Shown here one piece after another: positions 1-64,000 of a stretch of 64,000 bases of DNA. Where the stretch lies: assembly GCF_023015865.1 (NCBI RefSeq), contig NZ_JALKBC010000021.1, positions 1-64,000 of the forward strand, given 5' to 3'. The translations under genes were made by a program, and so were the position numbers. Below the pieces are notes generated by a model. The model did no database searches. It saw only the letters and a program-made list of their open reading frames with translations, and was not told the DNA's origin. The stretch's first letter is position 1, and each line of letters starts with the position of its first letter. This stretch comes from Arenibacter sp. F26102 (GTDB lineage: Bacteria; Bacteroidota; Bacteroidia; Flavobacteriales; Flavobacteriaceae).

Positions 1-935
1 CCGACCCTGTTCCACGTATTGTCCATATTGGTGGACTGAACGTGCAGCTTGATCTTATTGGCATACTCGAATTCTGCGTAATGGTGGTCGTAGGTGTTCC
101 CCTGGTCGGGGCCGCTGAATGTCTGCCTGCCCCCCAATCCCTTGGCCACGACAGGGTAATCGTCCATGAACCAGTTCATCAAATCTATGGGGTGGATCGT
201 CTGACCTGCCAATTGGCCTCCCCACAACCATGTGAAATAGCGCCAGTTCCGCATTTGGTACTGCATCTCAGTCTGGTCCGGCGTGCGCGGATGTATCTTG
301 GGCGCTCCAACGTTGTAATAAACGTTCAAGGAGGTTATGTCTCCAATGATGCCCCCGTCGATCTTTTCCTTCATCAACTGATAACCGGTCTCATATCTCG
401 ACTGTAGGCCTACCACCATGCTCAGGTTCTTCTCCTGCGACAGCTCTTTGGCGCCCATGACCCTATGGTACCCGGGAATATCGACGAACAGTGGCTTTTC
501 TATGAATACGTGACGGCCCGCCTTAACGGCCGCCTCAAGGTGCAAGGGCCGGAATGGCGGCGGCGTGGCCAAGAGCACCACATCACAATTGTCGATCACC
601 TTCTGGTAGGCATCAAAACCAATGAACTTTTTCGAATCGGGAACGTCTACCTGATCCCCGTACGCACCCTTAAGGTTCTCGTAGGCACCGTTAAGCCTGT
701 CCTCGAAAACTTCCCCTATAGCCACCAACTTCACCGTCCCGGAGGTCTTCAGCGCCTCGTGGGCGGCACCTTTGCCCCTGCCTCCACAGCCTACAAGACC
801 GATTCTTATTTCCTTTTTATTGCTTAAATGAAAGGCGTTCATGGGAAAACTGCTCAGCAATGCACCTCCGGCAAGTGCCGTAGCACCCGTCTTCACAAAA
901 CTTCTTCTTCTGTTATCTGTTTCTTTTTCATTCAT
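1..935 (-). CDS. Gfo/Idh/MocA-family oxidoreductase, Tat-exported (3' end cut by window edge)
   Basis: An NAD(P)-dependent sugar/polyol oxidoreductase of the Gfo/Idh/MocA superfamily, probably periplasmic. The first 311 codons are visible and the C-terminus lies outside the window. The N-terminus reads MNEKETDNRRRSFVKTGATA, a twin-arginine motif (RRSFVK) followed by a hydrophobic stretch. The Rossmann fold begins with IGLVGCGGRGKGAA (GxGxxG), and the signature EKPLF with its conserved Lys follows about 90 residues later. The ATG at 935 is preceded by AGGTGAGGG, one of the few Shine-Dalgarno-like sequences here. Many Bacteroidota members of this Tat-exported group sit in glycan loci, which fits the neighbouring CBM9-like lipoprotein and glycosidases. 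Substrate unknown. Confidence 0.9.
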   Translation of the reverse strand, partial: MNEKETDNRRRSFVKTGATALAGGALLSSFPMNAFHLSNKKEIRIGLVGCGGRGKGAAHEALKTSGTVKLVAIGEVFEDRLNGAYENLKGAYGDQVDVPDSKKFIGFDAYQKVIDNCDVVLLATPPPFRPLHLEAAVKAGRHVFIEKPLFVDIPGYHRVMGAKELSQEKNLSMVVGLQSRYETGYQLMKEKIDGGIIGDITSLNVYYNVGAPKIHPRTPDQTEMQYQMRNWRYFTWLWGGQLAGQTIHPIDLMNWFMDDYPVVAKGLGGRQTFSGPDQGNTYDHHYAEFEYANKIKLHVQSTNMDNTWNRV

Positions 936-1077
936 AATCCCTCACCTTTTAAATCTATTACAAGTTACTTCTATTCTTTTTCACTATCAACAAATATGAT
1001 TTTTCGCCAATCTTAATGACAAAAATTAAAATCGAATTAGCCTTGATCCCAAATTTTAGTCGTTATCATTTATTGGA

Positions 1078-2445
1078 TTATAGTTCCATAAAATCCACCT
1101 CATTTTTCACTTTCATAAAACGAACGCGTATAATCAAATATACCAAACCAATCAAAAACCATATCCCCCCCATAATCATGGCCGTGGATGGCAGGTTTAT
1201 CCAAATTGCAAAACAGACCAGAAAACCCAATATTGGTAATACCGCATCCCAAAGGAGATTTCTCTTCTCTCCTTCCTTACGGAGAAAAAAGAACTGTCTA
1301 AATGCCGCAAGATTAACGCCCATAAATGCAAGAAAAGCACCAAAATTCAATAATTCTGCAGCGCCTTGATAGCCAAGAAAAAGTGAGCCAAAAAAGGTAA
1401 GTACACCCATGAAAATGATATTAAAGACGGGTGTGTTATTTTTCATGCTCAAAGTAGAAAACGGTTTCTTTGGGAGCACTCCATCTCTCCCCATACCAAA
1501 GAGCAATCTTGCAGCTCCTACTTGTCCGGCCAAACCGCTACCAAAGCAAGCTACGAAGAGAATTACGGCCATGGCATTAAAGAGAATACTACCCCCTACC
1601 CTTTCTGCCACATCAAAAAACGCTGTCTCAATATTAGAAAAAGTAGTGTAATCTGGCCAAACCTGCTGTGCCAAATATATTTGAATAATACTAAAAACAC
1701 CCGTAAACAAACAAACAAGTACAGGGGCCAACAACATATTGCGTTTTGGATTCTTGACATCTTCGGCCAATGTCGTAACACCATCAAAACCGATATAAGT
1801 TAGTACCGCAAAAGATGTTGCTGTCATTACAGCACCAAAATTAAATGTTTCAGGATTATAGAAAGGTGTTGTAGAAACCAATGCTTCCACACCATCAATA
1901 TTAAGGATATATTTTATTGCCAAAATGATAAAAGCACCTATGACCAAGGTCATAACCAGTAAAAGGAATTTATTGGATTTATCCGTTGTACGAATTCCCC
2001 TTAGGTTCAAAAGTGTAATAGCCGATACAAATAAGAAAACCCAAACAATATAAGGTATATCTGGCATTAGCCGTTGTAGTGTAATCGATGCATAAATAGT
2101 GTTGATTACCGGCACCACCAAATAATCAAGAAACATCGCCCATCCAGCCATAAAACCTAAATTCTTATTCAGCCCATTCCCGACATAGGTATAGGCAGAC
2201 CCAGCTGAAGGATACATGGAGGCCATTCGGCCATAACTTACAGCCGTTAAACTCATTGCCACGAGGGCAATCAACAAGGTAAGCACCATATGACCATTTG
2301 AATCTCTCGAGGCTATACCAAAAAGGCCAACTGCAGCAATTGGTTGTATAAGAATTATTCCATAAAACACTACTCCCCACAACCCTAAAACCCTTGTCAG
2401 TTTTGGGGCTTCCGTCTTTTTTGTTTGCTGAGAAATCTCTTTCAT
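1078..2445 (-). CDS. APC-superfamily amino acid/polyamine permease
   Basis: A 455-residue integral inner-membrane protein with about twelve hydrophobic segments, of the amino acid-polyamine-organocation (AA_permease_2) family. The first transmembrane segment (LWGVVFYGIILIQPIAAVGL) and the following loop motif SYGRMASMYPSAGSAYTYV are typical of proton- or sodium-coupled amino-acid permeases. The ATG at 2445 lies 11 bp downstream of the CBM9-like gene's stop, so the two are probably co-transcribed, and the Tat oxidoreductase follows 142 bp further on. The substrate cannot be read from sequence. The glycan setting suggests an amine- or amino-acid-bearing breakdown product, but this is inference. 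Confidence 0.85.
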   Translation of the reverse strand: MKEISQQTKKTEAPKLTRVLGLWGVVFYGIILIQPIAAVGLFGIASRDSNGHMVLTLLIALVAMSLTAVSYGRMASMYPSAGSAYTYVGNGLNKNLGFMAGWAMFLDYLVVPVINTIYASITLQRLMPDIPYIVWVFLFVSAITLLNLRGIRTTDKSNKFLLLVMTLVIGAFIILAIKYILNIDGVEALVSTTPFYNPETFNFGAVMTATSFAVLTYIGFDGVTTLAEDVKNPKRNMLLAPVLVCLFTGVFSIIQIYLAQQVWPDYTTFSNIETAFFDVAERVGGSILFNAMAVILFVACFGSGLAGQVGAARLLFGMGRDGVLPKKPFSTLSMKNNTPVFNIIFMGVLTFFGSLFLGYQGAAELLNFGAFLAFMGVNLAAFRQFFFLRKEGEKRNLLWDAVLPILGFLVCFAIWINLPSTAMIMGGIWFLIGLVYLIIRVRFMKVKNEVDFMEL

Positions 2446-2456
2446 TGTTCCTTTTT

Positions 2457-3197
2457 TTATTTAAATTCTAGAATCCCAAAAAATTCGGGTTGATGGAAAT
2501 TTGGCACCTCACCTCCGATTGGGGCCCATGTTATATAATGAGGATTGGAATTATTTTCGGCAATTTTATAAAAATTTCCTTGCCATACTGTTCCCTTTTT
2601 TGGAGGGTCAACAGCCGAATACTTCTTCAAAATCTCAAGAGGAAGTTTATATTCCAATGTCCAGGTAGTATGTTCTTTGATTTCGGGATCAATGATTTCA
2701 GGAAGTGAATGGGCTATTTCAATATTTTTCAGAATTCCAGTTGATAAAGGATAAGATTTTTTACTAGAATCATTATAATGCATTAAAGGGGTTCCCCCAG
2801 AATTTATTTCAAGGTTAAAGTAATCCCGGGCTTGAGCTTTTCTAGGTGAAAAGAAAAACTCAACGCAGGCATCTTCCCAAACCGGACCATTGTACTCAGT
2901 AGTGATAGTGCGAACATAGCGGTCTTCAACTTTGAAGATAAGATATAGGTAATTGTCATCGTACATGATTTTTGCCTGCGCATCAGGCAGAAAATCGGGT
3001 TTATTCCCCTTAAAATTATTTATTGACAATGGTTCAACAACTTGCCATTCCGGCTTGTCCCAATTGCCATCGATTTTCAATGGATGATCCGCTTTAACAA
3101 CTCCATATCTTTCCTTTTCCCTGATTCCATTTTTTTTCTGTTCCTTACAAGAAACAAGTATTAAGCTGACTACAAAAACAAAAAAGTTCAATTTCAA
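2457..3197 (-). CDS. CBM9-like (carbohydrate-binding family 9) lipoprotein
   Basis: A 246-residue exported lipoprotein. The N-terminus has a short hydrophobic core ending in LILVSC, a signal-peptidase II lipobox. The rest matches the CBM9/DOMON-like fold: DHPLKIDGNWDKPEWQ at the start, then DDNYLYLIFKVEDRYV, then WEDACVEFFFSP. Such proteins bind sugars or heme-like ligands at the cell surface, and free-standing copies are common in Bacteroidota glycan loci. The start must be non-ATG: the reading frame has a TGA at 3201-3203, one codon before a TTG at 3197, and a second TTG lies at 3191. It heads an apparent operon with the permease and the Tat oxidoreductase. A conserved 39-bp element lies about 250 bp upstream. 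Confidence 0.8.
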   Translation of the reverse strand: MKLNFFVFVVSLILVSCKEQKKNGIREKERYGVVKADHPLKIDGNWDKPEWQVVEPLSINNFKGNKPDFLPDAQAKIMYDDNYLYLIFKVEDRYVRTITTEYNGPVWEDACVEFFFSPRKAQARDYFNLEINSGGTPLMHYNDSSKKSYPLSTGILKNIEIAHSLPEIIDPEIKEHTTWTLEYKLPLEILKKYSAVDPPKKGTVWQGNFYKIAENNSNPHYITWAPIGGEVPNFHQPEFFGILEFK

Positions 3198-3888
3198 TTT
3201 TCAGTTAATTCTTTTAATTAAATTTATAACAAATCCCCAAGTTATGGATAACTTCTCAATTTAATTGACATACAAACATTGCTTTAATTTTGCTGCATTT
3301 CAATTACATTCTTAGCCGTATCCCTTAGGAATTCCTTTGGGATTCACGACTAAGTAACAACTAACTCTAACTAACTCAACTATCTTGCCATATGATAGAA
3401 CAATTATGATGTGTGTCAAAGTTAAGCTATGACCAGTGCCCTCACCAGTACTAATAATTACAATCCCAATACAAATATTTCAACACCAAAGTTTGACTTG
3501 TAAATAGTATTGGAATTGCGAACACCCTCCACTAATTTATTTATGTTTCCTCCTTGTTTGTCAAGAGCAAAAAGTATTGGCAACCAATGTAGCACAACTG
3601 ATTAGCCTTACCCCTTGATTTTAATATGATATGACTAGATTGCTATTACTTAATTTTACATACCAAAATACCCAGGAATCGAATTAGTTGGGTATTTATT
3701 ATCACCACAAACCAGTCCACTTGGAAATGGACGATAGGAGAATATTTGGCACCAGCCCTCCCCGTTAAAAAGCATCAGTAATGGAGTCTCGGGCTCCTCC
3801 GAAATGTGAAATCATCATACGATTTGGAATTTTTTGTTGGCCAAGGTATACCATATTCCCATAAGAATATTACGTAAATAAGGGCTAA
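3198..3888. other. 691-bp intergenic region with a hairpin
   Basis: I see no gene here. Besides the 39-bp element it holds an inverted repeat at 3666-3697 (AAATACCCA and TGGGTATTT, nine paired bases, 14-nt loop) which could end transcription of the glycosidase stump arriving from the right. It lacks a long T-run, so this is weak. The rest is AT-rich with stops in all frames. Confidence 0.4.
3446..3484 (-). promoter_or_regulatory. 39-bp conserved upstream element, copy 1
   Basis: This 39-bp stretch is repeated at 28528-28566 with 35 of 39 positions identical and no gap. The plus-strand ends are CAGTACTAATAAT and CCAATACAAATATTTCAAC. Both copies have the same orientation relative to the minus-strand gene they precede (here the CBM9-like lipoprotein operon, 249 bp away). 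Two such copies 25 kb apart in otherwise unrelated intergenic DNA suggest a binding site or extended promoter rather than chance. The regulator is unknown. Confidence 0.55.
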
Positions 3889-4308
3889 TTATTTATGGTC
3901 TAAAACATCGTAAATCCTAGCCATTTCTATTACAGGGTTATGTCCTAAATAATCTTTGCAAGGAGTATTTTGTTTCGTTTGGGGTTTTCTTACCAGATTT
4001 TCCGGTTTCCCCCCCAAAGAATCATAGAATTCCCAAATTGTGCCGGTTCGGTCAAACTGTTTAACGGTGTCATCCAATGCCATTTCCAGTAACTTTTTTA
4101 CAGCTAAAGGCCTATTATACCTAAGGCATCCGATTACAGCCCAATAAGTCATACTGTTCCAAGTAGGGCCGCGCCACATTCTTGGTTCAAATTTGGGGTC
4201 AGTTTTGCCAACGGTCGCAATGGGGTGCTTTGTGAGAAAGACTTTTTCATTCATTAGGTACCTGCTGTATAAGGACTTACTATATTTAACCGGACATAAA
4301 GAACCTAA
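3889..4308 (-). pseudogene. C-terminal stump of a GH63/GH37-like (alpha/alpha)6 glycosidase
   Basis: Only the last 120-140 residues of a much larger enzyme remain. The segments WRGPTWNSMTYWAVIGC, GTIWEFYDSLGG and PCKDYLGHNPVIEMARIYD are the conserved C-terminal part of (alpha/alpha)6-barrel glycosidases of the GH63/trehalase/mannosylglycerate-hydrolase type, which are normally 400-800 residues. An ATG exists at 4254, but homology-like sequence continues upstream of it (SKSLYSRYLMNEKVFLTKHP) until a TGA at 4309-4311, only 7 bp beyond the stop of the GH20 gene. The simplest reading is a deletion that removed the N-terminal catalytic portion and left the tail beside GH20. A short expressed protein from the 4254 ATG cannot be excluded but would lack most of the barrel. 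Confidence 0.75.
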
Positions 4309-4318
4309 TCAAATGTTG

Positions 4319-6589
4319 TTAGTCTACCTGATACCGCTTCGCCGTTTGGAGCATTTTTTCTGCATAGCCCGGGAAATCCATTTCCTTTTCCGCTATTATC
4401 AAATAGGAAAGATCTTTAGTTCTCCCGGCAAGATAAAATGTCTGTGGGTCCAACATATATTCTTCCCCTCCCTTGGGGTACCGTGTTACTTCCCAAAGCT
4501 TTTCAAGATCCTTATAATTCGCCACATATGCGTTCCATGAATCATTGGCTATGGATGCCAATTTATTAAGTCCATCGACCATTTCTTTCTGTTCTCCCTT
4601 ATCCTTGGCTTCTTTGATCTTATCAGATATACTGGCCATTTCTCCTATGGCAAGCACCAGGTCACTGTAGGCTTCCATAAAACTGCCCATAGAAGCGAAT
4701 ACCTCAAGATTATAAGCGTTGTCCTTTACCTTTGGGATATTGTTTTCCATAATTTTAGTCCCCTCGGCACATTTTGCCTTCTCTTCTGCTGCCTTTTCCA
4801 TTAGGGGTTTGAAATGTGTGGTCCAGCTACCCTCTGGAGGGGTAGTCCTAAAGTCTGGCAAGGATTTTAGCCGATAGGTGGCCCTGCGCTTATTGCCCTT
4901 TTCCATCAACCCGGTATCCCAGAAATGGACCCTTTCGGACAAATTATGAAAGGCGGGAACAAGCCCATCGGTATCCGGCCCAAAAAACCTGCGGATATAT
5001 TTTTCCCAATATACCTCTATAGTTTCCGGGCTTTTACTGCTCCAAGAATATTCGGAAGAGGCCAAAAATCCCAACCAGTAAATTTCGGAATGGTTCCCGG
5101 AATCATCGCCCCAGGCCGTACATAATTGCCCCATAGCTTCTTTCTCCGCTGCTAGGGTAACAAAGCTTTTAATATTATTTGGCGTCCAGTCATATTCGGG
5201 TATCAAGGGGTAATCACCAATAATAGCCGTGGCAACCATTGTCTTAAAGTTGTTGTCCCTGTACCAGTCCAATATCTGTATATTTCCTTTGTCCCTTCCA
5301 AGTTGATAGTTCCATCTCATGAAAACACCATCTGTTGGAAACTTGTGAATCGTTTTATTAAGTTGTGCCACACCATTATTCCAGATGGAATCATATTTTT
5401 CATCGGTTTCGTTATAAGTAAGTTTATAAATTCCACCTGCTTGCTTTAACGGCATATCGTCCCAAAAAATAGGAATCCGTCCGTGCTCCTCCATAAAATC
5501 GCGGGCCCTGTTCAGCCAAACCAGGTACAGGCCAAGTTCGCCGACCTCCTCTATTTTCTTTTTGCAACGGTCGCATATACCTATATGGTGGACCTCATCT
5601 CCCCCTAAATGAAAGTATTTGACCCCTGGTGTAGCTTCTATAGTTTCCCTGTATAGATCAAATATTAAATCATAGGTTTCCTCATTCATGGGGCAAAATG
5701 ACTGGTTACTCTCTGGGTCTTCCCGGAGGTGTTTTATTTCATCATGTTTAAGTAGGTAGCCCGCATGTCCAAAACCCTGTACAAGTGGTACGATTGCCAC
5801 GTTATATTGGCTTGCATATTCTGTAAGTTTCTTTACTTGTTCAGGGGAAAAGGAATTCGGCGCCGCTATGAACGGATGGGATTTATAATTGAATTTGTCC
5901 TCGAATTCAAAAACGATTCCGTTTATCTTATACTTCGCCAATTTTTTTATCGCTTCCTCAAGGTATTCATATCGGTCAAGATGGAAAAAATAATTGTAAT
6001 GCACCCATCTTTCTTCCATATCCGGCCAATCTTCGATAAGAAGTCCGGGCAAATTTTGCTCTTTCCATTTAACCTCCTCAAAAAGCTGCCCCAAGGTCTG
6101 GACACCATAGAAAAGTCCAGCCTGGTCTCCCCCGGATACGGTAATTACACCATCCTTGGCTTCTAGGACATAGGCCTGCGAATTACCATTCTTTGGGGCC
6201 GGGAGCCCGGAGATATAACTTGAGAATCCATGATCTTTTGAAGGGATCCCCAATACAATGGCCGGGCTTGAAAGCTTGTCATACGATCCTGCGACCTCTA
6301 TGCTTACATCATGTCCGAAGAGCTCCTTTATTTTAACCCTCAATTCATTGGCCACAAAATTCGCATCCTCGGTATCGGATGCGATGTATATGGCTTCCAG
6401 CTCTTTTGGATCGATGGACTTTCCTTCCTTTATTTCATAGTTTTGGGGTGCGGGAAGTATTTCCTCACCGGTAATCGTATTTGTATCCGATTGTTTTTCC
6501 TCACATCCGAATGTGCCCGTCAATAGCAAAAGACAGGCGATAATTCTACAGGACACGTAAAGCTTGTTTTCTTTAAATGAAGTTCTCAT
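4319..6589 (-). CDS. GH20 beta-N-acetylhexosaminidase-like lipoprotein
   Basis: A 756-residue cell-surface or periplasmic glycosidase. The signal peptide ends in a lipobox-like LTGTFGC. Residues about 40-165 form the GH20b-like N-terminal domain (starting EEILPAPQNYEIKEGKS), followed by a TIM barrel. The catalytic motif YFHLGGDEVHHIG places the Asp-Glu pair at D331/E332: Glu is the acid/base and Asp orients the N-acetyl group in substrate-assisted catalysis. A helical tail follows the barrel. GH20 enzymes remove terminal beta-linked GlcNAc or GalNAc from glycoproteins, chitin fragments or glycolipids. The gene is 73 bp downstream of a ceramidase-family gene, and its stop abuts the glycosidase stump. 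Confidence 0.9.
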   Translation of the reverse strand: MRTSFKENKLYVSCRIIACLLLLTGTFGCEEKQSDTNTITGEEILPAPQNYEIKEGKSIDPKELEAIYIASDTEDANFVANELRVKIKELFGHDVSIEVAGSYDKLSSPAIVLGIPSKDHGFSSYISGLPAPKNGNSQAYVLEAKDGVITVSGGDQAGLFYGVQTLGQLFEEVKWKEQNLPGLLIEDWPDMEERWVHYNYFFHLDRYEYLEEAIKKLAKYKINGIVFEFEDKFNYKSHPFIAAPNSFSPEQVKKLTEYASQYNVAIVPLVQGFGHAGYLLKHDEIKHLREDPESNQSFCPMNEETYDLIFDLYRETIEATPGVKYFHLGGDEVHHIGICDRCKKKIEEVGELGLYLVWLNRARDFMEEHGRIPIFWDDMPLKQAGGIYKLTYNETDEKYDSIWNNGVAQLNKTIHKFPTDGVFMRWNYQLGRDKGNIQILDWYRDNNFKTMVATAIIGDYPLIPEYDWTPNNIKSFVTLAAEKEAMGQLCTAWGDDSGNHSEIYWLGFLASSEYSWSSKSPETIEVYWEKYIRRFFGPDTDGLVPAFHNLSERVHFWDTGLMEKGNKRRATYRLKSLPDFRTTPPEGSWTTHFKPLMEKAAEEKAKCAEGTKIMENNIPKVKDNAYNLEVFASMGSFMEAYSDLVLAIGEMASISDKIKEAKDKGEQKEMVDGLNKLASIANDSWNAYVANYKDLEKLWEVTRYPKGGEEYMLDPQTFYLAGRTKDLSYLIIAEKEMDFPGYAEKMLQTAKRYQVD

Positions 6590-6662
6590 GGATAATATTT
6601 GATTTTAATAAATTTTAGATAGTTTTGGGAAATGGGTCCAACATCTGAGATTGGATTTATTT

Positions 6663-8135
6663 TCAATCGATTTTGGAAAACAGCTCCATTAATTTGGCGA
6701 CGATCTTGGTAGAGGCATCGACCTCGACCTTATTGGTGCCATACCAAGTTTCATATCCGCCGAGTTTATGCTGTTCCGGTGATGGAAGATACCCATATCC
6801 ACCATTTGCCAATTCTATGGTGAACGATTCCCCAAAAGGACTCTTTACTTTTATTTCCAAACCTATTTCAGCAAAAACCTCGAACGGGATGGCCGCCACA
6901 CCCAGATCACCTATACGAAAAGCCTGCAAAACAATATCTATGTCATTTGGCCATTTTTCTTCTAATTGAATCATACGGTGCGCATAGGTTATTTCGTGAA
7001 CATGTACCGGTTTGTATGTCCCGGGTTTTGTAATGACCTCCTTGGCCCGTGATAATTCCTTGGAAGAGGGCTTTCGAACTTGGAGCGTAAGCTCATCGGT
7101 CGCTGCCCCTAACGGAACCCATTTATGGAATTTTATTTCCTTATGAACCTGGAAAACTTTTTCAGCTACATCAAAAGCTACTTCCCGCATTTGAATATAT
7201 GGGTCTTTCTTTATACTTGGTTTGCTAAAATTAAGATTGTTTACGTCGCCCGAAGTGCCATTTGACATGATTCCAACAAAAGGCGGATCTTGCCGGTCAG
7301 CTTTCAGCAATTCCTGTATGCGGTCGGCAAATACGGCAAAATAATCCGCTGATAAATGATCATTTGGTACTCCGCCAACATAATGAAGGCCGTAATTGGC
7401 CAATAGGGCAATATTTTTACCTTCTTTTGTACGCACAGATATAAATGATACTTCTGGATCTGGCTTTGCTGCAGGTTCAAGTAAATTTTCACTATAGCCA
7501 GGATTCATGACCACTTTGTCCTGTCCCCCGAATGGGTTGGGCATTGGTGTTCCCGGCTTCATTTTCCACCGACGAACAAAAACATGCTCCGGGACATTAA
7601 CGCCGCCCCAACCAATCTCGGCTGGTTCAAGGTTTAAAAGCGCTATTCTGACGACATCTGCTATACGTTGCATCAGGAGATGCTGGTATTCATCAAATTC
7701 GTTACTATGATCAAATTGACGTCGTTTTTCACCAATTCCCATACCACTAACAGAAGAGTGCGTATGCGTGGCGGAGATAAGAATGTTTTCCTTCTGTATA
7801 CCGGTTTTCTCTTGGATAATCCGTTTGGTTTCATCCAATAAGTTATGCCCCAAACCGATGTTATCTACAATAACGAATATAAGTTTTGTGCGTCCGTCAT
7901 CAAGTATCAAACATCTCGCATGCAATTCATCATGTACATAAGAAGCAGGAGGAGGTGTCCAAAAATTACCTACAATCGGCCCATCTAAATATGGTGTTAT
8001 ATTTGCAGTTGCGGCTCCAGCCCTAAATACGGCTTGGTTTGTGCCCTCTTGAGCACTTACCGATTGTAATCCTGCCAATAAGCTGGAGATAAGTACACCT
8101 ACGACAACACAAAAAATTGGATTCTTGATTTTCAT
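6663..8135 (-). CDS. Neutral/alkaline ceramidase-family secreted protein (copy A)
   Basis: A 490-residue exported protein with a type I signal peptide (cleavage near VSAQEG). It matches the N-terminal catalytic domain of neutral/alkaline non-lysosomal ceramidase: FRAGAATANITPYLDGPIVG at the start, then HDELHARCLILDDG, then the signature ATHTHSS that supplies zinc ligands. The C-terminal immunoglobulin-like domain of full-length ceramidases (650-700 residues) is missing, as in many Bacteroidota relatives. In those relatives the substrate is unproven, and an amidase or esterase role on glycans or glycolipids is possible. A paralogue lies at 11032-12492. Spacing of 73-99 bp to its neighbours suggests shared transcription with the acetylesterase and GH20 genes. 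Confidence 0.82.
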   Translation of the reverse strand: MKIKNPIFCVVVGVLISSLLAGLQSVSAQEGTNQAVFRAGAATANITPYLDGPIVGNFWTPPPASYVHDELHARCLILDDGRTKLIFVIVDNIGLGHNLLDETKRIIQEKTGIQKENILISATHTHSSVSGMGIGEKRRQFDHSNEFDEYQHLLMQRIADVVRIALLNLEPAEIGWGGVNVPEHVFVRRWKMKPGTPMPNPFGGQDKVVMNPGYSENLLEPAAKPDPEVSFISVRTKEGKNIALLANYGLHYVGGVPNDHLSADYFAVFADRIQELLKADRQDPPFVGIMSNGTSGDVNNLNFSKPSIKKDPYIQMREVAFDVAEKVFQVHKEIKFHKWVPLGAATDELTLQVRKPSSKELSRAKEVITKPGTYKPVHVHEITYAHRMIQLEEKWPNDIDIVLQAFRIGDLGVAAIPFEVFAEIGLEIKVKSPFGESFTIELANGGYGYLPSPEQHKLGGYETWYGTNKVEVDASTKIVAKLMELFSKID

Positions 8136-8234
8136 AATATAATTTTCAAAGTTTGTTCAACAATTATATGCCATGCTTTTAAAAATACCGACGTAATGTT
8201 CAATTGGTCATCCAACTATAACATTCGAACTACA

Positions 8235-8972
8235 TCAACTTATCCTTACTTTATCTCCTAAAGGAATGTTCATTTGTTGTATTTGAGTTGCAACTACTCT
8301 AGCAATTTCTGTTGCCCCTTTGGATGATAAGTGAACGTTATCTTCCACTCCATCAGGATAAAACTTGATTTCACCCGGCTTGTAATGCAAATGCAATTCT
8401 TTTGATTTTTCCTGGCCATATAATTCTTCCAACTTTTCAGAAAAGTATGGAACATCTATGAATGCCATATTGAATTCCTGCGCAACCAAACGTGTTTCAA
8501 AAGAATAAGTTTCCAAAGTATTAATAAGCGTACCTTTATCATTAAATTGACTTCCTGAAATTGAAGTGAGAAGAATAGGAATGGCGCCTTTTTCCCTTGT
8601 CTGTTTAACAAAATGTATCAAATTGTGGCAGTATGCCGTATGAGGATTAGAAAAACGTCTAGAATCGGTTTCCTTTTGATCGTTATGCCCAAATTGTATG
8701 ATGACATAATCACCTGGTACTAAAACCTTATAAACCAAATCCCACCGATTTTCATTTATATAACTACGGGAACTGCGTCCACTGACCCCCCGGTTTTCAA
8801 CGGTAACCTCATTCGTGAAAAATTGTTCTAGCATTTGTGCCCACCCTCTTCCAGGATAATCAGCATTCTCATCTTGTTCGGCCATGGTAGAGTCTCCTAT
8901 GGTGTAGACGGTGGTCTTCTGTGCAAAACAGATTGAAGATGTAATTAATAAAAGAAATAATACTTTTCTCAT
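8235..8972 (-). CDS. Rhamnogalacturonan acetylesterase-like SGNH hydrolase (CE12 type)
   Basis: A 245-residue secreted GDSL/SGNH esterase with a short signal peptide (cleavage after ICFA). The SGNH blocks are intact: YTIGDSTMAE (nucleophile Ser), NRGVSGRSSRS (oxyanion Gly), IQFGHNDQK (Asn) and DNVHLSSKGA (Asp and His of the triad). The layout and length match carbohydrate esterase family 12, which removes acetyl groups from pectin rhamnogalacturonan or xylan. It lies 59 bp from the alpha/beta-hydrolase gene upstream and 99 bp from the ceramidase-like gene downstream on the same strand, so it is probably part of the same transcription unit. Confidence 0.88.
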   Translation of the reverse strand: MRKVLFLLLITSSICFAQKTTVYTIGDSTMAEQDENADYPGRGWAQMLEQFFTNEVTVENRGVSGRSSRSYINENRWDLVYKVLVPGDYVIIQFGHNDQKETDSRRFSNPHTAYCHNLIHFVKQTREKGAIPILLTSISGSQFNDKGTLINTLETYSFETRLVAQEFNMAFIDVPYFSEKLEELYGQEKSKELHLHYKPGEIKFYPDGVEDNVHLSSKGATEIARVVATQIQQMNIPLGDKVRIS

Positions 8973-9031
8973 TATAATAATGTTTAATTCTAATCACAAA
9001 CTGTTAAAAATACATTTTCATGTATGTTAAA

Positions 9032-10363
9032 TCACTTGCTAAGATTTTCAAAAGCCTCGTCTATCGCTTCTTGCCCTTGTAATGCATTGCTAGGGAAAGG
9101 AGTGTCATCAGAGTATGACAACATTGTGCTAGCACTTTCCAATTGACTTTTACTTTCATCTATTTTTCCATTTTTATCTTTCACAGCTTCTATGTCCAAT
9201 CCTAAATGCTTTGCCATGAAATTATAGACAGGGGTTCTTTTGTCGTAGTTATAATCATGTACGCCATCAGGGAAATGAACATTCTCCACATTGCCGTCGG
9301 CATTATAAAAAGAATAGGTACGCTTTACAAAGGGGTATTCAACTAGGGGTACATTTTTGGTCCAGTCATCCCCATCGGAAATCATCAACATTGGTTTTGG
9401 TGCCATCATAGCCGCTATTTCGGTATTATTGGTAAAATGTTCAGCGCTTTGGTGAATGGGAAGTCCGCTTTCGCAATTGCAGCCTCCAAAGAAATGACTA
9501 GATACCATTACTACAGGCACGCTGACACTCACTCGCTCGTCTACCGCCGACAATAAGAAGGTCTGAGTCCCTCCGCCAGAAGCTCCAGTTATTGCTATTT
9601 TTTCAGAATCCACATCAGGCAAGGTTTCTAGAAAGTCAATAGCCCTTATGCTATTCCAAGTTTGCATTGCCAGGGCCAATGGCACATGGTGGAGTTTACT
9701 TTGTATATCGTTATCTGGATTTTCAATACTTGCATTGGCATCCAATTGTCTATAACCTTCACCCCAGCCATACATACTATAACTAAAAACCGCCGCACCC
9801 ATCTGGGCAAGCGTGGCACAACGTTTCTGTTGGTCCTCACGGAACCGGCCAGATTCCCCTAAATTATCACCAGGAAAATGTCCGTGTACGCTGAGAACGG
9901 CCGGGTGCTTTTTAGTGTTATCAAGAGGGCGATAGAGGTTTCCGAATACATAAAATCCAGGAATACTCTCAAAATATACATTCTCTACAGAATACCCGGC
10001 CATGATTCTTTTTGAACCAATTACCGCATTCAGGGGAGTGCGATTTGGCAGAGGAGACAAATTCAATCCTTTTAAAATTTCAGATTTGAGTATTTTCTTT
10101 CGAGGCTCCCAATCTTCCTTATTAGAGTACATTGACTCTATTTTATCCAGTTCGGCCTTGCCTTGTTCTTCCGAAAAAAAAGCACCTTGGCGCAAGGTTG
10201 TTTTTTGGTCTTTTTCGCCCTGGTCCTGCTCCTCTGGATTCAAATCATCTTGGGACAAAGTCTTTTTTTGGTCCTTGCACGAAAGGGCCAACAACGTTAT
10301 ACAAAATAAAATGGGAATAGCTTTTATCCTATTATGTTTTTTAGATATTAAACTCTCTAACAT
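9032..10363 (-). CDS. Alpha/beta-hydrolase lipoprotein, acetylxylan-esterase/dienelactone-hydrolase-like
   Basis: A 443-residue lipoprotein (lipobox-like LLALSC, residues about 24-29) with a serine-hydrolase fold. VLSVHGHFPGDN gives the oxyanion region, AITGASGGGTQTF the nucleophile elbow (GxSxG), MISDGDD the acid and GVHDYNY the likely catalytic His. Such enzymes in glycan loci are usually esterases that remove acetyl or aromatic groups. Between the lipobox and the catalytic domain there is an imperfect tandem duplication of about 20 residues (DQKKTLSQ...EEQ and DQKTTLRQ...EEQ). This linker is charged and probably only a spacer. The exact substrate is not readable. Confidence 0.75.
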   Translation of the reverse strand: MLESLISKKHNRIKAIPILFCITLLALSCKDQKKTLSQDDLNPEEQDQGEKDQKTTLRQGAFFSEEQGKAELDKIESMYSNKEDWEPRKKILKSEILKGLNLSPLPNRTPLNAVIGSKRIMAGYSVENVYFESIPGFYVFGNLYRPLDNTKKHPAVLSVHGHFPGDNLGESGRFREDQQKRCATLAQMGAAVFSYSMYGWGEGYRQLDANASIENPDNDIQSKLHHVPLALAMQTWNSIRAIDFLETLPDVDSEKIAITGASGGGTQTFLLSAVDERVSVSVPVVMVSSHFFGGCNCESGLPIHQSAEHFTNNTEIAAMMAPKPMLMISDGDDWTKNVPLVEYPFVKRTYSFYNADGNVENVHFPDGVHDYNYDKRTPVYNFMAKHLGLDIEAVKDKNGKIDESKSQLESASTMLSYSDDTPFPSNALQGQEAIDEAFENLSK

Positions 10364-10503
10364 TTGATTTTTTTAATTTGTACGGCAAAATCCTATCCCA
10401 AACAAATTGCAGGTGTAATGAATTTAACCATTTTATTCGCTTAATCAGTTTAATTTATAGATTATTACATTGATAAACTTTATATATATTTATTTGGGGG
10501 TGG

Positions 10504-10797
10504 TTACCCTATTGTGAATGGATAATCTTGCCAACTTTGCTGTTCCGCCTTGTCAAAAGAATTAAGTTTATAAATGCAACAAGATTGGATAAATACCATG
10601 GGTGTTTTCCTAGGGCTTTCAGCGCTTTCAAAATCAATATCAATATAAGTGCTGTCCATATTTGGATCAATACCGTATTTTGCCCATAAACAAATTGATG
10701 TGTACCAACCGTTTTATGTGTCAAAGGAAAATTTACAGCTCCCATCTGGCTCTTTCCTAAGAAAATATTGGTATAAACCTATTTCAAATGCCCTTAT
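10504..10797 (-). pseudogene. Decayed C-terminal gene fragment with an internal stop
   Basis: Reading the minus strand in frame from 10797 gives 27 residues (containing YQYFLRKEPDGSCKFSFD), a TAA at 10714-10716, and then 69 residues to the TAA at 10504-10506. The second part has normal protein composition: LWAKYGIDPNMDSTYIDIDF, then SPRKTPMVFIQSCCIYKL, then DKAEQQSWQDYPF. A single CAA-to-TAA or AAA-to-TAA change would explain the stop, and no start is present at the 5' end. It looks like the tail of a broken gene. I do not recognise the family. A longer stop-free frame overlaps it but translates to low-complexity hydrophobic sequence, so I prefer this reading. Confidence 0.5.
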
Positions 10798-11031
10798 TTA
10801 TTTTATATTGGATATAGGGTGATGACTATTTCCAACAGGCGTGCCCAAGGGAAAATCTTCACTTAAGTAAAGCCAGATGACATACAATTTTCAATTCAAT
10901 AATATATTTTCGAGCAATGTGGGTATAATGGGAATTGGTATTTGAGTGTGTTGACTCAAATACCATCGGCCCTATAGTTCTATCTAAAATAAAGTTTAAA
11001 CACTTCTCCGTATGAGAGAGTGTAATTCACT

Positions 11032-12492
11032 TTAGTCTAGATATAATTTTTTTAACTGATTGACCGCAGAGACCGACAATTTTTCACCGGCACCCTTTTC
11101 ATATTCAGTAGTTCCGGGTGTCGTCTCATAACCCGTAATCATTGGCTTAAAACCTTGTGGACCTTGGCTAAAGGAAATTTCAGTTGGAAAATAACGATAA
11201 TAACCATTAGCCAAACCGACTACCAAAGTATTTTTAAAAGGGGAATTTTCCTTGATATAAACACCAAATTCATTGAACATTTCTCCAGGCAGACCAACAA
11301 TGGCAAGATCCCCGATTTTTAAGACCATAACCTCTAATTCGTCTATCTGATTTCGCTGATCATAGAGTTCCAACCAACGTTTGGCGTAAAGTTCATCTGG
11401 TATACCATCCGGTTGCAGTTCTGGCATACCCTCTTTTTCTACACGCTCCATAATTTTTTCTGCCCATTCTTTCTGTTCTTCTGTAATAAGTATTTTTTTT
11501 ACCGGTACCTTTTCCGAAGAAATCCTGACCGATCCGTCACCACTGGCCGGGCTGCTATTACCCATTGCCTCTAAGCTGGCAACCCCAAGTAAATACCCTA
11601 TTCGCTGACATTCTTGAAAGGTATCCAAAAAACCAACTTTATGATCTACTTGGGTCACATTTCCAGAGGGGGCATTTAAAAATTGTACTTGAAAATCCTT
11701 ACCCATGACCTTCTGTACAGATTCCGTCAAATATCCCGGATAATCTGCCGAATACAGCCAATTATTCCCCGTCAGGGTGGTTGCATGGCAACCAAAATTG
11801 ACTAAGGCACCGGTAGTCTTTCCTCCTTGATTGATTCTGACAGTAATCAATTCGGGATCTATTCCTCCAAGGCTTTTTTCAATATAGCCTGGCTCAAATT
11901 TCTCCCAAACCATGTGAGTGGTGCCATCGACTGCTTTTAATCTTCTGTTGTGCGATACCCTATCTTCAATTGTCCGACCTACCTCGAGCTCAGAATCCAC
12001 TAGGTTTTTGTTGGCTTCAATGACCGCATTGGCGGACATTTTCATGTAGTTCTCGGCTTCCGGAGCATCTAAATCTGCAGGTGGGCCACTATGGGTATGC
12101 GTTGCGTGAATCATGATGTGATTAGGTGGGATGTCCGTAGCAGACGCAATGTGCTCTCGCATTATAGTAATCATATCCACAGGAATGTAACAGATATCCA
12201 CCGTGAGTACGGCAGTTTTCACCCCATTACTGCCTTTTGCAACCAACGCCCTTCCATATAAGGAATCATGAACACCTCGCGAGGCATAGTCATCACCTCG
12301 ATAATTACCCACCATATCGAAACCCACTTTTGGGGTATAGTTAAGTTCTGCCTGTCCAAGTTTAAGTCCTGATTGCGGCGTATCGGTCATTGGCGAGCTC
12401 AACCCACAGGATTCAAGCATAAAGCCCATGACTGAAAACAAAATTAACGCATAATACAATTTTACCGAATTAAAAGTCTTTCTTTCTGCCAT
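11032..12492 (-). CDS. Neutral/alkaline ceramidase-family lipoprotein (copy B)
   Basis: A 486-residue lipoprotein (hydrophobic core ending FMLESC). It has the same domain as the gene at 6663-8135: LGQAELNYTPKVGFDMVGNY, VHDSLYGRALVAKG, then IMIHATHTHSGPPADL with the zinc-binding HTHSG motif. VNFGCHATTLTG supplies another conserved His. It lacks the C-terminal domain of classical ceramidases. The two copies are clearly diverged, so they are old paralogues rather than a recent duplication. Copy A is freely secreted and copy B is lipid-anchored, suggesting different positions in one degradation process. Function is inferred from family only. Confidence 0.8.
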   Translation of the reverse strand: MAERKTFNSVKLYYALILFSVMGFMLESCGLSSPMTDTPQSGLKLGQAELNYTPKVGFDMVGNYRGDDYASRGVHDSLYGRALVAKGSNGVKTAVLTVDICYIPVDMITIMREHIASATDIPPNHIMIHATHTHSGPPADLDAPEAENYMKMSANAVIEANKNLVDSELEVGRTIEDRVSHNRRLKAVDGTTHMVWEKFEPGYIEKSLGGIDPELITVRINQGGKTTGALVNFGCHATTLTGNNWLYSADYPGYLTESVQKVMGKDFQVQFLNAPSGNVTQVDHKVGFLDTFQECQRIGYLLGVASLEAMGNSSPASGDGSVRISSEKVPVKKILITEEQKEWAEKIMERVEKEGMPELQPDGIPDELYAKRWLELYDQRNQIDELEVMVLKIGDLAIVGLPGEMFNEFGVYIKENSPFKNTLVVGLANGYYRYFPTEISFSQGPQGFKPMITGYETTPGTTEYEKGAGEKLSVSAVNQLKKLYLD

Positions 12493-12856
12493 ATCTGTAT
12501 TAGTTTAATAATTTCAAATTTAATTATATACCCTTTATACCGAATAATGAAAATCAACCATATTGTAATACAAATAATTAAAAATCAGAGAATGTTGCCA
12601 AAAAACGTTAAACTATATCACCTATTATCCAAATAATATTCAAGCTACTAACCTGTATGTTCCCAGGAATTGAAATCCAATGGTTCATTTTGTGACCATA
12701 TTGTTTTATAAATTCGAGTGCCTACTTTTTTTCAATTAACAAGGTTTGAAAAATACTACTAAGTTTGAAGTTTTTGATCGTCTTGATTTAAAATCAACAG
12801 TTGCAAAACTAGAGTCATGACCTATAAAGTTCCCAACCGCATAACGGGGGTAAATA

Positions 12857-13717
12857 TTATGAAACAAAATTTTTGCGATATTCCCTTGGGGTACAACTCT
12901 TTTCCTTTTTGAACTGTCTATTGAAATTGGAAATGTTTTCAAAACCAGATTCATACGCTATTTGAGTGATATTCAATGATTCATCGGTCAACAACCTACA
13001 TGAATAACCAATTCTTAAACTTATTAGATAACTCTTAAAAGACATCTGGGTAGTTTTTTTAAAAGTCTTAAAAAAAGTTGTATTACTCATATTGGTTATT
13101 TCCAATAACTCCTCGATCCGTATTTGCCGTTGAAAATTTGTCATAATGTATTTTATGGCGTTCTTCAATGGTATCATATCATCTGATCGATAGTTTTCCA
13201 CAAAAGCCGGGGAGGAAAGCAACGTATATTCAGAAGTGGAACATAAGAGTTTGAAAATAGCTAACAACTTATATAATCGCTCTGTTTCACTCAGGCTTTT
13301 CATTGCCACCATTCTTTCTGTAATCTTTTTTTTTGTTTCCCCATACAACAAGCAACCACGTGAGGATGTATTTACAAAAGACTTTAAACTGGCATTTTCA
13401 GGAAGATTAAAAAAGTCAGAGCCTAAAAAATCAGGGAGAAATTGAACAACTAGGCCTTCTCCCAAAAAAGTATCGTTTTCATTAAAAAATTTCCTGTCAC
13501 ATTTCCATTCATGCGGAAGGTAGGAACCCAAGAAAACCAGATCTCCATCTTTGAATTGATCAACGGAATCCCCGACCATTCTTTTTCCGCTACCTTTTGT
13601 TATCAAAACCAATTCATATTCAGGATGACAATGCCAAGATGAAAAATTCCTCTCTTCATGGTAGTAAATAAAAGAGGTATCTATTCCTTTAAAAAGACGT
13701 ATCTCGGCTACTTTCAT
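12857..13717 (-). CDS. AraC-family transcriptional regulator with cupin sensor domain
   Basis: A 286-residue cytoplasmic regulator. Residues about 15-90 form a cupin-like ligand-binding domain (FSSWHCHPEYELVLITKGSG, DLVFLGSYLPHEW). Residues about 190-284 form the paired helix-turn-helix DNA-binding domain (IRIEELLEITNMSNTTFFKT and ITQIAYESGFENISNFNRQF, with FKKEKSCTPREYR at the end). Regulators of this build usually sense sugars and activate neighbouring catabolic genes. The likely targets are the same-strand hydrolase genes below it, although a 364-bp gap separates it from copy B of the ceramidase family. A half-match to the 39-bp element lies about 120 bp upstream of its start. Confidence 0.9.
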   Translation of the reverse strand: MKVAEIRLFKGIDTSFIYYHEERNFSSWHCHPEYELVLITKGSGKRMVGDSVDQFKDGDLVFLGSYLPHEWKCDRKFFNENDTFLGEGLVVQFLPDFLGSDFFNLPENASLKSFVNTSSRGCLLYGETKKKITERMVAMKSLSETERLYKLLAIFKLLCSTSEYTLLSSPAFVENYRSDDMIPLKNAIKYIMTNFQRQIRIEELLEITNMSNTTFFKTFKKTTQMSFKSYLISLRIGYSCRLLTDESLNITQIAYESGFENISNFNRQFKKEKSCTPREYRKNFVS

Positions 13718-14228
13718 ATCTTGGGCATTGTTGAATAAGTATTACATAATTTTGACAAAATAGGCCTTCAAAAACCAATCTGATAATAAAAAAAAAAGCA
13801 TGTTCACTAAGTAAAGAGTCCTTTTTCATTCATCGATACAAATATTCCATACAAATTAATAAATTATTAGATATAAAGACCTTTTTGAAATATAAATACC
13901 ATTTTTGTAATTAAAAGTATTGAAGATTTCATAATTCAATAGATTTAAAACATAAAATACGGATTATATTATGTCTGAATAAATTTGTTTTATAAGGACC
14001 AGGTATCTAAAGTACATTTTAAATTCTCAATGCGCACCTGAATTAAAGCTTCTCACTTTTGCTCCCTGTTTCTCAAAAAGTTCATAGAACGATAAGTATC
14101 ATAGAATCAATTTTTAATACTATTTATTATTGTTGGATTGAAATACCTTTGAATTCACATTATTCCAGTACTACTTCAAGAATTGAAAGATAGTAAGGTT
14201 ATATAATTTTAATCACAATCACACACAA
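13718..14228. other. 511-bp divergent intergenic region
   Basis: No gene is visible. This is the divergent promoter region between the AraC regulator (left) and the ridA operon (right), very AT-rich. CGATACAAATATTCCA at 13834-13849 matches one half of the 39-bp repeated element at 14 of 16 positions and has the same orientation toward a minus-strand gene. TTGAAATA at 14138-14145 and AGTACT at 14167-14172 resemble the element's two ends on the plus strand with 2 bp less spacing. Both are weak. Confidence 0.3.
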
Positions 14229-14645
14229 ATGACGAACGTAAATAAAATAAAGATTATACACCCACAAAGAGATCCCAGTTTTGTTACCGGCGCATATTCG
14301 GATGGTATTATAAGCGGGGGATTCTTGTTTATAAGTGGACAAGCATCAGTTGACTTTTCCAAATCCGTTTTTGTATTAGGAACAATCGAAGAAGAAACGG
14401 TCCGTACATTGGACAATATAAAAACAATTATTGAAGCTGCCGGAGGGAAGATGGAGGATACCGTAAAATCCACAGTGCACATTTCAAACATTGACGATTT
14501 CGATAAATTCAACGCAGTATACGCCACTTATTTTGAAGATTGTATTCCACCTGCCAGAACTACAGTACAGTCCGTACTAGGAGAAAATATTAAAGTAGAA
14601 ATAGATGTTATAGTAAAACTGCCTGACGCCAATGGCAATAAATAA
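14229..14645 (+). CDS. ridA: RidA-family reactive enamine/imine deaminase
   Basis: A 138-residue trimer-forming protein of the Rid/YjgF/UK114 family. RidA hydrolyses reactive enamine and imine intermediates released by PLP enzymes, giving ketoacids and ammonia. Family marks are ISGQASVDF, the central NIKTIIEAAGGKMEDTVKST and PPARTTVQ, in which R110 corresponds to the catalytic arginine that marks deaminase-competent members. The stop overlaps the next gene by 14 bp, indicating tight translational coupling with the PLP enzyme. This context suggests it clears the enamine made by that enzyme. Confidence 0.92.
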   Translation: MTNVNKIKIIHPQRDPSFVTGAYSDGIISGGFLFISGQASVDFSKSVFVLGTIEEETVRTLDNIKTIIEAAGGKMEDTVKSTVHISNIDDFDKFNAVYATYFEDCIPPARTTVQSVLGENIKVEIDVIVKLPDANGNK

Positions 14646-15744
14646 TAAAACATATAACATAAATTTGGTCGATGGGATAGATTCTCCGGCACTTGCGGTA
14701 TTTCCTGAAATAATTCAGCAGAATATTCAAAATGCGATAACCATAGGTCAAAATGAGAACCACAATATCCTAAGACCTCATGTAAAAACTGTCAAGTGTA
14801 AGGAACCTATTCTAATGGCTATGCGCCATGGGGTTTACAAATATAAATGCAGTACCATATCGGAAGCTGAAATGTTAGGGGACGCTGGGGCTAAAGATGT
14901 TCTTATATGTAGTCAACTATCAAAAACTAAGGCTCAGCGCTTTAATGAACTACTTAGAAAATTTCCAGACACTCATTTTTCGAGTATCATCGACAATATT
15001 CCTAGCGCCATAGTACTTTCAGAAGTCTTTTCTGACTCATCTGTATCCATTTTTATTGATATTAACATTGGAATGGACAGGACCGGCATACCGCCCAATC
15101 AAGTTTTAAGGTTGATTAAAAGCGTTCGCAAATTGCCAAATATAAAGATACAAGGCTTCCATTGCTATGAAGGTCACATATCAGCAAGCGATCCAATTGT
15201 CAGAAAGGCCTTGTCAGAAGCAACCTTTACCCAACTAAATGAAATAAGGATACAGGCTGAACAATTTATAGGTAAAACTTTGAAATTGGTTATAGGTGGG
15301 TCACCTACTTTCTCCTTTTATGCCAACAAACCAAATGTTGAATGCAGTCCAGGCACCATTTTTCTTTGGGATTCAGGCTATAGTAAGCTTTATAAAGAAT
15401 TGCCGTTTACACCTGCCGCAGTAGTACTAACGCGAATTATAGCTATAGTCAGTAAGCATAAACTATGTTTAGATCTAGGATATAAAGCAGTTGCCTCGGA
15501 TTCACCTTTGCCACGCATTACTTTTCCGGATATTCCGAATTATAAGGTTGTTGGCCAATATGAAGAACATATGACAGTAGAGGTGCCTTCCACCGCAAAA
15601 TACAAAGTAGGCGATCCATGGCTAGGCATTCCTGTTCATATTTGCCCAACCGTAAATTTATATGAAGAGTTGATACCAATAATAAATGGGAATCAACAAA
15701 AAACTTGGAAGGTGATTGCCAGGGATAGAAAGATAACAATTTAA
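14632..15744 (+). CDS. D-serine dehydratase / D-threonine aldolase-like PLP enzyme
   Basis: A 370-residue fold-type III PLP enzyme (alanine-racemase-like barrel plus C-terminal beta domain). DSPALAVFPEIIQQNI opens the barrel, RPHVKTVKC contains the Schiff-base lysine (K52), and IQGFHCYEGHI lies in the barrel. The C-terminal PVHICPTVN gives H336 and C338, the His-x-Cys zinc pair known in eukaryotic-type D-serine dehydratases; D-threonine aldolases more often show His-x-Asp. The enzyme should act on a D-beta-hydroxy amino acid, either dehydrating it (ammonia and ketoacid via an enamine) or cleaving it. Overlap with ridA and the His-x-Cys pair favour dehydration. The true substrate is unproven. 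Confidence 0.85.
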   Translation: MAINNKTYNINLVDGIDSPALAVFPEIIQQNIQNAITIGQNENHNILRPHVKTVKCKEPILMAMRHGVYKYKCSTISEAEMLGDAGAKDVLICSQLSKTKAQRFNELLRKFPDTHFSSIIDNIPSAIVLSEVFSDSSVSIFIDINIGMDRTGIPPNQVLRLIKSVRKLPNIKIQGFHCYEGHISASDPIVRKALSEATFTQLNEIRIQAEQFIGKTLKLVIGGSPTFSFYANKPNVECSPGTIFLWDSGYSKLYKELPFTPAAVVLTRIIAIVSKHKLCLDLGYKAVASDSPLPRITFPDIPNYKVVGQYEEHMTVEVPSTAKYKVGDPWLGIPVHICPTVNLYEELIPIINGNQQKTWKVIARDRKITI

Positions 15745-15754
15745 ATACAAACAT

Positions 15755-17050
15755 ATGAATTATTCAAATTCAGCGGATTTGTTGGAAAGAGCTAAAAAGT
15801 CGCTTGCGGGTGGGGTATCTTCAGAATTTCGAAAATATGCACATCCACACGCACTATTCTATACCCATGCAGAAGGTGTTTATATATATGATGTGGATGG
15901 TAATAAGTATTTAGACTTCACGCTAAGTCAAGGGCCTTTAATCCTAGGCCATTCCCACCCTTACGTATTAAAACGTATACAGGAATATTCAGAAAAAGGA
16001 CAGCTATTTGCCGGCCAACACCTCCTTGAATTGGAATTGGCCGAAAAACTGCAACAATATATTCCTTCCGCCGAATTGATGCGCTTTTGTCTAGATGGAT
16101 CCACTGCGGTACAAACAGCACTTCGTGTAGCCAGAGCCAAAACCGGTAAACAGAAGTTCATACGTTTTGAAGGTCATTACCATGGTTGGTTAGACAATGT
16201 TTCATGGGGCCTTACCTTGGATACGAAAAAAATGGGAACAAGGGAGCACGCAGAATCTTTGCCTTGGAGCGAAGGAATCCCGTCCAATACAAAAGATGAC
16301 TTTATTATTTTACCTTGGAACGATCTTGATTTACTAAAAAAAACCATGGCAGAACATTACGAAAACGTTGCTGCTATTATCACCGAGCCCATAATGTGCA
16401 ACAGTGGATGTATTTTACCTAAAGAAGGGTTTCTAGAAGGCCTCAGAGAAATTTGTAATTCTTATGGTGCCGCACTTATATTTGACGAAGTCATAACAGG
16501 ATTCCGTACAGCAATTGGTGGTGCCCAAACCTATTTTAACGTAACTCCAGATTTAGCAATCTTTGCTAAGGCTATGGCTAGTGGTTACCCTATATCAGCT
16601 GTTGTTGGTAAAAGAGAATGGATGTACCTACTTGAAGAGGGAAAAGTAATTCACGCTGGAACAATGAATTCTGCCTGCCCATTAATCGCTGCCGCCATAG
16701 GTACTATTGAGGTTTTGGAAGAAAAAGGTACACATGATCGAATATTTAGGTTGGGGCAAATGTTGATGAACGGACTTCGTACAATTTCAACAGAATTAGG
16801 CCAAAATTTATTGGTTCAAGGTTTAGGTCCAATGTTCCATACGGGTTTTACCGATATAACAATTGCTAATGATTTTAGGGATATGGAATCCTATGACGCG
16901 GCCAAATCAAAGCTATTCGTAAAAATGATGCAGGATAAGGGAGTAAGAATCATAGGTCGTGGACTTTGGTATATTTCAGCTGTTCATACTGAGGAACACG
17001 TTGAACACGCCCTGAAAGTAGCGAAGGAAGTGCTTCAGGAAATGGAATAA
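15755..17050 (+). CDS. Class III PLP aminotransferase / glutamate-1-semialdehyde aminomutase-like
   Basis: A 431-residue fold-type I PLP enzyme. LAGGVSSEFRKYAHPHALFY resembles the N-terminus of glutamate-1-semialdehyde 2,1-aminomutase. LIFDEVITGFR holds the PLP-ring aspartate and IFAKAMASGYPISAVVG the Schiff-base K272. Its gene starts 10 bp after the D-amino-acid enzyme in a catabolic operon with a dipeptidase, so a role in haem synthesis is unlikely. Relatives in such settings transaminate or mutate beta- or gamma-amino acids. The reaction is not determinable from sequence; a beta-amino-acid aminotransferase is a reasonable alternative. Confidence 0.85.
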   Translation: MNYSNSADLLERAKKSLAGGVSSEFRKYAHPHALFYTHAEGVYIYDVDGNKYLDFTLSQGPLILGHSHPYVLKRIQEYSEKGQLFAGQHLLELELAEKLQQYIPSAELMRFCLDGSTAVQTALRVARAKTGKQKFIRFEGHYHGWLDNVSWGLTLDTKKMGTREHAESLPWSEGIPSNTKDDFIILPWNDLDLLKKTMAEHYENVAAIITEPIMCNSGCILPKEGFLEGLREICNSYGAALIFDEVITGFRTAIGGAQTYFNVTPDLAIFAKAMASGYPISAVVGKREWMYLLEEGKVIHAGTMNSACPLIAAAIGTIEVLEEKGTHDRIFRLGQMLMNGLRTISTELGQNLLVQGLGPMFHTGFTDITIANDFRDMESYDAAKSKLFVKMMQDKGVRIIGRGLWYISAVHTEEHVEHALKVAKEVLQEME

Positions 17051-17106
17051 ATTAATTGAAATCCATACAAGTACCCAAACTCAAATAATAACTAAGAAAA
17101 TTAAGG

Positions 17107-18093
17107 ATGATAATTAAAGATAATGGAGTAATCGGAGTTGTAGGTTTAGGCATGATGGGAGCAAGTATTGTTTCTGCATTGCTCATAAACGGACAAAAGG
17201 TAATTGCATTGGCCCCAATAGAATCCGATTTGGACAAGAGCGCAAAAGAAAGAATAAAAAAGTCCCTTAACGAATGTAGAACTCAGGGTATTACAGCGGA
17301 CGACCCAGAGGAACTATATAACAATGTAACTTTTACATCATCATTCGACGATCTAAAATTTTGCTGGATTATAATGGAGAGTGTTTCTGAAAATCTTGAA
17401 ATCAAAAAAAGGGTTCTCGAAAAGATTGAAAAAGCGGTTGACGATAGTGTCATCATAACCTCCAATACCTCTGCAATCCCAATAAGCACCCTTCAGGGAT
17501 ATCTTAAGGTCCCAGAACGTTTCTTTGGAATGCATTGGGCAGAACCTGCTTATACCACAAGGTTTTTAGAAATCGTATGTGGAGATAAAAGCCCTACAAA
17601 AATTGGAAAAGAGCTTCATCAAATTGCTACTGCTTGGGGCAAGGAGCCTACCTTGGTCCTAAAGGATATTCAGGGATTCATAACCAATCGACTTATGTAT
17701 TCTCTGTACCGTGAGGCCTTTTATTTAGTGGAAAATGGATATGCAACTATTGATGATGTAGACAGGGCATGCAAAAACGATGCGGGGCACTGGTTAACTT
17801 TTTGTGGTCCCTTTAGATATATGGACCTTACTGGATTACAGGCCTACCATGCCGTAATGAAGAACCTTTTTAAAGACCTTAGCACCGGCACCGAGGTCCC
17901 TAAACTTATAAGGGATATTGCGGAAAGCGGGGGCAATGGAGTTTCTAATGGCAAAGGTTTCTACAGCTACACCCCAGAGGAAAGCAAGGCATGGGAACTG
18001 GCTTTTGAAAAATTCGCCTTTGATGTCAATCGCCTGTCTACCAAATACCTTGAGGAAACCGATTCCATTACGTCAGGTACTTCAAAAGATTAA
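17107..18093 (+). CDS. 3-hydroxyacyl-CoA dehydrogenase-family NAD-dependent oxidoreductase
   Basis: A 328-residue soluble dehydrogenase. GVVGLGMMGASIVSALLING is the Rossmann GxGxxG, ITSNTSAIPIS holds the catalytic-region serine, and ERFFGMHWAEPAYTTRFLEI has the conserved His. The 3HCDH C-terminal domain follows (QGFITNRLMYSLYREAFYLV). Homologues include L-3-hydroxyacyl-CoA, L-carnitine and L-gulonate dehydrogenases. The length fits the single-domain group acting on free or small hydroxyacids. In this operon it probably oxidises a beta-hydroxy acid made from the amino-acid skeleton. A 56-bp gap separates it from the aminotransferase. Confidence 0.87.
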   Translation: MIIKDNGVIGVVGLGMMGASIVSALLINGQKVIALAPIESDLDKSAKERIKKSLNECRTQGITADDPEELYNNVTFTSSFDDLKFCWIIMESVSENLEIKKRVLEKIEKAVDDSVIITSNTSAIPISTLQGYLKVPERFFGMHWAEPAYTTRFLEIVCGDKSPTKIGKELHQIATAWGKEPTLVLKDIQGFITNRLMYSLYREAFYLVENGYATIDDVDRACKNDAGHWLTFCGPFRYMDLTGLQAYHAVMKNLFKDLSTGTEVPKLIRDIAESGGNGVSNGKGFYSYTPEESKAWELAFEKFAFDVNRLSTKYLEETDSITSGTSKD

Positions 18094-18105
18094 ATCCGAT
18101 AAGTT

Positions 18106-19218
18106 ATGAACACCAAACGAAAATTTATCGTAGATGCCCATTTAGATCTAGCTACCAATGCTATGACATTGAACAGAGATCTGACCCAAACCGTACATGC
18201 TATAAGGGATAATGAAAAATATCTTCAATTATCAGATTACCAAGACCGGGGAAAAGGAACCGTAGCTTTACCTGAAATGAGAGAAGGAAACATAGGATTG
18301 GTGTTTACCACTATGATTTCCCGTGTCTCAAAACAGGGAACACCTTTGGAAACGATGACCCTAACAGGTTGGCACTCCCCTCAACAGGCATATGCAAATG
18401 CCCAGTGTCAGTTACATTGGTACCGCCAAATGGAGGAATTGGGTGAATTAACCCCTATAACTACTAGCCTTGAATTAAAAAATCATTATGAGTATTGGAT
18501 TTCAGATGCCAATTCTAAAACCAAAAAGCCTATTGGTTATATATTAGCCTTAGAAGGAGCAGATTCAATAGTAAATTTAGACTACCTTCATCACTATTAT
18601 ACTCAGGGACTACGCTCTATAGGGCTTTCTCATTTCGGACCTGGAAGGTATGCCTTCGGTACGCATTCCGACGGCTCAGGCGTAACATCCAAAGGTTTTG
18701 AACTACTTCGTGAAATGAATAGTTTAAATATTCTCTTGGATACAACCCATTTGACCGACAAGGGTTTTTTCCAAGCTCTGGACACTTTTCAAGGCAATAT
18801 ACTGGCCAGCCATCAGAATTGTCGAAGTTTAGTTCCAGGAGAGCGTCAGTTCAGCGATGATCAAATCAAACTTATCATTGAAAGAAATGGCGTTATTGGT
18901 GGAGCATTGGACACCTGGATGCTAGTACCAGACTTTAGGATGGGCATAGACGACCCCAAACAAATGAACATAAATTTAGAGAAATTAGTAGATCATTTTG
19001 ATCATATTTGTCAATTAGCGGGGAGTAGTAAAAACATTGGGATAGGTAGTGACCTAGATGGGCTCTTTGGCCTAGAACAGACACCTTATGATATGGACAC
19101 TATTGCCGACCTTCAAAAGTTCGTTTCAATTCTTGAAAATCGTGGTTATTCAAGTGATGATTTAGACAATATTTTCTATAATAATTGGATGAGCCTCCTT
19201 TTTAGAACCTTGGATTAA
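18106..19218 (+). CDS. Membrane-dipeptidase-type (M19) zinc peptidase
   Basis: A 370-residue amidohydrolase-fold dipeptidase. DAHLDLA gives the His-x-Asp metal pair, ALEGADS the bridging Glu, and SHQNCRSLVPGERQ and GIGSDLDGLF the further His and Asp ligands. M19 enzymes cleave dipeptides and tolerate a D-residue at the C-terminal position, which suits the D-amino-acid enzyme in the same operon. There is no signal peptide, so the substrate is imported first. It starts 12 bp after the dehydrogenase gene and is the last gene of the operon; a 962-bp gene-free stretch follows. Confidence 0.9.
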   Translation: MNTKRKFIVDAHLDLATNAMTLNRDLTQTVHAIRDNEKYLQLSDYQDRGKGTVALPEMREGNIGLVFTTMISRVSKQGTPLETMTLTGWHSPQQAYANAQCQLHWYRQMEELGELTPITTSLELKNHYEYWISDANSKTKKPIGYILALEGADSIVNLDYLHHYYTQGLRSIGLSHFGPGRYAFGTHSDGSGVTSKGFELLREMNSLNILLDTTHLTDKGFFQALDTFQGNILASHQNCRSLVPGERQFSDDQIKLIIERNGVIGGALDTWMLVPDFRMGIDDPKQMNINLEKLVDHFDHICQLAGSSKNIGIGSDLDGLFGLEQTPYDMDTIADLQKFVSILENRGYSSDDLDNIFYNNWMSLLFRTLD

Positions 19219-20180
19219 AAAATACTTGGAACAAAACAGCGGACAATTAGCTAAAATTTTAGACTGAAAAGCTCTTTTTCTGATTCAGCCATTGATTTTT
19301 TATCTTAAAGTTGAATCGCCAACTAACCTTTAAATTCCTCCTATCCAAGTCGTAGTCACCAGCCTACTTTCTGGAAAATTTGGGTCATATTCATGGTAGG
19401 GTTATAAAAGTAATGTACAGCAATCAGCCTTGTTTTGCAAATAATGGATTAGGTTCTAATTTTCCTCCCCTAGATACTGGCTTCATGAAAATTATCTATT
19501 TCCACTGTAGTTCCCCAGAAAAAGTTATTCCAGTTTCAATTAATAAATATTCAGATATGACCCTAATATATAGGTTTACATCCTTTGATTCTGTTGCAAG
19601 TTCTTCCATATTTTTGGTCAAGATACCTGACAATTGCCCGAATTCGAAGGTTCAAGGACATGAAATTGGAAAAACTCTTATCAAAAAAAAGTACAGATTT
19701 ATAGTTTCGGGGTCTTCCAGAAATAAATGTGATGGAATTACTTGGCAAAGACAAGAATATAGCCAATACAATAATCCTAAATATTCTTAGAACCTGAGTT
19801 CCATTTAAAACTAAATACACCTTACTGTCTACCAATTAATTAAAGTTGATATTTCCGTCTCCCCGAGCCTACCTACAAAAGACAGGAACAATCGTGAGGT
19901 ACTTGACAATAAAATCATTAAAATGAGGTATGGACTGTCCTATTGGATTTGTATTATTAAAATTATAGCTGTTTAATCTGATTAAAGCTACTGTACAATC
20001 AGAGGAGAAAAGACCAACCCAACTGACTATGGTATCCATGAAAGATATCATATGAATTTCTGAAACCAAACACCCTCATAAAACCTCCGCACCATAAAAG
20101 TGCCTAAAGTGATTATGTAGGTTGACTATAAGGAAATATACTGACCTATGAAGCTATACAAGACATTTCATTTAGATGGC
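19219..20180. other. 962-bp region without a supportable gene
   Basis: This lies between convergent operons. Several open frames exist on both strands (for example 19380-19790 plus and 19563-19835 minus), but they overlap each other, have no recognisable motif and look like chance or debris. A short minus-strand frame at 19496-19651 reads plausibly as protein (MEELATESKDVNLYIRVISE) but is bounded by stops at both ends, so it could be a gene remnant. I cannot assign it. Confidence 0.35.
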
Positions 20181-21578
20181 TTAATCCCCGATGGGAGATA
20201 GCCGATAGGCTGCCAGGCTAGCCAAAGTTAACAGCAGGATCAACAACAAATCCAAATTAAGCCCGAAAACCATATTGGGTATCAATCCCAAGAGCGAACT
20301 GATAAAAATCAACATAGCCATCATGGTAAGAATTGGTATTAGCATTTTCAACCTTCTGGTGCTGAAAATGGCCAAAAATATCATGGGTGCCATAAGCGCT
20401 GTACCAGTAAAGCTGGTACGTGCCAATAAAACCAATTCATCGGAAGCCATTAGGGAAAAAGCCAGGACTACCAGGCCAAAGAAAACTATGGCCACCTTGG
20501 TTATCCCAATCATTTTTTTATCATTTCCTGATAATAATGATCTTAATTCCCCTCCCAAGGCAAAAATCTGGGAGTCAGATGTTGAAATGGCAGCAGCAAT
20601 TAAACCCAAGATAGCAAAAGCAGCAACAAAATTGGATTGATCGGAAATTAAAACGGCACTTATAAATTCGGCGGTATTCAATTCTGGATATTTCACTGCC
20701 CCATACATTCCTATACACAGAGTTGCAAAAATAATAATCAAGGCAAAAACACCCAATCCTATTGCCATTCGGAACAAGGATCTATAATTTTTCATAATAA
20801 TTATCCTAGTCACCACTTGTGGCTGGGTAAAAGGAATCATAGTAATAGCGATCATCGAGGTTATAAGAAATTGGGTTGTAAATAATCCTTTGGGACCTGG
20901 TACTGAAAGCAGCTGTGTATTTACCTCCTCGACTTTTGAAAATAAATTCTCAAGGTTACCAAAATATGAAACACAGTTGTAGGCAATAATACAAATTACT
21001 ACCAACAATATAATTCCTTGCAACATATCACTATATATAATGGCTTTCAACCCCCCCACTTCACTGTATACCAACATAATAAGAACAATCAAAATAGCCC
21101 AGCCCCATATGGGCAAGGCATGAGTAAATGTGGCGTTCAAAAAAATAGCGATTCCCCTTATTTGTATGGCTACATAGGGAACCAAAAAAATAAAGGCCCC
21201 TACAAAAGTGATATACCCTGCATATTTATTTTTATAGCATTTTGCCATTAATCCCGACAATCCCCTAAAATCCTCTCTTCTAGCTGTTTTTCTAAGATAA
21301 TATCCCACCGTAATAATCCCAAAGACCATTACGGCATCCGAGAAAGCCAAAAACAACCATGAACCTATACCATGGGTTCTAAAAAAATCGGGCATTCCGA
21401 TTATGGTAAAGGTACTAAAAAGGGTAGCTGCCAGCGTAAATATACCTAATACCGAACCGACCTTTGAGCCCGCCAAAAAATAGGAGGTTGAATCTTTATT
21501 TTTTTTTCTGGTCATTAATGAAAATGTGACCAATACCCCTATATAAATTATCGCTATTACTATGAATATGGTTATCAT
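20181..21578 (-). CDS. Sodium:solute symporter family transporter
   Basis: A 465-residue inner-membrane protein with about twelve to thirteen transmembrane segments, of the SSS (SLC5-like) family. Marks include TSYFLAGSKVGSVLGIFTL near TM1-2 and AAAISTSDSQIFALGGELR in the helix that carries sodium-site serines. SSS members import sugars, sialic acid, amino acids or carboxylates with sodium. Its start ATG overlaps the stop of the preceding small membrane gene by 4 bp (ATGA), so the two are translationally coupled and probably form one transporter. It ends the six-gene sugar operon, so a monosaccharide or uronate is the likely cargo. The ligand is not readable. Confidence 0.88.
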   Translation of the reverse strand: MITIFIVIAIIYIGVLVTFSLMTRKKNKDSTSYFLAGSKVGSVLGIFTLAATLFSTFTIIGMPDFFRTHGIGSWLFLAFSDAVMVFGIITVGYYLRKTARREDFRGLSGLMAKCYKNKYAGYITFVGAFIFLVPYVAIQIRGIAIFLNATFTHALPIWGWAILIVLIMLVYSEVGGLKAIIYSDMLQGIILLVVICIIAYNCVSYFGNLENLFSKVEEVNTQLLSVPGPKGLFTTQFLITSMIAITMIPFTQPQVVTRIIIMKNYRSLFRMAIGLGVFALIIIFATLCIGMYGAVKYPELNTAEFISAVLISDQSNFVAAFAILGLIAAAISTSDSQIFALGGELRSLLSGNDKKMIGITKVAIVFFGLVVLAFSLMASDELVLLARTSFTGTALMAPMIFLAIFSTRRLKMLIPILTMMAMLIFISSLLGLIPNMVFGLNLDLLLILLLTLASLAAYRLSPIGD

Positions 21579-21802
21579 TCCTCAGAAGAATTAATGCTTC
21601 CAGGATGCACAAAGGTTCCCAACACGGTTAAAAGGACAAGTCCTATGCTCAATAAAATATTAACCCATAAGACATAAGGCATTCCAAATAATTTAGGATC
21701 AAAAGTGTTTTTTGGCAAGGCTAAGGGGCTTAAGCCAAATACAATAATGGCTGCAGCTGAAATGCAACATAACAGCCATAATTTTTCCTTGACATATTTC
21801 AT
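21575..21802 (-). CDS. Small two-helix membrane subunit of the SSS transporter
   Basis: A 75-residue protein from the ATG at 21802 (starting MKYVKEKLW), with two hydrophobic helices (IIVFGLSPLALP region and VLWVNILLSIGLVLLTVLG). An upstream in-frame ATG at 21847 would add 15 residues lacking hydrophobic character, so I prefer the shorter form. Short two-helix proteins encoded immediately before sodium:solute symporters (DUF3311/DUF997-like) are known companions of these transporters. The 4-bp overlap with the symporter supports that here. The exact family is not certain. Confidence 0.7.
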   Translation of the reverse strand: MKYVKEKLWLLCCISAAAIIVFGLSPLALPKNTFDPKLFGMPYVLWVNILLSIGLVLLTVLGTFVHPGSINSSEE

Positions 21803-21915
21803 AATGTAATATTTTTTAGGGGGCGTAATAGCCCTGATTAAATTCATTCAATACGAAAACCCAAAAGTTGTTATTCTCCTTAAGAGCTAAGGGAAAAATC
21901 TAAAGCCTTAGGTTT

Positions 21916-22692
21916 TTAAAGTCTTCCCATAGAAAGTCCTCCATCTACAAGGATTACCTGTCCTGTAGAATATAGAAAATCACCCTTCGCTAAGGAAGCG
22001 ACCACCTTACCTACATCACTAGGTTGCCCCCATCTTCTTTGTAAGGCAATGCCTTCTTCAAACAATTTATCATACTTGGCTTTCACCCCGGCCGTCATAT
22101 CGGTCTCAATTATTCCGGGACGTACTTCGTAAACAGGAATATCAAAGTCACCAAGCCTTACCGCAAATAATTGGGTTACCATAGCCAGGCCTGCTTTTGA
22201 TATACAATATTCTCCGCGATTAATAGAGGCCATAGTTGCCGAAACCGAAGATATATTAATGATGCACCCTTGAAAACCTGAATCTATTTTTCGCTGTGCT
22301 ATCATCCATTGGGATACCATTTGGGTCATAAAAAAAGTGCCCTTTAGGTTTATTCCCAGAACCCTATCGAAACTTTCCTCTGTGGTCTCCAAAACATCAT
22401 TCCTTTCCAGAGGAGCCACCCCGGCATTATTGACCAGAATATTCAACTGTCCAAAATTGTTCTTAATTTGTTGAATTATTCGAAGCCTATCTTCGCTGTT
22501 TCCCAAATTCCCACGACAGTATAAAACCTCTACTCCTAAGTCACGTAACTCTTCCAATACAGATTGCACCTCCTCTTCGTGGCGCATACCATTTACAGCT
22601 ATATTAAAACCAGCCTTGGCCAGATATTTCGATATACTAAATCCTATGCCCCTACTGCCTCCGGTGACCAATGCCGATTTTTTCGTTTTCAT
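21916..22692 (-). CDS. Short-chain dehydrogenase/reductase
   Basis: A 258-residue classical SDR. TGGSRGIGFSIS is the NAD(P)-binding TGxxxGIG motif, NILVNNAGVAP the NNAG motif, and YCISKAG the catalytic YxxxK. The gene starts 30 bp downstream of the Gfo/Idh oxidoreductase and lies 68 bp before the small membrane subunit. In this operon it probably reduces or oxidises a keto sugar (uronate, aldonate or 3-keto sugar). FabG-like fatty acid synthesis is less likely given the context. The ATG at 22692 is the only sensible start, because TGGSRGIG follows within ten residues. Confidence 0.88.
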   Translation of the reverse strand: MKTKKSALVTGGSRGIGFSISKYLAKAGFNIAVNGMRHEEEVQSVLEELRDLGVEVLYCRGNLGNSEDRLRIIQQIKNNFGQLNILVNNAGVAPLERNDVLETTEESFDRVLGINLKGTFFMTQMVSQWMIAQRKIDSGFQGCIINISSVSATMASINRGEYCISKAGLAMVTQLFAVRLGDFDIPVYEVRPGIIETDMTAGVKAKYDKLFEEGIALQRRWGQPSDVGKVVASLAKGDFLYSTGQVILVDGGLSMGRL

Positions 22693-22722
22693 ATGATAAT
22701 TTACTCTTTGACCTACAATACT

Positions 22723-23871
22723 TTATTTTAATTCCGGAATATCTACCCAAGCTCTTTTAGACCAGCTTTCCAAACCTTTTTCTGCCAACTGGACTCCTTT
22801 TGCCCCTTCAAGTATTGACCATGGAAATGGATCATCCTTCACAATATGTTTCAGGAACAATTCCCACTGTACCTTAAAGGCGTTATCGTAATCTTCTTGT
22901 TCGGGCACCAAACTCCAATCCTCATAAAAATCTATGGGTTGTTTAATATCCGGATTCCATATGGGCTTTGGTGTATTGCCATAATGCTGAATATAACAAT
23001 CTCTAAGGCCAGCCACGGCAGAACCCTTGGTGCCATCTACCTGAAGAGTCAAAAGATCGTCCCGTCTTACCCGAACTGTCCATGAAGAATTAAAGTTGGC
23101 TATAACCCCTCCTTCCAATTCAAAAGTAGCATAGGCCGAATCATCCGCAGTACACCTATACCTTTTGCCATTTTCATCGATACGCTCCGGGATATGGGTG
23201 GCCCCATAACAGGAAACCGCTTTTACATTGCCAAAAAGATTATCGAGGACGTACCTCCAATGACAAAGCATATCCACAATAATACCCCCATCTTTTTCCT
23301 TTACATAATTCCAACTGGGCCTCTGAGCCGCAATGGTATCCCCTTCGAAAACCCAATATCCAAATTCCCCGCGAACTGAAAGGATTTCCCCAAAAAAACC
23401 TTGCTCTTTAAGTCTTTTAATTTTCAACATTCCGGGAAGCCATAGCTTATCCTGAACCACACCGTTCTTTAGGTTTGCCTTATTACAGAGTTGATAAAGT
23501 TCCAACACCTCTTCTGTAGATATTCCAACAGGTTTTTCACAATAAATATGTTTCCCTGCCTTTATTGCTTTTTTTACGGCAGGAGCCCTTCTTCCCGTGG
23601 TTTGGGAGTCAAAATATATCTGATAATAGGGGTCGTTCATCACACTGTCAAGATCTGTCGTAATCTTTTCTACTCCGGAAATGAATTTCAAATGTTCCAA
23701 TTTCGCCATATTTCTCCCGACCAATACGGGATCTGGCATAATGATTTCAGCTTCATTTATCTTTACTCCTCCCTGCTTGATTATCTCAACAATAGAACGC
23801 ATCAAATGCTGGTTGGTTCCCATTCTTCCGGTAACCCCGTTCATGATAATGCCTACTTTATGTATTTTCAT
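22723..23871 (-). CDS. Cytoplasmic Gfo/Idh/MocA-family oxidoreductase
   Basis: A 382-residue NAD(P)-dependent oxidoreductase without a signal peptide. GIIMNGVTGRMGTNQ is a slightly unusual nucleotide-binding loop, and HIYCEKPVGIS the EKP motif with its catalytic lysine. The C-terminal alpha/beta domain follows (GGIIVDMLCHWRYVLDNLFG). The N-terminus has an extra insert (residues about 25-65) compared with typical family members. It sits between a TIM-barrel isomerase and an SDR, a combination seen in operons that oxidise, epimerise and reduce uncommon sugars through 3-keto intermediates. Substrate unknown. Confidence 0.88.
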   Translation of the reverse strand: MKIHKVGIIMNGVTGRMGTNQHLMRSIVEIIKQGGVKINEAEIIMPDPVLVGRNMAKLEHLKFISGVEKITTDLDSVMNDPYYQIYFDSQTTGRRAPAVKKAIKAGKHIYCEKPVGISTEEVLELYQLCNKANLKNGVVQDKLWLPGMLKIKRLKEQGFFGEILSVRGEFGYWVFEGDTIAAQRPSWNYVKEKDGGIIVDMLCHWRYVLDNLFGNVKAVSCYGATHIPERIDENGKRYRCTADDSAYATFELEGGVIANFNSSWTVRVRRDDLLTLQVDGTKGSAVAGLRDCYIQHYGNTPKPIWNPDIKQPIDFYEDWSLVPEQEDYDNAFKVQWELFLKHIVKDDPFPWSILEGAKGVQLAEKGLESWSKRAWVDIPELK

Positions 23872-23907
23872 AATTCCTGATTTTTGATTCCTGTTGTTTA
23901 ATGAGGT

Positions 23908-24732
23908 TTAACTTTCCCAGTAATTGGAATAGCTTTTTACAATCTTGTCCATAAATTCATTTTGATCTAGCTTCCAAAATTTTTCTGAAAATATTTCCAC
24001 TTCGTGAAAACCATTAAATCCTGATTTGGCCACCCAATTTTTTATTTGCTGAAGTTTTATACATCCCTCCCCCATCAAACCGCGATCCAGTAGCAAATCG
24101 GTAGTTGGAACGTTCCAATCACAAATATGAAATGCGGAAAAATTGCCATGTTCCTGGCACCTGTAAATCTCCTTTTCTAGATTGGGATCCCACCATAGGT
24201 GGTACACGTCCACAGCTACCCCGACCCACTTGGAATCTATGGCCTCTGCCATGCAATTGGCCTGTTCCAGACTGTTAATTGCCGATCGCGTATCGGCATA
24301 CATAGGGTGTAGGGGCTCTATGGTTAACTGCACCTTGTTCTGCGTTGCATAATTAACCAGGGATTCAATTCCTCCCTGTATTTGTTTACGTGATTCCTCT
24401 AGGTCTTGAGCGGGTTCCGCACCACAGACCAATACCAACATAGGAGCACCCAGTTCGGCCGCTTCATCGATCATTTTTTTATTGTCCTCTATAGCCTTAT
24501 CCCTTTTTGCCTTACTGGAGTGGGGAAAGAAACCTCCCCTTACATAGGACACTACTTCCATTCCATTTTTACGGATAAGATCCCCACTTTTTCGAGCCCC
24601 TAATTGTTGGGCGCTATCTTGCCATACCGACACTCCCCCAATCCCATGTTGGGCGTAATTTTCCACAGCCTCGCTTAATTTCCAAGGCTTGGTGGTTATG
24701 GTATGCATACACATTTTAGAAAAATCTATCAT
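23908..24732 (-). CDS. Sugar phosphate isomerase/epimerase-type TIM-barrel protein
   Basis: A 274-residue AP-endonuclease-2-like TIM barrel. Metal ligands are spread over LTIEPLHPMYADTRSAINS (Glu, His), VGVAVDVYHLWWDP (Asp, His), FSAFHICDWNVP (His, Asp) and GFHEVEIFSEKFW (Glu). These enzymes isomerise or epimerise ketoses, or dehydrate 3-keto sugars such as inosose, with Mn or Zn. The gene starts 2 bp after the stop of the GH88-like hydrolase. With the flanking Gfo/Idh oxidoreductase it suggests inositol-like or 3-keto-sugar chemistry. No specific substrate can be claimed. Confidence 0.87.
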   Translation of the reverse strand: MIDFSKMCMHTITTKPWKLSEAVENYAQHGIGGVSVWQDSAQQLGARKSGDLIRKNGMEVVSYVRGGFFPHSSKAKRDKAIEDNKKMIDEAAELGAPMLVLVCGAEPAQDLEESRKQIQGGIESLVNYATQNKVQLTIEPLHPMYADTRSAINSLEQANCMAEAIDSKWVGVAVDVYHLWWDPNLEKEIYRCQEHGNFSAFHICDWNVPTTDLLLDRGLMGEGCIKLQQIKNWVAKSGFNGFHEVEIFSEKFWKLDQNEFMDKIVKSYSNYWES

Positions 24733-24734
24733 AT

Positions 24735-26120
24735 TTATTGCCTTTCCGTACTCCCAAAAAAAGTGTAGTACTTTTTATCGTCCATCAACCTTTGCAGGTA
24801 CAATCCCAATTCCATGGCATGATAATCTCCCCACATACTGGATTCACCATTGGGAATGACGCTTCCAGCGGGTATATGATCCCAGCCATTGGGTCGATGG
24901 TAAATGGAGTGCAGTATTAAACCTTGATGGTTCGGATCAGTACTTAAATAGGGGTCGCTAAAAATAGACTCCGCGGTCAAGAGACCCGCCTGAATATATT
25001 TTTCTCCCTCGTCATCTCCTTTATCCAACAAAAACTTGCCTAATCTCAACAAGCCCTGTGCACCTATGACGGCAGCCGAGCTATCAACTGGCTCAAAATC
25101 GTTGAATGGATCTGAAGGCCTATCCAAATAATCCTCCCCCAATTTATAAAGCAATGGTGCACCGGTATCCCAATAGGTAATTCCATCCGAAGCGGTTTTA
25201 GCTATAAAACAATCACAAGTAGCTTTTGCTGCCTTCAAAAATGTTTCTTCTATTTCCTTTTTACCTCCCAAAACTTCCATTTCGTCCTCCTCTATGGTCT
25301 CCAAAAACTCCAATTCCTCAGCGAAACCTAACATGGCCCAACTTAGGCCCCTTGTCCATGTACTAAAACCTGTATATCCCTGTTGAGAGTTAGGACAACG
25401 AAAATTTCCATCATTAATATTAAAAACGCATTCATGAACCGTTCTACTTTCCGTATCATAACTGTCTCTCCCTTTGCCGTAATAAACAGAGTATTTGGCT
25501 GTGGCCAAGGAATGCAATACCCCTCGATCTAGGAGACTGATTCTTTTGTCATTTTCTCCCATCAACCCATGACCGAGCTTATGGGCAACCATCAGTGATC
25601 TGACCGTTCTGACTGTATCCACAAACAAAGAATGTGGTCCGTTAAAGGAATACATAAACCCCCCTTCTTTAATAGGTGTCCATCTTTTGGCTTGCACCGC
25701 TCCAGAAACTTTAAGGGCCAATTCGTAGAAATTACGCTCCCATTCTTGCTCAGGAATTCTACCTTCATTCATTAGGCGCAGTAAATTTCCATAGGTGCTC
25801 ACATTATTAAAACCATGATCGTGCACCCCAAAATGGCTTACATGGGAAGCCATCTTATCAACAGTGTGTTTACGCGCCATAGCCAAGAATTTCTCATCAC
25901 CGGTGACATCATACTGCAAAATTGAACAACCGTATTGAAACCCTTGTGTCCATTCTGTCCAACCTCTCGTGGTATATTTTCCATTAACCGTAAAGACGGG
26001 AGACCCCTTTGTGGCATCATAATCGTTGTCTATCGATAAAATCTTTTGGCCCGATAATTTCCAAAAAGCCTTTAACTTATCTCTTAAGTCTTCAATCTTT
26101 CTTTTGTTGTTGATATTCAT
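24735..26120 (-). CDS. GH88/GH105-like (alpha/alpha)6 unsaturated-glycoside hydrolase, cytoplasmic
   Basis: A 461-residue protein without a signal peptide. GWTEWTQGFQYGCSILQYDV, HFGVHDHGFNNVSTYGN and GYTGFSTWTRGLSWAMLGFA follow the pattern of GH88 unsaturated glucuronyl hydrolases, in which Asp residues of the HD and related loops hydrate the 4,5-double bond left by polysaccharide lyases. No lyase is visible in this window, so the oligosaccharide might be cut elsewhere. It is the first gene of a six-gene operon with isomerase, oxidoreductases and symporter. The family call rests on motif resemblance, so another six-hairpin glycosidase family remains possible. Confidence 0.65.
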   Translation of the reverse strand: MNINNKRKIEDLRDKLKAFWKLSGQKILSIDNDYDATKGSPVFTVNGKYTTRGWTEWTQGFQYGCSILQYDVTGDEKFLAMARKHTVDKMASHVSHFGVHDHGFNNVSTYGNLLRLMNEGRIPEQEWERNFYELALKVSGAVQAKRWTPIKEGGFMYSFNGPHSLFVDTVRTVRSLMVAHKLGHGLMGENDKRISLLDRGVLHSLATAKYSVYYGKGRDSYDTESRTVHECVFNINDGNFRCPNSQQGYTGFSTWTRGLSWAMLGFAEELEFLETIEEDEMEVLGGKKEIEETFLKAAKATCDCFIAKTASDGITYWDTGAPLLYKLGEDYLDRPSDPFNDFEPVDSSAAVIGAQGLLRLGKFLLDKGDDEGEKYIQAGLLTAESIFSDPYLSTDPNHQGLILHSIYHRPNGWDHIPAGSVIPNGESSMWGDYHAMELGLYLQRLMDDKKYYTFFGSTERQ

Positions 26121-26740
26121 AATTATCCATTTATAGATGTAATTTTTTGCGTATTTCTCAAATTTACTTATCTATAACGGAACAAAACCATACAATTAAT
26201 TCAAATAATGATACTTTTTTGACAATTGTTATATACAGCCCAAAAAATTAGACGTACATATTAATTATCTCTCAGGAGACTTTTCGGATAAAATTGTGTT
26301 AGCAGCACTAAATTTCAAGTCATATGTCTTGTAAAGTGATCTTGGAGATTTTGGGTCATCGGCTTCTTTGCCCAGGGTTTTTTGAAAGGTATTTACAACT
26401 CGCAATCATTAATTATAAAGAAAGTTGCTAAGGTAATAGCAGCACTGGCCGGCTTAAAGGATTGGGTGATACCTAACAGGGTTTTGCAATTTTAAATCAA
26501 GGTGAGCTAGTCTTAAGAGTCTGGACCTATAAATTGCAAGAATAGCAGCAAATGAGTTTATATAGGTATTTGAATTTTCAATAAGTAATTTTCTCCGGGG
26601 AAAGCCCAAGGAGCATTTTAAAGGAACACGTATTGAGCTTTTGAAGTTTACTAACGAGACAAATCTCGGGGCATTTACCCCTTTAGAACAAATAAAATTC
26701 TCCAAGAAATCTTTTCCCTTAGCTTGACAGTTAGAAAGTC
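26121..26740. other. 620-bp AT-rich intergenic region
   Basis: It holds the upstream region of the sugar operon (near 26130-26280) and nothing else I can assign. Short frames on both strands, such as a minus-strand one at 26454-26705, lack motifs. Two short plus-strand stretches (near 26380-26492 and 26590-26725) read like fragments of protein but are interrupted and could be relics. Confidence 0.35.
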
Positions 26741-27292
26741 CTAGCCCTTTGAAAAAATTAAATCAAAATCAATATTAACGTTATCGCCTACTATAATCTG
26801 GCCGAACATTGCCGTGGGCGGTTCCATATTAAAATCTTGCAACTTTATTTCCTTACTGCCCGTAAAAACATACTTCCCACCTACTTCTTGGAATTCCGAT
26901 GCAATGTCTACTTTTTTTTCAGCTCCAGCGATATTGAGCATGCCCATAATATGAAATGAATTTTCCGCGCTTCCGTCCTTCTTTATTTCTTTGAATTTAA
27001 AGGATACTTCAGGATGTTCCTCCACCTTTAGGGCAGCATGCATTTTCTTGTCCATAGCCGCACCCCGTTCACTATTTATCCCGGCAACTTCTACCTGAAA
27101 ATTCAAATTTTTAAGTACCCCAGCATCCATTTTCATAGATCCCTTCATTGAATTGGCTATCACTGTCCAATCATGAATTGTAGAACTACCATTTATTTTT
27201 AGGACACTTTCCTTGGCCAAGGTGTATGTTTCTTGTGCATAGCCAGCAAAAACGAGGAATAATAACGCTATTAGGGACAGTCTATTTTTCAT
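26741..27292 (-). CDS. YceI-family periplasmic lipocalin-like protein
   Basis: A 183-residue exported protein with a type I signal peptide (cleavage near VFAGYAQE). The YceI core is intact: VLKINGSSTIHDWTVIANSM, then ERGAAMDKKMHAALKVEEHP, then the C-terminal GDNVNIDFDLIFS strand. YceI proteins form a small beta-barrel that binds isoprenoid or other lipids, and some respond to acid or osmotic stress. The gene is 48 bp downstream of the FGE-like lipoprotein gene on the same strand, so the two may be co-transcribed. No ligand can be inferred. Confidence 0.92.
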   Translation of the reverse strand: MKNRLSLIALLFLVFAGYAQETYTLAKESVLKINGSSTIHDWTVIANSMKGSMKMDAGVLKNLNFQVEVAGINSERGAAMDKKMHAALKVEEHPEVSFKFKEIKKDGSAENSFHIMGMLNIAGAEKKVDIASEFQEVGGKYVFTGSKEIKLQDFNMEPPTAMFGQIIVGDNVNIDFDLIFSKG

Positions 27293-27340
27293 CTGTTAAA
27301 TTTATTGTTCTAATTACCAAGTGTTTTTATTGGGATCCAC

Positions 27341-28357
27341 CTACTCATCCAATACGGTCTGCCAAAACTGTTTTTGTTCCTCTTTTGAAGGCTGCACCTT
27401 TGGACTCACCAATCTAAATCCAATAAAATTGGAATCGGTGTTCCACCAAAAGCTTTTTGGAATCTGTGGATCCCTCTTTTGCAATTTTAGGCTGGATGCG
27501 ATTCTCGCCGAAGACCTCAGTGTCCTTGCATCATCATCCCATGACCCACCTTTGATCACTCGTGGATGGATTACCGTTGCTTTTACCCAAGGGTTCTTGG
27601 ATTCGGTAAGGGCAAATGCATTTTCCTTATACTCATCCAGGGTCCACTCGGAGACATTCCCGTGCATATCGTAAAGTCCCCAGGGATTGGGCAATTTACT
27701 ACCGACCTTGGCATACTGATTATTGGAGTTTTTATAATACACTGCATATTCGTCCAATTTTGTTACATCATCACCAAAGGAATAGGCGGTATTGGTCCCT
27801 GCCTTGGCGGCATATTCCCATTCCGCCTCTGTCGGCAATCTATAAAACCTGCCCGTAACGGTACTTAACCACTTACAGAATACCAGAGCGGAATAGGCGG
27901 ACATACTTATTGCCGGATAACCAACCTTTCCCATTCCATAGGAAGGGTCCTCATAGGGAGGACTGGGCCTCGTAATGGCATCTATATTATTTAACCTATC
28001 GGCGTCCAAAGTCTGGAACAATTCTTTGTTTTGTTTAAAGAACAATTCAAAAACCTCCCAGCCAAGCTCATACTTGCCCATATAAAAGGCGTCCAGTTCA
28101 ACATCCTTCACAGGGCCTTCATCGGCCTTTCTATCTACCTGGCCCTCTGGACTTCCCATGGTGAATTTTCCTTCGGGAATCAGCACCATTTCAAATGAAA
28201 TATCCGTGACCGGAATATTTTCTGTAAATATTTCTGCGGTATGCATTTTTTTATCGGGCCCAGCTGCAACTGATTTTCCTGATTTACAGGATCCCAAGGA
28301 AATTAGCAATAAGGTAATTAGGAGAAAATTAAATACTCTGGAGGTAATTCTAAGCAT
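27341..28357 (-). CDS. Formylglycine-generating-enzyme (SUMF1)-like lipoprotein without catalytic cysteines
   Basis: A 338-residue lipoprotein from the ATG at 28357 (MLRITSRV; lipobox LISLGSC). An upstream ATG at 28420 would add 21 residues and a second hydrophobic run, which is less likely. The FGE-sulfatase domain spans about residues 55-330: EMVLIPEGKFTMGSPEGQVD, RFYRLPTEAEWEYAAKAG, GLYDMHGNVSEWTLDEY, RVIKGGSWDDDARTLRSSAR and SNFIGFRLVSP. True FGEs carry two cysteines just after GGSW that bind copper; here that stretch is DDDARTLRSSAR with no Cys. It is therefore probably a structural or binding member, as the gliding lipoproteins GldJ/GldK are. No sulfatase gene is nearby. Confidence 0.85.
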   Translation of the reverse strand: MLRITSRVFNFLLITLLLISLGSCKSGKSVAAGPDKKMHTAEIFTENIPVTDISFEMVLIPEGKFTMGSPEGQVDRKADEGPVKDVELDAFYMGKYELGWEVFELFFKQNKELFQTLDADRLNNIDAITRPSPPYEDPSYGMGKVGYPAISMSAYSALVFCKWLSTVTGRFYRLPTEAEWEYAAKAGTNTAYSFGDDVTKLDEYAVYYKNSNNQYAKVGSKLPNPWGLYDMHGNVSEWTLDEYKENAFALTESKNPWVKATVIHPRVIKGGSWDDDARTLRSSARIASSLKLQKRDPQIPKSFWWNTDSNFIGFRLVSPKVQPSKEEQKQFWQTVLDE

Positions 28358-28527
28358 TGATATAATCAGTTTAGGTTGTAACAATAAAAATAATACCACC
28401 CAACCGAATCTCCAAGACATCCCCTTTTTGACCCAACATTAGGCGAATTAACCAACAAAACTTGAATATTGAGCGGCATTTTAACAATTAAAAAAAAACA
28501 AAATTAGAGCCAAAAAGATTCCTATAA

Positions 28528-28566
28528 CAGTACTAATAATCATAAAGCCAATACAAATATTTCAAC
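28528..28566 (-). promoter_or_regulatory. 39-bp conserved upstream element, copy 2
   Basis: This is the partner of 3446-3484, identical at 35 of 39 positions. The mismatches all lie in the middle (positions 14, 16, 19 and 20), while both outer parts are perfect, as expected for a two-part protein binding site. It lies 108-171 bp upstream of the FGE-like gene, depending on its start, and in the same orientation relative to that gene as copy 1 is to its gene. The hybrid regulator gene begins about 630 bp to the right. Confidence 0.55.
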
Positions 28567-28740
28567 TATAGATCCAAAAATTCCAAATTTAAAACAGGGA
28601 AGTAAAACACTAAATTTAGTTTTTCTTATTTGAAATTGTAGTGATATCTGATTGCAACCATTTTGTTGATTTTGCATATGGAAAATAGCAACTCAGATGT
28701 GATTACCTGCGGTGAACGCTGTTCGGCATTTCCATTAAAC

Positions 28741-28769
28741 AAAAAACCACGCCATTAGGCGTGGTTTTG
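28741..28769 (-). terminator. Rho-independent terminator of tRNA-Arg
   Basis: Arms at 28743-28753 and 28758-28768 (AAAACCACGCC with GGCGTGGTTTT) pair over 11 bp around a 4-nt loop. On the minus strand the hairpin ends in a run of Ts. It lies 10 bp past the tRNA's 3' end. Confidence 0.85.
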
Positions 28770-28778
28770 AGAGTGTCG

Positions 28779-28852
<74 letters not shown>

Positions 28853-29193
28853 ATTCACTAAATAAGATAAAATCCGTCTTTAGCGGCTGCAAATATACAA
28901 TTATCATTAATTAATGCGCAACTTAAATCGTAAAAAAAACACCTGCCCATTTCATCATAAAAAACAATGGATATTTGTACCCTGTTTGCCAAATGATTAC
29001 AACTTACAGATATTACTTATCAATTCTGACCAATATATTGCTTAATCATTATCCTTTGCCTACTATAGCTACTGATCCAATTACATATTTTAATATCATA
29101 TGTAGATTTTAATAATTTTTATTCATAAGTTAACATATTATTTGCTGTGGGTATTAAAAATTAAATTTTCGCTAGAAATAAAGTAATCATAAT

Positions 29194-32100
29194 ATGATTC
29201 CAAACTACCTCCGAGTTGTAGCAAACTACGTCTTACTTATTTCTTGTTTAACTCTTCAATCACAAAAACAAGTCTCCTTTCGTCAATTATCCGTTAAAGA
29301 TGGCTTGTCCCAAAATTCGGCTATTTCAATAACTCAAGACCGTACTGGTTTTCTATGGATTGCAACCCAAGATGGTTTAAACAAATATGACGGAAGACAC
29401 TTTGAAAAATACAAACAATATTTTACGGATATAACCAACCCAACTTATAGTAAATTAGGAAAGGTGTTCGTAGATAGCAACGATGAATTATGGACCATAC
29501 CTATATCACAAATACCTCATAAATTAAACAAGAACGCCAACAATTTTGAACCCATTGCCGGATTGGAAGATGCCAGTACCATCTTTGAAGACCAACAAAA
29601 AAACCTTTGGTTCGGAAGTTATTCCACTGGGCTTTATAAGTTATCATCAGGCACCAAGAAAATAGAGCTCATATTAGGCCCCGATAAGGTGAATGGTATA
29701 AATGCGATCACTCAGGACCGCTCAGGAAATCTATGGCTTAGTTGTGAAAAAAATATTGTAAAACTAAATCCAACACAACCAGAGAATATATTTTATTATT
29801 ATCCTGACGGAAATAAAAACTCCCTTTCCAACTATAGCTTTATTCTTTTTGATCATGAAAATAATCAATGGATCGGAACTTTTGGCGAAGGTGTTTGGTA
29901 CAAGGAACCAAAGGACAACCACTTTAAACGCCCGGATATTTTTATTGAAGATGTAAAAAACAGCCTGAATACGATTTATGTGATCACCATGTTACTGGAC
30001 ACTAAAAATCACTTGTGGATAGGCACCTATGGCGATGGACTTTTTAAAATTGATATGGCACAAAGTCAATTAAACCAATACTTGCCCGAGAAACACAATC
30101 CCAAAACCATTCAGTACAAAGATATTCTCAGTATTTATGAAGACTATACGGGAACCATATGGTTCGGAACCGATGGTGCAGGCCTAAATTATTATGACCC
30201 ACTCTTGGAGAAATTCAACTCCGTAATCAACTTTCAAACACCGGAGAATATTAACATAGATGTGGTAAGATCCATAACCTTGGATGAGCAAAACAATGTT
30301 TGGATAGGAACAAGTGGCAAAGGTCTGTCCAGGTTCTCGCCCAAAAAAAATGAATGGCATACCTATCAGACCGATAATAAAAAGGGGCTTAGATCCAATA
30401 GAATCATGAGCCTGCTCAGCGATAATGATGGGGATCTATGGATTGGCACTCAGGAGGGTGGATTACATATTATGGATATCAAGGACAATATAATTGAATA
30501 TCCCAGTCTCAAAGATCTAGAAAATGTTACCGTTTGGTGCATACAGAAAGACACCTATGACAATACCTGGGTAGGTACCAGGGAGAGTGGTCTTTTTAAA
30601 GTAAACAAAAAAAAGGGGGTTTTAAAAAAGTATGAAAAAGACGATACCGGCAACGGACTTCCCTCCAACAATATCAGGGCAATTGCCCAGGAAGCCGGTC
30701 AATGGATATGGGTAGGTACCCAGGACGATGGCATTTGCAAGATAAACCTTAAAACCAATGTCATTAAAGTGTACAGACATGAGCCAGGAAATGCAAATTC
30801 CTTGGCCAGTAACCAAATAAAATCTCTGTACTACGATAATAAAGGAATCTTATGGATCGGCACCAATGGCAGTGGATTATGTGCTCTTGATATTGTAAAT
30901 GACCAAATCTATAATTATACGGTAAAAGAAGGGCTTGCCAATGATGTGGTTTATGCCATATTACCTGACGAACAAAATAATTTATGGTTAAGTTCCAATA
31001 GGGGCATTACCAAATTTTACGTCCCCGAAAAACTGGATTCGACCCCAAAAATTGTCAATTACACCAATTATGACGGACTCGCCACAGAATTTAATACCGG
31101 CGCCTATTTTAAGGCGAGAAATGGCAACCTGTATTTTGGAGGATTGGAAGGCTATTATTGGTTTAACCCTTCGGACATTGAAATAAGCACAGTACTTCCA
31201 AAAACGGTCATCACTAAGTTTGAAGTTTTTAACACGGTAACACCCCTAATTCCCAATATGAAGCTCAACTATAAGGAAAACACTGTTGCTTTTTCATTTG
31301 CCAGTTTACAATACTCCCTTCCCATTAAAAATCAATACCAATTTAAACTTGAGGGTTACGATGCCGATTGGACCTTGTCCGGCAACGAGAATAGTGCAAG
31401 ATATACCAATTTACCCCCGGGCAACTATACTTTTAAGGTTGTATCCAGTAATTATGATGGGGTCTGGAACAATAAGGAGGAATCCTATAGCTTTATTATC
31501 AATAAACCCTGGTACCTGACCAATAGTGCAATTCTAATCTACCTACTACTGTTTTTTACCACTATCTATTTAATATACAGATATTTTAATTGGAGGTGGA
31601 ATATGAACATGCAATTAAAATTGGAACGCCAAGAAACCATTAGATTTAAGGAATTAAACGAATTTAAAGCAAAATTATATTCCAATATTTCCCATGAATT
31701 CAGAACCCCTTTGACCCTAATAAAAGGACCGATCAAAAAACAGCTGGAAAACGATTTAAAGCCCGATTTAAAAAAGGACCTAATGTTGGTAGATAAAAAT
31801 ACCAAAAGGCTTCTAGACTTAGTAAATCAAATGATGGAATTGAATAAATTGGATACCGGTTCCCTCAAACTGAATCCAGAAAAAATACATTTGGGAGGCT
31901 TTATCCTGTCCTTACTGGAACCCTTTGAATATCTAGCCAAAAACAAGAATCTTATTTTCTCCCACACTGTGGGTGCTATGTCCATGACCTTATTTGATCC
32001 GGATATTATGGAAAAGATTGTTGGCAATCTTTTGGGCAATGCCATTAAATATACTTCAGAGGGCGGCAATATAGACTTTAGGGCTGTGGTAGTGGAAACC

Positions 32101-33144
32101 GATCGCTTAATAATAAATGTATCCAACGATATAGACAACATTATAGAAAAAGATACCAATAAATTATTTGAAAGATTCTTTCAGGCTAGTCATACAAACG
32201 AAGGTACAGGAATTGGACTGTCCTTGGTCAAGGAATTGGTGGAACACCTTAAAGGAATCGTCCACGCTTCATACTCCAATGATCATAAAAAAATATTCTT
32301 TAATTTAGAAATTCCCGTCCATCCAATCAAAGATGAAGATATTCCTGAAGAAGTAGTTACATCAATAAGAGATACAGGAAGCATCACCAAAAAAACCAAT
32401 GAAGTCCAGCCTCTAATATTGTTGGTGGAAGACAATGTATCCCTATTAAATTTTATGACTTCCCTTTTGGAGGACAAATACAAGATCATTACTTCCAAAG
32501 ATGGTGTTGAAGGGGTACAAATAGCCCTCAAAAAGATTCCGGATCTTATAATCACAGATCTTATGATGCCCAAATTAAATGGCATAGAACTCTGCAACCA
32601 ATTAATGAACGATGAAAAAACTTCCCATATCCCGATCATAATGCTAACCGGGAAAACCGATCCGGAAAATGAAATTGCAGGCTTCCAAAGTGGTGTAGAG
32701 GAATACATGATAAAGCCTTTTAACCCAAAGACTTTTCGAATAAGAATAGAAAACATTTTAACAACTAGAAAAAAACTGAGGGCACATTACAATAAAGAGA
32801 ATGTTTTTAAGCCCAAGGACATTGCCTTTACCTCAACCGATGAGAAATTCCTACTAAAGGTTGAAGATATCCTGAATAACAATATACAGGATACTGATTT
32901 TTCCGCTGAAAAGTTCAGCCAACTTCTGGGAATGAGCCGAATGCAGTTACATAGAAAATTAATTGCCCTAACCGGTCACAGCACTACCGCATTTATACGT
33001 TTAGAAAGATTAAAGCAAGCACAGAAACTTCTAGAAATACCAGGAATAACCGTAGCGGAAGTGGCTTATACCACCGGATTTAATAATCCATCATATTTTA
33101 TAAAATGCTATAAAAAAACCTTCGGAAAAACTCCTACCTCCTAA
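29194..33144 (+). CDS. Hybrid two-component system regulator (sensor kinase, receiver and AraC output in one chain)
   Basis: A 1316-residue inner-membrane hybrid regulator of the Bacteroidota type. After a signal sequence, residues about 25-690 form a periplasmic two-blade-set beta-propeller of Reg_prop repeats (for example GFLWIATQDGLNKYDG, NLWLSSNRGITKF). A Y_Y_Y domain follows (about 700-765) and a transmembrane helix (about 777-797). The kinase has H834 in ISHEFRTPL, an N box GNLLGNAIKYT and a G box GTGIGLSLVKEL near 1005. The receiver (about 1073-1185) has phospho-acceptor D1122 in ITDLMMPKLNG. An AraC-type DNA-binding domain fills about 1215-1316. Such proteins sense oligosaccharides and switch on polysaccharide utilisation loci. 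No SusC/SusD pair lies next to it, so its regulon is not obvious. Confidence 0.95.
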   Translation: MIPNYLRVVANYVLLISCLTLQSQKQVSFRQLSVKDGLSQNSAISITQDRTGFLWIATQDGLNKYDGRHFEKYKQYFTDITNPTYSKLGKVFVDSNDELWTIPISQIPHKLNKNANNFEPIAGLEDASTIFEDQQKNLWFGSYSTGLYKLSSGTKKIELILGPDKVNGINAITQDRSGNLWLSCEKNIVKLNPTQPENIFYYYPDGNKNSLSNYSFILFDHENNQWIGTFGEGVWYKEPKDNHFKRPDIFIEDVKNSLNTIYVITMLLDTKNHLWIGTYGDGLFKIDMAQSQLNQYLPEKHNPKTIQYKDILSIYEDYTGTIWFGTDGAGLNYYDPLLEKFNSVINFQTPENINIDVVRSITLDEQNNVWIGTSGKGLSRFSPKKNEWHTYQTDNKKGLRSNRIMSLLSDNDGDLWIGTQEGGLHIMDIKDNIIEYPSLKDLENVTVWCIQKDTYDNTWVGTRESGLFKVNKKKGVLKKYEKDDTGNGLPSNNIRAIAQEAGQWIWVGTQDDGICKINLKTNVIKVYRHEPGNANSLASNQIKSLYYDNKGILWIGTNGSGLCALDIVNDQIYNYTVKEGLANDVVYAILPDEQNNLWLSSNRGITKFYVPEKLDSTPKIVNYTNYDGLATEFNTGAYFKARNGNLYFGGLEGYYWFNPSDIEISTVLPKTVITKFEVFNTVTPLIPNMKLNYKENTVAFSFASLQYSLPIKNQYQFKLEGYDADWTLSGNENSARYTNLPPGNYTFKVVSSNYDGVWNNKEESYSFIINKPWYLTNSAILIYLLLFFTTIYLIYRYFNWRWNMNMQLKLERQETIRFKELNEFKAKLYSNISHEFRTPLTLIKGPIKKQLENDLKPDLKKDLMLVDKNTKRLLDLVNQMMELNKLDTGSLKLNPEKIHLGGFILSLLEPFEYLAKNKNLIFSHTVGAMSMTLFDPDIMEKIVGNLLGNAIKYTSEGGNIDFRAVVVETDRLIINVSNDIDNIIEKDTNKLFERFFQASHTNEGTGIGLSLVKELVEHLKGIVHASYSNDHKKIFFNLEIPVHPIKDEDIPEEVVTSIRDTGSITKKTNEVQPLILLVEDNVSLLNFMTSLLEDKYKIITSKDGVEGVQIALKKIPDLIITDLMMPKLNGIELCNQLMNDEKTSHIPIIMLTGKTDPENEIAGFQSGVEEYMIKPFNPKTFRIRIENILTTRKKLRAHYNKENVFKPKDIAFTSTDEKFLLKVEDILNNNIQDTDFSAEKFSQLLGMSRMQLHRKLIALTGHSTTAFIRLERLKQAQKLLEIPGITVAEVAYTTGFNNPSYFIKCYKKTFGKTPTS

Positions 33145-33283
33145 ATCCAAAGGGTTATGGCTTTAAAAAGAGTTACATCTGTACTATCTTATGTTACAAT
33201 TAACTCACTGTTCTTCATACATATAACTGAAATTTGATTTTACAAAAAAGAATCAAGTTTTAATCTTCTAAATATAGTATGAA

Positions 33284-34633
33284 ATGAAAACAACAATGTT
33301 ATGTGCCAGATTATCCATCTTTATATTTCTTTTTTGTTTAGGCTCTGGAATATGCCATGCCCAATTCTTGAAAAGATTAGGGAACAGAGTGGAGAATGCA
33401 GCGGAAGAAGCAGTCTTAAGAAAATCCGAGCAAAAAGTGAACCGCGAAACGGAAAAAGTTATGGACACCATTTTAGATGGTAATAAAGGTACAAAGCAGA
33501 AAAAAAATACCAAGTCCCAGAAGAAAAAAAATGAGACTGATTCCTCTGTTGATAGCGGTGAAGGGCTAACACAAAAAAAAGCAGGATCCAGTACCAATGT
33601 AACAAAACAAAATGAATTTGGGGTGTATAGTAATTTCACCTTTATACCAGGAAATAAGCTTTTGTTTTATGATGATTTTGCAGCTGATGCCAAAGGCGAT
33701 TTCCCTGCAAATTGGGAAACGGGCGGCTCAGGAGAAGTTATTAATACTAATGTTTCCGAAAGCAAATGGCTCTCCCTTATTAGAAGGTCGGGATACATGC
33801 CAAGCATGGAGGACAAACTGCCTGAAAACTATACCATAGAATTTGATTTATCCAATAATGGATACGGTTCCGGAAAGCCTATTAGTAAAATACACTTTGC
33901 ATTCTTAACCAAAAAGGCATATTCCATGGGTGCCGGGGGCACTTTGGCGGAGATAGAAATCCTTCTCTCCCCAAATGGTTTTAATGTAAGAAGCGTATCT
34001 AATTTTGGGGGTGAAGTGGACGTAAAAATTGGAAATGAAATTGACAGGGAAATACCTGAATATCTAAACAGTACGGTCCATATTTCCATTGCCGTAAACA
34101 AAAAAAGGTTGCGAATGTGGGTGAACGAGGAAAAAATGGTGGATTCCCCCAATTTAATACAGGCCAATATTGGTAAATATTTTATTATCCAGGCGATGGA
34201 CGTACTACCGGAAAAAGGTCATTTTGTAGGCATTTCCAACTTCAAAATTGCTGAATCCACAGAAGACCTGCGGTCCTTATTACTCAAAAATGGAAAATTC
34301 AGCACAACAGGAATCTACTTTGATACTGCCGCATCTACAGTAAAGAAGGAGTCATACGGCATATTATTGGACATAGCCAATATGCTTCGTGATAACAACG
34401 ACATCAACCTACAAATAATAGGACATACTGATAATCAAGGTGATGATAATTACAACCAGACACTTTCCGAGAGTAGAGCTGCATCTGTAAAGCAAATTCT
34501 AATTGAAGAGTTTGAAATAGATAAAGACCGATTGCAATTTATGGGCAAAGGAGAAACAGAAGCCGTTGCTGATAATACCACCGAAAAAGGCAGGGCCAAT
34601 AATAGAAGAGTAGAGTTTATTAAAATCAATTAA
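33284..34633 (+). CDS. OmpA-family cell-envelope protein
   Basis: A 449-residue exported protein with a signal peptide (cleavage near GICHAQF). A charged, Lys-rich stretch (residues about 40-110) is followed by a beta-rich middle region of about 200 residues resembling a LamG/jelly-roll fold (FYDDFAADAKGDFPANWETG onward). The C-terminal OmpA-like peptidoglycan-binding domain lies at about 345-449 (GIYFDTAASTVKKESYG, IIGHTDNQGDDNYNQTLSES, GRANNRRVEF). The Asp and Arg that clamp diaminopimelate are present (TDNQGDD, NNRRVEF). It heads a run of nine co-directional envelope genes and probably anchors the set to the cell wall. Similar OmpA proteins are common in the phylum, but the middle region is not one I can name. 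Confidence 0.87.
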   Translation: MKTTMLCARLSIFIFLFCLGSGICHAQFLKRLGNRVENAAEEAVLRKSEQKVNRETEKVMDTILDGNKGTKQKKNTKSQKKKNETDSSVDSGEGLTQKKAGSSTNVTKQNEFGVYSNFTFIPGNKLLFYDDFAADAKGDFPANWETGGSGEVINTNVSESKWLSLIRRSGYMPSMEDKLPENYTIEFDLSNNGYGSGKPISKIHFAFLTKKAYSMGAGGTLAEIEILLSPNGFNVRSVSNFGGEVDVKIGNEIDREIPEYLNSTVHISIAVNKKRLRMWVNEEKMVDSPNLIQANIGKYFIIQAMDVLPEKGHFVGISNFKIAESTEDLRSLLLKNGKFSTTGIYFDTAASTVKKESYGILLDIANMLRDNNDINLQIIGHTDNQGDDNYNQTLSESRAASVKQILIEEFEIDKDRLQFMGKGETEAVADNTTEKGRANNRRVEFIKIN

Positions 34634-34655
34634 AATAACCCTAATATAAATAATC

Positions 34656-35003
34656 ATGAAAAAATCAAAGAAAAGTCAAGTTAGAATAATGTTCATCGCC
34701 AGCAGCTTGGTAGTACTATCCGGGATTGTAAGTTGCAGCAAAGATGATGGTTTAAGCCCTATTGGCTGCAACAATTGGTCGGAAAAATACCTTTCCCAGG
34801 CCGAAACATATTCCAATGCCTCTATAGCCTATAGCAATGACCCAAGCGTGTCCAATTGCAATAAATTGAAAACAGAAGGTCTGAACTATGTAAAATCCCT
34901 AGAGGGAATTTTAAGTTGTGTGCCTACCGTTAATAAATCAGAATTTAATAATGACATAAAAAATTTGAAAGCAGAGATCAACAGCACTGCTTGTGATGAA
35001 TAA
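34656..35003 (+). CDS. Small cysteine-containing lipoprotein, unknown function
   Basis: A 115-residue lipoprotein with lipobox SGIVSC near residue 27. The mature part begins SKDDGLSPIGCNNW and carries four further cysteines (IGCNN, SNCNK, ILSCV, STACDE), likely forming two disulfides in the periplasm. The predicted fold is helical. The gene starts 22 bp after the OmpA-like gene, so it is in the same operon. I do not recognise the family. Confidence 0.65.
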   Translation: MKKSKKSQVRIMFIASSLVVLSGIVSCSKDDGLSPIGCNNWSEKYLSQAETYSNASIAYSNDPSVSNCNKLKTEGLNYVKSLEGILSCVPTVNKSEFNNDIKNLKAEINSTACDE

Positions 35004-35020
35004 TTTCAAAAACTAAGAAG

Positions 35021-35365
35021 ATGGAAACAACAGATAACAAAACAGCAGTAGCAATCGAAGGTAAGAACATTGGTGTTATTGCCTACATCACCATCATTGG
35101 CCTTATTATATCCTTTGTAATGAACAATGACAAAAAGGATGCCTTTGCATCTTACCATATTAAACAATCCCTTGGCTTGGCCTGTACGGGTCTTGCCTTA
35201 GGGGCCATAGGAATGATTCCCATATTGGGGTGGATCATTAATATCCTTGGCATTTTTGTTCTCCTGTATATGTGGATCATAGGATTAATAAACGCTTTTA
35301 ATGGAAAAGAAAGTCCTGTACCCTTGCTAGGAGAGAAATTTATGGAATGGTTTAAAAATATTTAA
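35021..35365 (+). CDS. DUF4870/Tic20-like four-helix membrane protein
   Basis: A 114-residue inner-membrane protein. After a short polar N-terminus, hydrophobic segments IGVIAYITIIGLIISFVM, SLGLACTGLALGAIGMIPIL and ILGIFVLLYMWIIGLINAF are arranged as in DUF4870. The family motif FASYHIKQSL between the first two helices is clear. Function of the family is not established. It lies 17 bp downstream of the small lipoprotein gene. Confidence 0.82.
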   Translation: METTDNKTAVAIEGKNIGVIAYITIIGLIISFVMNNDKKDAFASYHIKQSLGLACTGLALGAIGMIPILGWIINILGIFVLLYMWIIGLINAFNGKESPVPLLGEKFMEWFKNI

Positions 35366-35512
35366 ATAACTAAAGTTCATTTCCATAATTGATACCTAAA
35401 GAAATTATATAAAATAGGCAGTGATGATATCCACATCCACCCCATGACCTAAATGATTACTGGCCAATTGAAAGTTCAAAAGAATACTTTTTAGAACCAA
35501 TAATTACATATC

Positions 35513-35911
35513 ATGCAATTGCAATTTATACTACTATTGGCGGTCTTACTTTTTTCAAGGAACATGAACGGGCAAATGAATTTTTCCAACCTTGACGCCA
35601 ACGGGAGTTTTCCTAAAATCGAGATCAATACGGACAACACAACCCTATTCGCCAAAATAGGAGAAAAAACCAAGCCTTGGTTACATTGGAACGAAGTACC
35701 TAAAAGCATTGAGAGTGGTAATGGCCGTTCTACTTTTAAAATGACCGTTTACAATAACGATGGTATAGCCAATAGAACTTTTGAAATATCATATACCATT
35801 CCTTATGGCCAAAACAATGCCGACCCCACGGCCTACATAAAAGCAACATACATATACAGGGACAAAAGGCCCAATAAGATATTGGAAGAACATTTTAAAC
35901 TAATACAATAA
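35513..35911 (+). CDS. Secreted protein of unknown function
   Basis: A 132-residue protein with an N-terminal hydrophobic signal (QLQFILLLAVLLF) and likely cleavage near NMNGQMN. The mature part is polar, beta-rich and without cysteines: GSFPKIEINTDNTTLFAKIG, then NDGIANRTFEISYTIPYG. No known domain is recognised. It sits in the OmpA-led envelope cluster, 147 bp after DUF4870 and 12 bp before the next lipoprotein gene. Confidence 0.6.
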   Translation: MQLQFILLLAVLLFSRNMNGQMNFSNLDANGSFPKIEINTDNTTLFAKIGEKTKPWLHWNEVPKSIESGNGRSTFKMTVYNNDGIANRTFEISYTIPYGQNNADPTAYIKATYIYRDKRPNKILEEHFKLIQ

Positions 35912-35923
35912 TCAACTATAATT

Positions 35924-36535
35924 ATGGAAACCAATGTAATTTATTTATTGATTGCTCTATTTTTAGGCGCTTGTCAAGATAGTCCTAAAACAGAAAACAA
36001 AGAAGATGGGGACCTACCCCCTATTTCTGTAGTAGAAATGGCCAAGGTTAAGGCTAAAGAGAATATAAAAGAGCAAGAACCTAGCAATAAAGATGTTTGG
36101 AAAGCCTTAAAGAGCACCACACCATTAAGTAGCGAGCAAATTCTACCCTTTTTGCCAAAAATGATAAATGGCCACAAAATGGCAAACCAATATGCCTACC
36201 CAGGGGGCGGGCAAATGGCTACCGGGGGCTATGGCCCCGCAGACAATCAGCACAATTTTTCCATTGAAGATGGTGCCGGGTCCAAGGCCATAGTAAAAAA
36301 CTTTTTCAATAGCTATATACTTAAACTACAAGGACCTGTAGAAACCGAATACATTTATTTGGAACGTGACGGTTACGAGACCATTGCCTTTTTACAGCCT
36401 AAAATCAGTAGGAACCAAATAGCTTTTATCTACAACAACAGGTTCAGGATAAGCTTGGAGGGTCCAGATAAAGCTATTGACCTCTGGTCCTATATCGACT
36501 TTGAAAACCTTAAAAAATTAGATCAATACAAATAA
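35924..36535 (+). CDS. Lipoprotein of unknown family (paralogue A)
   Basis: A 203-residue lipoprotein with lipobox LFLGAC. After an acidic linker it carries TTPLSSEQILPFLPKMINGH, a central FSIEDGAGSKAIVKNFF, and the C-terminal AFIYNNRFRISLEGPDKAID followed by LWSYIDFENLKKL. The same order of blocks appears in the next gene (TPLTNDQLIEAFPKKL, MEILDAAGQKAVGAI, LRFLYANRFYVTLEG, LWKAMGIDNL). The two are therefore diverged tandem paralogues. No function is known to me. Confidence 0.65.
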   Translation: METNVIYLLIALFLGACQDSPKTENKEDGDLPPISVVEMAKVKAKENIKEQEPSNKDVWKALKSTTPLSSEQILPFLPKMINGHKMANQYAYPGGGQMATGGYGPADNQHNFSIEDGAGSKAIVKNFFNSYILKLQGPVETEYIYLERDGYETIAFLQPKISRNQIAFIYNNRFRISLEGPDKAIDLWSYIDFENLKKLDQYK

Positions 36536-36540
36536 AAATT

Positions 36541-37167
36541 ATGAAAAATCTACTAAAATCGGCCCTCGTTATTTTGCTTTTGGTTTCATGTAAAGAAACC
36601 CCAAAAACGTCAGACCCATCAGCATCCAAGATATTGGATGGGGCAATAAATGAAGTTATTGGAAAGAATGACGATATCAATATAAAATATGATAATCTAC
36701 TCAAGGAATTAGGTACCAAGACCCCATTGACCAATGACCAACTAATAGAGGCATTCCCAAAAAAATTGAGCAATCTAAGTTTAGATCCATCAGAACAGAA
36801 CAAAATAGAACCTGAAATTACCGATACCCAACTTGTTTCCGGCAGCTTTGGAGATGAAACTATTAGAATGGAAATTTTGGATGCCGCTGGGCAGAAGGCC
36901 GTTGGTGCCATAATACCCTTAAAAATGTTGCACCTCAACAAGATAACTTCAGAAAGCAACAATACCATAAGATATTCCAAAGTAGAGCGCAACGGAATTT
37001 TAACCTTTGGTACCGATCGGGATGCAGATACAAAAGCAGATTTTCAATCCGACCTTAGGTTTCTTTACGCCAATAGATTTTATGTAACCCTGGAAGGCAA
37101 GGGGATGGACACCGATGCACTTTGGAAAGCCATGGGCATTGATAATTTGGGTGGTTTTAAAAATTAA
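36541..37167 (+). CDS. Lipoprotein of unknown family (paralogue B)
   Basis: A 208-residue lipoprotein with lipobox LLLVSC. It starts 5 bp after paralogue A and shares its block order, including the C-terminal RFYVTLEGKGMDTDALWKAM. The mature part begins with KETPKTSDPS, again like paralogue A's acidic linker. No cysteines remain in the mature part, and no known domain is recognised. Tandem position and shared blocks suggest the two act as a pair or bind related ligands. Confidence 0.65.
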   Translation: MKNLLKSALVILLLVSCKETPKTSDPSASKILDGAINEVIGKNDDINIKYDNLLKELGTKTPLTNDQLIEAFPKKLSNLSLDPSEQNKIEPEITDTQLVSGSFGDETIRMEILDAAGQKAVGAIIPLKMLHLNKITSESNNTIRYSKVERNGILTFGTDRDADTKADFQSDLRFLYANRFYVTLEGKGMDTDALWKAMGIDNLGGFKN

Positions 37168-37187
37168 AATGAATAATACCTAAAGTT

Positions 37188-37673
37188 ATGGAATACTTTA
37201 AATCCCTTAATCAGTTTCAAATAGCAGGCCTTGTTCTGCAATTGATACTTCTGCCATTTTTGTTTATGGCCCTTCGCCGTTGGTGGTGGGCAAAACAATC
37301 CCTCCAATGGCCGAAAGTTAATGGTGTGGTTACAAAGGGACTCGATTTCCCCCTATCCAAAATAATCGATTTTCTATATACCTATGAACTCAATGGCGCC
37401 ACTTATACAGGAAAAGAGCCATTTTTTGCCAATTCGTTCAAGAAATTTTCACAAAAGAAAGCTTCAGGATTAATTGCCAAATATACTCTTGGGAAACAAG
37501 TAAATGTTTTTTACAATCCGTCAAACCCTAGGATATCCACCTTGGAGCCAGGAAGAAAAGATGGCGTAATGGGTGCCTTACTACTACTGTTCCTACTTTT
37601 TTTATTGGGAGCTGTGTCCCTCTACAACCCTTCAATAATAATAGAGATCATAGATTATTTTTCTAACCGGTAA
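37188..37673 (+). CDS. DUF3592-type membrane protein
   Basis: A 161-residue protein with two transmembrane helices at the ends (GLVLQLILLPFLFMALRRWW and ALLLLFLLFLLGAVSLY), enclosing a beta-rich domain. The domain starts with WPKVNGVVTKGL and includes YTYELNGATYTGKEP and KQVNVFYNPSNPRISTLEPG, which matches DUF3592. Function unknown. It lies 21 bp after lipoprotein paralogue B. Confidence 0.8.
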   Translation: MEYFKSLNQFQIAGLVLQLILLPFLFMALRRWWWAKQSLQWPKVNGVVTKGLDFPLSKIIDFLYTYELNGATYTGKEPFFANSFKKFSQKKASGLIAKYTLGKQVNVFYNPSNPRISTLEPGRKDGVMGALLLLFLLFLLGAVSLYNPSIIIEIIDYFSNR

Positions 37674-37685
37674 AACACATTTATT

Positions 37686-38408
37686 ATGAAAAAATCAGTT
37701 TTGTTTTTAGTAGCCTGTGCCTTTCAAGCTGGCATGGCCCAAACCAATCATATAGTGGATAATTATCCATTGAAAGCTATGGACCTGGTGTTGTTTTCCT
37801 TCGGAATGGACAACCCACTTACCATAGGAACTATCACAGATTCTGGAGAAATAGCTTTAAATTTCCCAAAAGATCTAAATTTTATTACTGATGAGGTAAA
37901 AGCCAATTTTATGACGGACACGGCCTTTACCTTGTTTTCCAAATGTGATAATAGTTATGATATACTCGCAGAGGATAAAAATATTAAAGCAGCTGGTGGA
38001 GGTTATATTTCCCTAAGCACAAAAGAAAATCCGTATTCCGGATTGTTGTTTATGGTTACCGATGAAAATTTGGTTCCATGGTTGGAATCTTATGGTGATA
38101 TAGATGCTGTGTTGGGGTCCTATTTTGAATTGCTATATGTGGAATCCGATTTTGATTATAAAGGAGCATGTACTTCCACGGTTACTTACACAGAAAACAA
38201 TCCTGTTGAAACCCAATATGCCTATGATCTGAAGTTAAAGGCCGGATTTAATTTTATTGAATACAAAATTGAAAGTGTTGCCGAACAGAAGATACCCAGC
38301 ATGTACGAAGAAAATGTATTCGACAAAATAAAGAAACCAAGTAAAATAACGGTAACATCATCACAAGCGGCCATGCCCAACACCAAGTTAATTGGAAAAT
38401 ACTTTTAA
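37686..38408 (+). CDS. Secreted protein of unknown function (paralogue C)
   Basis: A 240-residue protein with a type I signal peptide (cleavage near GMAQTN). IGTITDSGEIALNFPKDL opens the mature domain, and YAYDLKLKAGFNFIEYKIES lies near the end. The next gene has VGAIKVDGSIELN and VVYELKFNPGWNMVKTEVIG at equivalent places, so the two are probably distant paralogues. No known domain is recognised. It starts 13 bp after the DUF3592 gene. Confidence 0.6.
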   Translation: MKKSVLFLVACAFQAGMAQTNHIVDNYPLKAMDLVLFSFGMDNPLTIGTITDSGEIALNFPKDLNFITDEVKANFMTDTAFTLFSKCDNSYDILAEDKNIKAAGGGYISLSTKENPYSGLLFMVTDENLVPWLESYGDIDAVLGSYFELLYVESDFDYKGACTSTVTYTENNPVETQYAYDLKLKAGFNFIEYKIESVAEQKIPSMYEENVFDKIKKPSKITVTSSQAAMPNTKLIGKYF

Positions 38409-38420
38409 GAAAGGGAACCA

Positions 38421-39359
38421 ATGAAAACACTATACCATATTTTGCCAGTATTCCTTTTACTTATAGGGTTCCAGTCTTTCGCACAAACACCTGAGCAACA
38501 AAAAATGTTAGATAAGGCATTGAAAATGCGGGATAGCATTATGGAGAGCCTTAACCTTGAAGACGTACAAAAGCAGGCAGATCAGCAGCAGAAACAAGTG
38601 GAACTGGACAAAAAAGCCAATGCCAAAACAAGCCCCATCCCTACTGCCGCAAAAAGTGAAGATAAATATTGGAAAAACACCTGGGCCAGTGATAAGGACA
38701 AGAAATTTGAAAATTGGAACAAGGGAGCTGCAGATCTTGTCTTCAACTATGCATATGACTCCAGAAATGATAAAATAAATTATGTGAAAGTTGGGGCTAT
38801 TAAGGTAGATGGGAGTATTGAATTGAATCCTACATACAAGATTCCCGTGTTACAACCATTGAACCACTTTAAAAACAGCAATAACTTTTTTGACATCCAT
38901 AATCCGGATTCTTATGAGTATAGTAATGAAAAAGCTGGCTTTAAGCTCAACCCTTATTTATTGGTGTACCAAGACGGGCAACAGATCGGGATCTTAACGA
39001 TTGGTAATTCTGCAAAAGTAACCCTCAACCTATTAACCCCGGGCGATCTATATTTTGGGGATGAGGGATATATCCTGTCTTGGGTCTATGTTGACGAAGC
39101 TTGTGCTATAAGGGCCAATGAAAATTGGAGTGGGGACTTAAGCAATTCCGGAACTCCAATAATGATGGAAACCAGTGTTGTTTATGAGCTTAAATTTAAT
39201 CCTGGCTGGAATATGGTGAAAACCGAAGTAATAGGTACCTATGAATTTCCAAATGCCCCGGAAGAGGACAGATCCAGATATAAAAAGCATGAGCACACCT
39301 CTACTGCTTCCATACCAAATGATGCTACCTATTTCTTTAGATTATCGGCACAGTATTGA
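38421..39359 (+). CDS. Secreted protein of unknown function (paralogue D)
   Basis: A 312-residue protein with a signal peptide (cleavage near FQSFAQTP). A Gln/Lys-rich helical stretch follows (residues about 22-75; coiled-coil-like, KQADQQQKQVELDKKA). The rest is beta-rich and partly resembles the preceding gene. It starts 12 bp after paralogue C and closes the nine-gene cluster; a convergent histidine kinase gene follows 73 bp away. The helical stretch could link to a partner protein, which is inference. Confidence 0.6.
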   Translation: MKTLYHILPVFLLLIGFQSFAQTPEQQKMLDKALKMRDSIMESLNLEDVQKQADQQQKQVELDKKANAKTSPIPTAAKSEDKYWKNTWASDKDKKFENWNKGAADLVFNYAYDSRNDKINYVKVGAIKVDGSIELNPTYKIPVLQPLNHFKNSNNFFDIHNPDSYEYSNEKAGFKLNPYLLVYQDGQQIGILTIGNSAKVTLNLLTPGDLYFGDEGYILSWVYVDEACAIRANENWSGDLSNSGTPIMMETSVVYELKFNPGWNMVKTEVIGTYEFPNAPEEDRSRYKKHEHTSTASIPNDATYFFRLSAQY

Positions 39360-39431
39360 CCGAATATCATGCGTCCATAAAAATCCATTACAATCTCTAA
39401 AATATCTAGTGGATTTATTGGCTATGGTTTT

Positions 39432-40586
39432 TTACTTTTCCAAAGTAAAAATAAACTTCGCACCCTTTCCAAGTTCCGATTCCACCTTGATGTCCCCCCC
39501 TAATTTTTCAACTATTTTCTTTACTGTTGCCAGTCCTATCCCATTTCCAGGGCGACCAAATTTATCGGTGGCCAATAATCTTTCGAAAATTTTAAATATC
39601 TTTTCCTGATGCTTTGCTGCTATTCCAGGTCCATTGTCTTCTACATAGAAAAGGTAATGGGTATCCAATTCCGTTACCCCTAGCTCAATTTTAACCCTCT
39701 CCTTGTCATTGTATTTAATGGCATTGGTAACCAGATTAATAAGAACCTGATGTATCGCCGTTTTATTGACTTTAATATGGGTCAATTCTGATTTTAAAAC
39801 CAGATTTAAACTGTGATCAAAATTAAAAAGTCCTTCTATGTCAGTTCTCAAACTTTCCAAATCAATATTTGATTTTCCCTCACCCAATATGCTCTCGGCC
39901 TTGCTATAGTGCAGTAAACCTTCAATTAGACCAATTAGATTATCGGAGGAACTAACAATCATTTCCAACATTTGCAAACCTTCACTATCCAACGTCCCCT
40001 TATATTGGTTTTGGAAAAGTTGCGCCAAACTGGAAATATTTATCAAGGGTGATTTAAGGTCATGTGCAGCAACAACGGCAAACCTTTCCAAGGCCTCATT
40101 TTTTTCTTCCAATTTCGCTATCGCCTGCTCCAACAGTATTTTATTCCTTCTTAACTCCAATAAATTCATCACCTGATTTGAAAGGGCAGTTAAGGATCTA
40201 ATCTGGCTTTGACTTAATAAATTAGGTTTATGATCTATGACGCACAAGGTTCCTAACGGAAGTCCTGCTTCAGTGACCAGTGGTACACCGGCATAGAAAA
40301 TTACATGGGGATCACCTGTAACTATTGGATTGTCATGAAAGCGTTCATCCATTCTGGCATCCTGAACAATAAATACATCATTTGGCGTATTAATGGCATG
40401 TCCACAAAAAGCATACTCTTTAGGTGTTTCAGTGGCATCCAAACCATGGTGGGACTTAAACCACTGCCGCTTATCGTCTATGAGACTAATTAGGGAAATT
40501 GGGGTTCCGCATATTTCCGCAGCAATCGTAGTTAGATTGTCATAATCGGATTCTGGCAATGTATCCAAGATAGAATAGGAATCCAA
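39432..40586 (-). CDS. GAF-domain sensor histidine kinase
   Basis: A cytoplasmic kinase of about 384 residues. The N-terminal GAF domain (about 5-150) starts with the family's usual LDSYSILDTLPESDYDNLT. A coiled-coil linker is followed by HisKA (VAAHDLKSPLINIS, phospho-acceptor His) and HATPase_c (LVTNAIKYND, DNGPGIAAKHQEKIF, GIGLATVKKIVEKLGG). No cognate regulator is adjacent. No ATG exists at the 5' end of the frame. The protein-like sequence continues upstream of the TTG at 40586 (QNEKERIKEL) to a stop near 40646, so translation probably begins at a rare start, by TTG or further upstream. It is 76 bp behind the sucrose phosphorylase gene and may share its transcript. Confidence 0.85.
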   Translation of the reverse strand: MDSYSILDTLPESDYDNLTTIAAEICGTPISLISLIDDKRQWFKSHHGLDATETPKEYAFCGHAINTPNDVFIVQDARMDERFHDNPIVTGDPHVIFYAGVPLVTEAGLPLGTLCVIDHKPNLLSQSQIRSLTALSNQVMNLLELRRNKILLEQAIAKLEEKNEALERFAVVAAHDLKSPLINISSLAQLFQNQYKGTLDSEGLQMLEMIVSSSDNLIGLIEGLLHYSKAESILGEGKSNIDLESLRTDIEGLFNFDHSLNLVLKSELTHIKVNKTAIHQVLINLVTNAIKYNDKERVKIELGVTELDTHYLFYVEDNGPGIAAKHQEKIFKIFERLLATDKFGRPGNGIGLATVKKIVEKLGGDIKVESELGKGAKFIFTLEK

Positions 40587-40662
40587 TTCCTTTATTCTTT
40601 CCTTTTCATTTTGGGGGACTTTGGGTTTTTTCAGGGCTTTATTATTTTAAGTATTGCTAGAT

Positions 40663-42411
40663 CTAAAATACCATACTTTTGGCAATACCGTTTTGAGTAT
40701 AGTTTATGGTAAAGGTAAGGGTTTTAAGGTTCGCTTTCAACTGCGCCTTGTCACTGTTATTGGTCCAGACAATGTCCAATTCGCTCTCAGGAGTTTCATT
40801 AATTGTCACGCTACCCATAAATGCCTTTGACATATTTCTTAACCTGATTATGGCGAGTTGATTTAATACGATATCCCTTTTAAGACCTTGCTCCACATCC
40901 TGTAGGGATAAAGTAGTTCTATTAATTTCCTTATGGCCTCCACTACCCCCTTTATCAGCGGCCTCATAATCGTTCTTTCCAGCAAAAATATCCAAATACC
41001 ATACCTGGGGGATTCCCGGCATAAACATTTGGATGGCCCTTGCCAATAACAGTTTTTTTTCATCTTCGCCCAAGGCGCTAAAAAAGGTTGCATTTACCTG
41101 ATAATAAGAAATCTTTTTCCCTGAAGGGTCATAGAGATTTTTAACCCTTCCTCCCCTATCCATAATTTTATTCATGATGGCCTCTATCTCTTCATCCAAC
41201 AGCAAGCCTTTATTATAAACTCCGTTGACCTCCTTTCCCTTTAGATCCAATACAGGTATCCCGTCATGACAGCCCAACATGTTTACCGTTTTATAACCTT
41301 TCCCAATTATTTCTTTGACCCAGACCAACAATGCCTTGTTGGTACCATTTTCCAGGGTGTGAATGGTGAGTCCCGGCAAGAAGAAATCGTAAATATAATA
41401 GCCTTCCGCGGCCACCTCATCGTGCAGATGAAGTCCGTATTCTGCATGGATCTCCGGCAGCAACATCAAATTGTTCTTTTGGGCCATTTGTTTTATGCGC
41501 TCTAAATACTCCCAGGTACCGGGTTTATTAAAAAAGTTGGATTGACCAACCTCTTTATGCAGATAGGCAAAGGCATCCAGCCTTAGAATTCTGCAACCAA
41601 AACCTTTTACCTTTTCCAAGGTTTCCTCATAAAAATCCCAAACCAAGGGAGATTTTGCGTTGACATCCATTTGACCCAAATAGGACCGATTCCGATTTAC
41701 AATTTTCAAGATTTCACTTTTAAATTGTTGGCAGTCGTGAAAATCCAGGTTGTTAAAATCTTCTCCTATTTCTATTACCCTATTTACCTTGTTACAGATT
41801 GATTCTACCTGAGCGCGTGATAACTCCTTTATATCTTCTAAATCGTTGGGGGTAATCTTATTATAACCAATATGCTGATAAAAGGTGTTCCAATAAGGCC
41901 TTTCCGAACCATCCGGGAAATACACCTTTAAAATGGGCAATCCGGATTTCCTCATAAATAGCTTATTGAGATACTCTTTCTTGGGGATTATAACCCCATC
42001 CTCCCCCATTTTACCATCGCCTTCCCAGAACTCGTTCCAGTTGATAAAAAAGTCCTTGAATTTTGAGTCGTCGCCCTGCTTCAATAAGTCTTGGAATTGT
42101 GGTGACGCCACCGATAAATGGTTTAAAACAATATCAAACTTCAAACCTATATTTAGTCTATCCAAGGCCATTAGATCATTCTCGGAGATCAATTCTTTAT
42201 TTAAGTTATAATCTATAATGGAAAATCCTCTATCTAAGTCACTATTAAAGAAGGTAGGCAATACATAAAACAAGGAAAACACATCTTTAAACTCGGGCAT
42301 TTCCAACATCTTTACAAGGTCGTGCAGCTTAGCGCCAATGCTATCGGGATAGGCATTTAGCATTACACCATTACCAATATTTTTGTTATGTGCTTTATTC
42401 TCTTTTGACAT
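40663..42411 (-). CDS. Sucrose phosphorylase-like GH13_18 enzyme
   Basis: A 582-residue cytoplasmic retaining glucoside phosphorylase. It converts sucrose and phosphate to glucose 1-phosphate and fructose. GH13 regions are clear: DIVLNHLS (region I), RILRLDAFAYLHKE with nucleophile D279, LLPEIHAEYG with acid/base E320, and LGCHDGIPVLD with D383. The QVWYLDIFAGKNDY segment fits subfamily 18. The length exceeds that of bifidobacterial sucrose phosphorylase (about 505), so glucosylglycerate or sucrose-6F-phosphate phosphorylase is a possible alternative. The adjacent PfkB fructokinase and sucrose-type MFS transporter favour sucrose. Confidence 0.85.
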   Translation of the reverse strand: MSKENKAHNKNIGNGVMLNAYPDSIGAKLHDLVKMLEMPEFKDVFSLFYVLPTFFNSDLDRGFSIIDYNLNKELISENDLMALDRLNIGLKFDIVLNHLSVASPQFQDLLKQGDDSKFKDFFINWNEFWEGDGKMGEDGVIIPKKEYLNKLFMRKSGLPILKVYFPDGSERPYWNTFYQHIGYNKITPNDLEDIKELSRAQVESICNKVNRVIEIGEDFNNLDFHDCQQFKSEILKIVNRNRSYLGQMDVNAKSPLVWDFYEETLEKVKGFGCRILRLDAFAYLHKEVGQSNFFNKPGTWEYLERIKQMAQKNNLMLLPEIHAEYGLHLHDEVAAEGYYIYDFFLPGLTIHTLENGTNKALLVWVKEIIGKGYKTVNMLGCHDGIPVLDLKGKEVNGVYNKGLLLDEEIEAIMNKIMDRGGRVKNLYDPSGKKISYYQVNATFFSALGEDEKKLLLARAIQMFMPGIPQVWYLDIFAGKNDYEAADKGGSGGHKEINRTTLSLQDVEQGLKRDIVLNQLAIIRLRNMSKAFMGSVTINETPESELDIVWTNNSDKAQLKANLKTLTFTINYTQNGIAKSMVF

Positions 42412-42458
42412 ATTCTTTTGAGCGTTCTAAACTTTCTTTTGAGTTAATAGATTAAAAT

Positions 42459-43385
42459 CTATAGAAGTTCGGATAATATATTGATGTTGTCTGGCAACCT
42501 ACCAACATTCTGCAGTTTTATGGCTGCTAGTTGCAAGGCCACCTCCAAGCATTTTTCAACTGGTTTCTCTTTTATATAGGCAAACAAAAACCCGGACCAA
42601 AATGCATCGCCGGCACCAGTGGTATCCATTACATTATCCACTTTAATGGCAGGTAATTGAATAACCCCTTTTCCTTTTTGGGATAGTTTAACCCCTTTGC
42701 TACCAAGGGTTAAACAGACCATGTCTACCCCTTCCGAATGAAAAAAGTTAAATATCTCATCATGTGACAGAGTTTGCTCAAAAAGCCTCAGCATATCATC
42801 CTCGCTAATTTTGACCAAGGGATCAAACTTGCAATAAGCCTTAATTACCCTAAGGGCTTCTTCTTGGCTTTCCCATAATTTTTTAGCGTAATTTACGTCT
42901 ATACTTAATTTACAACCCTGGTTATATGCCTCTTCCGCCTTTTTCAATATAGTTGTCCTAGCCGGGTCCATACTCAATGCAAAACAAGTGGTGTGAAATA
43001 TTGTGGTATTCCCAAGAATGTCCGTGTTGATCTGATTTTCGGAAATACAATAATCCGAGGCACGATATGGAATAAAATCTGGTGTACTTTGCGATCTTGA
43101 AACAAAAATTACGCTGGTTGGGCTGTCATCAACTGTCTTTATATAGTTGGTATCTACACCTACTTCTGCGAGTCTTTTAAAAATATATTCACCAAAACCA
43201 TCATCCCCTACCGTTGCTACCAAAACCGATTTTAATCCCAGTCTGGCAGAATTCATTGCAACATTGGTAGGAGAACCACCTAAATATCTATGATAATCGC
43301 GAGTTTCATTAATATTCACCCCAGGCTGTTGCCCTATAAAATCGACAAGCACTTCCCCCACACATAGAATATCTATGTTTCTCAT
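42459..43385 (-). CDS. PfkB-family carbohydrate kinase, probable fructokinase
   Basis: A 308-residue ribokinase-family kinase from the ATG at 43385 (MRNIDILCVGEVLVDFIG). An upstream GTG at 43418 would add 11 polar residues and is less likely. Family marks are YLGGSPTNVAMNSARLG (substrate Gly-Gly) and MDTTGAGDAFWSGFLFAY, with the GAGD catalytic Asp. It would phosphorylate fructose released by the phosphorylase 48 bp downstream, or a related ketose. The order transporter, kinase, phosphorylase within 4 kb supports fructokinase, though substrate is not readable from sequence. Confidence 0.85.
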   Translation of the reverse strand: MRNIDILCVGEVLVDFIGQQPGVNINETRDYHRYLGGSPTNVAMNSARLGLKSVLVATVGDDGFGEYIFKRLAEVGVDTNYIKTVDDSPTSVIFVSRSQSTPDFIPYRASDYCISENQINTDILGNTTIFHTTCFALSMDPARTTILKKAEEAYNQGCKLSIDVNYAKKLWESQEEALRVIKAYCKFDPLVKISEDDMLRLFEQTLSHDEIFNFFHSEGVDMVCLTLGSKGVKLSQKGKGVIQLPAIKVDNVMDTTGAGDAFWSGFLFAYIKEKPVEKCLEVALQLAAIKLQNVGRLPDNINILSELL

Positions 43386-43488
43386 ATTATCTTTCAATTT
43401 ATTATTCCTTAAATTCACTCGGTCTTTAACCCATCTCCTTCGTAAAAAAGAATAAGTGGTAGATTAGATTTATACTCATGATTGATAA

Positions 43489-44823
43489 TCAATTAATTTG
43501 TGCCTTGGCATAATCCTTGGAAATAAACATACAAGAAATGGCTCCGAGTATAAAACACACCCCAACAAAAGCCAAAGCATTTCTTGGATCTCCCTGAAAC
43601 AAGGCATCATAAAAAAATGGTACGGTAGCCATACTTATAAACTGCGGCACCACTATAAACATATTGAAAATACCCATATAGACCCCCATTCGCGCCATTG
43701 GCACGGAATACGAAAGTATTACATAAGGAACAGCCATTATGGAAGCCCAAGCTACACCAACCAGAAACATACATAGGTAAAACATGGTGGTCGTGGTAGC
43801 AATTTGCATAGAAAGAAAACCTATGGCCCCTATAACCAAGAAAACGGCATGTGTTAATCTATGGCCCAATTTTTTTCCTATCCATGGAATGGCGAAAGAA
43901 ATTGTAAAACAGGCAACACTAAATATAGCCAAACTAATACCTCCATAAAATGCACCTTTTTCAAAATCAGGATGAGCCGGAGAGGCGGCCCCAAATACGT
44001 GACGTGCGATGGCCAAGGAAAGATATTGCCACATTAAAGGCAGGCCGTACCAAACAAAGAACATAACCCACCAAAGTTGTTTCATTGTTTTGGGCATGGT
44101 AACAATTGCCTCCTTCACTTCAATAAAAACCTTGGCAATACTGCCTTTATCCTTTTTAAATTCCTCCATATTTTCCGGAGGATATTCGTCCGTGGTAAAA
44201 ATGGTCCACAATACAGTACCAAGCATGACCATTGCACCCAAGACAAATGAATATTTTATAAAATTGGGAATCCCGTTGGCATTCTCCAACTCTGCAATTT
44301 CACCATAGGCCCCTAGTGTAATGATTCCTAAAAATCCCAACAACCAAGGCATTATGTTTGCCGAAAATTGGCCAAGGCCAACGAAAAAACTTTGAACTGA
44401 AAATCCCAATGTTCTTTGTTCTGCTGGTAATTTATCAGCAATAAAAGCCCTAAAGGGCTCCATAGCAATGTTCATTGAGGCATCCAGAATCCATAATAAA
44501 CCAGCGGCCATCCAGAGGGTTGAGGAATATGGCATAAAAATCAGGGCAACACTTGCCAAAATGGCGCCAACCAAGAAATACGGACGACGACGTCCTAATT
44601 TTGTCCATGTTTTATCGCTCATGGCTCCAATAATAGGTTGCACCAATAAACCAGTAAGAGGTCCTGCCAACCACAACCAAGGTATTTGTGCCTCATCTGC
44701 ACCTAAATACCTATATATAGGACTCATGTTGGCTTGTTGTAGTCCGAATCCGAATTGAATTCCTAGAAATCCGAAATTCATATTCCAAATTTGCCAAAAA
44801 CTTAACTTAGGTTTGTTTAGCAT
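43489..44823 (-). CDS. Sucrose-type MFS/GPH transporter (SLC45-like)
   Basis: A 444-residue inner-membrane protein with about twelve transmembrane helices. The pattern NFGFLGIQFGFGLQQANMSP near the N-terminus, PIIGAMSDKTWTKLGRRRPY after TM2 (MFS loop motif) and QRTLGFSVQSFFVGLGQFSA match the sucrose and disaccharide:proton symporter group. The gene is first in the minus-strand operon leading to fructokinase and sucrose phosphorylase. Its upstream region runs 554 bp to the LacI operator pair. Confidence 0.85.
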   Translation of the reverse strand: MLNKPKLSFWQIWNMNFGFLGIQFGFGLQQANMSPIYRYLGADEAQIPWLWLAGPLTGLLVQPIIGAMSDKTWTKLGRRRPYFLVGAILASVALIFMPYSSTLWMAAGLLWILDASMNIAMEPFRAFIADKLPAEQRTLGFSVQSFFVGLGQFSANIMPWLLGFLGIITLGAYGEIAELENANGIPNFIKYSFVLGAMVMLGTVLWTIFTTDEYPPENMEEFKKDKGSIAKVFIEVKEAIVTMPKTMKQLWWVMFFVWYGLPLMWQYLSLAIARHVFGAASPAHPDFEKGAFYGGISLAIFSVACFTISFAIPWIGKKLGHRLTHAVFLVIGAIGFLSMQIATTTTMFYLCMFLVGVAWASIMAVPYVILSYSVPMARMGVYMGIFNMFIVVPQFISMATVPFFYDALFQGDPRNALAFVGVCFILGAISCMFISKDYAKAQIN

Positions 44824-45377
44824 ACCATATCTTTTGAAGGTTATTCCTGTTATTTAACAAGCTATTGTTACCCATGAATTTAGTCATTTTTAGTTCAGTC
44901 ATAGAAAACAAAAAGTACTTCTGACCCTAAGCTTTATTCTTTATTAATATATGTTGTAGTATTTGTGAACTGATGATGATGATACGGCGGCACCAACCCT
45001 ATTAAATTCAGAGCAAACCGATATGCCATTTATAAGGATTTCGCCTAATAATTTTATCTAATTGATAATAAATCTTGGTTAGTAAAAGAGTCGATACAAT
45101 GTTTCCACAACATCAACTCCTTTTACATAACACTTGAAAAAACAATCAACCAACCTAAAAAAATCTATATTTTGGCGTAGGTTTCCTATCCCAAAGAAGG
45201 ATATCGCCCCATATATTTATTTACTTTTTGAAAGTATGATACACCCATAAAATCCGGAATTTCCATTTTATAACAGATGTCCTTATTTGACCTTGCAATT
45301 CCAATTATTTAACGGGAATTGTGAGCTTCCTTGCTAAATTTATAATTATAAATACCATAAATTATCAAACTCCCAAA
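44824..45377. other. Long upstream region of the sucrose operon
   Basis: About 550 bp without a gene, between the divergent transporter operon (left) and lacI with its operators (right). If the operon is transcribed from near the operators the leader is long; otherwise a promoter closer to 44850-44950 is likely. I see no further copy of the operator palindrome in it and no obvious riboswitch. Confidence 0.4.
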
Positions 45378-45391
45378 CGAAAACGTTTTCG
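45378..45391. promoter_or_regulatory. LacI-type operator 1 (perfect 14-bp palindrome)
   Basis: CGAAAACGTTTTCG is a perfect inverted repeat with the central CG step typical of LacI/GalR operators. It lies 67 bp upstream of the lacI-family gene and 21 bp, or two helical turns, from operator 2. Confidence 0.8.
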
Positions 45392-45398
45392 AAATCAA

Positions 45399-45412
45399 CG
45401 AAAACGTTTTAG
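45399..45412. promoter_or_regulatory. LacI-type operator 2
   Basis: CGAAAACGTTTTAG matches operator 1 at 13 of 14 positions. It ends 46 bp before the lacI start. TATATTTA at 45428-45435 resembles the flavobacterial -7 box (TAnnTTTG), so a repressor on this site would overlap the promoter of lacI and autoregulate it. Confidence 0.75.
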
Positions 45413-45458
45413 ATTTTCATTTTTTTGTATATTTATTATTGAAAAATAAAACTACTGG

Positions 45459-46496
45459 ATGAAACCTGTAACCTTAAAAGAAATAGCCGAACAATTAAAT
45501 ATATCTGTGACCACGGTTTCAAAGGCCTTGAAGGATTATCCTGATATTAGTAAAAAAACCAAGGCTCTAGTGAAAGAATTGGCTTTAACCTTGAACTATA
45601 GGCCCAACGCTTTTGCGGTAAACTTAAGGACCAAAGAATCCAAGACCGTTGGATTAATAATCCCAGAAATTGTCCACCATTTTTTTTCCAACGTTATTAA
45701 AGGAATTATCGCCCAAGCAGAAAAAAAGGGCTATCTGGTCATCATACTTCAATCCAATGAATCCTATGAAATGGAAAAAAAACAGATTCAACTCCTATTA
45801 AGTCAGCGGGTTGATGGTATCCTAATTTCATTGGCCAATGGCACTGCCGATTACAATCATTTGACTGACGTTATTGCCCAGGACAAACCATTGGTAATGT
45901 TCGATAAGATTGCCAAAATTGTGAAATGTTCCAAGGTCATCATCGATGATAGAAAAGCTGCTTATGCGGCAACACAACATTTAATAGATACAGGTTGCAA
46001 ACGAATTGCTCATTTTAGAGGCGCCCTTTTACCACAAAATTCTATTGATCGGTTTCTTGGTTACAAAAAGGCCCTATTGGATAACAATATGCCCTACGAT
46101 CCTTCTCTGGTTTATATATGCGAATGTGGAGATAACAGTTTTGAGGAAGGAAAAATTAATGCCCGCCAATTGTTAAAAGACCATAACGATGTTGATGGCA
46201 TTTTTATAAATACCGATTTAGTGGCTATTGGGGCCATTACGGAATTTAACGAACAAGGTGTAAATATTCCAGAAGACATTTCCATAGTCGGCTTTAGTAA
46301 TTGGTTTATGTCATCGGTCATTTCCCCTACCCTAACTACCATTGACCAGCCGGGATACGAGATGGGAAAAACTGCTTTTAAGCAACTTTACAAGGAAATG
46401 CAGCAAGTAAAAAATAAACAATCAATAGTTTACGAAAGCATTGTATTAAAAACGGAGTTGGTTAAAAGACAATCAACTAAGGAGGTTGTTAATTAA
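45459..46496 (+). CDS. LacI-family transcriptional regulator (probable sucrose-operon repressor)
   Basis: A 345-residue repressor. The N-terminal helix-turn-helix and hinge are classic: TLKEIAEQLNISVTTVSKAL and then LNYRPNAFAVNLRTKESKTV. The periplasmic-binding-protein-like sensor domain fills about 60-335 (GLIIPEIVHHFFSNVIKGI, ISIVGFSNWFMSSVISPTLT). It is divergent from the sucrose transporter-kinase-phosphorylase operon, and two operator palindromes sit immediately upstream, so the likely effector is sucrose, fructose or a phosphorylated product. Its own promoter is probably controlled as well. Confidence 0.92.
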   Translation: MKPVTLKEIAEQLNISVTTVSKALKDYPDISKKTKALVKELALTLNYRPNAFAVNLRTKESKTVGLIIPEIVHHFFSNVIKGIIAQAEKKGYLVIILQSNESYEMEKKQIQLLLSQRVDGILISLANGTADYNHLTDVIAQDKPLVMFDKIAKIVKCSKVIIDDRKAAYAATQHLIDTGCKRIAHFRGALLPQNSIDRFLGYKKALLDNNMPYDPSLVYICECGDNSFEEGKINARQLLKDHNDVDGIFINTDLVAIGAITEFNEQGVNIPEDISIVGFSNWFMSSVISPTLTTIDQPGYEMGKTAFKQLYKEMQQVKNKQSIVYESIVLKTELVKRQSTKEVVN

Positions 46497-46610
46497 TCTC
46501 TCTAACTCGAGTCTTAAGTTGGAATGAATATCCCATATGTTCCAAAAGCTTCTCTGACCTTGTTCTAATCCGTCCCATGTCACCCTACAATCCCTATTAA
46601 TTCAGATGAA

Positions 46611-47513
46611 TTATTCCGCAGTGCCAGCCCCCTTCATCCCCAGTCCAAAAGCCTTCCAAATTTTTTTAATGGCAATAACAGCCAATAAACAAAGAAAACC
46701 GATAACGAGACCGGCAATAAATTCGCCCAAAATAGCTGGAATGTCAATAAGCCAATGATGTAGCCATTCAAGGTTATGCACAAAAATGCCCCCGGCCACC
46801 AACACCAATGCAATGGTACCGATAACTGATAGACTTTTTATTACCCACGGCAGCGCCCCTACCAGAAACCTGCCAACATAATCCGATATACTGTGCTTCT
46901 TACCATTGAGCTCAATAAGTCTAAGACCAAAGTCGTCCATCCTAACGATCAGCGCCACTATTCCGTAAACCCCTGCCGTTGCTATAAGGGCTATAATGGA
47001 GACTACCGTTACCTGGGTCCAAATGGGTTCTTGAACTACGGTTCCTAAGGCTATGATGACTATTTCAATGGAGAGAATAAAATCGGTTATAATGGCCGAC
47101 TTAATTTTTTCCTTTTCCAAAAGCAGGATTTCATTTTTAGTTAAATAGGTTTTTACTTTCTCTGCTTTTGGATGTTTGTGGGGTACTAAAAATTCGTAAA
47201 TCTTCTCTGCCCCTTCATACGCCAGATAAAGTCCGCCCAATAGCAAGATTACGGTGACCGCCACAGGCAAAAAGGCACTGAGCAGAAAAGCAATGGGAAG
47301 AATGATCAACTTGTTCAGGATAGACCCTTTTGTAATGGCCCACAACACTGGAATTTCACGTGAGGATACAAAACCAGAAGCTTTTTCAGCATTTACCGCC
47401 AGATCATCCCCCAAAATGCCGGCCGTTTTCTTACCTGCAATTTTAGTCATTGCCCCTACGTCATCCATTAAACTGGCAATATCGTCCAGCAAAGCAAAAA
47501 ATCCTGATGCCAT
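46611..47513 (-). CDS. DUF808 (YedI-like) membrane protein
   Basis: A 300-residue inner-membrane protein. MASGFFALLDDIASLMDDVG followed by TKIAGKKTAGILGDDLAVNA is the signature of DUF808, whose E. coli member is YedI. Several hydrophobic helices follow (VAVTVILLLGGLYLAYEGAE and others). Function is not established. It converges with lacI, 114 bp away, and stands alone. Confidence 0.92.
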   Translation of the reverse strand: MASGFFALLDDIASLMDDVGAMTKIAGKKTAGILGDDLAVNAEKASGFVSSREIPVLWAITKGSILNKLIILPIAFLLSAFLPVAVTVILLLGGLYLAYEGAEKIYEFLVPHKHPKAEKVKTYLTKNEILLLEKEKIKSAIITDFILSIEIVIIALGTVVQEPIWTQVTVVSIIALIATAGVYGIVALIVRMDDFGLRLIELNGKKHSISDYVGRFLVGALPWVIKSLSVIGTIALVLVAGGIFVHNLEWLHHWLIDIPAILGEFIAGLVIGFLCLLAVIAIKKIWKAFGLGMKGAGTAE

Positions 47514-47817
47514 ATAACTACACTTCCTTTATTAATTTATATTGTTTTTTCTTCTATTATTTTCTTCACTCCCAGGCTACCGCTCCATGTCCGCAAATAT
47601 ATTTTATAATTCCTTTATTTACTTACTACTTACAATAATAGGTCCTTTTCCTAAAAAACAAAGGCTTAAAAAATTCCAATATTGCCCCAATACAACTTTA
47701 GCCACTAACCCAACCTCACAATTATGGACCAATATATTTGTACTAATTCCCTTTAACCGTATATTTTATTTAATAAGTTAGTATAAGTATCGTAAAAGTG
47801 CATTTCCTAATCCAGTA

Positions 47818-50800
47818 ATGATGATCTTTGGTGTAAGAACTATGAAAATAACCAAGTCAAAATATCGATTTTTAAGGGGGACCGCCAAAGTTGTTTTGGT
47901 GCTTGCACTGCTATTTATCGTTTTGGTACTTTTCGTTAGAAGCCCTTGGGGACAAAATATAATTGTTTCCAAAGTCACTTCTTATGTTGCCAATAAGACC
48001 AACACCAAAGTTGAAATAGACCGACTTTTTATTACTTTTTCAGGGAATGCCTTTTTGGAAGGCCTGTATCTGGAGGACCAGAAAGGTGATACTTTGTTGT
48101 TTTCAAAAAGCTTGGAAGCCAATATACCTCTTTCTCCCTTGTTGTTCGGCAACGAACTAAACCTTAAGTCCGTGGAATGGGATGGTCTAAAGGCACATAT
48201 AACTAGGAGCGGAGATTCTGGCAAATTCAATTTTGATTTTTTATTGGAAGCCTTGGCCACCAATGACACAACTCCCCCTTCCCCGGAAGTAGAACCTATG
48301 AAAATTAATGTTGGATCGCTTAATTTATCCAACTTTAAAATTAATTACAATGATGCGTACTCTGGCGTGGAAGGAGGTCTTGTTTTGGGGCAATTATATT
48401 TAAATTCCAATACCATAGACTTGGAGACCATGCTCTTCAACCTGGAGGATCTTGAGCTTTCGGATACGAACATCAATTACAATCAGACCAGGCCTTTTGT
48501 TCCTGATGATAACACACAAACACCGCTGCCTTTTTTAGTAGTCAATAATCTTAAACTGAAAAATGTGCGGGCCAATTATAGTTCCATCCCAGAAGGTGTG
48601 CTGGCCAAGGCATACATAGGCGATTTTGTTTTGGAACTTCCCAAGGCCGATTTAAGCAGGAAAGAACTGGAAATTGGGTTGCTATCCCTTAAAGATTCGG
48701 ACATTTCCTTAAATTTTCAGAAAAGGGAACTTACCCCTAAGGACACTACCGGTAATACTGCAGAATATGTTGAATTTTCCTGGCCACAACTTTTTATAGT
48801 GGCAGATAACATCGTCCTCAATAATAATTCTGTCCAATACCGTTCTGCTAATAATGCAACAACAGAAGGTCAGTTTAATCCCAACGATATTTTCCTTTCA
48901 AAACTAAATTTAGAATCCAATGACCTCAACTACCAACCTAAAAATGGCAGCTTGAAGATAGATCATTTATCATTTGTTGACAAAAGTGGCTTTCAGTTAC
49001 AAAGTCTAGGTTTCGAAGCCAAACTGGACGATAGCTCAGCATCGCTCACTGGATTAGAATTAAAGACCAATTCCAGTTGGTTAAGGGCCGACATAAAAAT
49101 GAATTATCAATCCTTAAACCAATTGATCTATTCCCCTGGGAAAACCAAAATGGACCTACAAATGTCCAGCTTACATCTCGCTCTGCAAGATGCCCTATTT
49201 TTTCAACCTAATTTAAACAAGAACGAATATTTTTCTGCCGCCCTGCAGCATCCATTTACAGGGAAATTAGATGCCACAGGGATACTTGAAGATATTGATA
49301 TCCATAATCTACAATTCTTCTGGGGCAGCAGTTCCTTGATAGCTGAAGGAACCGTATCCAACCTTATGGAAACGGATTCGCTAACCTTTGATTTCCCTAA
49401 CCTAAATGTAACTACCATCCGAGAGGATTTGCAACAATTTGTTTCGGAAAAGGATTTGAACATTGAAATTCCCCAGACCATTTTTTTACAGGCCAAAACC
49501 TACGGTAATCCAAATAATATCTCGGGGGAAGCCTTTTTGAAAATACCGGAAGGCACTGCCAAACTTAATGGTAACTATTCCAGCACAGACAAAATCAACT
49601 TCGACGGAAATCTTAAAGTGGATAGCCTGCAACTAGGTAAGTTGTTAAGAAATGAGCAGTTGGGACTCATGACCTTTAATATCAAAGCTTCTGGTAATGG
49701 TAATAGTTTTAATACTCTAAATGCTGTTTTCGAATCCGATTTTACTCAATTGGAACTTAAAAAATATGACTTTTCAAATCTTGAGTTAAAAGGAAAAATC
49801 GAAAATGGGAAAGGTGATATTGACCTGAACTTTAAGGATAAGAACCTTAATTTCAAATCGAACACGGCTTTGGTTTTGGATTCCATCTCTTCAAAAATAA
49901 GGCTAAACCTAAATGTTATTGGAGCCGACCTACTAGCACTCGGTATCACTAAGGCAAATATCAAGGCCGGGCTGGACTTGGAAGCCGATTTTGACGGGAA
50001 CATGAACAACTATGGATTGAATGTACAGATAAACAATGGTGTAGCAGTTTATGATGGTCAGCAGTACCAAATGGGCCTCATGAAAATAGAATCCAAAATA
50101 GACACCCTTAGCACCGAAGTTAATATCAAGAGTGATTTTCTGAACGGCGGACTAAAATCGAACAGCTCCCCTACGGGAATCAATACCGCTCTGACGAAAC
50201 AATTCAAAAGTTACTTTGAGGACACTATAAAAGAACCCTCCCCTTCTGATTCAGTTAAACTTGAAATGAATCTAAATATACATCCAAATGCCCTTATTAC
50301 CGAAGTATTTCTAAGGGATTTGGAGCAGATGGATTCCATTATTGTCAAAGCCAATTTTGATGCGGCCACCAAAAATATTAATGCCAAATTAATGGTTCCC
50401 TCAGCTAAGTATAAGGGAATTACACTGGACAGTATGAATCTCTCGGCAATTGGCGATTCCTCCAACTTAAATTTCACCGCTGGTATTATAAACCTCATTT
50501 CGGATCCGGTTCATATTAAAAGGACATATTTAGAGGGCTCCCTTAAAAACAAGGAATTGTTATTGAATTTCAGTTCATGGGACGAAAAGGAAAAAGTAGT
50601 GTTTATCGCCTCAAAAATGATTATCGCCAGGGATACTACCTTGCTACATATAAATCCGGACGGACTCTTATTCAACAAAAAGGAATGGATTATGCCCGAA
50701 GATAACCAGATAACCTTCGCCCCTGACCACCTTGGTTTTAAGAATGTAAATTTGACTAGAAATTCCCAGCAACTGAGCTTGAGCAATTCGGCCTCCGATT

Positions 50801-52830
50801 CTGAAGAAGAACATCTCGCCATAAACTTCGACCAATTTAGGTTACAAACCTTTCTAAGCCTGTTCAACCCAGATTCCCCCTTGGCCTCTGGCTTGGTAAA
50901 TGGAAATCTGATTGTGGAAAATCCATATGGGGCAACAGGAATTGTAGCCGATTATAAAATTAGCGATTTAGAGATAATGCAACACCCCATTGGTAATTTG
51001 TCCTTAAAGGCCACTTCCAAAACCAGTGATACCTATGATTTTAATCTAGCCCTTAAAGGTGCAGGGTCGGACTTAGATTTAAAAGGGGACTATGCCGCTG
51101 CAGAAACTGGGGCCAAACTGAACCTTGATCTGGACCTAAACAGAATAGACCTAAAGGTTATTGAAGATTTTTCATTTGGGACCTTGAAAGATACACATGG
51201 TTTTCTTTCCGGGAAAATAGATGTTTCGGGTACCACCACATCCCCGGTTTATACAGGAACCATCAACTTTAATGACACCGATTTTAATGTCGCCAGCTTG
51301 AATTCTGTCTTTAAAATATCGGATGAAACATTAAAGATTGATACGGACGGAGTGTATATGGATAATTTTCAGATTACCGATGCCAATGGCAGCTATTTTA
51401 AATTGAATGGTTCTATTGGTACCAAAGAATTGTTGAACCCAAAATTAGACCTTAGCCTCAATGCCAAACAATTTCAGTTCCTGAACTCCACAGAGAAAGA
51501 CAATGAATTATTCTATGGAAAAGCCAGTATTGATATTGACCTTTCTGTAAAGGGCAATTTGAAACTACCCATAATAGACGGAAAACTCCGTGTGCGCGAA
51601 GGTACCGAAGTGACTTATGTTGTCCCAGAATCCCAGTTGGATGTTGAAGAACGTGAGGGTGTGGTCATTTTTGTAAACCGTGAAAATCCCAATGCCATAC
51701 TTACTAGAAATGACAATGAAGAAACGCCAGCCTTCTTTAGTGGCTTGGATGTCAAAGCCATCCTGGAGATAGCCGAAGATTCCAAATTTAATATTATTAT
51801 AGATAAACGTACAGGAGATAACCTTCGCGTTTCTGGGGATGCCTCCCTTAATCTTAATGTAGAGCCCAACGGAAGGATGCAGCTTACAGGGCGATACGAA
51901 CTAAACTCCGGGCATTACGAGACCAATCTGTACAACCTAGTGAAACGAAGGTTCCTGATAAATCCTAACAGCACCATAACTTGGCAGGGAGACCCCACCA
52001 ATGCCAAGTTGGACGTTACCGCAACCTATACAGTGGAAACTTCAGCGGCCCCTCTAATGTCGTCCGTGGTTTCCAGTGAGGATAATAGCCTAACCGGCAA
52101 ATACCGACAGGTCCTACCATTTTTGGTTTATCTTAATGTAGATGGGGAACTGTTGGAGCCAAAATTGTCGTTTGGACTGGATATGCCAGAGGACGAACAG
52201 GGATCATTGGGTGGTGCCGTCTATGGAAGGGTACAACAATTGAACCAACAAGAGGCTGAGCTTAACAAACAGGTATTTTCCTTGTTGGCACTTAATCGTT
52301 TTTATCCTGATACCGGAAGCGACGGAAGCATTGGTGGTACTTCGGCCATTGCAAGGGACAATGTAAACAAAGTATTATCAGGGGAACTGAACGCATTTTC
52401 GGACAGGGTTTTTGGGCAATCCGGGTTCGAGGTGGATTTTGATTTGGACAGCTTTACCGATTATCAGGGCGAGAGTCCCCAAGACCGGACCCAACTGAAC
52501 ATCAACGCCAAGAAAAAATTGTTCAACGACCGCTTGATCGTAACTGCAGGTAGTGCCGTTGATGTTGAAGGCAGCGCACAGCCAGGGCAAGAGGAAACCC
52601 CAATAATCGGTAACGTAAGCCTAGAATACCTACTTACCAAAGATGGTCGTTATAGACTAAGGGGGTTTAGAAAGAACGAATATGAAAACATCATAGACGG
52701 ACAATTGATCGTAACTGGGGTAGCCTTGATCTTCAACAGGGAATTTAATAGATTTAGTCAATTGTTCAATCCTTTAAAGGAAGTCGAATCAGCTGAAGAA
52801 AAAGACAAAGAAATTCAAAAAAAAGAATAA
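47818..52830 (+). CDS. tamB: TamB-like translocation and assembly module protein
   Basis: A giant envelope protein of 1670 residues, anchored by one N-terminal transmembrane helix (VVLVLALLFIVLVLFV). The AsmA-like N-terminal part (SYVANKTNTKVEIDRLFITF) is followed by a long repetitive beta-taco groove and the C-terminal TamB domain (about 1250-1640; GRYELNSGHYETNLYNLVKR). The groove is thought to carry phospholipids between membranes, and TamB acts with a TamA-type barrel in outer-membrane assembly. The next gene, 7 bp away, is that barrel. A second ATG at 47842 (MKITKSKYR) is an equally good start, as the eight preceding residues are not typical. Confidence 0.92.
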   Translation: MMIFGVRTMKITKSKYRFLRGTAKVVLVLALLFIVLVLFVRSPWGQNIIVSKVTSYVANKTNTKVEIDRLFITFSGNAFLEGLYLEDQKGDTLLFSKSLEANIPLSPLLFGNELNLKSVEWDGLKAHITRSGDSGKFNFDFLLEALATNDTTPPSPEVEPMKINVGSLNLSNFKINYNDAYSGVEGGLVLGQLYLNSNTIDLETMLFNLEDLELSDTNINYNQTRPFVPDDNTQTPLPFLVVNNLKLKNVRANYSSIPEGVLAKAYIGDFVLELPKADLSRKELEIGLLSLKDSDISLNFQKRELTPKDTTGNTAEYVEFSWPQLFIVADNIVLNNNSVQYRSANNATTEGQFNPNDIFLSKLNLESNDLNYQPKNGSLKIDHLSFVDKSGFQLQSLGFEAKLDDSSASLTGLELKTNSSWLRADIKMNYQSLNQLIYSPGKTKMDLQMSSLHLALQDALFFQPNLNKNEYFSAALQHPFTGKLDATGILEDIDIHNLQFFWGSSSLIAEGTVSNLMETDSLTFDFPNLNVTTIREDLQQFVSEKDLNIEIPQTIFLQAKTYGNPNNISGEAFLKIPEGTAKLNGNYSSTDKINFDGNLKVDSLQLGKLLRNEQLGLMTFNIKASGNGNSFNTLNAVFESDFTQLELKKYDFSNLELKGKIENGKGDIDLNFKDKNLNFKSNTALVLDSISSKIRLNLNVIGADLLALGITKANIKAGLDLEADFDGNMNNYGLNVQINNGVAVYDGQQYQMGLMKIESKIDTLSTEVNIKSDFLNGGLKSNSSPTGINTALTKQFKSYFEDTIKEPSPSDSVKLEMNLNIHPNALITEVFLRDLEQMDSIIVKANFDAATKNINAKLMVPSAKYKGITLDSMNLSAIGDSSNLNFTAGIINLISDPVHIKRTYLEGSLKNKELLLNFSSWDEKEKVVFIASKMIIARDTTLLHINPDGLLFNKKEWIMPEDNQITFAPDHLGFKNVNLTRNSQQLSLSNSASDSEEEHLAINFDQFRLQTFLSLFNPDSPLASGLVNGNLIVENPYGATGIVADYKISDLEIMQHPIGNLSLKATSKTSDTYDFNLALKGAGSDLDLKGDYAAAETGAKLNLDLDLNRIDLKVIEDFSFGTLKDTHGFLSGKIDVSGTTTSPVYTGTINFNDTDFNVASLNSVFKISDETLKIDTDGVYMDNFQITDANGSYFKLNGSIGTKELLNPKLDLSLNAKQFQFLNSTEKDNELFYGKASIDIDLSVKGNLKLPIIDGKLRVREGTEVTYVVPESQLDVEEREGVVIFVNRENPNAILTRNDNEETPAFFSGLDVKAILEIAEDSKFNIIIDKRTGDNLRVSGDASLNLNVEPNGRMQLTGRYELNSGHYETNLYNLVKRRFLINPNSTITWQGDPTNAKLDVTATYTVETSAAPLMSSVVSSEDNSLTGKYRQVLPFLVYLNVDGELLEPKLSFGLDMPEDEQGSLGGAVYGRVQQLNQQEAELNKQVFSLLALNRFYPDTGSDGSIGGTSAIARDNVNKVLSGELNAFSDRVFGQSGFEVDFDLDSFTDYQGESPQDRTQLNINAKKKLFNDRLIVTAGSAVDVEGSAQPGQEETPIIGNVSLEYLLTKDGRYRLRGFRKNEYENIIDGQLIVTGVALIFNREFNRFSQLFNPLKEVESAEEKDKEIQKKE

Positions 52831-52837
52831 AAGTTTG

Positions 52838-55150
52838 ATGGCAGCAAAAACATATCGGACTATTTTAACCCTGCTAATTCTAGTAGGTATCTATTCCTGC
52901 AGTGTTGGGAAATACATCCCTGAGGGCGAAGCTCTATATACTGGTTCAAAGATTGATGTTGCGTTTGACAAAGAAGTAAAGAACCAAAAAAAGGTAACGC
53001 AAGAATTGCGCACTATAGTGGCCCCTGAGCCCAATTCCCAATTTTTGGGGATTAGACCGGGCCTGTATTTCCATTACAAAGCACAAAAGAAAAGACCCGG
53101 TTTTATAAATCGTTGGCTCAATAAAAAAATTGGGGAAGAACCAGTTTATCTTTCCGATGTAAATCCGCAGCGGGTAAAACAACTTATGCTGAACAGACTG
53201 GACAATCGCGGGTTTTTCTATAGCCAGGTATCCTCTGAAATAGACAGCACACAAAAACACGCTGCCATTAAGTACAACTTAACATTGCCAAAGCCCTACA
53301 CTCTGGAAAAATTTGAGTTGGAAAAAGACTCGCTGCCCATCTATGCCGAAATTGAAAAAGCCTTGGAAGAAACAAAAATTAAGCTTGGAGACCGATTTGA
53401 TCTGGAACTGATGAAATTTGAAAGGGAACGCATAGATCATGAACTTAAACAAAGGGGATATTACAATTTTAATCCCGATTTTTTGATTTTTGAGGCCGAT
53501 ACCAATCGTTATGACAACAAAAGGTACGACCTCTTTCTACGGTTGAAAAGAAACCTCCCAAAAAAAACGGTGATTCCCTATACCATTGATTCCATTTCTG
53601 TTTACCCCAACTTCTCCATCGACACGGAAAAGGAGGTCGACACCAATACAACAGTAGTCAACGGCATTAATTTTATTCAAGAAAAGGAATTCTTTAAACC
53701 TAAGAAAATGGAACCCTATATATTGTTCGGGGTAGATCAGAAATATAATTCGGAAACGGCCAGGTTAACCAGTAATAGACTTTCGGCCTTGGGAAACTAC
53801 AAGTATGTAAATATCCGGTTCAATGAAAGGGACACTTCTAAAGTAGATAGTACTGCTTCCTTATACGCCGATATTTTACTTTCCCCACTTACCAAAAGGT
53901 CTGTACGGGCGCAACTACAGGCAGTAACCAAATCGAACGGTTTTGCTGGGCCGGGAATATCTCTCACCTATAACAACAGAAACCTTTTTAAAGGAGGGGA
54001 AACCTTGAGCATAACGGGTAATTTCGCCTATGAAACCCAGCTTTCTGGAGGTAAAGGCACTGGCCTCAGTAGTATAGCGGGTGGACTCAAAACCGATTTG
54101 ATCATCCCTAGACTAGTTCCCTTTTCCCCTGAACAATTTAAATACGCGGTACCCAAGACCAAAATTAGCTTAGGAACCGATTTCTTGAAACGCACGAAAC
54201 TTTATACCTTAAACTCGTTCAACGCCACCTTTGGTTATACCTGGAATGCCAATAGATTTGTATACCACGAGCTTAATCCTATCAGCATCAATTACGTAAA
54301 CCTATCAAATACCACAGAAGAATTTACGGCCATTTTGGATAAAAATCCGTTTTTGAAACAAAGTTTCGACCAACAGTTCATCGCTGGATTCAACTATACC
54401 TTTACCTACAACGAACTGGTAGATGTGAATAACAATCACCCCTTCTTCGTTTCCACAAGCCTGGATATAGCCGGTAACACGCTGAACCTTATTGGCGGGT
54501 CCGATAAAACGGTTTTTGGATTGGAATATGCACAATATGCCAAGGCCGATATCGATTTTCGTTATTATATAAAATGGGGCAAGGAACAATCCCTCGTCAG
54601 TAGACTTTATGCGGGATGGGGAATTCCTTACGGCAACTCCTCCACACTGCCATTTGTAAAGCAATTTTTTTCGGGCGGTCCCTATAGTGTAAGGGCATTT
54701 CAAATACGGTCGCTGGGACCTGGAACATTTAGTTCTACAGAAAATGGCACTTCTTCCTTTTTTGATCAATCAGGAAATCTGCGATTGGAAGGCAATTTGG
54801 AATACAGATTCCCCATATGGTCTTACCTAAAGGGCGCCATTTTCGCAGATGCCGGCAACGTATGGTTGACCAATGATATAGAAATTTCGGAAGATGAACC
54901 TGAAGCCAGTAGAGAGTTTAATGAAGAATTGCTCGCCAAAGGGAAATTTGGTTCCGATTGGGCCAAGGAATTGGGTATTGGTCTGGGCTTGGGCCTTAGG
55001 GTAGATATCCAAAGTTTTGTATTGCGTTTCGATTTTGCATCTCCCTTACAGGTTCCATACCTGCCTGAAGGAGATCGTATCAGAATTCCATTTTTTGATG
55101 GCGGCAGCAACAATATCCTCTTCAATTTTGCCATCGGTTATCCCTTTTAA
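52838..55150 (+). CDS. tamL: TamL: lipoprotein TamA/BamA-family outer-membrane barrel
   Basis: A 770-residue outer-membrane protein. The ATG at 52838 is preferred over the adjacent TTG. The signal ends in lipobox VGIYSC, so the protein is lipidated, as in the Bacteroidota TamL variant and unlike proteobacterial TamA. POTRA-like domains fill about 40-340, and the 16-strand barrel follows (GGPYSVRAFQIRSLGPGTF contains the conserved loop-6 region; FADAGNVWL and the end FNFAIGYPF, whose C-terminal Phe is the usual barrel signal). It pairs with TamB in the same operon. Confidence 0.92.
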   Translation: MAAKTYRTILTLLILVGIYSCSVGKYIPEGEALYTGSKIDVAFDKEVKNQKKVTQELRTIVAPEPNSQFLGIRPGLYFHYKAQKKRPGFINRWLNKKIGEEPVYLSDVNPQRVKQLMLNRLDNRGFFYSQVSSEIDSTQKHAAIKYNLTLPKPYTLEKFELEKDSLPIYAEIEKALEETKIKLGDRFDLELMKFERERIDHELKQRGYYNFNPDFLIFEADTNRYDNKRYDLFLRLKRNLPKKTVIPYTIDSISVYPNFSIDTEKEVDTNTTVVNGINFIQEKEFFKPKKMEPYILFGVDQKYNSETARLTSNRLSALGNYKYVNIRFNERDTSKVDSTASLYADILLSPLTKRSVRAQLQAVTKSNGFAGPGISLTYNNRNLFKGGETLSITGNFAYETQLSGGKGTGLSSIAGGLKTDLIIPRLVPFSPEQFKYAVPKTKISLGTDFLKRTKLYTLNSFNATFGYTWNANRFVYHELNPISINYVNLSNTTEEFTAILDKNPFLKQSFDQQFIAGFNYTFTYNELVDVNNNHPFFVSTSLDIAGNTLNLIGGSDKTVFGLEYAQYAKADIDFRYYIKWGKEQSLVSRLYAGWGIPYGNSSTLPFVKQFFSGGPYSVRAFQIRSLGPGTFSSTENGTSSFFDQSGNLRLEGNLEYRFPIWSYLKGAIFADAGNVWLTNDIEISEDEPEASREFNEELLAKGKFGSDWAKELGIGLGLGLRVDIQSFVLRFDFASPLQVPYLPEGDRIRIPFFDGGSNNILFNFAIGYPF

Positions 55151-55334
55151 AAGTTATTAGAATTTAAAAACATCCCTTGTTTTATTAAGAAAATCATAAA
55201 GTTTTGCATCCAAATTAAATGGATCAAAAATGTAATCTTTTGAATTATTGACTAGTGGCATTTAGGTCTAATTTTATTAAAGATAAATTATTAACCCGTC
55301 TGCCTTTTGGTGCAGACCTTAAATAAACAAGACT

Positions 55335-55520
55335 ATGAACAGTGATCAATTAGAAGGAAAATGGAAACAAGTCAAAGGTAAGTTCAAACAGAAGTACGGT
55401 GATCTTACCGATAATGACCTGACTTATTCAGAGGGTAAGTTTGACGAATTCTTAGGCCGATTACAAGAAAAAACCGGAAAAAGAAAAGAACAATTAAAAG
55501 AAGAGATCGATAATATGTAG
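55335..55520 (+). CDS. CsbD-family stress-response protein
   Basis: A 61-residue soluble helical protein. DQLEGKWKQVKGKFKQKYGD and the Lys/Glu-rich remainder match the CsbD family, which is induced by general stress but has no established biochemical role. A strong terminator lies 31 bp past the stop. Confidence 0.93.
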   Translation: MNSDQLEGKWKQVKGKFKQKYGDLTDNDLTYSEGKFDEFLGRLQEKTGKRKEQLKEEIDNM

Positions 55521-55550
55521 CCTCGAGCTCATAAGTTTAAATCTCATTGC

Positions 55551-55586
55551 AACAACCCCCACAGAATTGTGGGGGTTGTTTTTTTA
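55551..55586 (+). terminator. Strong rho-independent terminator after csbD
   Basis: A 13-bp perfect stem (55551-55563 with 55568-55580; AACAACCCCCACA and TGTGGGGGTTGTT) with a GAAT loop is followed by seven Ts. It ends the csbD transcript. Confidence 0.95.
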
Positions 55587-55731
55587 TAGAAAAGATTTAT
55601 TGGACCAAAGCTAAAACTTGGGTCTCGCATTAACCTAGTGCTTATCCAAAAAAGAAAAAATCACTAATTAAGGAGATTTAAGAAATACTTTCACAGGGTT
55701 TAGCCCAATTAAATGGGCATTATATCCTCCG

Positions 55732-55818
55732 TAGCTAAAGCCCTTAGCTATATCCCTGGCGTTGTTGCGGGGATGTCGCCGCGGTCCCTGCCTACTGCAG
55801 GCAAGCCTAACGCTATAT
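55732..55818. repeat. Compact, GC-rich, multiply self-complementary element
   Basis: This stretch stands out from the AT-rich surroundings. TAGCTAA at 55732-55738 pairs with TTAGCTA at 55744-55750 (7 bp). GCGTT near 55759 pairs with AACGC at 55809-55813, and the CCTGC/GCAGG parts near 55787-55802 are also complementary. TATAT(CCCTG)GCGTT and AACGCTATATA form imperfect inverted ends. It could be a short non-autonomous repeat (MITE/REP-like), but only one copy is in this window, so that cannot be shown here. Confidence 0.35.
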
Positions 55819-55874
55819 AAAAGGTTCCAAAGAAAGAAACCCATAGTTCCAATTGGATGGAATTATCGGAGCAA

Positions 55875-56897
55875 TTAAAGCCTGTCCTTGTTGTCCTTGG
55901 CGTATTCCTTTTTATACATCCGGACAACAATCAGAAAAAGACTAATAAGAAGGGGACCAAATATCAGTCCTATAAATCCAAAAATGGGTACACCTACAAT
56001 TACCCCTATTAACGTAATCAAAGGATGCACATTGTCCAATTTTTTAAGAATAAAAAGACGAAATAGATTATCTGTTGCCCCTACTACAATAAAGCCGTAT
56101 AATAGAATACCCCAAGCTTGGAATGTACTGCCTTCTGAGAGCGACAATATAAAAACTGGGACAATGCCCAACAAAGAACCAATAAAAGGAATCATAGAAC
56201 CTATGGTGACAATAACGGCCCAGAAGAAAGGGGAATTAATGCCAAAAATAAGAAATCCTATTAACGAGATAATCCCTTGAGCCAATGCCACTAAGGGAAT
56301 ACCCAAAGCGTTGGAGCGCACCATAGCCCTAACTTCCTCTCCTATTATCTTTAGATTTTCCTTCCCAATAGGAATATATTTAAACAAGGATTCCCGTAGT
56401 TCCCGTCTGTTGGTCAACATATAAAAAAGCATAAAATACATGATGGCAATAGAGATGAACATATTAAAAGTTCCTCCGGCAAATCCTTGTAGGTTGGTGG
56501 AAAGCCAGGAAGAAACAGCACCTGCATCAATTTCGGAAGTTAAGTCATATCCAACTAGGTCTTCCCATTTTGCCAATTGTGATTTCACTGCTCTTATGAC
56601 TTTCTCAGAATTTTGTACGGCATTACCAATTTTTGTGCCCAACATAAACACAATTCCCGAAACAGGTAACAAAATACATACAAAGGATATCACCAACAAT
56701 ACGGTGGCGGCCAGATTGGGGTGCCAACCCTTTTTAACAAGTTTTGCCATGGGTCCCCTTAGAAGCACATAAATGGTAATAGCACCCAAAACTCCGGTAA
56801 AATAGGGAAGAATTGCTTGAAAAATTAACCCGCCAAGCATTAGAATAATCAGTATAATGAACAACTGTCGTATTACATTGGGATCAATATTTTTCAT
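55875..56897 (-). CDS. AI-2E (PerM/UPF0118) family membrane protein
   Basis: A 340-residue inner-membrane protein with about eight helices. GAITIYVLLRGPMAKLVKKG near the first helices, SMIPFIGSLLGIVPVFILSL and PLITLIGVIVGVPIFGFIGL are diagnostic for the AI-2E family. Members include putative autoinducer exporters and sodium/proton antiporters, so the name does not fix a substrate. The gene stands alone. Confidence 0.93.
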   Translation of the reverse strand: MKNIDPNVIRQLFIILIILMLGGLIFQAILPYFTGVLGAITIYVLLRGPMAKLVKKGWHPNLAATVLLVISFVCILLPVSGIVFMLGTKIGNAVQNSEKVIRAVKSQLAKWEDLVGYDLTSEIDAGAVSSWLSTNLQGFAGGTFNMFISIAIMYFMLFYMLTNRRELRESLFKYIPIGKENLKIIGEEVRAMVRSNALGIPLVALAQGIISLIGFLIFGINSPFFWAVIVTIGSMIPFIGSLLGIVPVFILSLSEGSTFQAWGILLYGFIVVGATDNLFRLFILKKLDNVHPLITLIGVIVGVPIFGFIGLIFGPLLISLFLIVVRMYKKEYAKDNKDRL

Positions 56898-57182
56898 AGT
56901 TCATTTGCTGTAGGTTATATTAAAAATCCTGACATCCCTTGTAAATAATTAAAGCCTCAAAACCACCAATATAAGATAAACAATTTTACAAGAAAAAATC
57001 ATGAAGCACACTGTAGGAGGAAGTAAATATAAAAGTCAAAATGGAAATCAGGAAAATATAGTATGGCTGATAACCTCATTGATAAAAAATAGGAAGCCAA
57101 AGTTAAAATAACCCAACCCCCTATGGCCTAGGCCAAATAACGAACTTGGGTCATTCCTTTCCCAATCCACCAAACTATATTT

Positions 57183-57368
<186 letters not shown>

Positions 57369-57573
57369 TTAGAAATTTATGTTTAAATTATCTTTCTGTC
57401 CATCTGATGATGTCATAAATAACTTAATTCTAAACACTTATAAAATTATACACTTGTATTGATGTAATGTAATGCATTAGATAAATTTATTAATGCAATC
57501 CATTGGAATGTAAAAGTGTAGTACGTTTGAGATTCTACTCTACGGTTATGTTCGGTTTAATAAATTACTAATA

Positions 57574-57954
57574 CTATTTATGGGAACATTCCTTACAGGT
57601 GCCGGTTAAAACACAATTCACATTTTCGACTTCGTATTCATCTGGAATTGAAAAATTAACTTTGACAGGCAAACACTCTATAGTATCACATTTAAGACAT
57701 CTAAAATGAAAATGATGACTAGGTTTTTGATTTTCTTCACATTTCACACATAATGCAAAATACTGTTTACCATCTTCTGCAACCACTCTATGCACAATAC
57801 CGTCGTCACAAAAACGGTTCAGAACACGATAGATGGTAGCCCGATTGATATCAATATCTATCTTCTGCTCAATGGCATCTTGACTCATCGCTTTACCTGT
57901 CTTTACCAAAACATCCAATACAGCTTCTTTGGTGGGTGTATTCCTTCTTTTCAT
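57574..57954 (-). CDS. Fur-family metalloregulator (Zur-like candidate)
   Basis: A 126-residue dimeric repressor. The winged helix reads AVLDVLVKTGKAMSQDAIEQ and INRATIYRVLNRFCDDGIVH. The metal part has HHFHFRCLKCDTIECLPV and ends GTCKECSH, giving two CxxC pairs for the structural zinc. Fur, Zur and PerR cannot be separated by motif alone; the absence of iron genes and presence of His-rich surface proteins downstream point to zinc. The promoter region facing the flavoprotein gene holds two palindromes that are likely operators, so the repressor probably controls itself and that operon. Confidence 0.88.
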   Translation of the reverse strand: MKRRNTPTKEAVLDVLVKTGKAMSQDAIEQKIDIDINRATIYRVLNRFCDDGIVHRVVAEDGKQYFALCVKCEENQKPSHHFHFRCLKCDTIECLPVKVNFSIPDEYEVENVNCVLTGTCKECSHK

Positions 57955-57982
57955 TAATTAACGCGATTTATTCGTAATTATT

Positions 57983-58003
57983 TATTGCGATTGTATTGCA
58001 ATA
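57983..58003. promoter_or_regulatory. Candidate Fur/Zur operator 1
   Basis: TATTGC at 57983-57988 and GCAATA at 57998-58003 are perfect inverted arms separated by 9 bp, in the 114-bp region between the divergent Fur-family and flavoprotein genes. AT-rich palindromes with TTGCAA-like arms suit Fur-family operators. Confidence 0.45.
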
Positions 58004-58036
58004 TTACAAAATAAAGATATATTTGCAATAAATACT

Positions 58037-58055
58037 AATGCGATGAATTCGCATT
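58037..58055. promoter_or_regulatory. Candidate Fur/Zur operator 2
   Basis: AATGCGATGAATTCGCATT has perfect 7-bp arms (AATGCGA and TCGCATT) around a 5-bp spacer. It ends 13 bp before the flavoprotein start codon, a position suited to repression. Confidence 0.5.
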
Positions 58056-58068
58056 TAAAATAATTATA

Positions 58069-59070
58069 ATGATTAGAAGAGCCGTAATTAAACAAGGAAG
58101 TCTCGCCGCTCTGTCTATTACTTTACTTAGTTCATTTACCAGTTTTACAAAAGCTAACGTTATGGAAGAAAATAAAACTTTTGAAGTGATTATTATTGGC
58201 GGGAGTTATGCGGGGCTTTCTGCAGCTATGGCCTTAGGTCGCTCTTTAAGAAATGTGCTGATAATCAATAGTGGAAAACCCTGTAATATCCAAACACCAC
58301 ATTCCCACAATTTCTTAACGCAAGATGGCAAGACACCAAAAGAAATTTCCACCTTAGCCAAACACCAGGTTGAACAATACAATACCGTTTCTTTTATAAA
58401 TGACCTAGCTATAAATGGGCAAAAAATACCTTTAGGTTTTGAAATTGAAAAAGAAAACGGCAAGACATTTACAGCAAAAAAAATAATCCTCGCAACCGGA
58501 GTAAAGGACATCATACCCAACATCAAAGGATTTTCAGAATGCTGGGGCATTTCTGTAATACATTGCCCTTATTGTCACGGTTATGAGCATAAAGCAGTAA
58601 ACACCGCCATTATGGCCAATGGTGAAAGGGCATTTCATCTTGCTCCCTTGGTGCAGAACCTTACCAATGATTTAACCATTTTAACCAATGGCAAGATGGA
58701 TTTCAATGAGCAACAATTAATAAAGCTCAAAACAAATAATATTGAGGTAAATAAAAAGGAAATATTGGAAGTTGAACACAAAAATGGTCATTTACAAAAA
58801 ATAGTTTTCAAGGACGGTAGCAAAGAAAACTTCCTTGCTGCCTATGCGGCGATTCCTTTTGAGCAGCATACCTCCATTCCGGTTGACCTAGGATGTGAAC
58901 TGACCGAGAATGGTCATATCAAAGTAGATTTCTTTCAGCAAACTAACGTTGATGGCATCTACGCCTGTGGAGATAATTCCAGCCCAATGCGTTCGGTAGC
59001 TTATGCCGTAGCCACCGGAAATATTGCAGGCGCCATGGTCAATAAAGAATTATCCCACGAAGAATTTTAA
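58069..59070 (+). CDS. Thioredoxin-reductase-like flavoprotein with an export-type N-terminus
   Basis: A 333-residue FAD/NAD(P)H disulfide oxidoreductase. VIIIGGSYAGLSAAMALGRS is the FAD-binding GxGxxG region, ILATGVKDIIPNI follows, and HCPYCHGYE is the redox-active CxxC. GIYACGDNSSPMRSVAYAVA closes the fold. The ATG at 58069 gives MIRRAVIKQGSLAALSITLL, a twin-arginine-like or Sec signal of about 30 residues, which is unusual for this enzyme class. An ATG at 58162 (MEENKTFEV) would give a normal cytoplasmic enzyme. With the Fur-family gene next to it and divergent palindromes between, it may act in redox or metal stress. Confidence 0.85.
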   Translation: MIRRAVIKQGSLAALSITLLSSFTSFTKANVMEENKTFEVIIIGGSYAGLSAAMALGRSLRNVLIINSGKPCNIQTPHSHNFLTQDGKTPKEISTLAKHQVEQYNTVSFINDLAINGQKIPLGFEIEKENGKTFTAKKIILATGVKDIIPNIKGFSECWGISVIHCPYCHGYEHKAVNTAIMANGERAFHLAPLVQNLTNDLTILTNGKMDFNEQQLIKLKTNNIEVNKKEILEVEHKNGHLQKIVFKDGSKENFLAAYAAIPFEQHTSIPVDLGCELTENGHIKVDFFQQTNVDGIYACGDNSSPMRSVAYAVATGNIAGAMVNKELSHEEF

Positions 59071-59082
59071 GCAAGATCAATA

Positions 59083-59217
59083 ATGGTTGAGGTTTTCACA
59101 ACAAATATTCCAAACAAAAGTCAGGTAGCTGACATTATAATAACGCTAGAGAATAATTCTTCAGGTTGGAGAATAACTTTTGATATGGAACGCAAAATAA
59201 TACATTACCCCCTGTGA
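59083..59217 (+). CDS. Small open frame, 44 residues, unknown (possibly degraded)
   Basis: ATG at 59083, stop TGA at 59215. It reads MVEVFTTNIPNKSQVADIII and continues with SSGWRITFDMERKIIHYPL. The first half looks like the short VEVF(K/T)TN proteins that are common in the Bacteroidota. Here the C-terminus diverges after ITFDME, perhaps because of a frameshift. It starts 13 bp after the flavoprotein, so it may be co-transcribed. Evidence is weak. Confidence 0.4.
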   Translation: MVEVFTTNIPNKSQVADIIITLENNSSGWRITFDMERKIIHYPL

Positions 59218-59250
59218 CCATAGTTTACTTAGAGTTGAAGGAGATAAACG

Positions 59251-59723
59251 ATGCAAAAAACAGAAAGCGATATGACAGAATTCAAGGAAGATAATTTTAT
59301 TCAAAAACAAGAAATGTGGAGTTTTAAACCGGCAAGATCCGCTGTGTTAACAAAATAATTCCTGTTTAAAAAAAATAAAAAACATTCCTATTCCAGATAT
59401 TGGTTATGGCCATCTGCCACAGTTCTATAAACAATATGCCTTTTGCTTCCCGAAAATTAGTAAAAAAGGAAAGTCAACAATTAATCCTTAACTGCTATGA
59501 ACAGCTTATTGAAAAGGGGTCTATGCTTTTTTCTGCTATAACAAATGAAGCCCCAAACTTTGGAATGGAAAAACGTATTGGCAAAGATTGTTATGAGCTA
59601 CACAAAGGCGCCAAAGTCTTTTATTACGACAAGCAATCTGTAAAAGAAGAATTTGGTGAGGTAGGTCTTTTTGAAATAATAGAGATCGATGAAAATCAAT
59701 CATTTTACTTCATCATGTGCTAG
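59251..59723 (+). pseudogene. Broken class I SAM-dependent methyltransferase gene
   Basis: Three damaged pieces of one gene lie in order. The 5' part starts at an ATG at 59251 behind a good GAAGGAGATAAACG and reads MQKTESDMTEFKEDNFIQKQ then EMWSFKPARSAVLTK, and stops at TAA 59356-59358. After a shift in the A-rich run near 59370 a second frame reads CLKKIKNIPIPDIGYGH, which contains the SAM-binding motif I (IPDIGYG). The third frame, from about 59400, reads VMAICHSSINNMPF through FGEVGLFEIIEIDEN to the TAG at 59721. The whole resembles a small methyltransferase of about 200 residues but is about 50 residues short after motif I. So a nonsense codon, a frameshift and an internal deletion are present. 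Confidence 0.7.
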
Positions 59724-59755
59724 AGAACAAAAATATTAAACAGAAACCAAAAAAT

Positions 59756-60142
59756 ATGAAAATTAAGAACAGTACATTAGATCTCGTAGCCCTTTCAAGC
59801 TCCCTTATTTGTGCGATACATTGCGCCTCTATTCCAATAATGCTTTCATCTACCACTTTTGGTAGTATACATTTTTTGGCTAACCCATTTATAGAAAGGA
59901 CATTTATTGGTCTTGGCTTTGTCTTTGTCTTGGCTTCATTGTGGCCTAGTTATCAAAAAATTCACCGAAAATTGAAACCCTTGAAAATTGCTGTTATGGG
60001 CTTTATATTTATTGGTTTGGGAAGGCTCCACTTTACAGAGTCATGGGAAATAGGTAATACTATAATGGGCACTTTGTTAGTATCCTTGGCCCACTACTAT
60101 AATTGGAAATTACTAGGATGCAGGGTACATCATAAACATTAA
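59756..60142 (+). CDS. MerC-domain membrane protein
   Basis: A 128-residue inner-membrane protein from the ATG at 59756 (MKIKNSTLDLVAL); a GTG 39 bp upstream is less likely. SSLICAIHCASIPIMLSSTT places Cys and His in the first helix in the MerC pattern, followed by three more helices. MerC proteins bind and move soft metal ions such as mercury, and free-standing copies are common in the Bacteroidota without mercury resistance genes. Location between the Fur-family gene and the TonB receptor suggests metal handling. Confidence 0.82.
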   Translation: MKIKNSTLDLVALSSSLICAIHCASIPIMLSSTTFGSIHFLANPFIERTFIGLGFVFVLASLWPSYQKIHRKLKPLKIAVMGFIFIGLGRLHFTESWEIGNTIMGTLLVSLAHYYNWKLLGCRVHHKH

Positions 60143-60199
60143 TTATTGTTAAGATTATTTTAACACCGTATTAACCTTATTTAGCTATGTTTGCATTTA

Positions 60200-60508
60200 A
60201 TGAGAAACAGTCGTCTAAAAAATAGTATCAGTATTCTGTTGCTTGCTCTTTTCATCTCAATGAAAATGGCAGGGCTTCATGTGCTTTCCCATACAGACGA
60301 TAAGGAGCATGCATTGCATTGTTATATTTGCGACAATGCTGTCTCCCATAACTTAAGCCCGGCAATTTCTGCGGATATTCCGGAATATGGTATTAAAAAC
60401 ACAGAGTCCATTCTCCAGATAGAGAAATCTGAAAATTACGCTTTTGTTGTTTCAAGTACTATTGCTCGTGACCAGCTCTTTTCACGACCTCCACCTTCTT
60501 TACTTTAA
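60200..60508 (+). CDS. Small His/Cys-rich exported or anchored protein
   Basis: A 102-residue protein from the ATG at 60200. The N-terminus has one hydrophobic segment (SISILLLALFISMKMAGLHV). It is followed by LSHTDDKEHALHCYICDNAV, with a CxxC and several His in 20 residues, and SHNLSP. The remainder is polar and ends FSRPPPSLL. The compact His/Cys cluster suggests metal binding at the periplasmic face. No family is recognised. TATGTTTG at 60186-60193 resembles the flavobacterial -7 box. Confidence 0.6.
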   Translation: MRNSRLKNSISILLLALFISMKMAGLHVLSHTDDKEHALHCYICDNAVSHNLSPAISADIPEYGIKNTESILQIEKSENYAFVVSSTIARDQLFSRPPPSLL

Positions 60509-60775
60509 GTTTCCCTTGCCCTTAATTCTTTCTGGAATTCTTGGATAACTCCAAGGCTCTATAGTTACACCTAATTCGTAATTGAGAATGGTATATAGAT
60601 TATTTCCAATAATCGCCATTTGAAGTTAAGGAACTGGCCATACCACCGCCTTTTGGCTATCGGCTTAAGACCAAGAAGGTACTAAAGTTACTATCAACTT
60701 CCAGGCAGAATTAAATGCATAGGTTTTGTAATGACCCCTCCATGGGGCAATTGTTCAAACTTATTGTAATAAATC

Positions 60776-63145
60776 ATGATCCATAAAATGCTGGGTGTAT
60801 GGCTATATTTTAGCCTATGCTCTATGGTGTTTGCACAGGATTCTTTCCAAATAGAAGGATCCGTTGTAAATGCCAACACCTTACAGCCTCTAGAAGGCGC
60901 CAATATTATTGGTAAGGGCCTTTTTTCAATTTCATCTTCTACTGGGACATTTACCATAAAAAATGTTGCTGAGGGTACCTACTCTTTGACTATATCGCAT
61001 ATTGGTTACTCGTCTGAAACGGTAACTCTTAAGGTAGGACCAAAAATGGACACCTTAAAGATCTACCTAAGGGAGTCTGTCACCGAGCTTCAGGATGTGG
61101 AAGTCAATGGTAAAACCAAAAAAAGGGAGACCCAAGAATTGGCTACGGTATCGCACACCGTCTCTAAAGATTTTCTTGATAAAAACAGGGAGAACAGTTT
61201 AATGCAGACCTTGAAGAATATTCCCGGGGTAAGCACCATTAATATTGGTTCAGGGCAGTCTAAACCAGTAATCAGGGGCTTAGGGTTCAATAGGGTAGTC
61301 GTAGTCCAGAACAGCATAAAACACGAGGCCCAACAGTGGGGCAATGACCATGGATTGGAAATTGACCAATACGGAGTTGAAACAGTAAAGATTATAAAGG
61401 GTCCCGCCTCATTGCAATATGGGTCCGACGCCATTGCTGGTGTGGTAGATATACAGACTTCGAAATTGCCAGTTAAAAATTCATTGAAGGGAGAGGTAAA
61501 CTTGTTAGGAGAAACCAATAATGATTTATTGGGGGTTTCGGCAGGCATACAAGGTCGTAAAAACAAGTGGTTTTATCGCGGGCGATTAACATATAGGGAT
61601 TATGGAGATTACAAAGTGCCAACGGACAAAATCAATTATGAGAATTACATTTTTGAACTGCATGACAATAACTTAAGGAATACGGCCGGGAAGGAAGCTG
61701 ATGCAAGCTTGGGGATCGGTTTTATTTCAGGCAACATAAAGTCTGAAACTAATTTTAGCAATGTAAATGCTAAAAATGGTTTTTTTGCCAATGCCCATGG
61801 CTTGGAGGTCAGAAGTTCCAGCATTGATTACGATAGTTCCAACAGGGATGTCGATTTACCCTATCATAAGGTAAACCATTTTAAAATTACGAACAATACC
61901 TCCGTAGGTATTGGAAACCATACCCTTCATTTGGATCTGGGGTATCAAAACAACCATAGGGAGGAACGTTCCGAACCTGTTCCGCACGGATATATGCCAA
62001 CGCCACCTGATAGCAAGGAACGGATATTTGATAAAAATACCTACACCTTAAATATTAAGGATTCCTTTAGCCCCAATCAAAGGCATGATGTTGCAGCAGG
62101 TGTAAATTTGGAATATCAAGACAATAACATAGGGGGATGGGGCTTTTTGATTCCTGCATATAACCGTTTCACCATTGGAGCTTTTGCCTATGACCAATTT
62201 GAGCTTCATCCAGATCTACATTTATTAGGTGGCTTACGTTATGACTATGGGGTGCTGGATAGCAAGTCCCATTATGACTGGTATCCCTCAACAGTGAACA
62301 ACAGTGATGGATCCACATCCTACATCTATCTGCAAAGGGCAAAAAACAAAACCTTAAATTTTGGTAATATCAGTGGCTCCCTTGGAATAAGTTACATACA
62401 TAAAAATACTACCTATAAAGTCAATTTAGGAAAGAGTTTTAGAATGCCTTTGGCCAACGAACTGGCCTCGGACGGCGTAAATTATCATATGTATCGGTAC
62501 GAAAGGGGAAATCTAGATCTTGACCCTGAATCATCTTATCAATTGGATCTGGATATTGATCATACTACTGCTGCGTTTAGTTTTGGAGCTAGTCCCTTTG
62601 TAAATATTTTTGAGAATTTTATCTACCTAAATCCCACTTCAAATTATTATGAAACCCTTCAAATTTACGAGTATACCCAGAGCAAGGTGTTTAGGGCCGG
62701 AGGAGAGATCAGGGCAAGTACCACTGTATTAAAAAATCTACAATTGGATGCTTCTGCAGAGTACGTTTATTCCAAGCAGACAAGTGGACCCAAGAAGGGT
62801 TTTACACTTCCGTTTTCACCCCCATTGTCGGGACTGTTCTCCGCCAGCTATCAATTCAAGGACTTTCTTTTTTTGTATGAACCAAAGGTAAAAGCGGACT
62901 ATAGAATTACGGCAGCACAAAATGAAATAGTACCTCCCGAAGAAGTAACGGAGGGGTATCAAGTGCTCAACATGTCCTTTACAGCTCAAATGAACCTTTT
63001 TAAAAGCGCCAAGCCTTTTGATGTGCGGGTAAAACTCAACAATGTGTTGAATACACACTTTTATGACCATACCAGTTTTTACCGGTTGATAGATGTGCCT
63101 GAACCCGGCAGAAACCTATCCATTTCATTGACAGTACCTTTTTAA
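60776..63145 (+). CDS. TonB-dependent outer-membrane receptor, candidate metal receptor
   Basis: A 789-residue outer-membrane receptor with a signal peptide (cleavage near SMVFAQ). Residues about 25-105 form a CarboxypepD_reg-like domain (SFQIEGSVVNANTLQPLEGA). The plug is at about 115-235 (LMQTLKNIPGVSTINIGSGQ, then VVVVQNSIKHEAQQWGNDHG, then GPASLQYGSDAIAGVVDI), and the 22-strand barrel ends with LSISLTVPF. The QWGNDHGLEID region with its Asp-His pair resembles the metal-binding plug loop of zinc receptors such as ZnuD, which is an inference. It is 267 bp behind the His/Cys-rich gene and 45 bp before a His-rich lipoprotein. Confidence 0.87.
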   Translation: MIHKMLGVWLYFSLCSMVFAQDSFQIEGSVVNANTLQPLEGANIIGKGLFSISSSTGTFTIKNVAEGTYSLTISHIGYSSETVTLKVGPKMDTLKIYLRESVTELQDVEVNGKTKKRETQELATVSHTVSKDFLDKNRENSLMQTLKNIPGVSTINIGSGQSKPVIRGLGFNRVVVVQNSIKHEAQQWGNDHGLEIDQYGVETVKIIKGPASLQYGSDAIAGVVDIQTSKLPVKNSLKGEVNLLGETNNDLLGVSAGIQGRKNKWFYRGRLTYRDYGDYKVPTDKINYENYIFELHDNNLRNTAGKEADASLGIGFISGNIKSETNFSNVNAKNGFFANAHGLEVRSSSIDYDSSNRDVDLPYHKVNHFKITNNTSVGIGNHTLHLDLGYQNNHREERSEPVPHGYMPTPPDSKERIFDKNTYTLNIKDSFSPNQRHDVAAGVNLEYQDNNIGGWGFLIPAYNRFTIGAFAYDQFELHPDLHLLGGLRYDYGVLDSKSHYDWYPSTVNNSDGSTSYIYLQRAKNKTLNFGNISGSLGISYIHKNTTYKVNLGKSFRMPLANELASDGVNYHMYRYERGNLDLDPESSYQLDLDIDHTTAAFSFGASPFVNIFENFIYLNPTSNYYETLQIYEYTQSKVFRAGGEIRASTTVLKNLQLDASAEYVYSKQTSGPKKGFTLPFSPPLSGLFSASYQFKDFLFLYEPKVKADYRITAAQNEIVPPEEVTEGYQVLNMSFTAQMNLFKSAKPFDVRVKLNNVLNTHFYDHTSFYRLIDVPEPGRNLSISLTVPF

Positions 63146-63190
63146 TAAATAGTAATCATAAATAAATTAATAACAATTAAAATCAAACAC

Positions 63191-63982
63191 ATGAAAACAA
63201 ACATTATGAAATCAAATTTTAAATTTTTGGCCATTGTTACTTTTTTAGGACTCGTTTTACACTCTTGTAGCAGTGACGACGACGGAGTTTCCGATGCATC
63301 GGCCCCAGTAATTACCAATTTCGAATTTGGGGAGGGAAGCGATCATTCCACGGAACCATACGCTTATAAGGGTTCCGACCTTCATTTGGAAGCGGAAATA
63401 AACGCGGAAGGAATAGTCAGCAGTATTTCCATAGACATACATGCCGATGATGTTCAGGTTGGAGAAGGCGAAGTTGAATGGGATTATGAAAATACCTACA
63501 CAAATGACTCCTACCTGGTAATTAATCCAACCTTTCATGAACATATCGATATTCCATCGAACATTCCGGCAGGTGAATATCATATTGTGTTGACGGTAAC
63601 CGATGAGTTGGGAAATAGCACAGAGATTGAGGGTCATCTGGAGATTTTGGATCCTATTGTGATAAGTGATTTTTCTATGGATACCACCGTCCAAAGAGGA
63701 AGTGATTTTCATGTTGAATTTATGATCGATGCCGTTAATGGCATACACAACATTACGGTAGATATCCATGCACATGACCTTACAATTGGCGAAGGAGAAG
63801 TAGAATGGGACTATGAAGAGATTTTTGAGGACGGATTCCATGAGGAGATCGAAGCGGAGTTCCATAAACATATCGATGTTCCCGTTACTGCTCCTGCCGG
63901 CGAGTATCACGTCCTATTTACAGTTGAAGATGAAGATGGAAACACAAAAGAGTATGAAACGCATATAGACGTTACCGCATAA
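63191..63982 (+). CDS. Tandem DUF4625-like His-rich lipoprotein
   Basis: A 263-residue lipoprotein with lipobox LVLHSC (Cys26) followed by an acidic tract. The mature part is two copies of one Ig-like domain, about residues 39-153 and 156-262, repeating exactly every 109 residues: GSDLHLE/GSDFHVE, IDIHADD/VDIHAHD, VGEGEVEWDYE/IGEGEVEWDYE, FHEHIDIP/FHKHIDVP, GEYHIVLTV/GEYHVLFTV. Six His positions align with the same offset (65/174, 84/193, 116/225, 118/227, 131/240, 149/258), and 17 His are present in total. This matches DUF4625, often encoded near TonB receptors. A surface metal-capture role feeding the receptor upstream is likely but unproven. Confidence 0.83.
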   Translation: MKTNIMKSNFKFLAIVTFLGLVLHSCSSDDDGVSDASAPVITNFEFGEGSDHSTEPYAYKGSDLHLEAEINAEGIVSSISIDIHADDVQVGEGEVEWDYENTYTNDSYLVINPTFHEHIDIPSNIPAGEYHIVLTVTDELGNSTEIEGHLEILDPIVISDFSMDTTVQRGSDFHVEFMIDAVNGIHNITVDIHAHDLTIGEGEVEWDYEEIFEDGFHEEIEAEFHKHIDVPVTAPAGEYHVLFTVEDEDGNTKEYETHIDVTA

Positions 63983-64000
63983 TAATATAATAACTATACC

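Follow-up and report, generated by a model that had tools for sequence, protein, structure and literature searches.

A candidate zinc-acquisition operon of Bacteroidota combining a Fur-type operator with a putative nascent-chain metal sensor

The window, that is, the whole 64,000-nucleotide stretch of Arenibacter sp. F26102 DNA that was analysed, contains a gene cluster which, judging from sequence, is probably a zinc-acquisition operon of Bacteroidota under double control. It would combine a Fur-type operator with a nascent-chain metal sensor, and encode a receptor together with zinc-collecting lipoproteins; our confidence in this reading is somewhat better than even. The genes named in the initial annotation are all present, their open reading frames being real between positions 57574 and 63982 (Table 1), and the operon continues beyond the window end, where the contig encodes two extra DUF4625 lipoproteins. 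The host is a marine bacterium, and the cluster looks built for the capture of scarce zinc.

Table 1. Positions of the genes, operators and RNA elements of the cluster
Feature	Position	Strand	Remark
Fur-family repressor, possibly Zur, 126 aa	57574..57954	-	PF01475 1.2e-11
Fur-type operator TATTGCGATTGTATTGCAATA	57983..58003	.	sole perfect match in genome
Second operator-like palindrome TAATGCGATGAATTCGCATTT	58036..58056	.	2 mismatches, weak alone
Thioredoxin-reductase-like flavoprotein	58069..59070	+	PF07992 (Pyr_redox_2) 1.2e-28
Small protein	59400..59723	+	ORF only
MerC-domain membrane protein	59756..60142	+	PF03203 3.5e-18
Putative leader peptide	60191..60508	+	conserved CxxC...RPPP pattern
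RNA helix P1, 5' strand, includes leader stop codon	60502..60508	+	weak
RNA helix P2, 5' strand, imperfect in window	60514..60521	+	covariation over 54 loci
RNA helix P2, 3' strand	60715..60723	+	covariation over 54 loci
RNA hairpin P3	60735..60747	+	covariation over 54 loci
RNA helix P1, 3' strand, 8 nt before receptor start codon	60762..60767	+	
ZnuD-like TonB-dependent receptor	60776..63145	+	best PDB match ZnuD 8.6e-23
Two-domain DUF4625 lipoprotein (DUFa)	63191..63982	+	PF15418 2.9e-55, two stretches
Two further DUF4625 lipoproteins	contig 64025-64525 and 64543-65490		downstream, outside window

Synteny was analysed in 80 named loci anchored on DUF4625. A receptor was encountered in 77 of them, a leader in 77, DUFa in 76, Fur in 39, MerC in 29, CobW in 12 and FolE in 11. 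The association of DUF4625 with Fur and TonB receptors, which the initial annotation had proposed to look for, is borne out by these figures. Among the 67 loci spanning at least 20 kb, 40 contained at least one of Fur, MerC, FolE and CobW, and 27 at least two. By Pfam, locus L015 has two CobW genes, MerC, Fur, FolE (GTP cyclohydrolase I) and an alkaline phosphatase, and L024 has MerC and FolE; DUF4625 genes over the family cut-off and without an adjacent receptor were found in L017, L020, L025 and L026. We take MerC as a zinc-regulon gene; its match in the window scores 66.6 bits for a cut-off of 27.6. COG0523 (CobW-like) GTPases are described as common in Zur regulons (PMC6103462). The FolE of the related loci belongs to PF01227, the GTP cyclohydrolase I family; the gene named in that review is folE2.

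The lipoprotein of the window matches PF15418 with 186.6 bits (cut-off 27). Its two domains had been said to align in a 109-residue register with six His pairs, and shift and shuffle tests agree: at a shift of 109, 51 of 130 residues are identical, compared to 4 to 16 at other shifts from 95 to 124, and none of 5,000 shuffles of domain 2 reached six His pairs (best of 20 shifts). The coinciding pairs are 65/174, 84/193, 116/225, 118/227, 131/240 and 149/258. H65, H116, H118, H131 and their copies at +109 were kept in 69 of 70 high-scoring DUFa sequences, the remaining row having gaps at the His positions, and in DUFb, residues H76, H82, H84, H136, C47 and C91 (L041 numbering) were kept in 44 of 44 aligned sequences. 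A lipid Cys followed by a polar and then by acidic residues is described as a surface export signal (PMC5080379). The window lipoprotein reads C-SSDDDG at this place, which fits LES by pattern only, and at least two acidic residues (D/E) follow the Cys in 76 of 78 DUFa and 65 of 77 DUFb, counted over lipoproteins with the Cys in residues 13 to 42. The conserved His of DUFa and its surface-export-like N terminus fit the role of a metal collector.

That the lipoprotein collects metal and feeds the receptor, as first proposed, we only infer. Alternatively, the DUF4625 lipoproteins may have no zinc binding of their own and act as scaffold, adhesin or receptor lid, or else bind a zinc-carrying ligand, which we regard as possible, if on the unlikely side. 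Their predicted folds (monomer models) are indeed generic Ig/FnIII-like, with the biofilm scaffold RbmA as the top structural match of DUFa (E 1.3e-8, TM 0.25), and no close metalloprotein twin occurred among the best 50 structural matches listed per lipoprotein model. Most of the His set is also lost in 11 low-scoring DUFa-type ORFs, where only H65, H116 and H118 were kept (10/11 each) and H131, H193, H217 and H240 were mostly missing. A pure scaffold, however, fails to explain the conservation of His in DUFa and of His and Cys in DUFb.

The regulator belongs to the Fur family, as the Pfam FUR match confirms, and may be Zur. Residues H55, H81, H83, C86, C89, C94, C120 and C123 are invariant in 33 aligned sequences (the window, 31 of the 41 Fur genes in the 80 loci, and L024). 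The Cys4 structural zinc site formed by C86, C89, C120 and C123, present in all 33, is not Zur-specific, because it is common to other Fur-family members. Against the PDB, the profile scored Fur, Zur and PerR structures similarly (31.5 to 37.6 bits, 10 sequences), with a Fur structure first and Zur 4mtd and 2o03 close behind. The palindromes previously noticed in the divergent promoter are real; the genome, of 5.44 Mb, matches TWWTGCRAYNNNRTYGCAWWA perfectly only at the first of them. Taken alone, the second proves little, because at the two-mismatch level the genome has 39 matches, compared to 16 for a backward control. Allowing at most one mismatch, 79 sites were found in 1.54 Mb of related loci (reversed-pattern control, 0). 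Such sites lie upstream of 33 of the 41 Fur genes in relatives (control again 0) and, within 200 nt, upstream of only 16 of 78 leader genes.

These data could also mean that Fur regulates only itself and the flavoprotein, as a thiol/peroxide unit, and that the proximity of the receptor is incidental. The similar scores of Fur, Zur and PerR structures would suit this explanation, as would the perfect operator of this genome, whose single copy is located between Fur and the flavoprotein. We nevertheless hold it to be unlikely: in many relatives Fur directly faces MerC or the leader, and the operator precedes the leader-receptor pair even in loci where Fur was not found (L054, L083 and L105). In L099 and L105, one operator sequence precedes both MerC-FolE and leader-receptor. 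The flavoprotein family (TIGR01292, 1.5e-27, under the model cut-off) is present in 13 of the 80 loci, 12 of which have a Fur gene; the product of the next ORF, 59400..59723, had no family match among Pfam and NCBIfam profiles. Upstream of the window's leader lies an inverted repeat that differs from the Fur operator. In the reading we prefer, the Fur-family protein, probably Zur, would bind TWWTGCRAY-N3-RTYGCAWWA palindromes and repress the unit in the presence of ample metal, a step suggested by the conservation of the operator and by the genes that share it.

The TonB-dependent receptor with an NDHG plug loop was correctly recognised at the outset (Pfam CarbopepD_reg_2, Plug and barrel). 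Its best NCBIfam match is ZnuD NF038289 (1.3e-43), at 149.7 bits far under the curated cut-off of 950. By single-sequence and profile alignment, D191-H192 (61346-61351, in the NDHG loop) corresponds to Asp99-His100, described as zinc ligands of ZnuD (PMC4557270), and both residues are kept in 81 of 81 aligned receptors, window included. ZnuD His499 lands two residues from H571, itself kept in 79 of 81, and the ZnuD Glu340 region lay outside the aligned parts. Zinc is the best-supported metal for the cluster. The zinc specificity that we infer agrees with the original proposal of zinc acquisition, given a ZnuD-like receptor and relatives some of which have CobW and FolE neighbours and the common operator.

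Copper has to be considered in place of zinc, the leader then being a CruR relative that senses Cu(I) through its CxxC and the receptor a copper importer. The leaders studied so far, CruR and CutF, with CxxC/CxxxC and a C-terminal Pro motif, are reported as copper-responsive (PMC9426467, PMC9973294), CruR being the closest proven leader of such type, and OprC, a copper protein, appears in the PDB match list of the receptor (6e-9). The match with ZnuD is, however, far better (8.6e-23), the Asp-His zinc ligands of ZnuD align with the receptor, and CobW GTPases occur in the clusters, so that copper seems unlikely to us. The copper site of CrtA is given as Tyr130, Trp265, Glu337, Gln356, His358 and Arg395 (PMC12914433).

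A small His/Cys-cluster protein had been noted upstream of the receptor and thought to aid metal handling. The protein exists; the role is probably wrong, since its features are those of a regulatory leader peptide. CxxC is present in 78 of 78 leaders of the 80 loci (9/9 in A3) and RPPP near the C-terminal end in 77 of 78 relatives. Their spacing is exactly 51 residues in 74 of 78 leaders, and in 73 of 78 RPPP is followed by two to three residues before the end. In the window, translation likely begins at ATG 60200, and CxxC (codons 60320-60331) is followed by 51 residues, RPPP (codons 60485-60496), three residues and the stop. The residues after CxxC vary (mean top residue 45% over 46 positions and 74 sequences). 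Because the Arg and Pro codons vary, what is conserved is the peptide. Leaders of related receptors that carry CxxC and R[A/G]PP have a spacing of 43 to 47 (11/11); those of L021-L024 have RAPP and not RPPP, at a spacing of 44 to 45, and of eight more distant members of the receptor class, seven are preceded by a small ORF that ends in RGPP. Pfam DUF2946 (PF11162) matched none of the eight leaders scanned (the window and seven relatives). Of 148 Bacteroidota genomes, five contain this family, two of them with scores over cut-off; in one of these cases, L131, it is an RGPP leader, and the receptor that follows has the plug QWGMEHAPEID. If the small protein were an ordinary metal-binding protein or chaperone that is exported, with a C terminus serving the protein and not stalling, its signal-like N terminus and conserved His/Cys would be accounted for, but this is improbable given a spacing fixed despite variable residues, a motif held near the end, RGPP-ending ORFs upstream of the distant receptors, and RAPP/RGPP leaders before TonB receptors as a recognised class (PMC12992588).

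The intergenic RNA between leader and receptor contains two covarying helices, P2 and P3, and a weaker third, P1. For P2 and P3, over 54 loci, none of 500 permutations reached the observed pairing or two-sided changes; the 34 two-sided changes of P2 are not above those of slid versions (26 to 50). P3 is CCCC/GGGG in the window, and relatives pair with other bases. P1 is 74% paired, compared to 72% when permuted, and 12 of 500 permutations reached the observed value. The outcome of a duplex-swap test was not clean.

By analogy, the leader may sense metal through ribosome stalling. Under metal scarcity, the ribosome would arrest at RPPP, in most leaders two to three codons ahead of the stop, and would keep helix P1 open, permitting receptor synthesis; once the emerging His/CxxC segment had bound metal, the stall would be relieved, following the example of CruR. 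Up to three Ig-like DUF4625 lipoproteins, probably surface-anchored, would capture zinc, or a carrier of it, for delivery to the receptor. More tentatively, and well short of even confidence, we propose a distinct RPPP arrest-peptide class with the metal motif 51 residues from the stall site, which under a Zur operator would form a zinc-sensing switch for the receptor and the His-rich Ig-like lipoproteins by opening the helix that holds the leader's stop codon. We know of no zinc-responsive arrest peptide so far.

The word DUF4625 was not found in the literature searched, and no outer-membrane zinc system of such kind in Bacteroidota was among the literature matches listed (most subscription journals lie outside this scope). 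If true, the proposal would give DUF4625 its first function and open zinc scavenging by marine Flavobacteriia to direct tests. It would also add metal-sensing arrest peptides with another stall motif and another ruler length, from which one could learn how the spacing is matched to the stall sequence.

The closest known system, as described, is the CruR-bfrG/crtA operon of Bordetella pertussis (DUF2946 leader; PMC9426467), which likewise has a short exported CxxC leader, a C-terminal Arg-x-Pro-Pro at near-fixed spacing, a TonB-dependent receptor and a long intergenic region. CruR has RAPP at a spacing of 45 (within one to two residues), compared to RPPP and 51 in the window; it responds to copper, whereas zinc is suggested here, and Rho-dependent termination was shown there, where we observe paired RNA. 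The published account of that operon includes no DUF4625 lipoproteins, and the leaders scanned here lack a DUF2946 match. The same idea underlies the RAPP/RGPP leaders upstream of TonB receptors, reported as universal in Gram-negative bacteria (PMC12992588); 'RPPP' does not occur in the main text of that article, and since the search there was for RAPP/RGPP, the group would probably have been missed. Zur regulons such as that of Caulobacter znuK/znuL (PMC4176598) also join a Fur-family regulator to zinc-responsive receptors; their operator sequence, phylum and gene set differ from those seen here. The ZnuD protein of Neisseria meningitidis (4RDR; PMC4557270) is a TonB-dependent receptor whose plug Asp-His zinc ligands align with the window receptor; the latter has in addition an N-terminal carboxypeptidase-like domain, partner lipoproteins and a leader. 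In the vitamin B12 system BtuB-BtuG of gut Bacteroides (PMC10404256), a receptor is likewise encoded with a surface lipoprotein; the ligand differs, and the pair described here is known from genes and monomer predictions. Because such lipoprotein and receptor pairs are already known in Bacteroidota, the relay, if real, would put an established layout to a new purpose.

All the genes named in the initial annotation were found at positions 57574-63982, and the operon turned out to extend past the window end on the same contig, where the two-domain DUF4625 lipoprotein (DUFa) is followed by a second and a third lipoprotein of this family (DUFb and DUFc). Among the matches listed, the closest named relative was Arenibacter palladensis (94% identity for the second lipoprotein). 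The N terminus of the flavoprotein resembles a signal for Tat export, which would be odd for a thioredoxin-reductase-like protein adjoining a Fur gene. The part of the operon most worth attention is the small His/Cys protein encoded upstream of the TonB-dependent receptor, a short exported CxxC...RPPP protein designated the 'leader'.

Coordinates of features in the window, its contig and other loci (L-numbers denote fetched loci; G000 is the window's genome)
Feature	Position	Remarks
Perfect operator site	57983-58003	TWWTGCRAYNNNRTYGCAWWA
Flavoprotein	58069-59070	N-terminal RRAVIKQGS
Perfect inverted repeat	60147-60165	TGTTAAGATTATTTTAACA; upstream of leader; unlike the TWWTGCRAYNNNRTYGCAWWA operator found elsewhere
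TAnnTTTG-like element	60186-60193	just upstream of leader
DUFb, one-domain DUF4625 lipoprotein, 166 aa	contig 64025-64525	beyond window
DUFc, third DUF4625 lipoprotein, about 315 aa	contig 64543-65490	DUF4625 domain, then C-terminal part without assigned domain
One-mismatch operator site	G000, C44:6983	within an ORF
Second ZnuD-like receptor	L153 (G000:C55), 7715-10672	plug QFGAEHG
Another Fur-family gene with its neighbour	L154 (G000:C55), 5726-8183	directly before His-rich protein
Lipoprotein-like protein	L021, 6110-7330	HDDHDHDHD-type stretch
RAPP leader and following ORFs	L134, 1369-3266	leader-lipoprotein-receptor order

Of 198 Bacteroidota genomes sampled, 13 had a match to DUF4625 (PF15418), 10 of them over the cut-off. 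With the three sub-cut-off matches left out, 12 stretches from nine genomes were compared, besides the window's own. A receptor of this type adjoined DUF4625 in eight of the 12 (seven genomes); no adjacent receptor was found at the lone DUFc genes L017 and L020 or at the low-scoring over-cut-off matches L025 and L026. A set of 80 named loci, the best of 509 confirmed relatives, was obtained with DUFb as anchor, and here the association of DUF4625 with Fur and a TonB-dependent receptor implied by the zinc reading was borne out (receptor at 77 loci, Fur at 39). In these best 80 of 509, the leader was present at 77 loci, DUFa at 76, DUFb at 79, DUFc at 9, MerC at 29, CobW at 12, FolE at 11, an FtsX-unit ABC ATPase at 19 and its permease at 16; many of the loci share genera (Winogradskyella, Arenibacter), and the counts are non-independent events. 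Kept in the denominators were L063 (cut by the contig start), L102 (no DUFb ORF), L113 (receptor in pieces, scored present), L118 (RGPP leader missed by the profile) and L078 of Polaribacter sp. BM10, which retains leader and DUFb with no receptor ORF over the threshold.

The fullest locus was that of Zobellia uliginosa (L070, its contig taken as that of L015, where Pfam bore out the gene labels), with Fur, MerC, FolE, leader, receptor, three DUF4625 lipoproteins, two CobW GTPases, the ABC unit and an alkaline phosphatase. MerC is a zinc-regulon gene. The Fur-MerC-FolE group also adjoins the DUF4625 operon at L024, in a genome of another class by its kinship label (G191). COG0523 proteins are frequent Zur targets according to the accessible part of a review (PMC6103462); the folE2 treated there is another enzyme type than the FolE found here, which is PF01227. 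A neighbour protein under the working label 'DUF3299' gave no Pfam match. In three genomes (L021, L022, L023), a 406-407-aa lipoprotein-like protein lies on the receptor's other side.

The ZnuD zinc receptor of Neisseria meningitidis was the top match of the window receptor among PDB sequences (8.6e-23, against 2.4e-9 for the runner-up), and the ZnuD model was the best in NCBIfam (1.3e-43), yet far under that family's cut-off. The plug loop QWGNDHG aligned with the ZnuD loop such that D191-H192 stand opposite Asp99-His100, reported as zinc ligands in the accessible text of PMC4557270; the offset of the ZnuD chain numbering would be 14. Both residues, as well as H341, H368, H404 and H765, were conserved in all 81 aligned receptors (the window receptor, L021-L024, and 76 receptors of the 80 loci, taken where the ORF exceeded 760 aa), and H571, two residues off the position aligned with ZnuD His499, in 79. 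No alignment to the window receptor was obtained for the ZnuD Glu340 region, and the ZnuD-like four-ligand site is therefore only partly matched. A second ZnuD-like receptor exists in the window's genome (L153); its own upstream small ORF ends RRGPP, without CxxC.

Fur proteins beside these operons fall into two groups, either about 68-88% or 27-35% identical to that of the window. In an alignment of 33 sequences (31 of 41 Fur genes, the window and L024), H55, H81, H83, C86, C89, C94, C120 and C123 were invariant. Profile comparison of the Fur protein left Zur, Fur and PerR unseparated; the flavoprotein would suggest PerR, a reading that we rank lower in view of the operator sites seen in related loci. 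The promoter palindromes condense to TWWTGCRAYNNNRTYGCAWWA, which, at one mismatch or fewer, occurred 79 times in 1.54 Mb of loci, against none for the reversed pattern (with two mismatches allowed, 127 and 8 times); the pattern was derived from the same promoters in which it was counted, and the checks are this reversed control and a whole-genome scan. The operator precedes 33 of the 41 Fur genes and 16 of the 78 leader genes (best 80 of 509 loci), and at L099 and L105 it precedes both MerC-FolE and leader-receptor. The window's genome holds a sole perfect site, in the window, and a single one-mismatch site elsewhere. Leader and receptor would thus be controlled here through transcription continuing from the promoter with the perfect site, or else by a different regulator. 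The core of the TGTTAAGATTATTTTAACA repeat also precedes the leader in the Arenibacter relatives L041-L043. At L154, another Fur-family gene with His/Cys motifs lies before a His-rich protein, possibly a P-type metal ATPase, judged by eye, on the efflux side of metal control.

The 109-residue repeat described for the window lipoprotein was confirmed, with 51 identities in 130 positions and six His-His pairs, a number reached in none of 5000 shuffles. Invariant in 54 DUFa sequences (the window copy and 53 of the 77 references with lengths of 240-285 aa; most low-scoring copies left out) were H65, H116, H118 and H131 in domain 1, and H174, H193, H217, H225, H227 and H240 in domain 2. A recount that took in the window and every one of the 80 DUFa-type ORFs showed this set in 69 of 70 high-scoring sequences, the remaining row being gapped there. 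Among the 11 low-scoring ones, H65, H116 and H118 were kept in 10, and H131, H193 and H240 in only two, which points to H65/H116/H118 as the core. For DUFb, C47, H76, H82, H84, C91 and H136 (numbering of L041) were invariant over 44 sequences (41 of 72 references plus L021, L022 and L024). AlphaFold2 models were good (mean pLDDT 88.5 for the window DUFa, 89.0 for the L041 DUFb), and fold searches with them returned generic Ig/FnIII-like matches only. The stretch that follows the lipid Cys (C-SSDDDG and similar) looks like the SDDDD and SDDFE signals for surface export described in the accessible part of PMC5080379. From these sequence features, collection of zinc at the cell surface by the lipoproteins is plausible.

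In the best 80 of 509 loci, RPPP was found in 77 of 78 leaders and LPPP in one, 2-3 residues short of the stop in 73. The distance from CxxC to the motif was 51 residues in 74 leaders, 52 in three and 50 in one, with variable intervening residues; nine aligned leaders shared only L18, H30, C44, C47, D48, S98, R99, P101 and P102. Across the 12 commonest forms, the Arg codon was AGA, AGG, CGA, CGC, CGG or CGT, and the CCN codons for Pro differed as well, which argues for selection on the peptide. Screening 1054 ORFs of 80-150 aa from the same loci for R[APG]PP no more than nine residues from the C terminus returned 76 leaders and two others, one before the DUF4625-linked receptor (L118), one before another TonB-receptor-like ORF (L062). 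A small upstream ORF ending RGPP also preceded seven of eight more distant receptors (matches listed, E 1e-100 or better), one of the eight being a paralogue from the genome of the window (L152). CxxC was present in 11 of the 14 R[A/G]PP leaders read. Downstream of the CxxC-bearing RAPP leader at L134 come a lipoprotein-like ORF and then an ORF starting like a TonB receptor.

A median of 214 nt separates leader stop and receptor start (77 leaders). Three helices were scored in 54 of 75 loci (59 chosen by receptor score, near-identical ones then removed), related sequences inflating all pairing counts. Good support was obtained for P3 as a predicted helix: 206 of 308 cells were paired (67%, slid versions 36-54%), and two-sided changes numbered 52 (28.9 after permutation, reached in 0 of 500; slid 17-34). 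Support was fair for pairing in P2 (consensus CCTATACAT/ATGTATAGG), with 331 of 460 cells paired (72%, slid 27-57%) and 34 two-sided changes (permuted mean 19.5, reached in 0 of 500; slid 26-50). P1 (ACTATAA/TTATAGT, leader stop codon included) is a weak candidate, paired in 273 of 369 cells (74%, slid 33-66%); because it varies little, permutations were nearly as paired (72%, 12 of 500 reaching the observed value). The window's own P3 reads CCCC/GGGG, and its P2 pairs imperfectly. Rfam gave a single match over 57500-64000, far under the gathering score and on the opposite strand within the receptor. When 12 intergenic regions were folded as single sequences, z ranged from -3.5 to -0.2 (mean -1.8; a crude shuffle of 15, not decisive). 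A leader-end/receptor-start duplex (-20.3 kcal/mol, swapped -16.2) was set aside since a mid-intergenic control gave -20.6 (swapped -18.0). A bubble like the rut site of CruR, the copper-responsive leader of Bordetella pertussis, was sought: C outnumbered G directly ahead of the RPPP codons in 69 of 75 loci and directly behind them in 66, and further upstream inside the leader in 68 (mid-intergenic, 35), so this excess has little bearing on Rho.

Taken together, the zinc reading appears right in outline, given the ZnuD-like receptor and the CobW neighbours, copper being a possible alternative. We somewhat favor zinc acquisition under a Fur-type operator and a nascent-chain metal sensor, with lipoproteins feeding the receptor. 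The fuller scheme, in which a zinc-sensing RPPP arrest peptide under a Zur operator opens an RNA helix and controls zinc receptor and lipoproteins, is more speculative. Both estimates are kept modest because FolE is not folE2, the link of MerC to zinc is general background, and low-scoring DUFa copies lose most His.

The lipoprotein-plus-receptor relay, initially taken as new, has the layout of a known design, the BtuG-BtuB pair, as far as the accessible part of PMC10404256 describes it, and by analogy the lipoproteins may hand zinc to the receptor. The main novelty is the leader rather than this relay: a zinc-type receptor would be guarded by a putative metal-sensing arrest peptide whose stall type is new. 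A literature search, with most subscription journals outside its reach, returned nothing among the matches listed on an RPPP group, a 51-residue ruler, a zinc setting or paired RNA. The leader class itself is known: in the accessible text of PMC12992588, RAPP/RGPP leaders of TonB receptors are reported across Gram-negative bacteria, and arrest of CruR at RAPP is demonstrated in vitro. According to the available part of the earlier report (PMC9426467), CruR carries CxxC, 45 residues and RAPP, and heads a copper-repressed receptor operon; its copper response requires CxxC, and receptor expression requires RAPP. The R[A/G]PP leaders with CxxC read here have 43-47 residues between the motifs (11 of 11); the RPPP leaders have 50-52. 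What we add to PMC12992588, as far as its accessible text goes, is the RPPP group and its ruler of 51 residues, together with the zinc setting and the candidate paired RNA.
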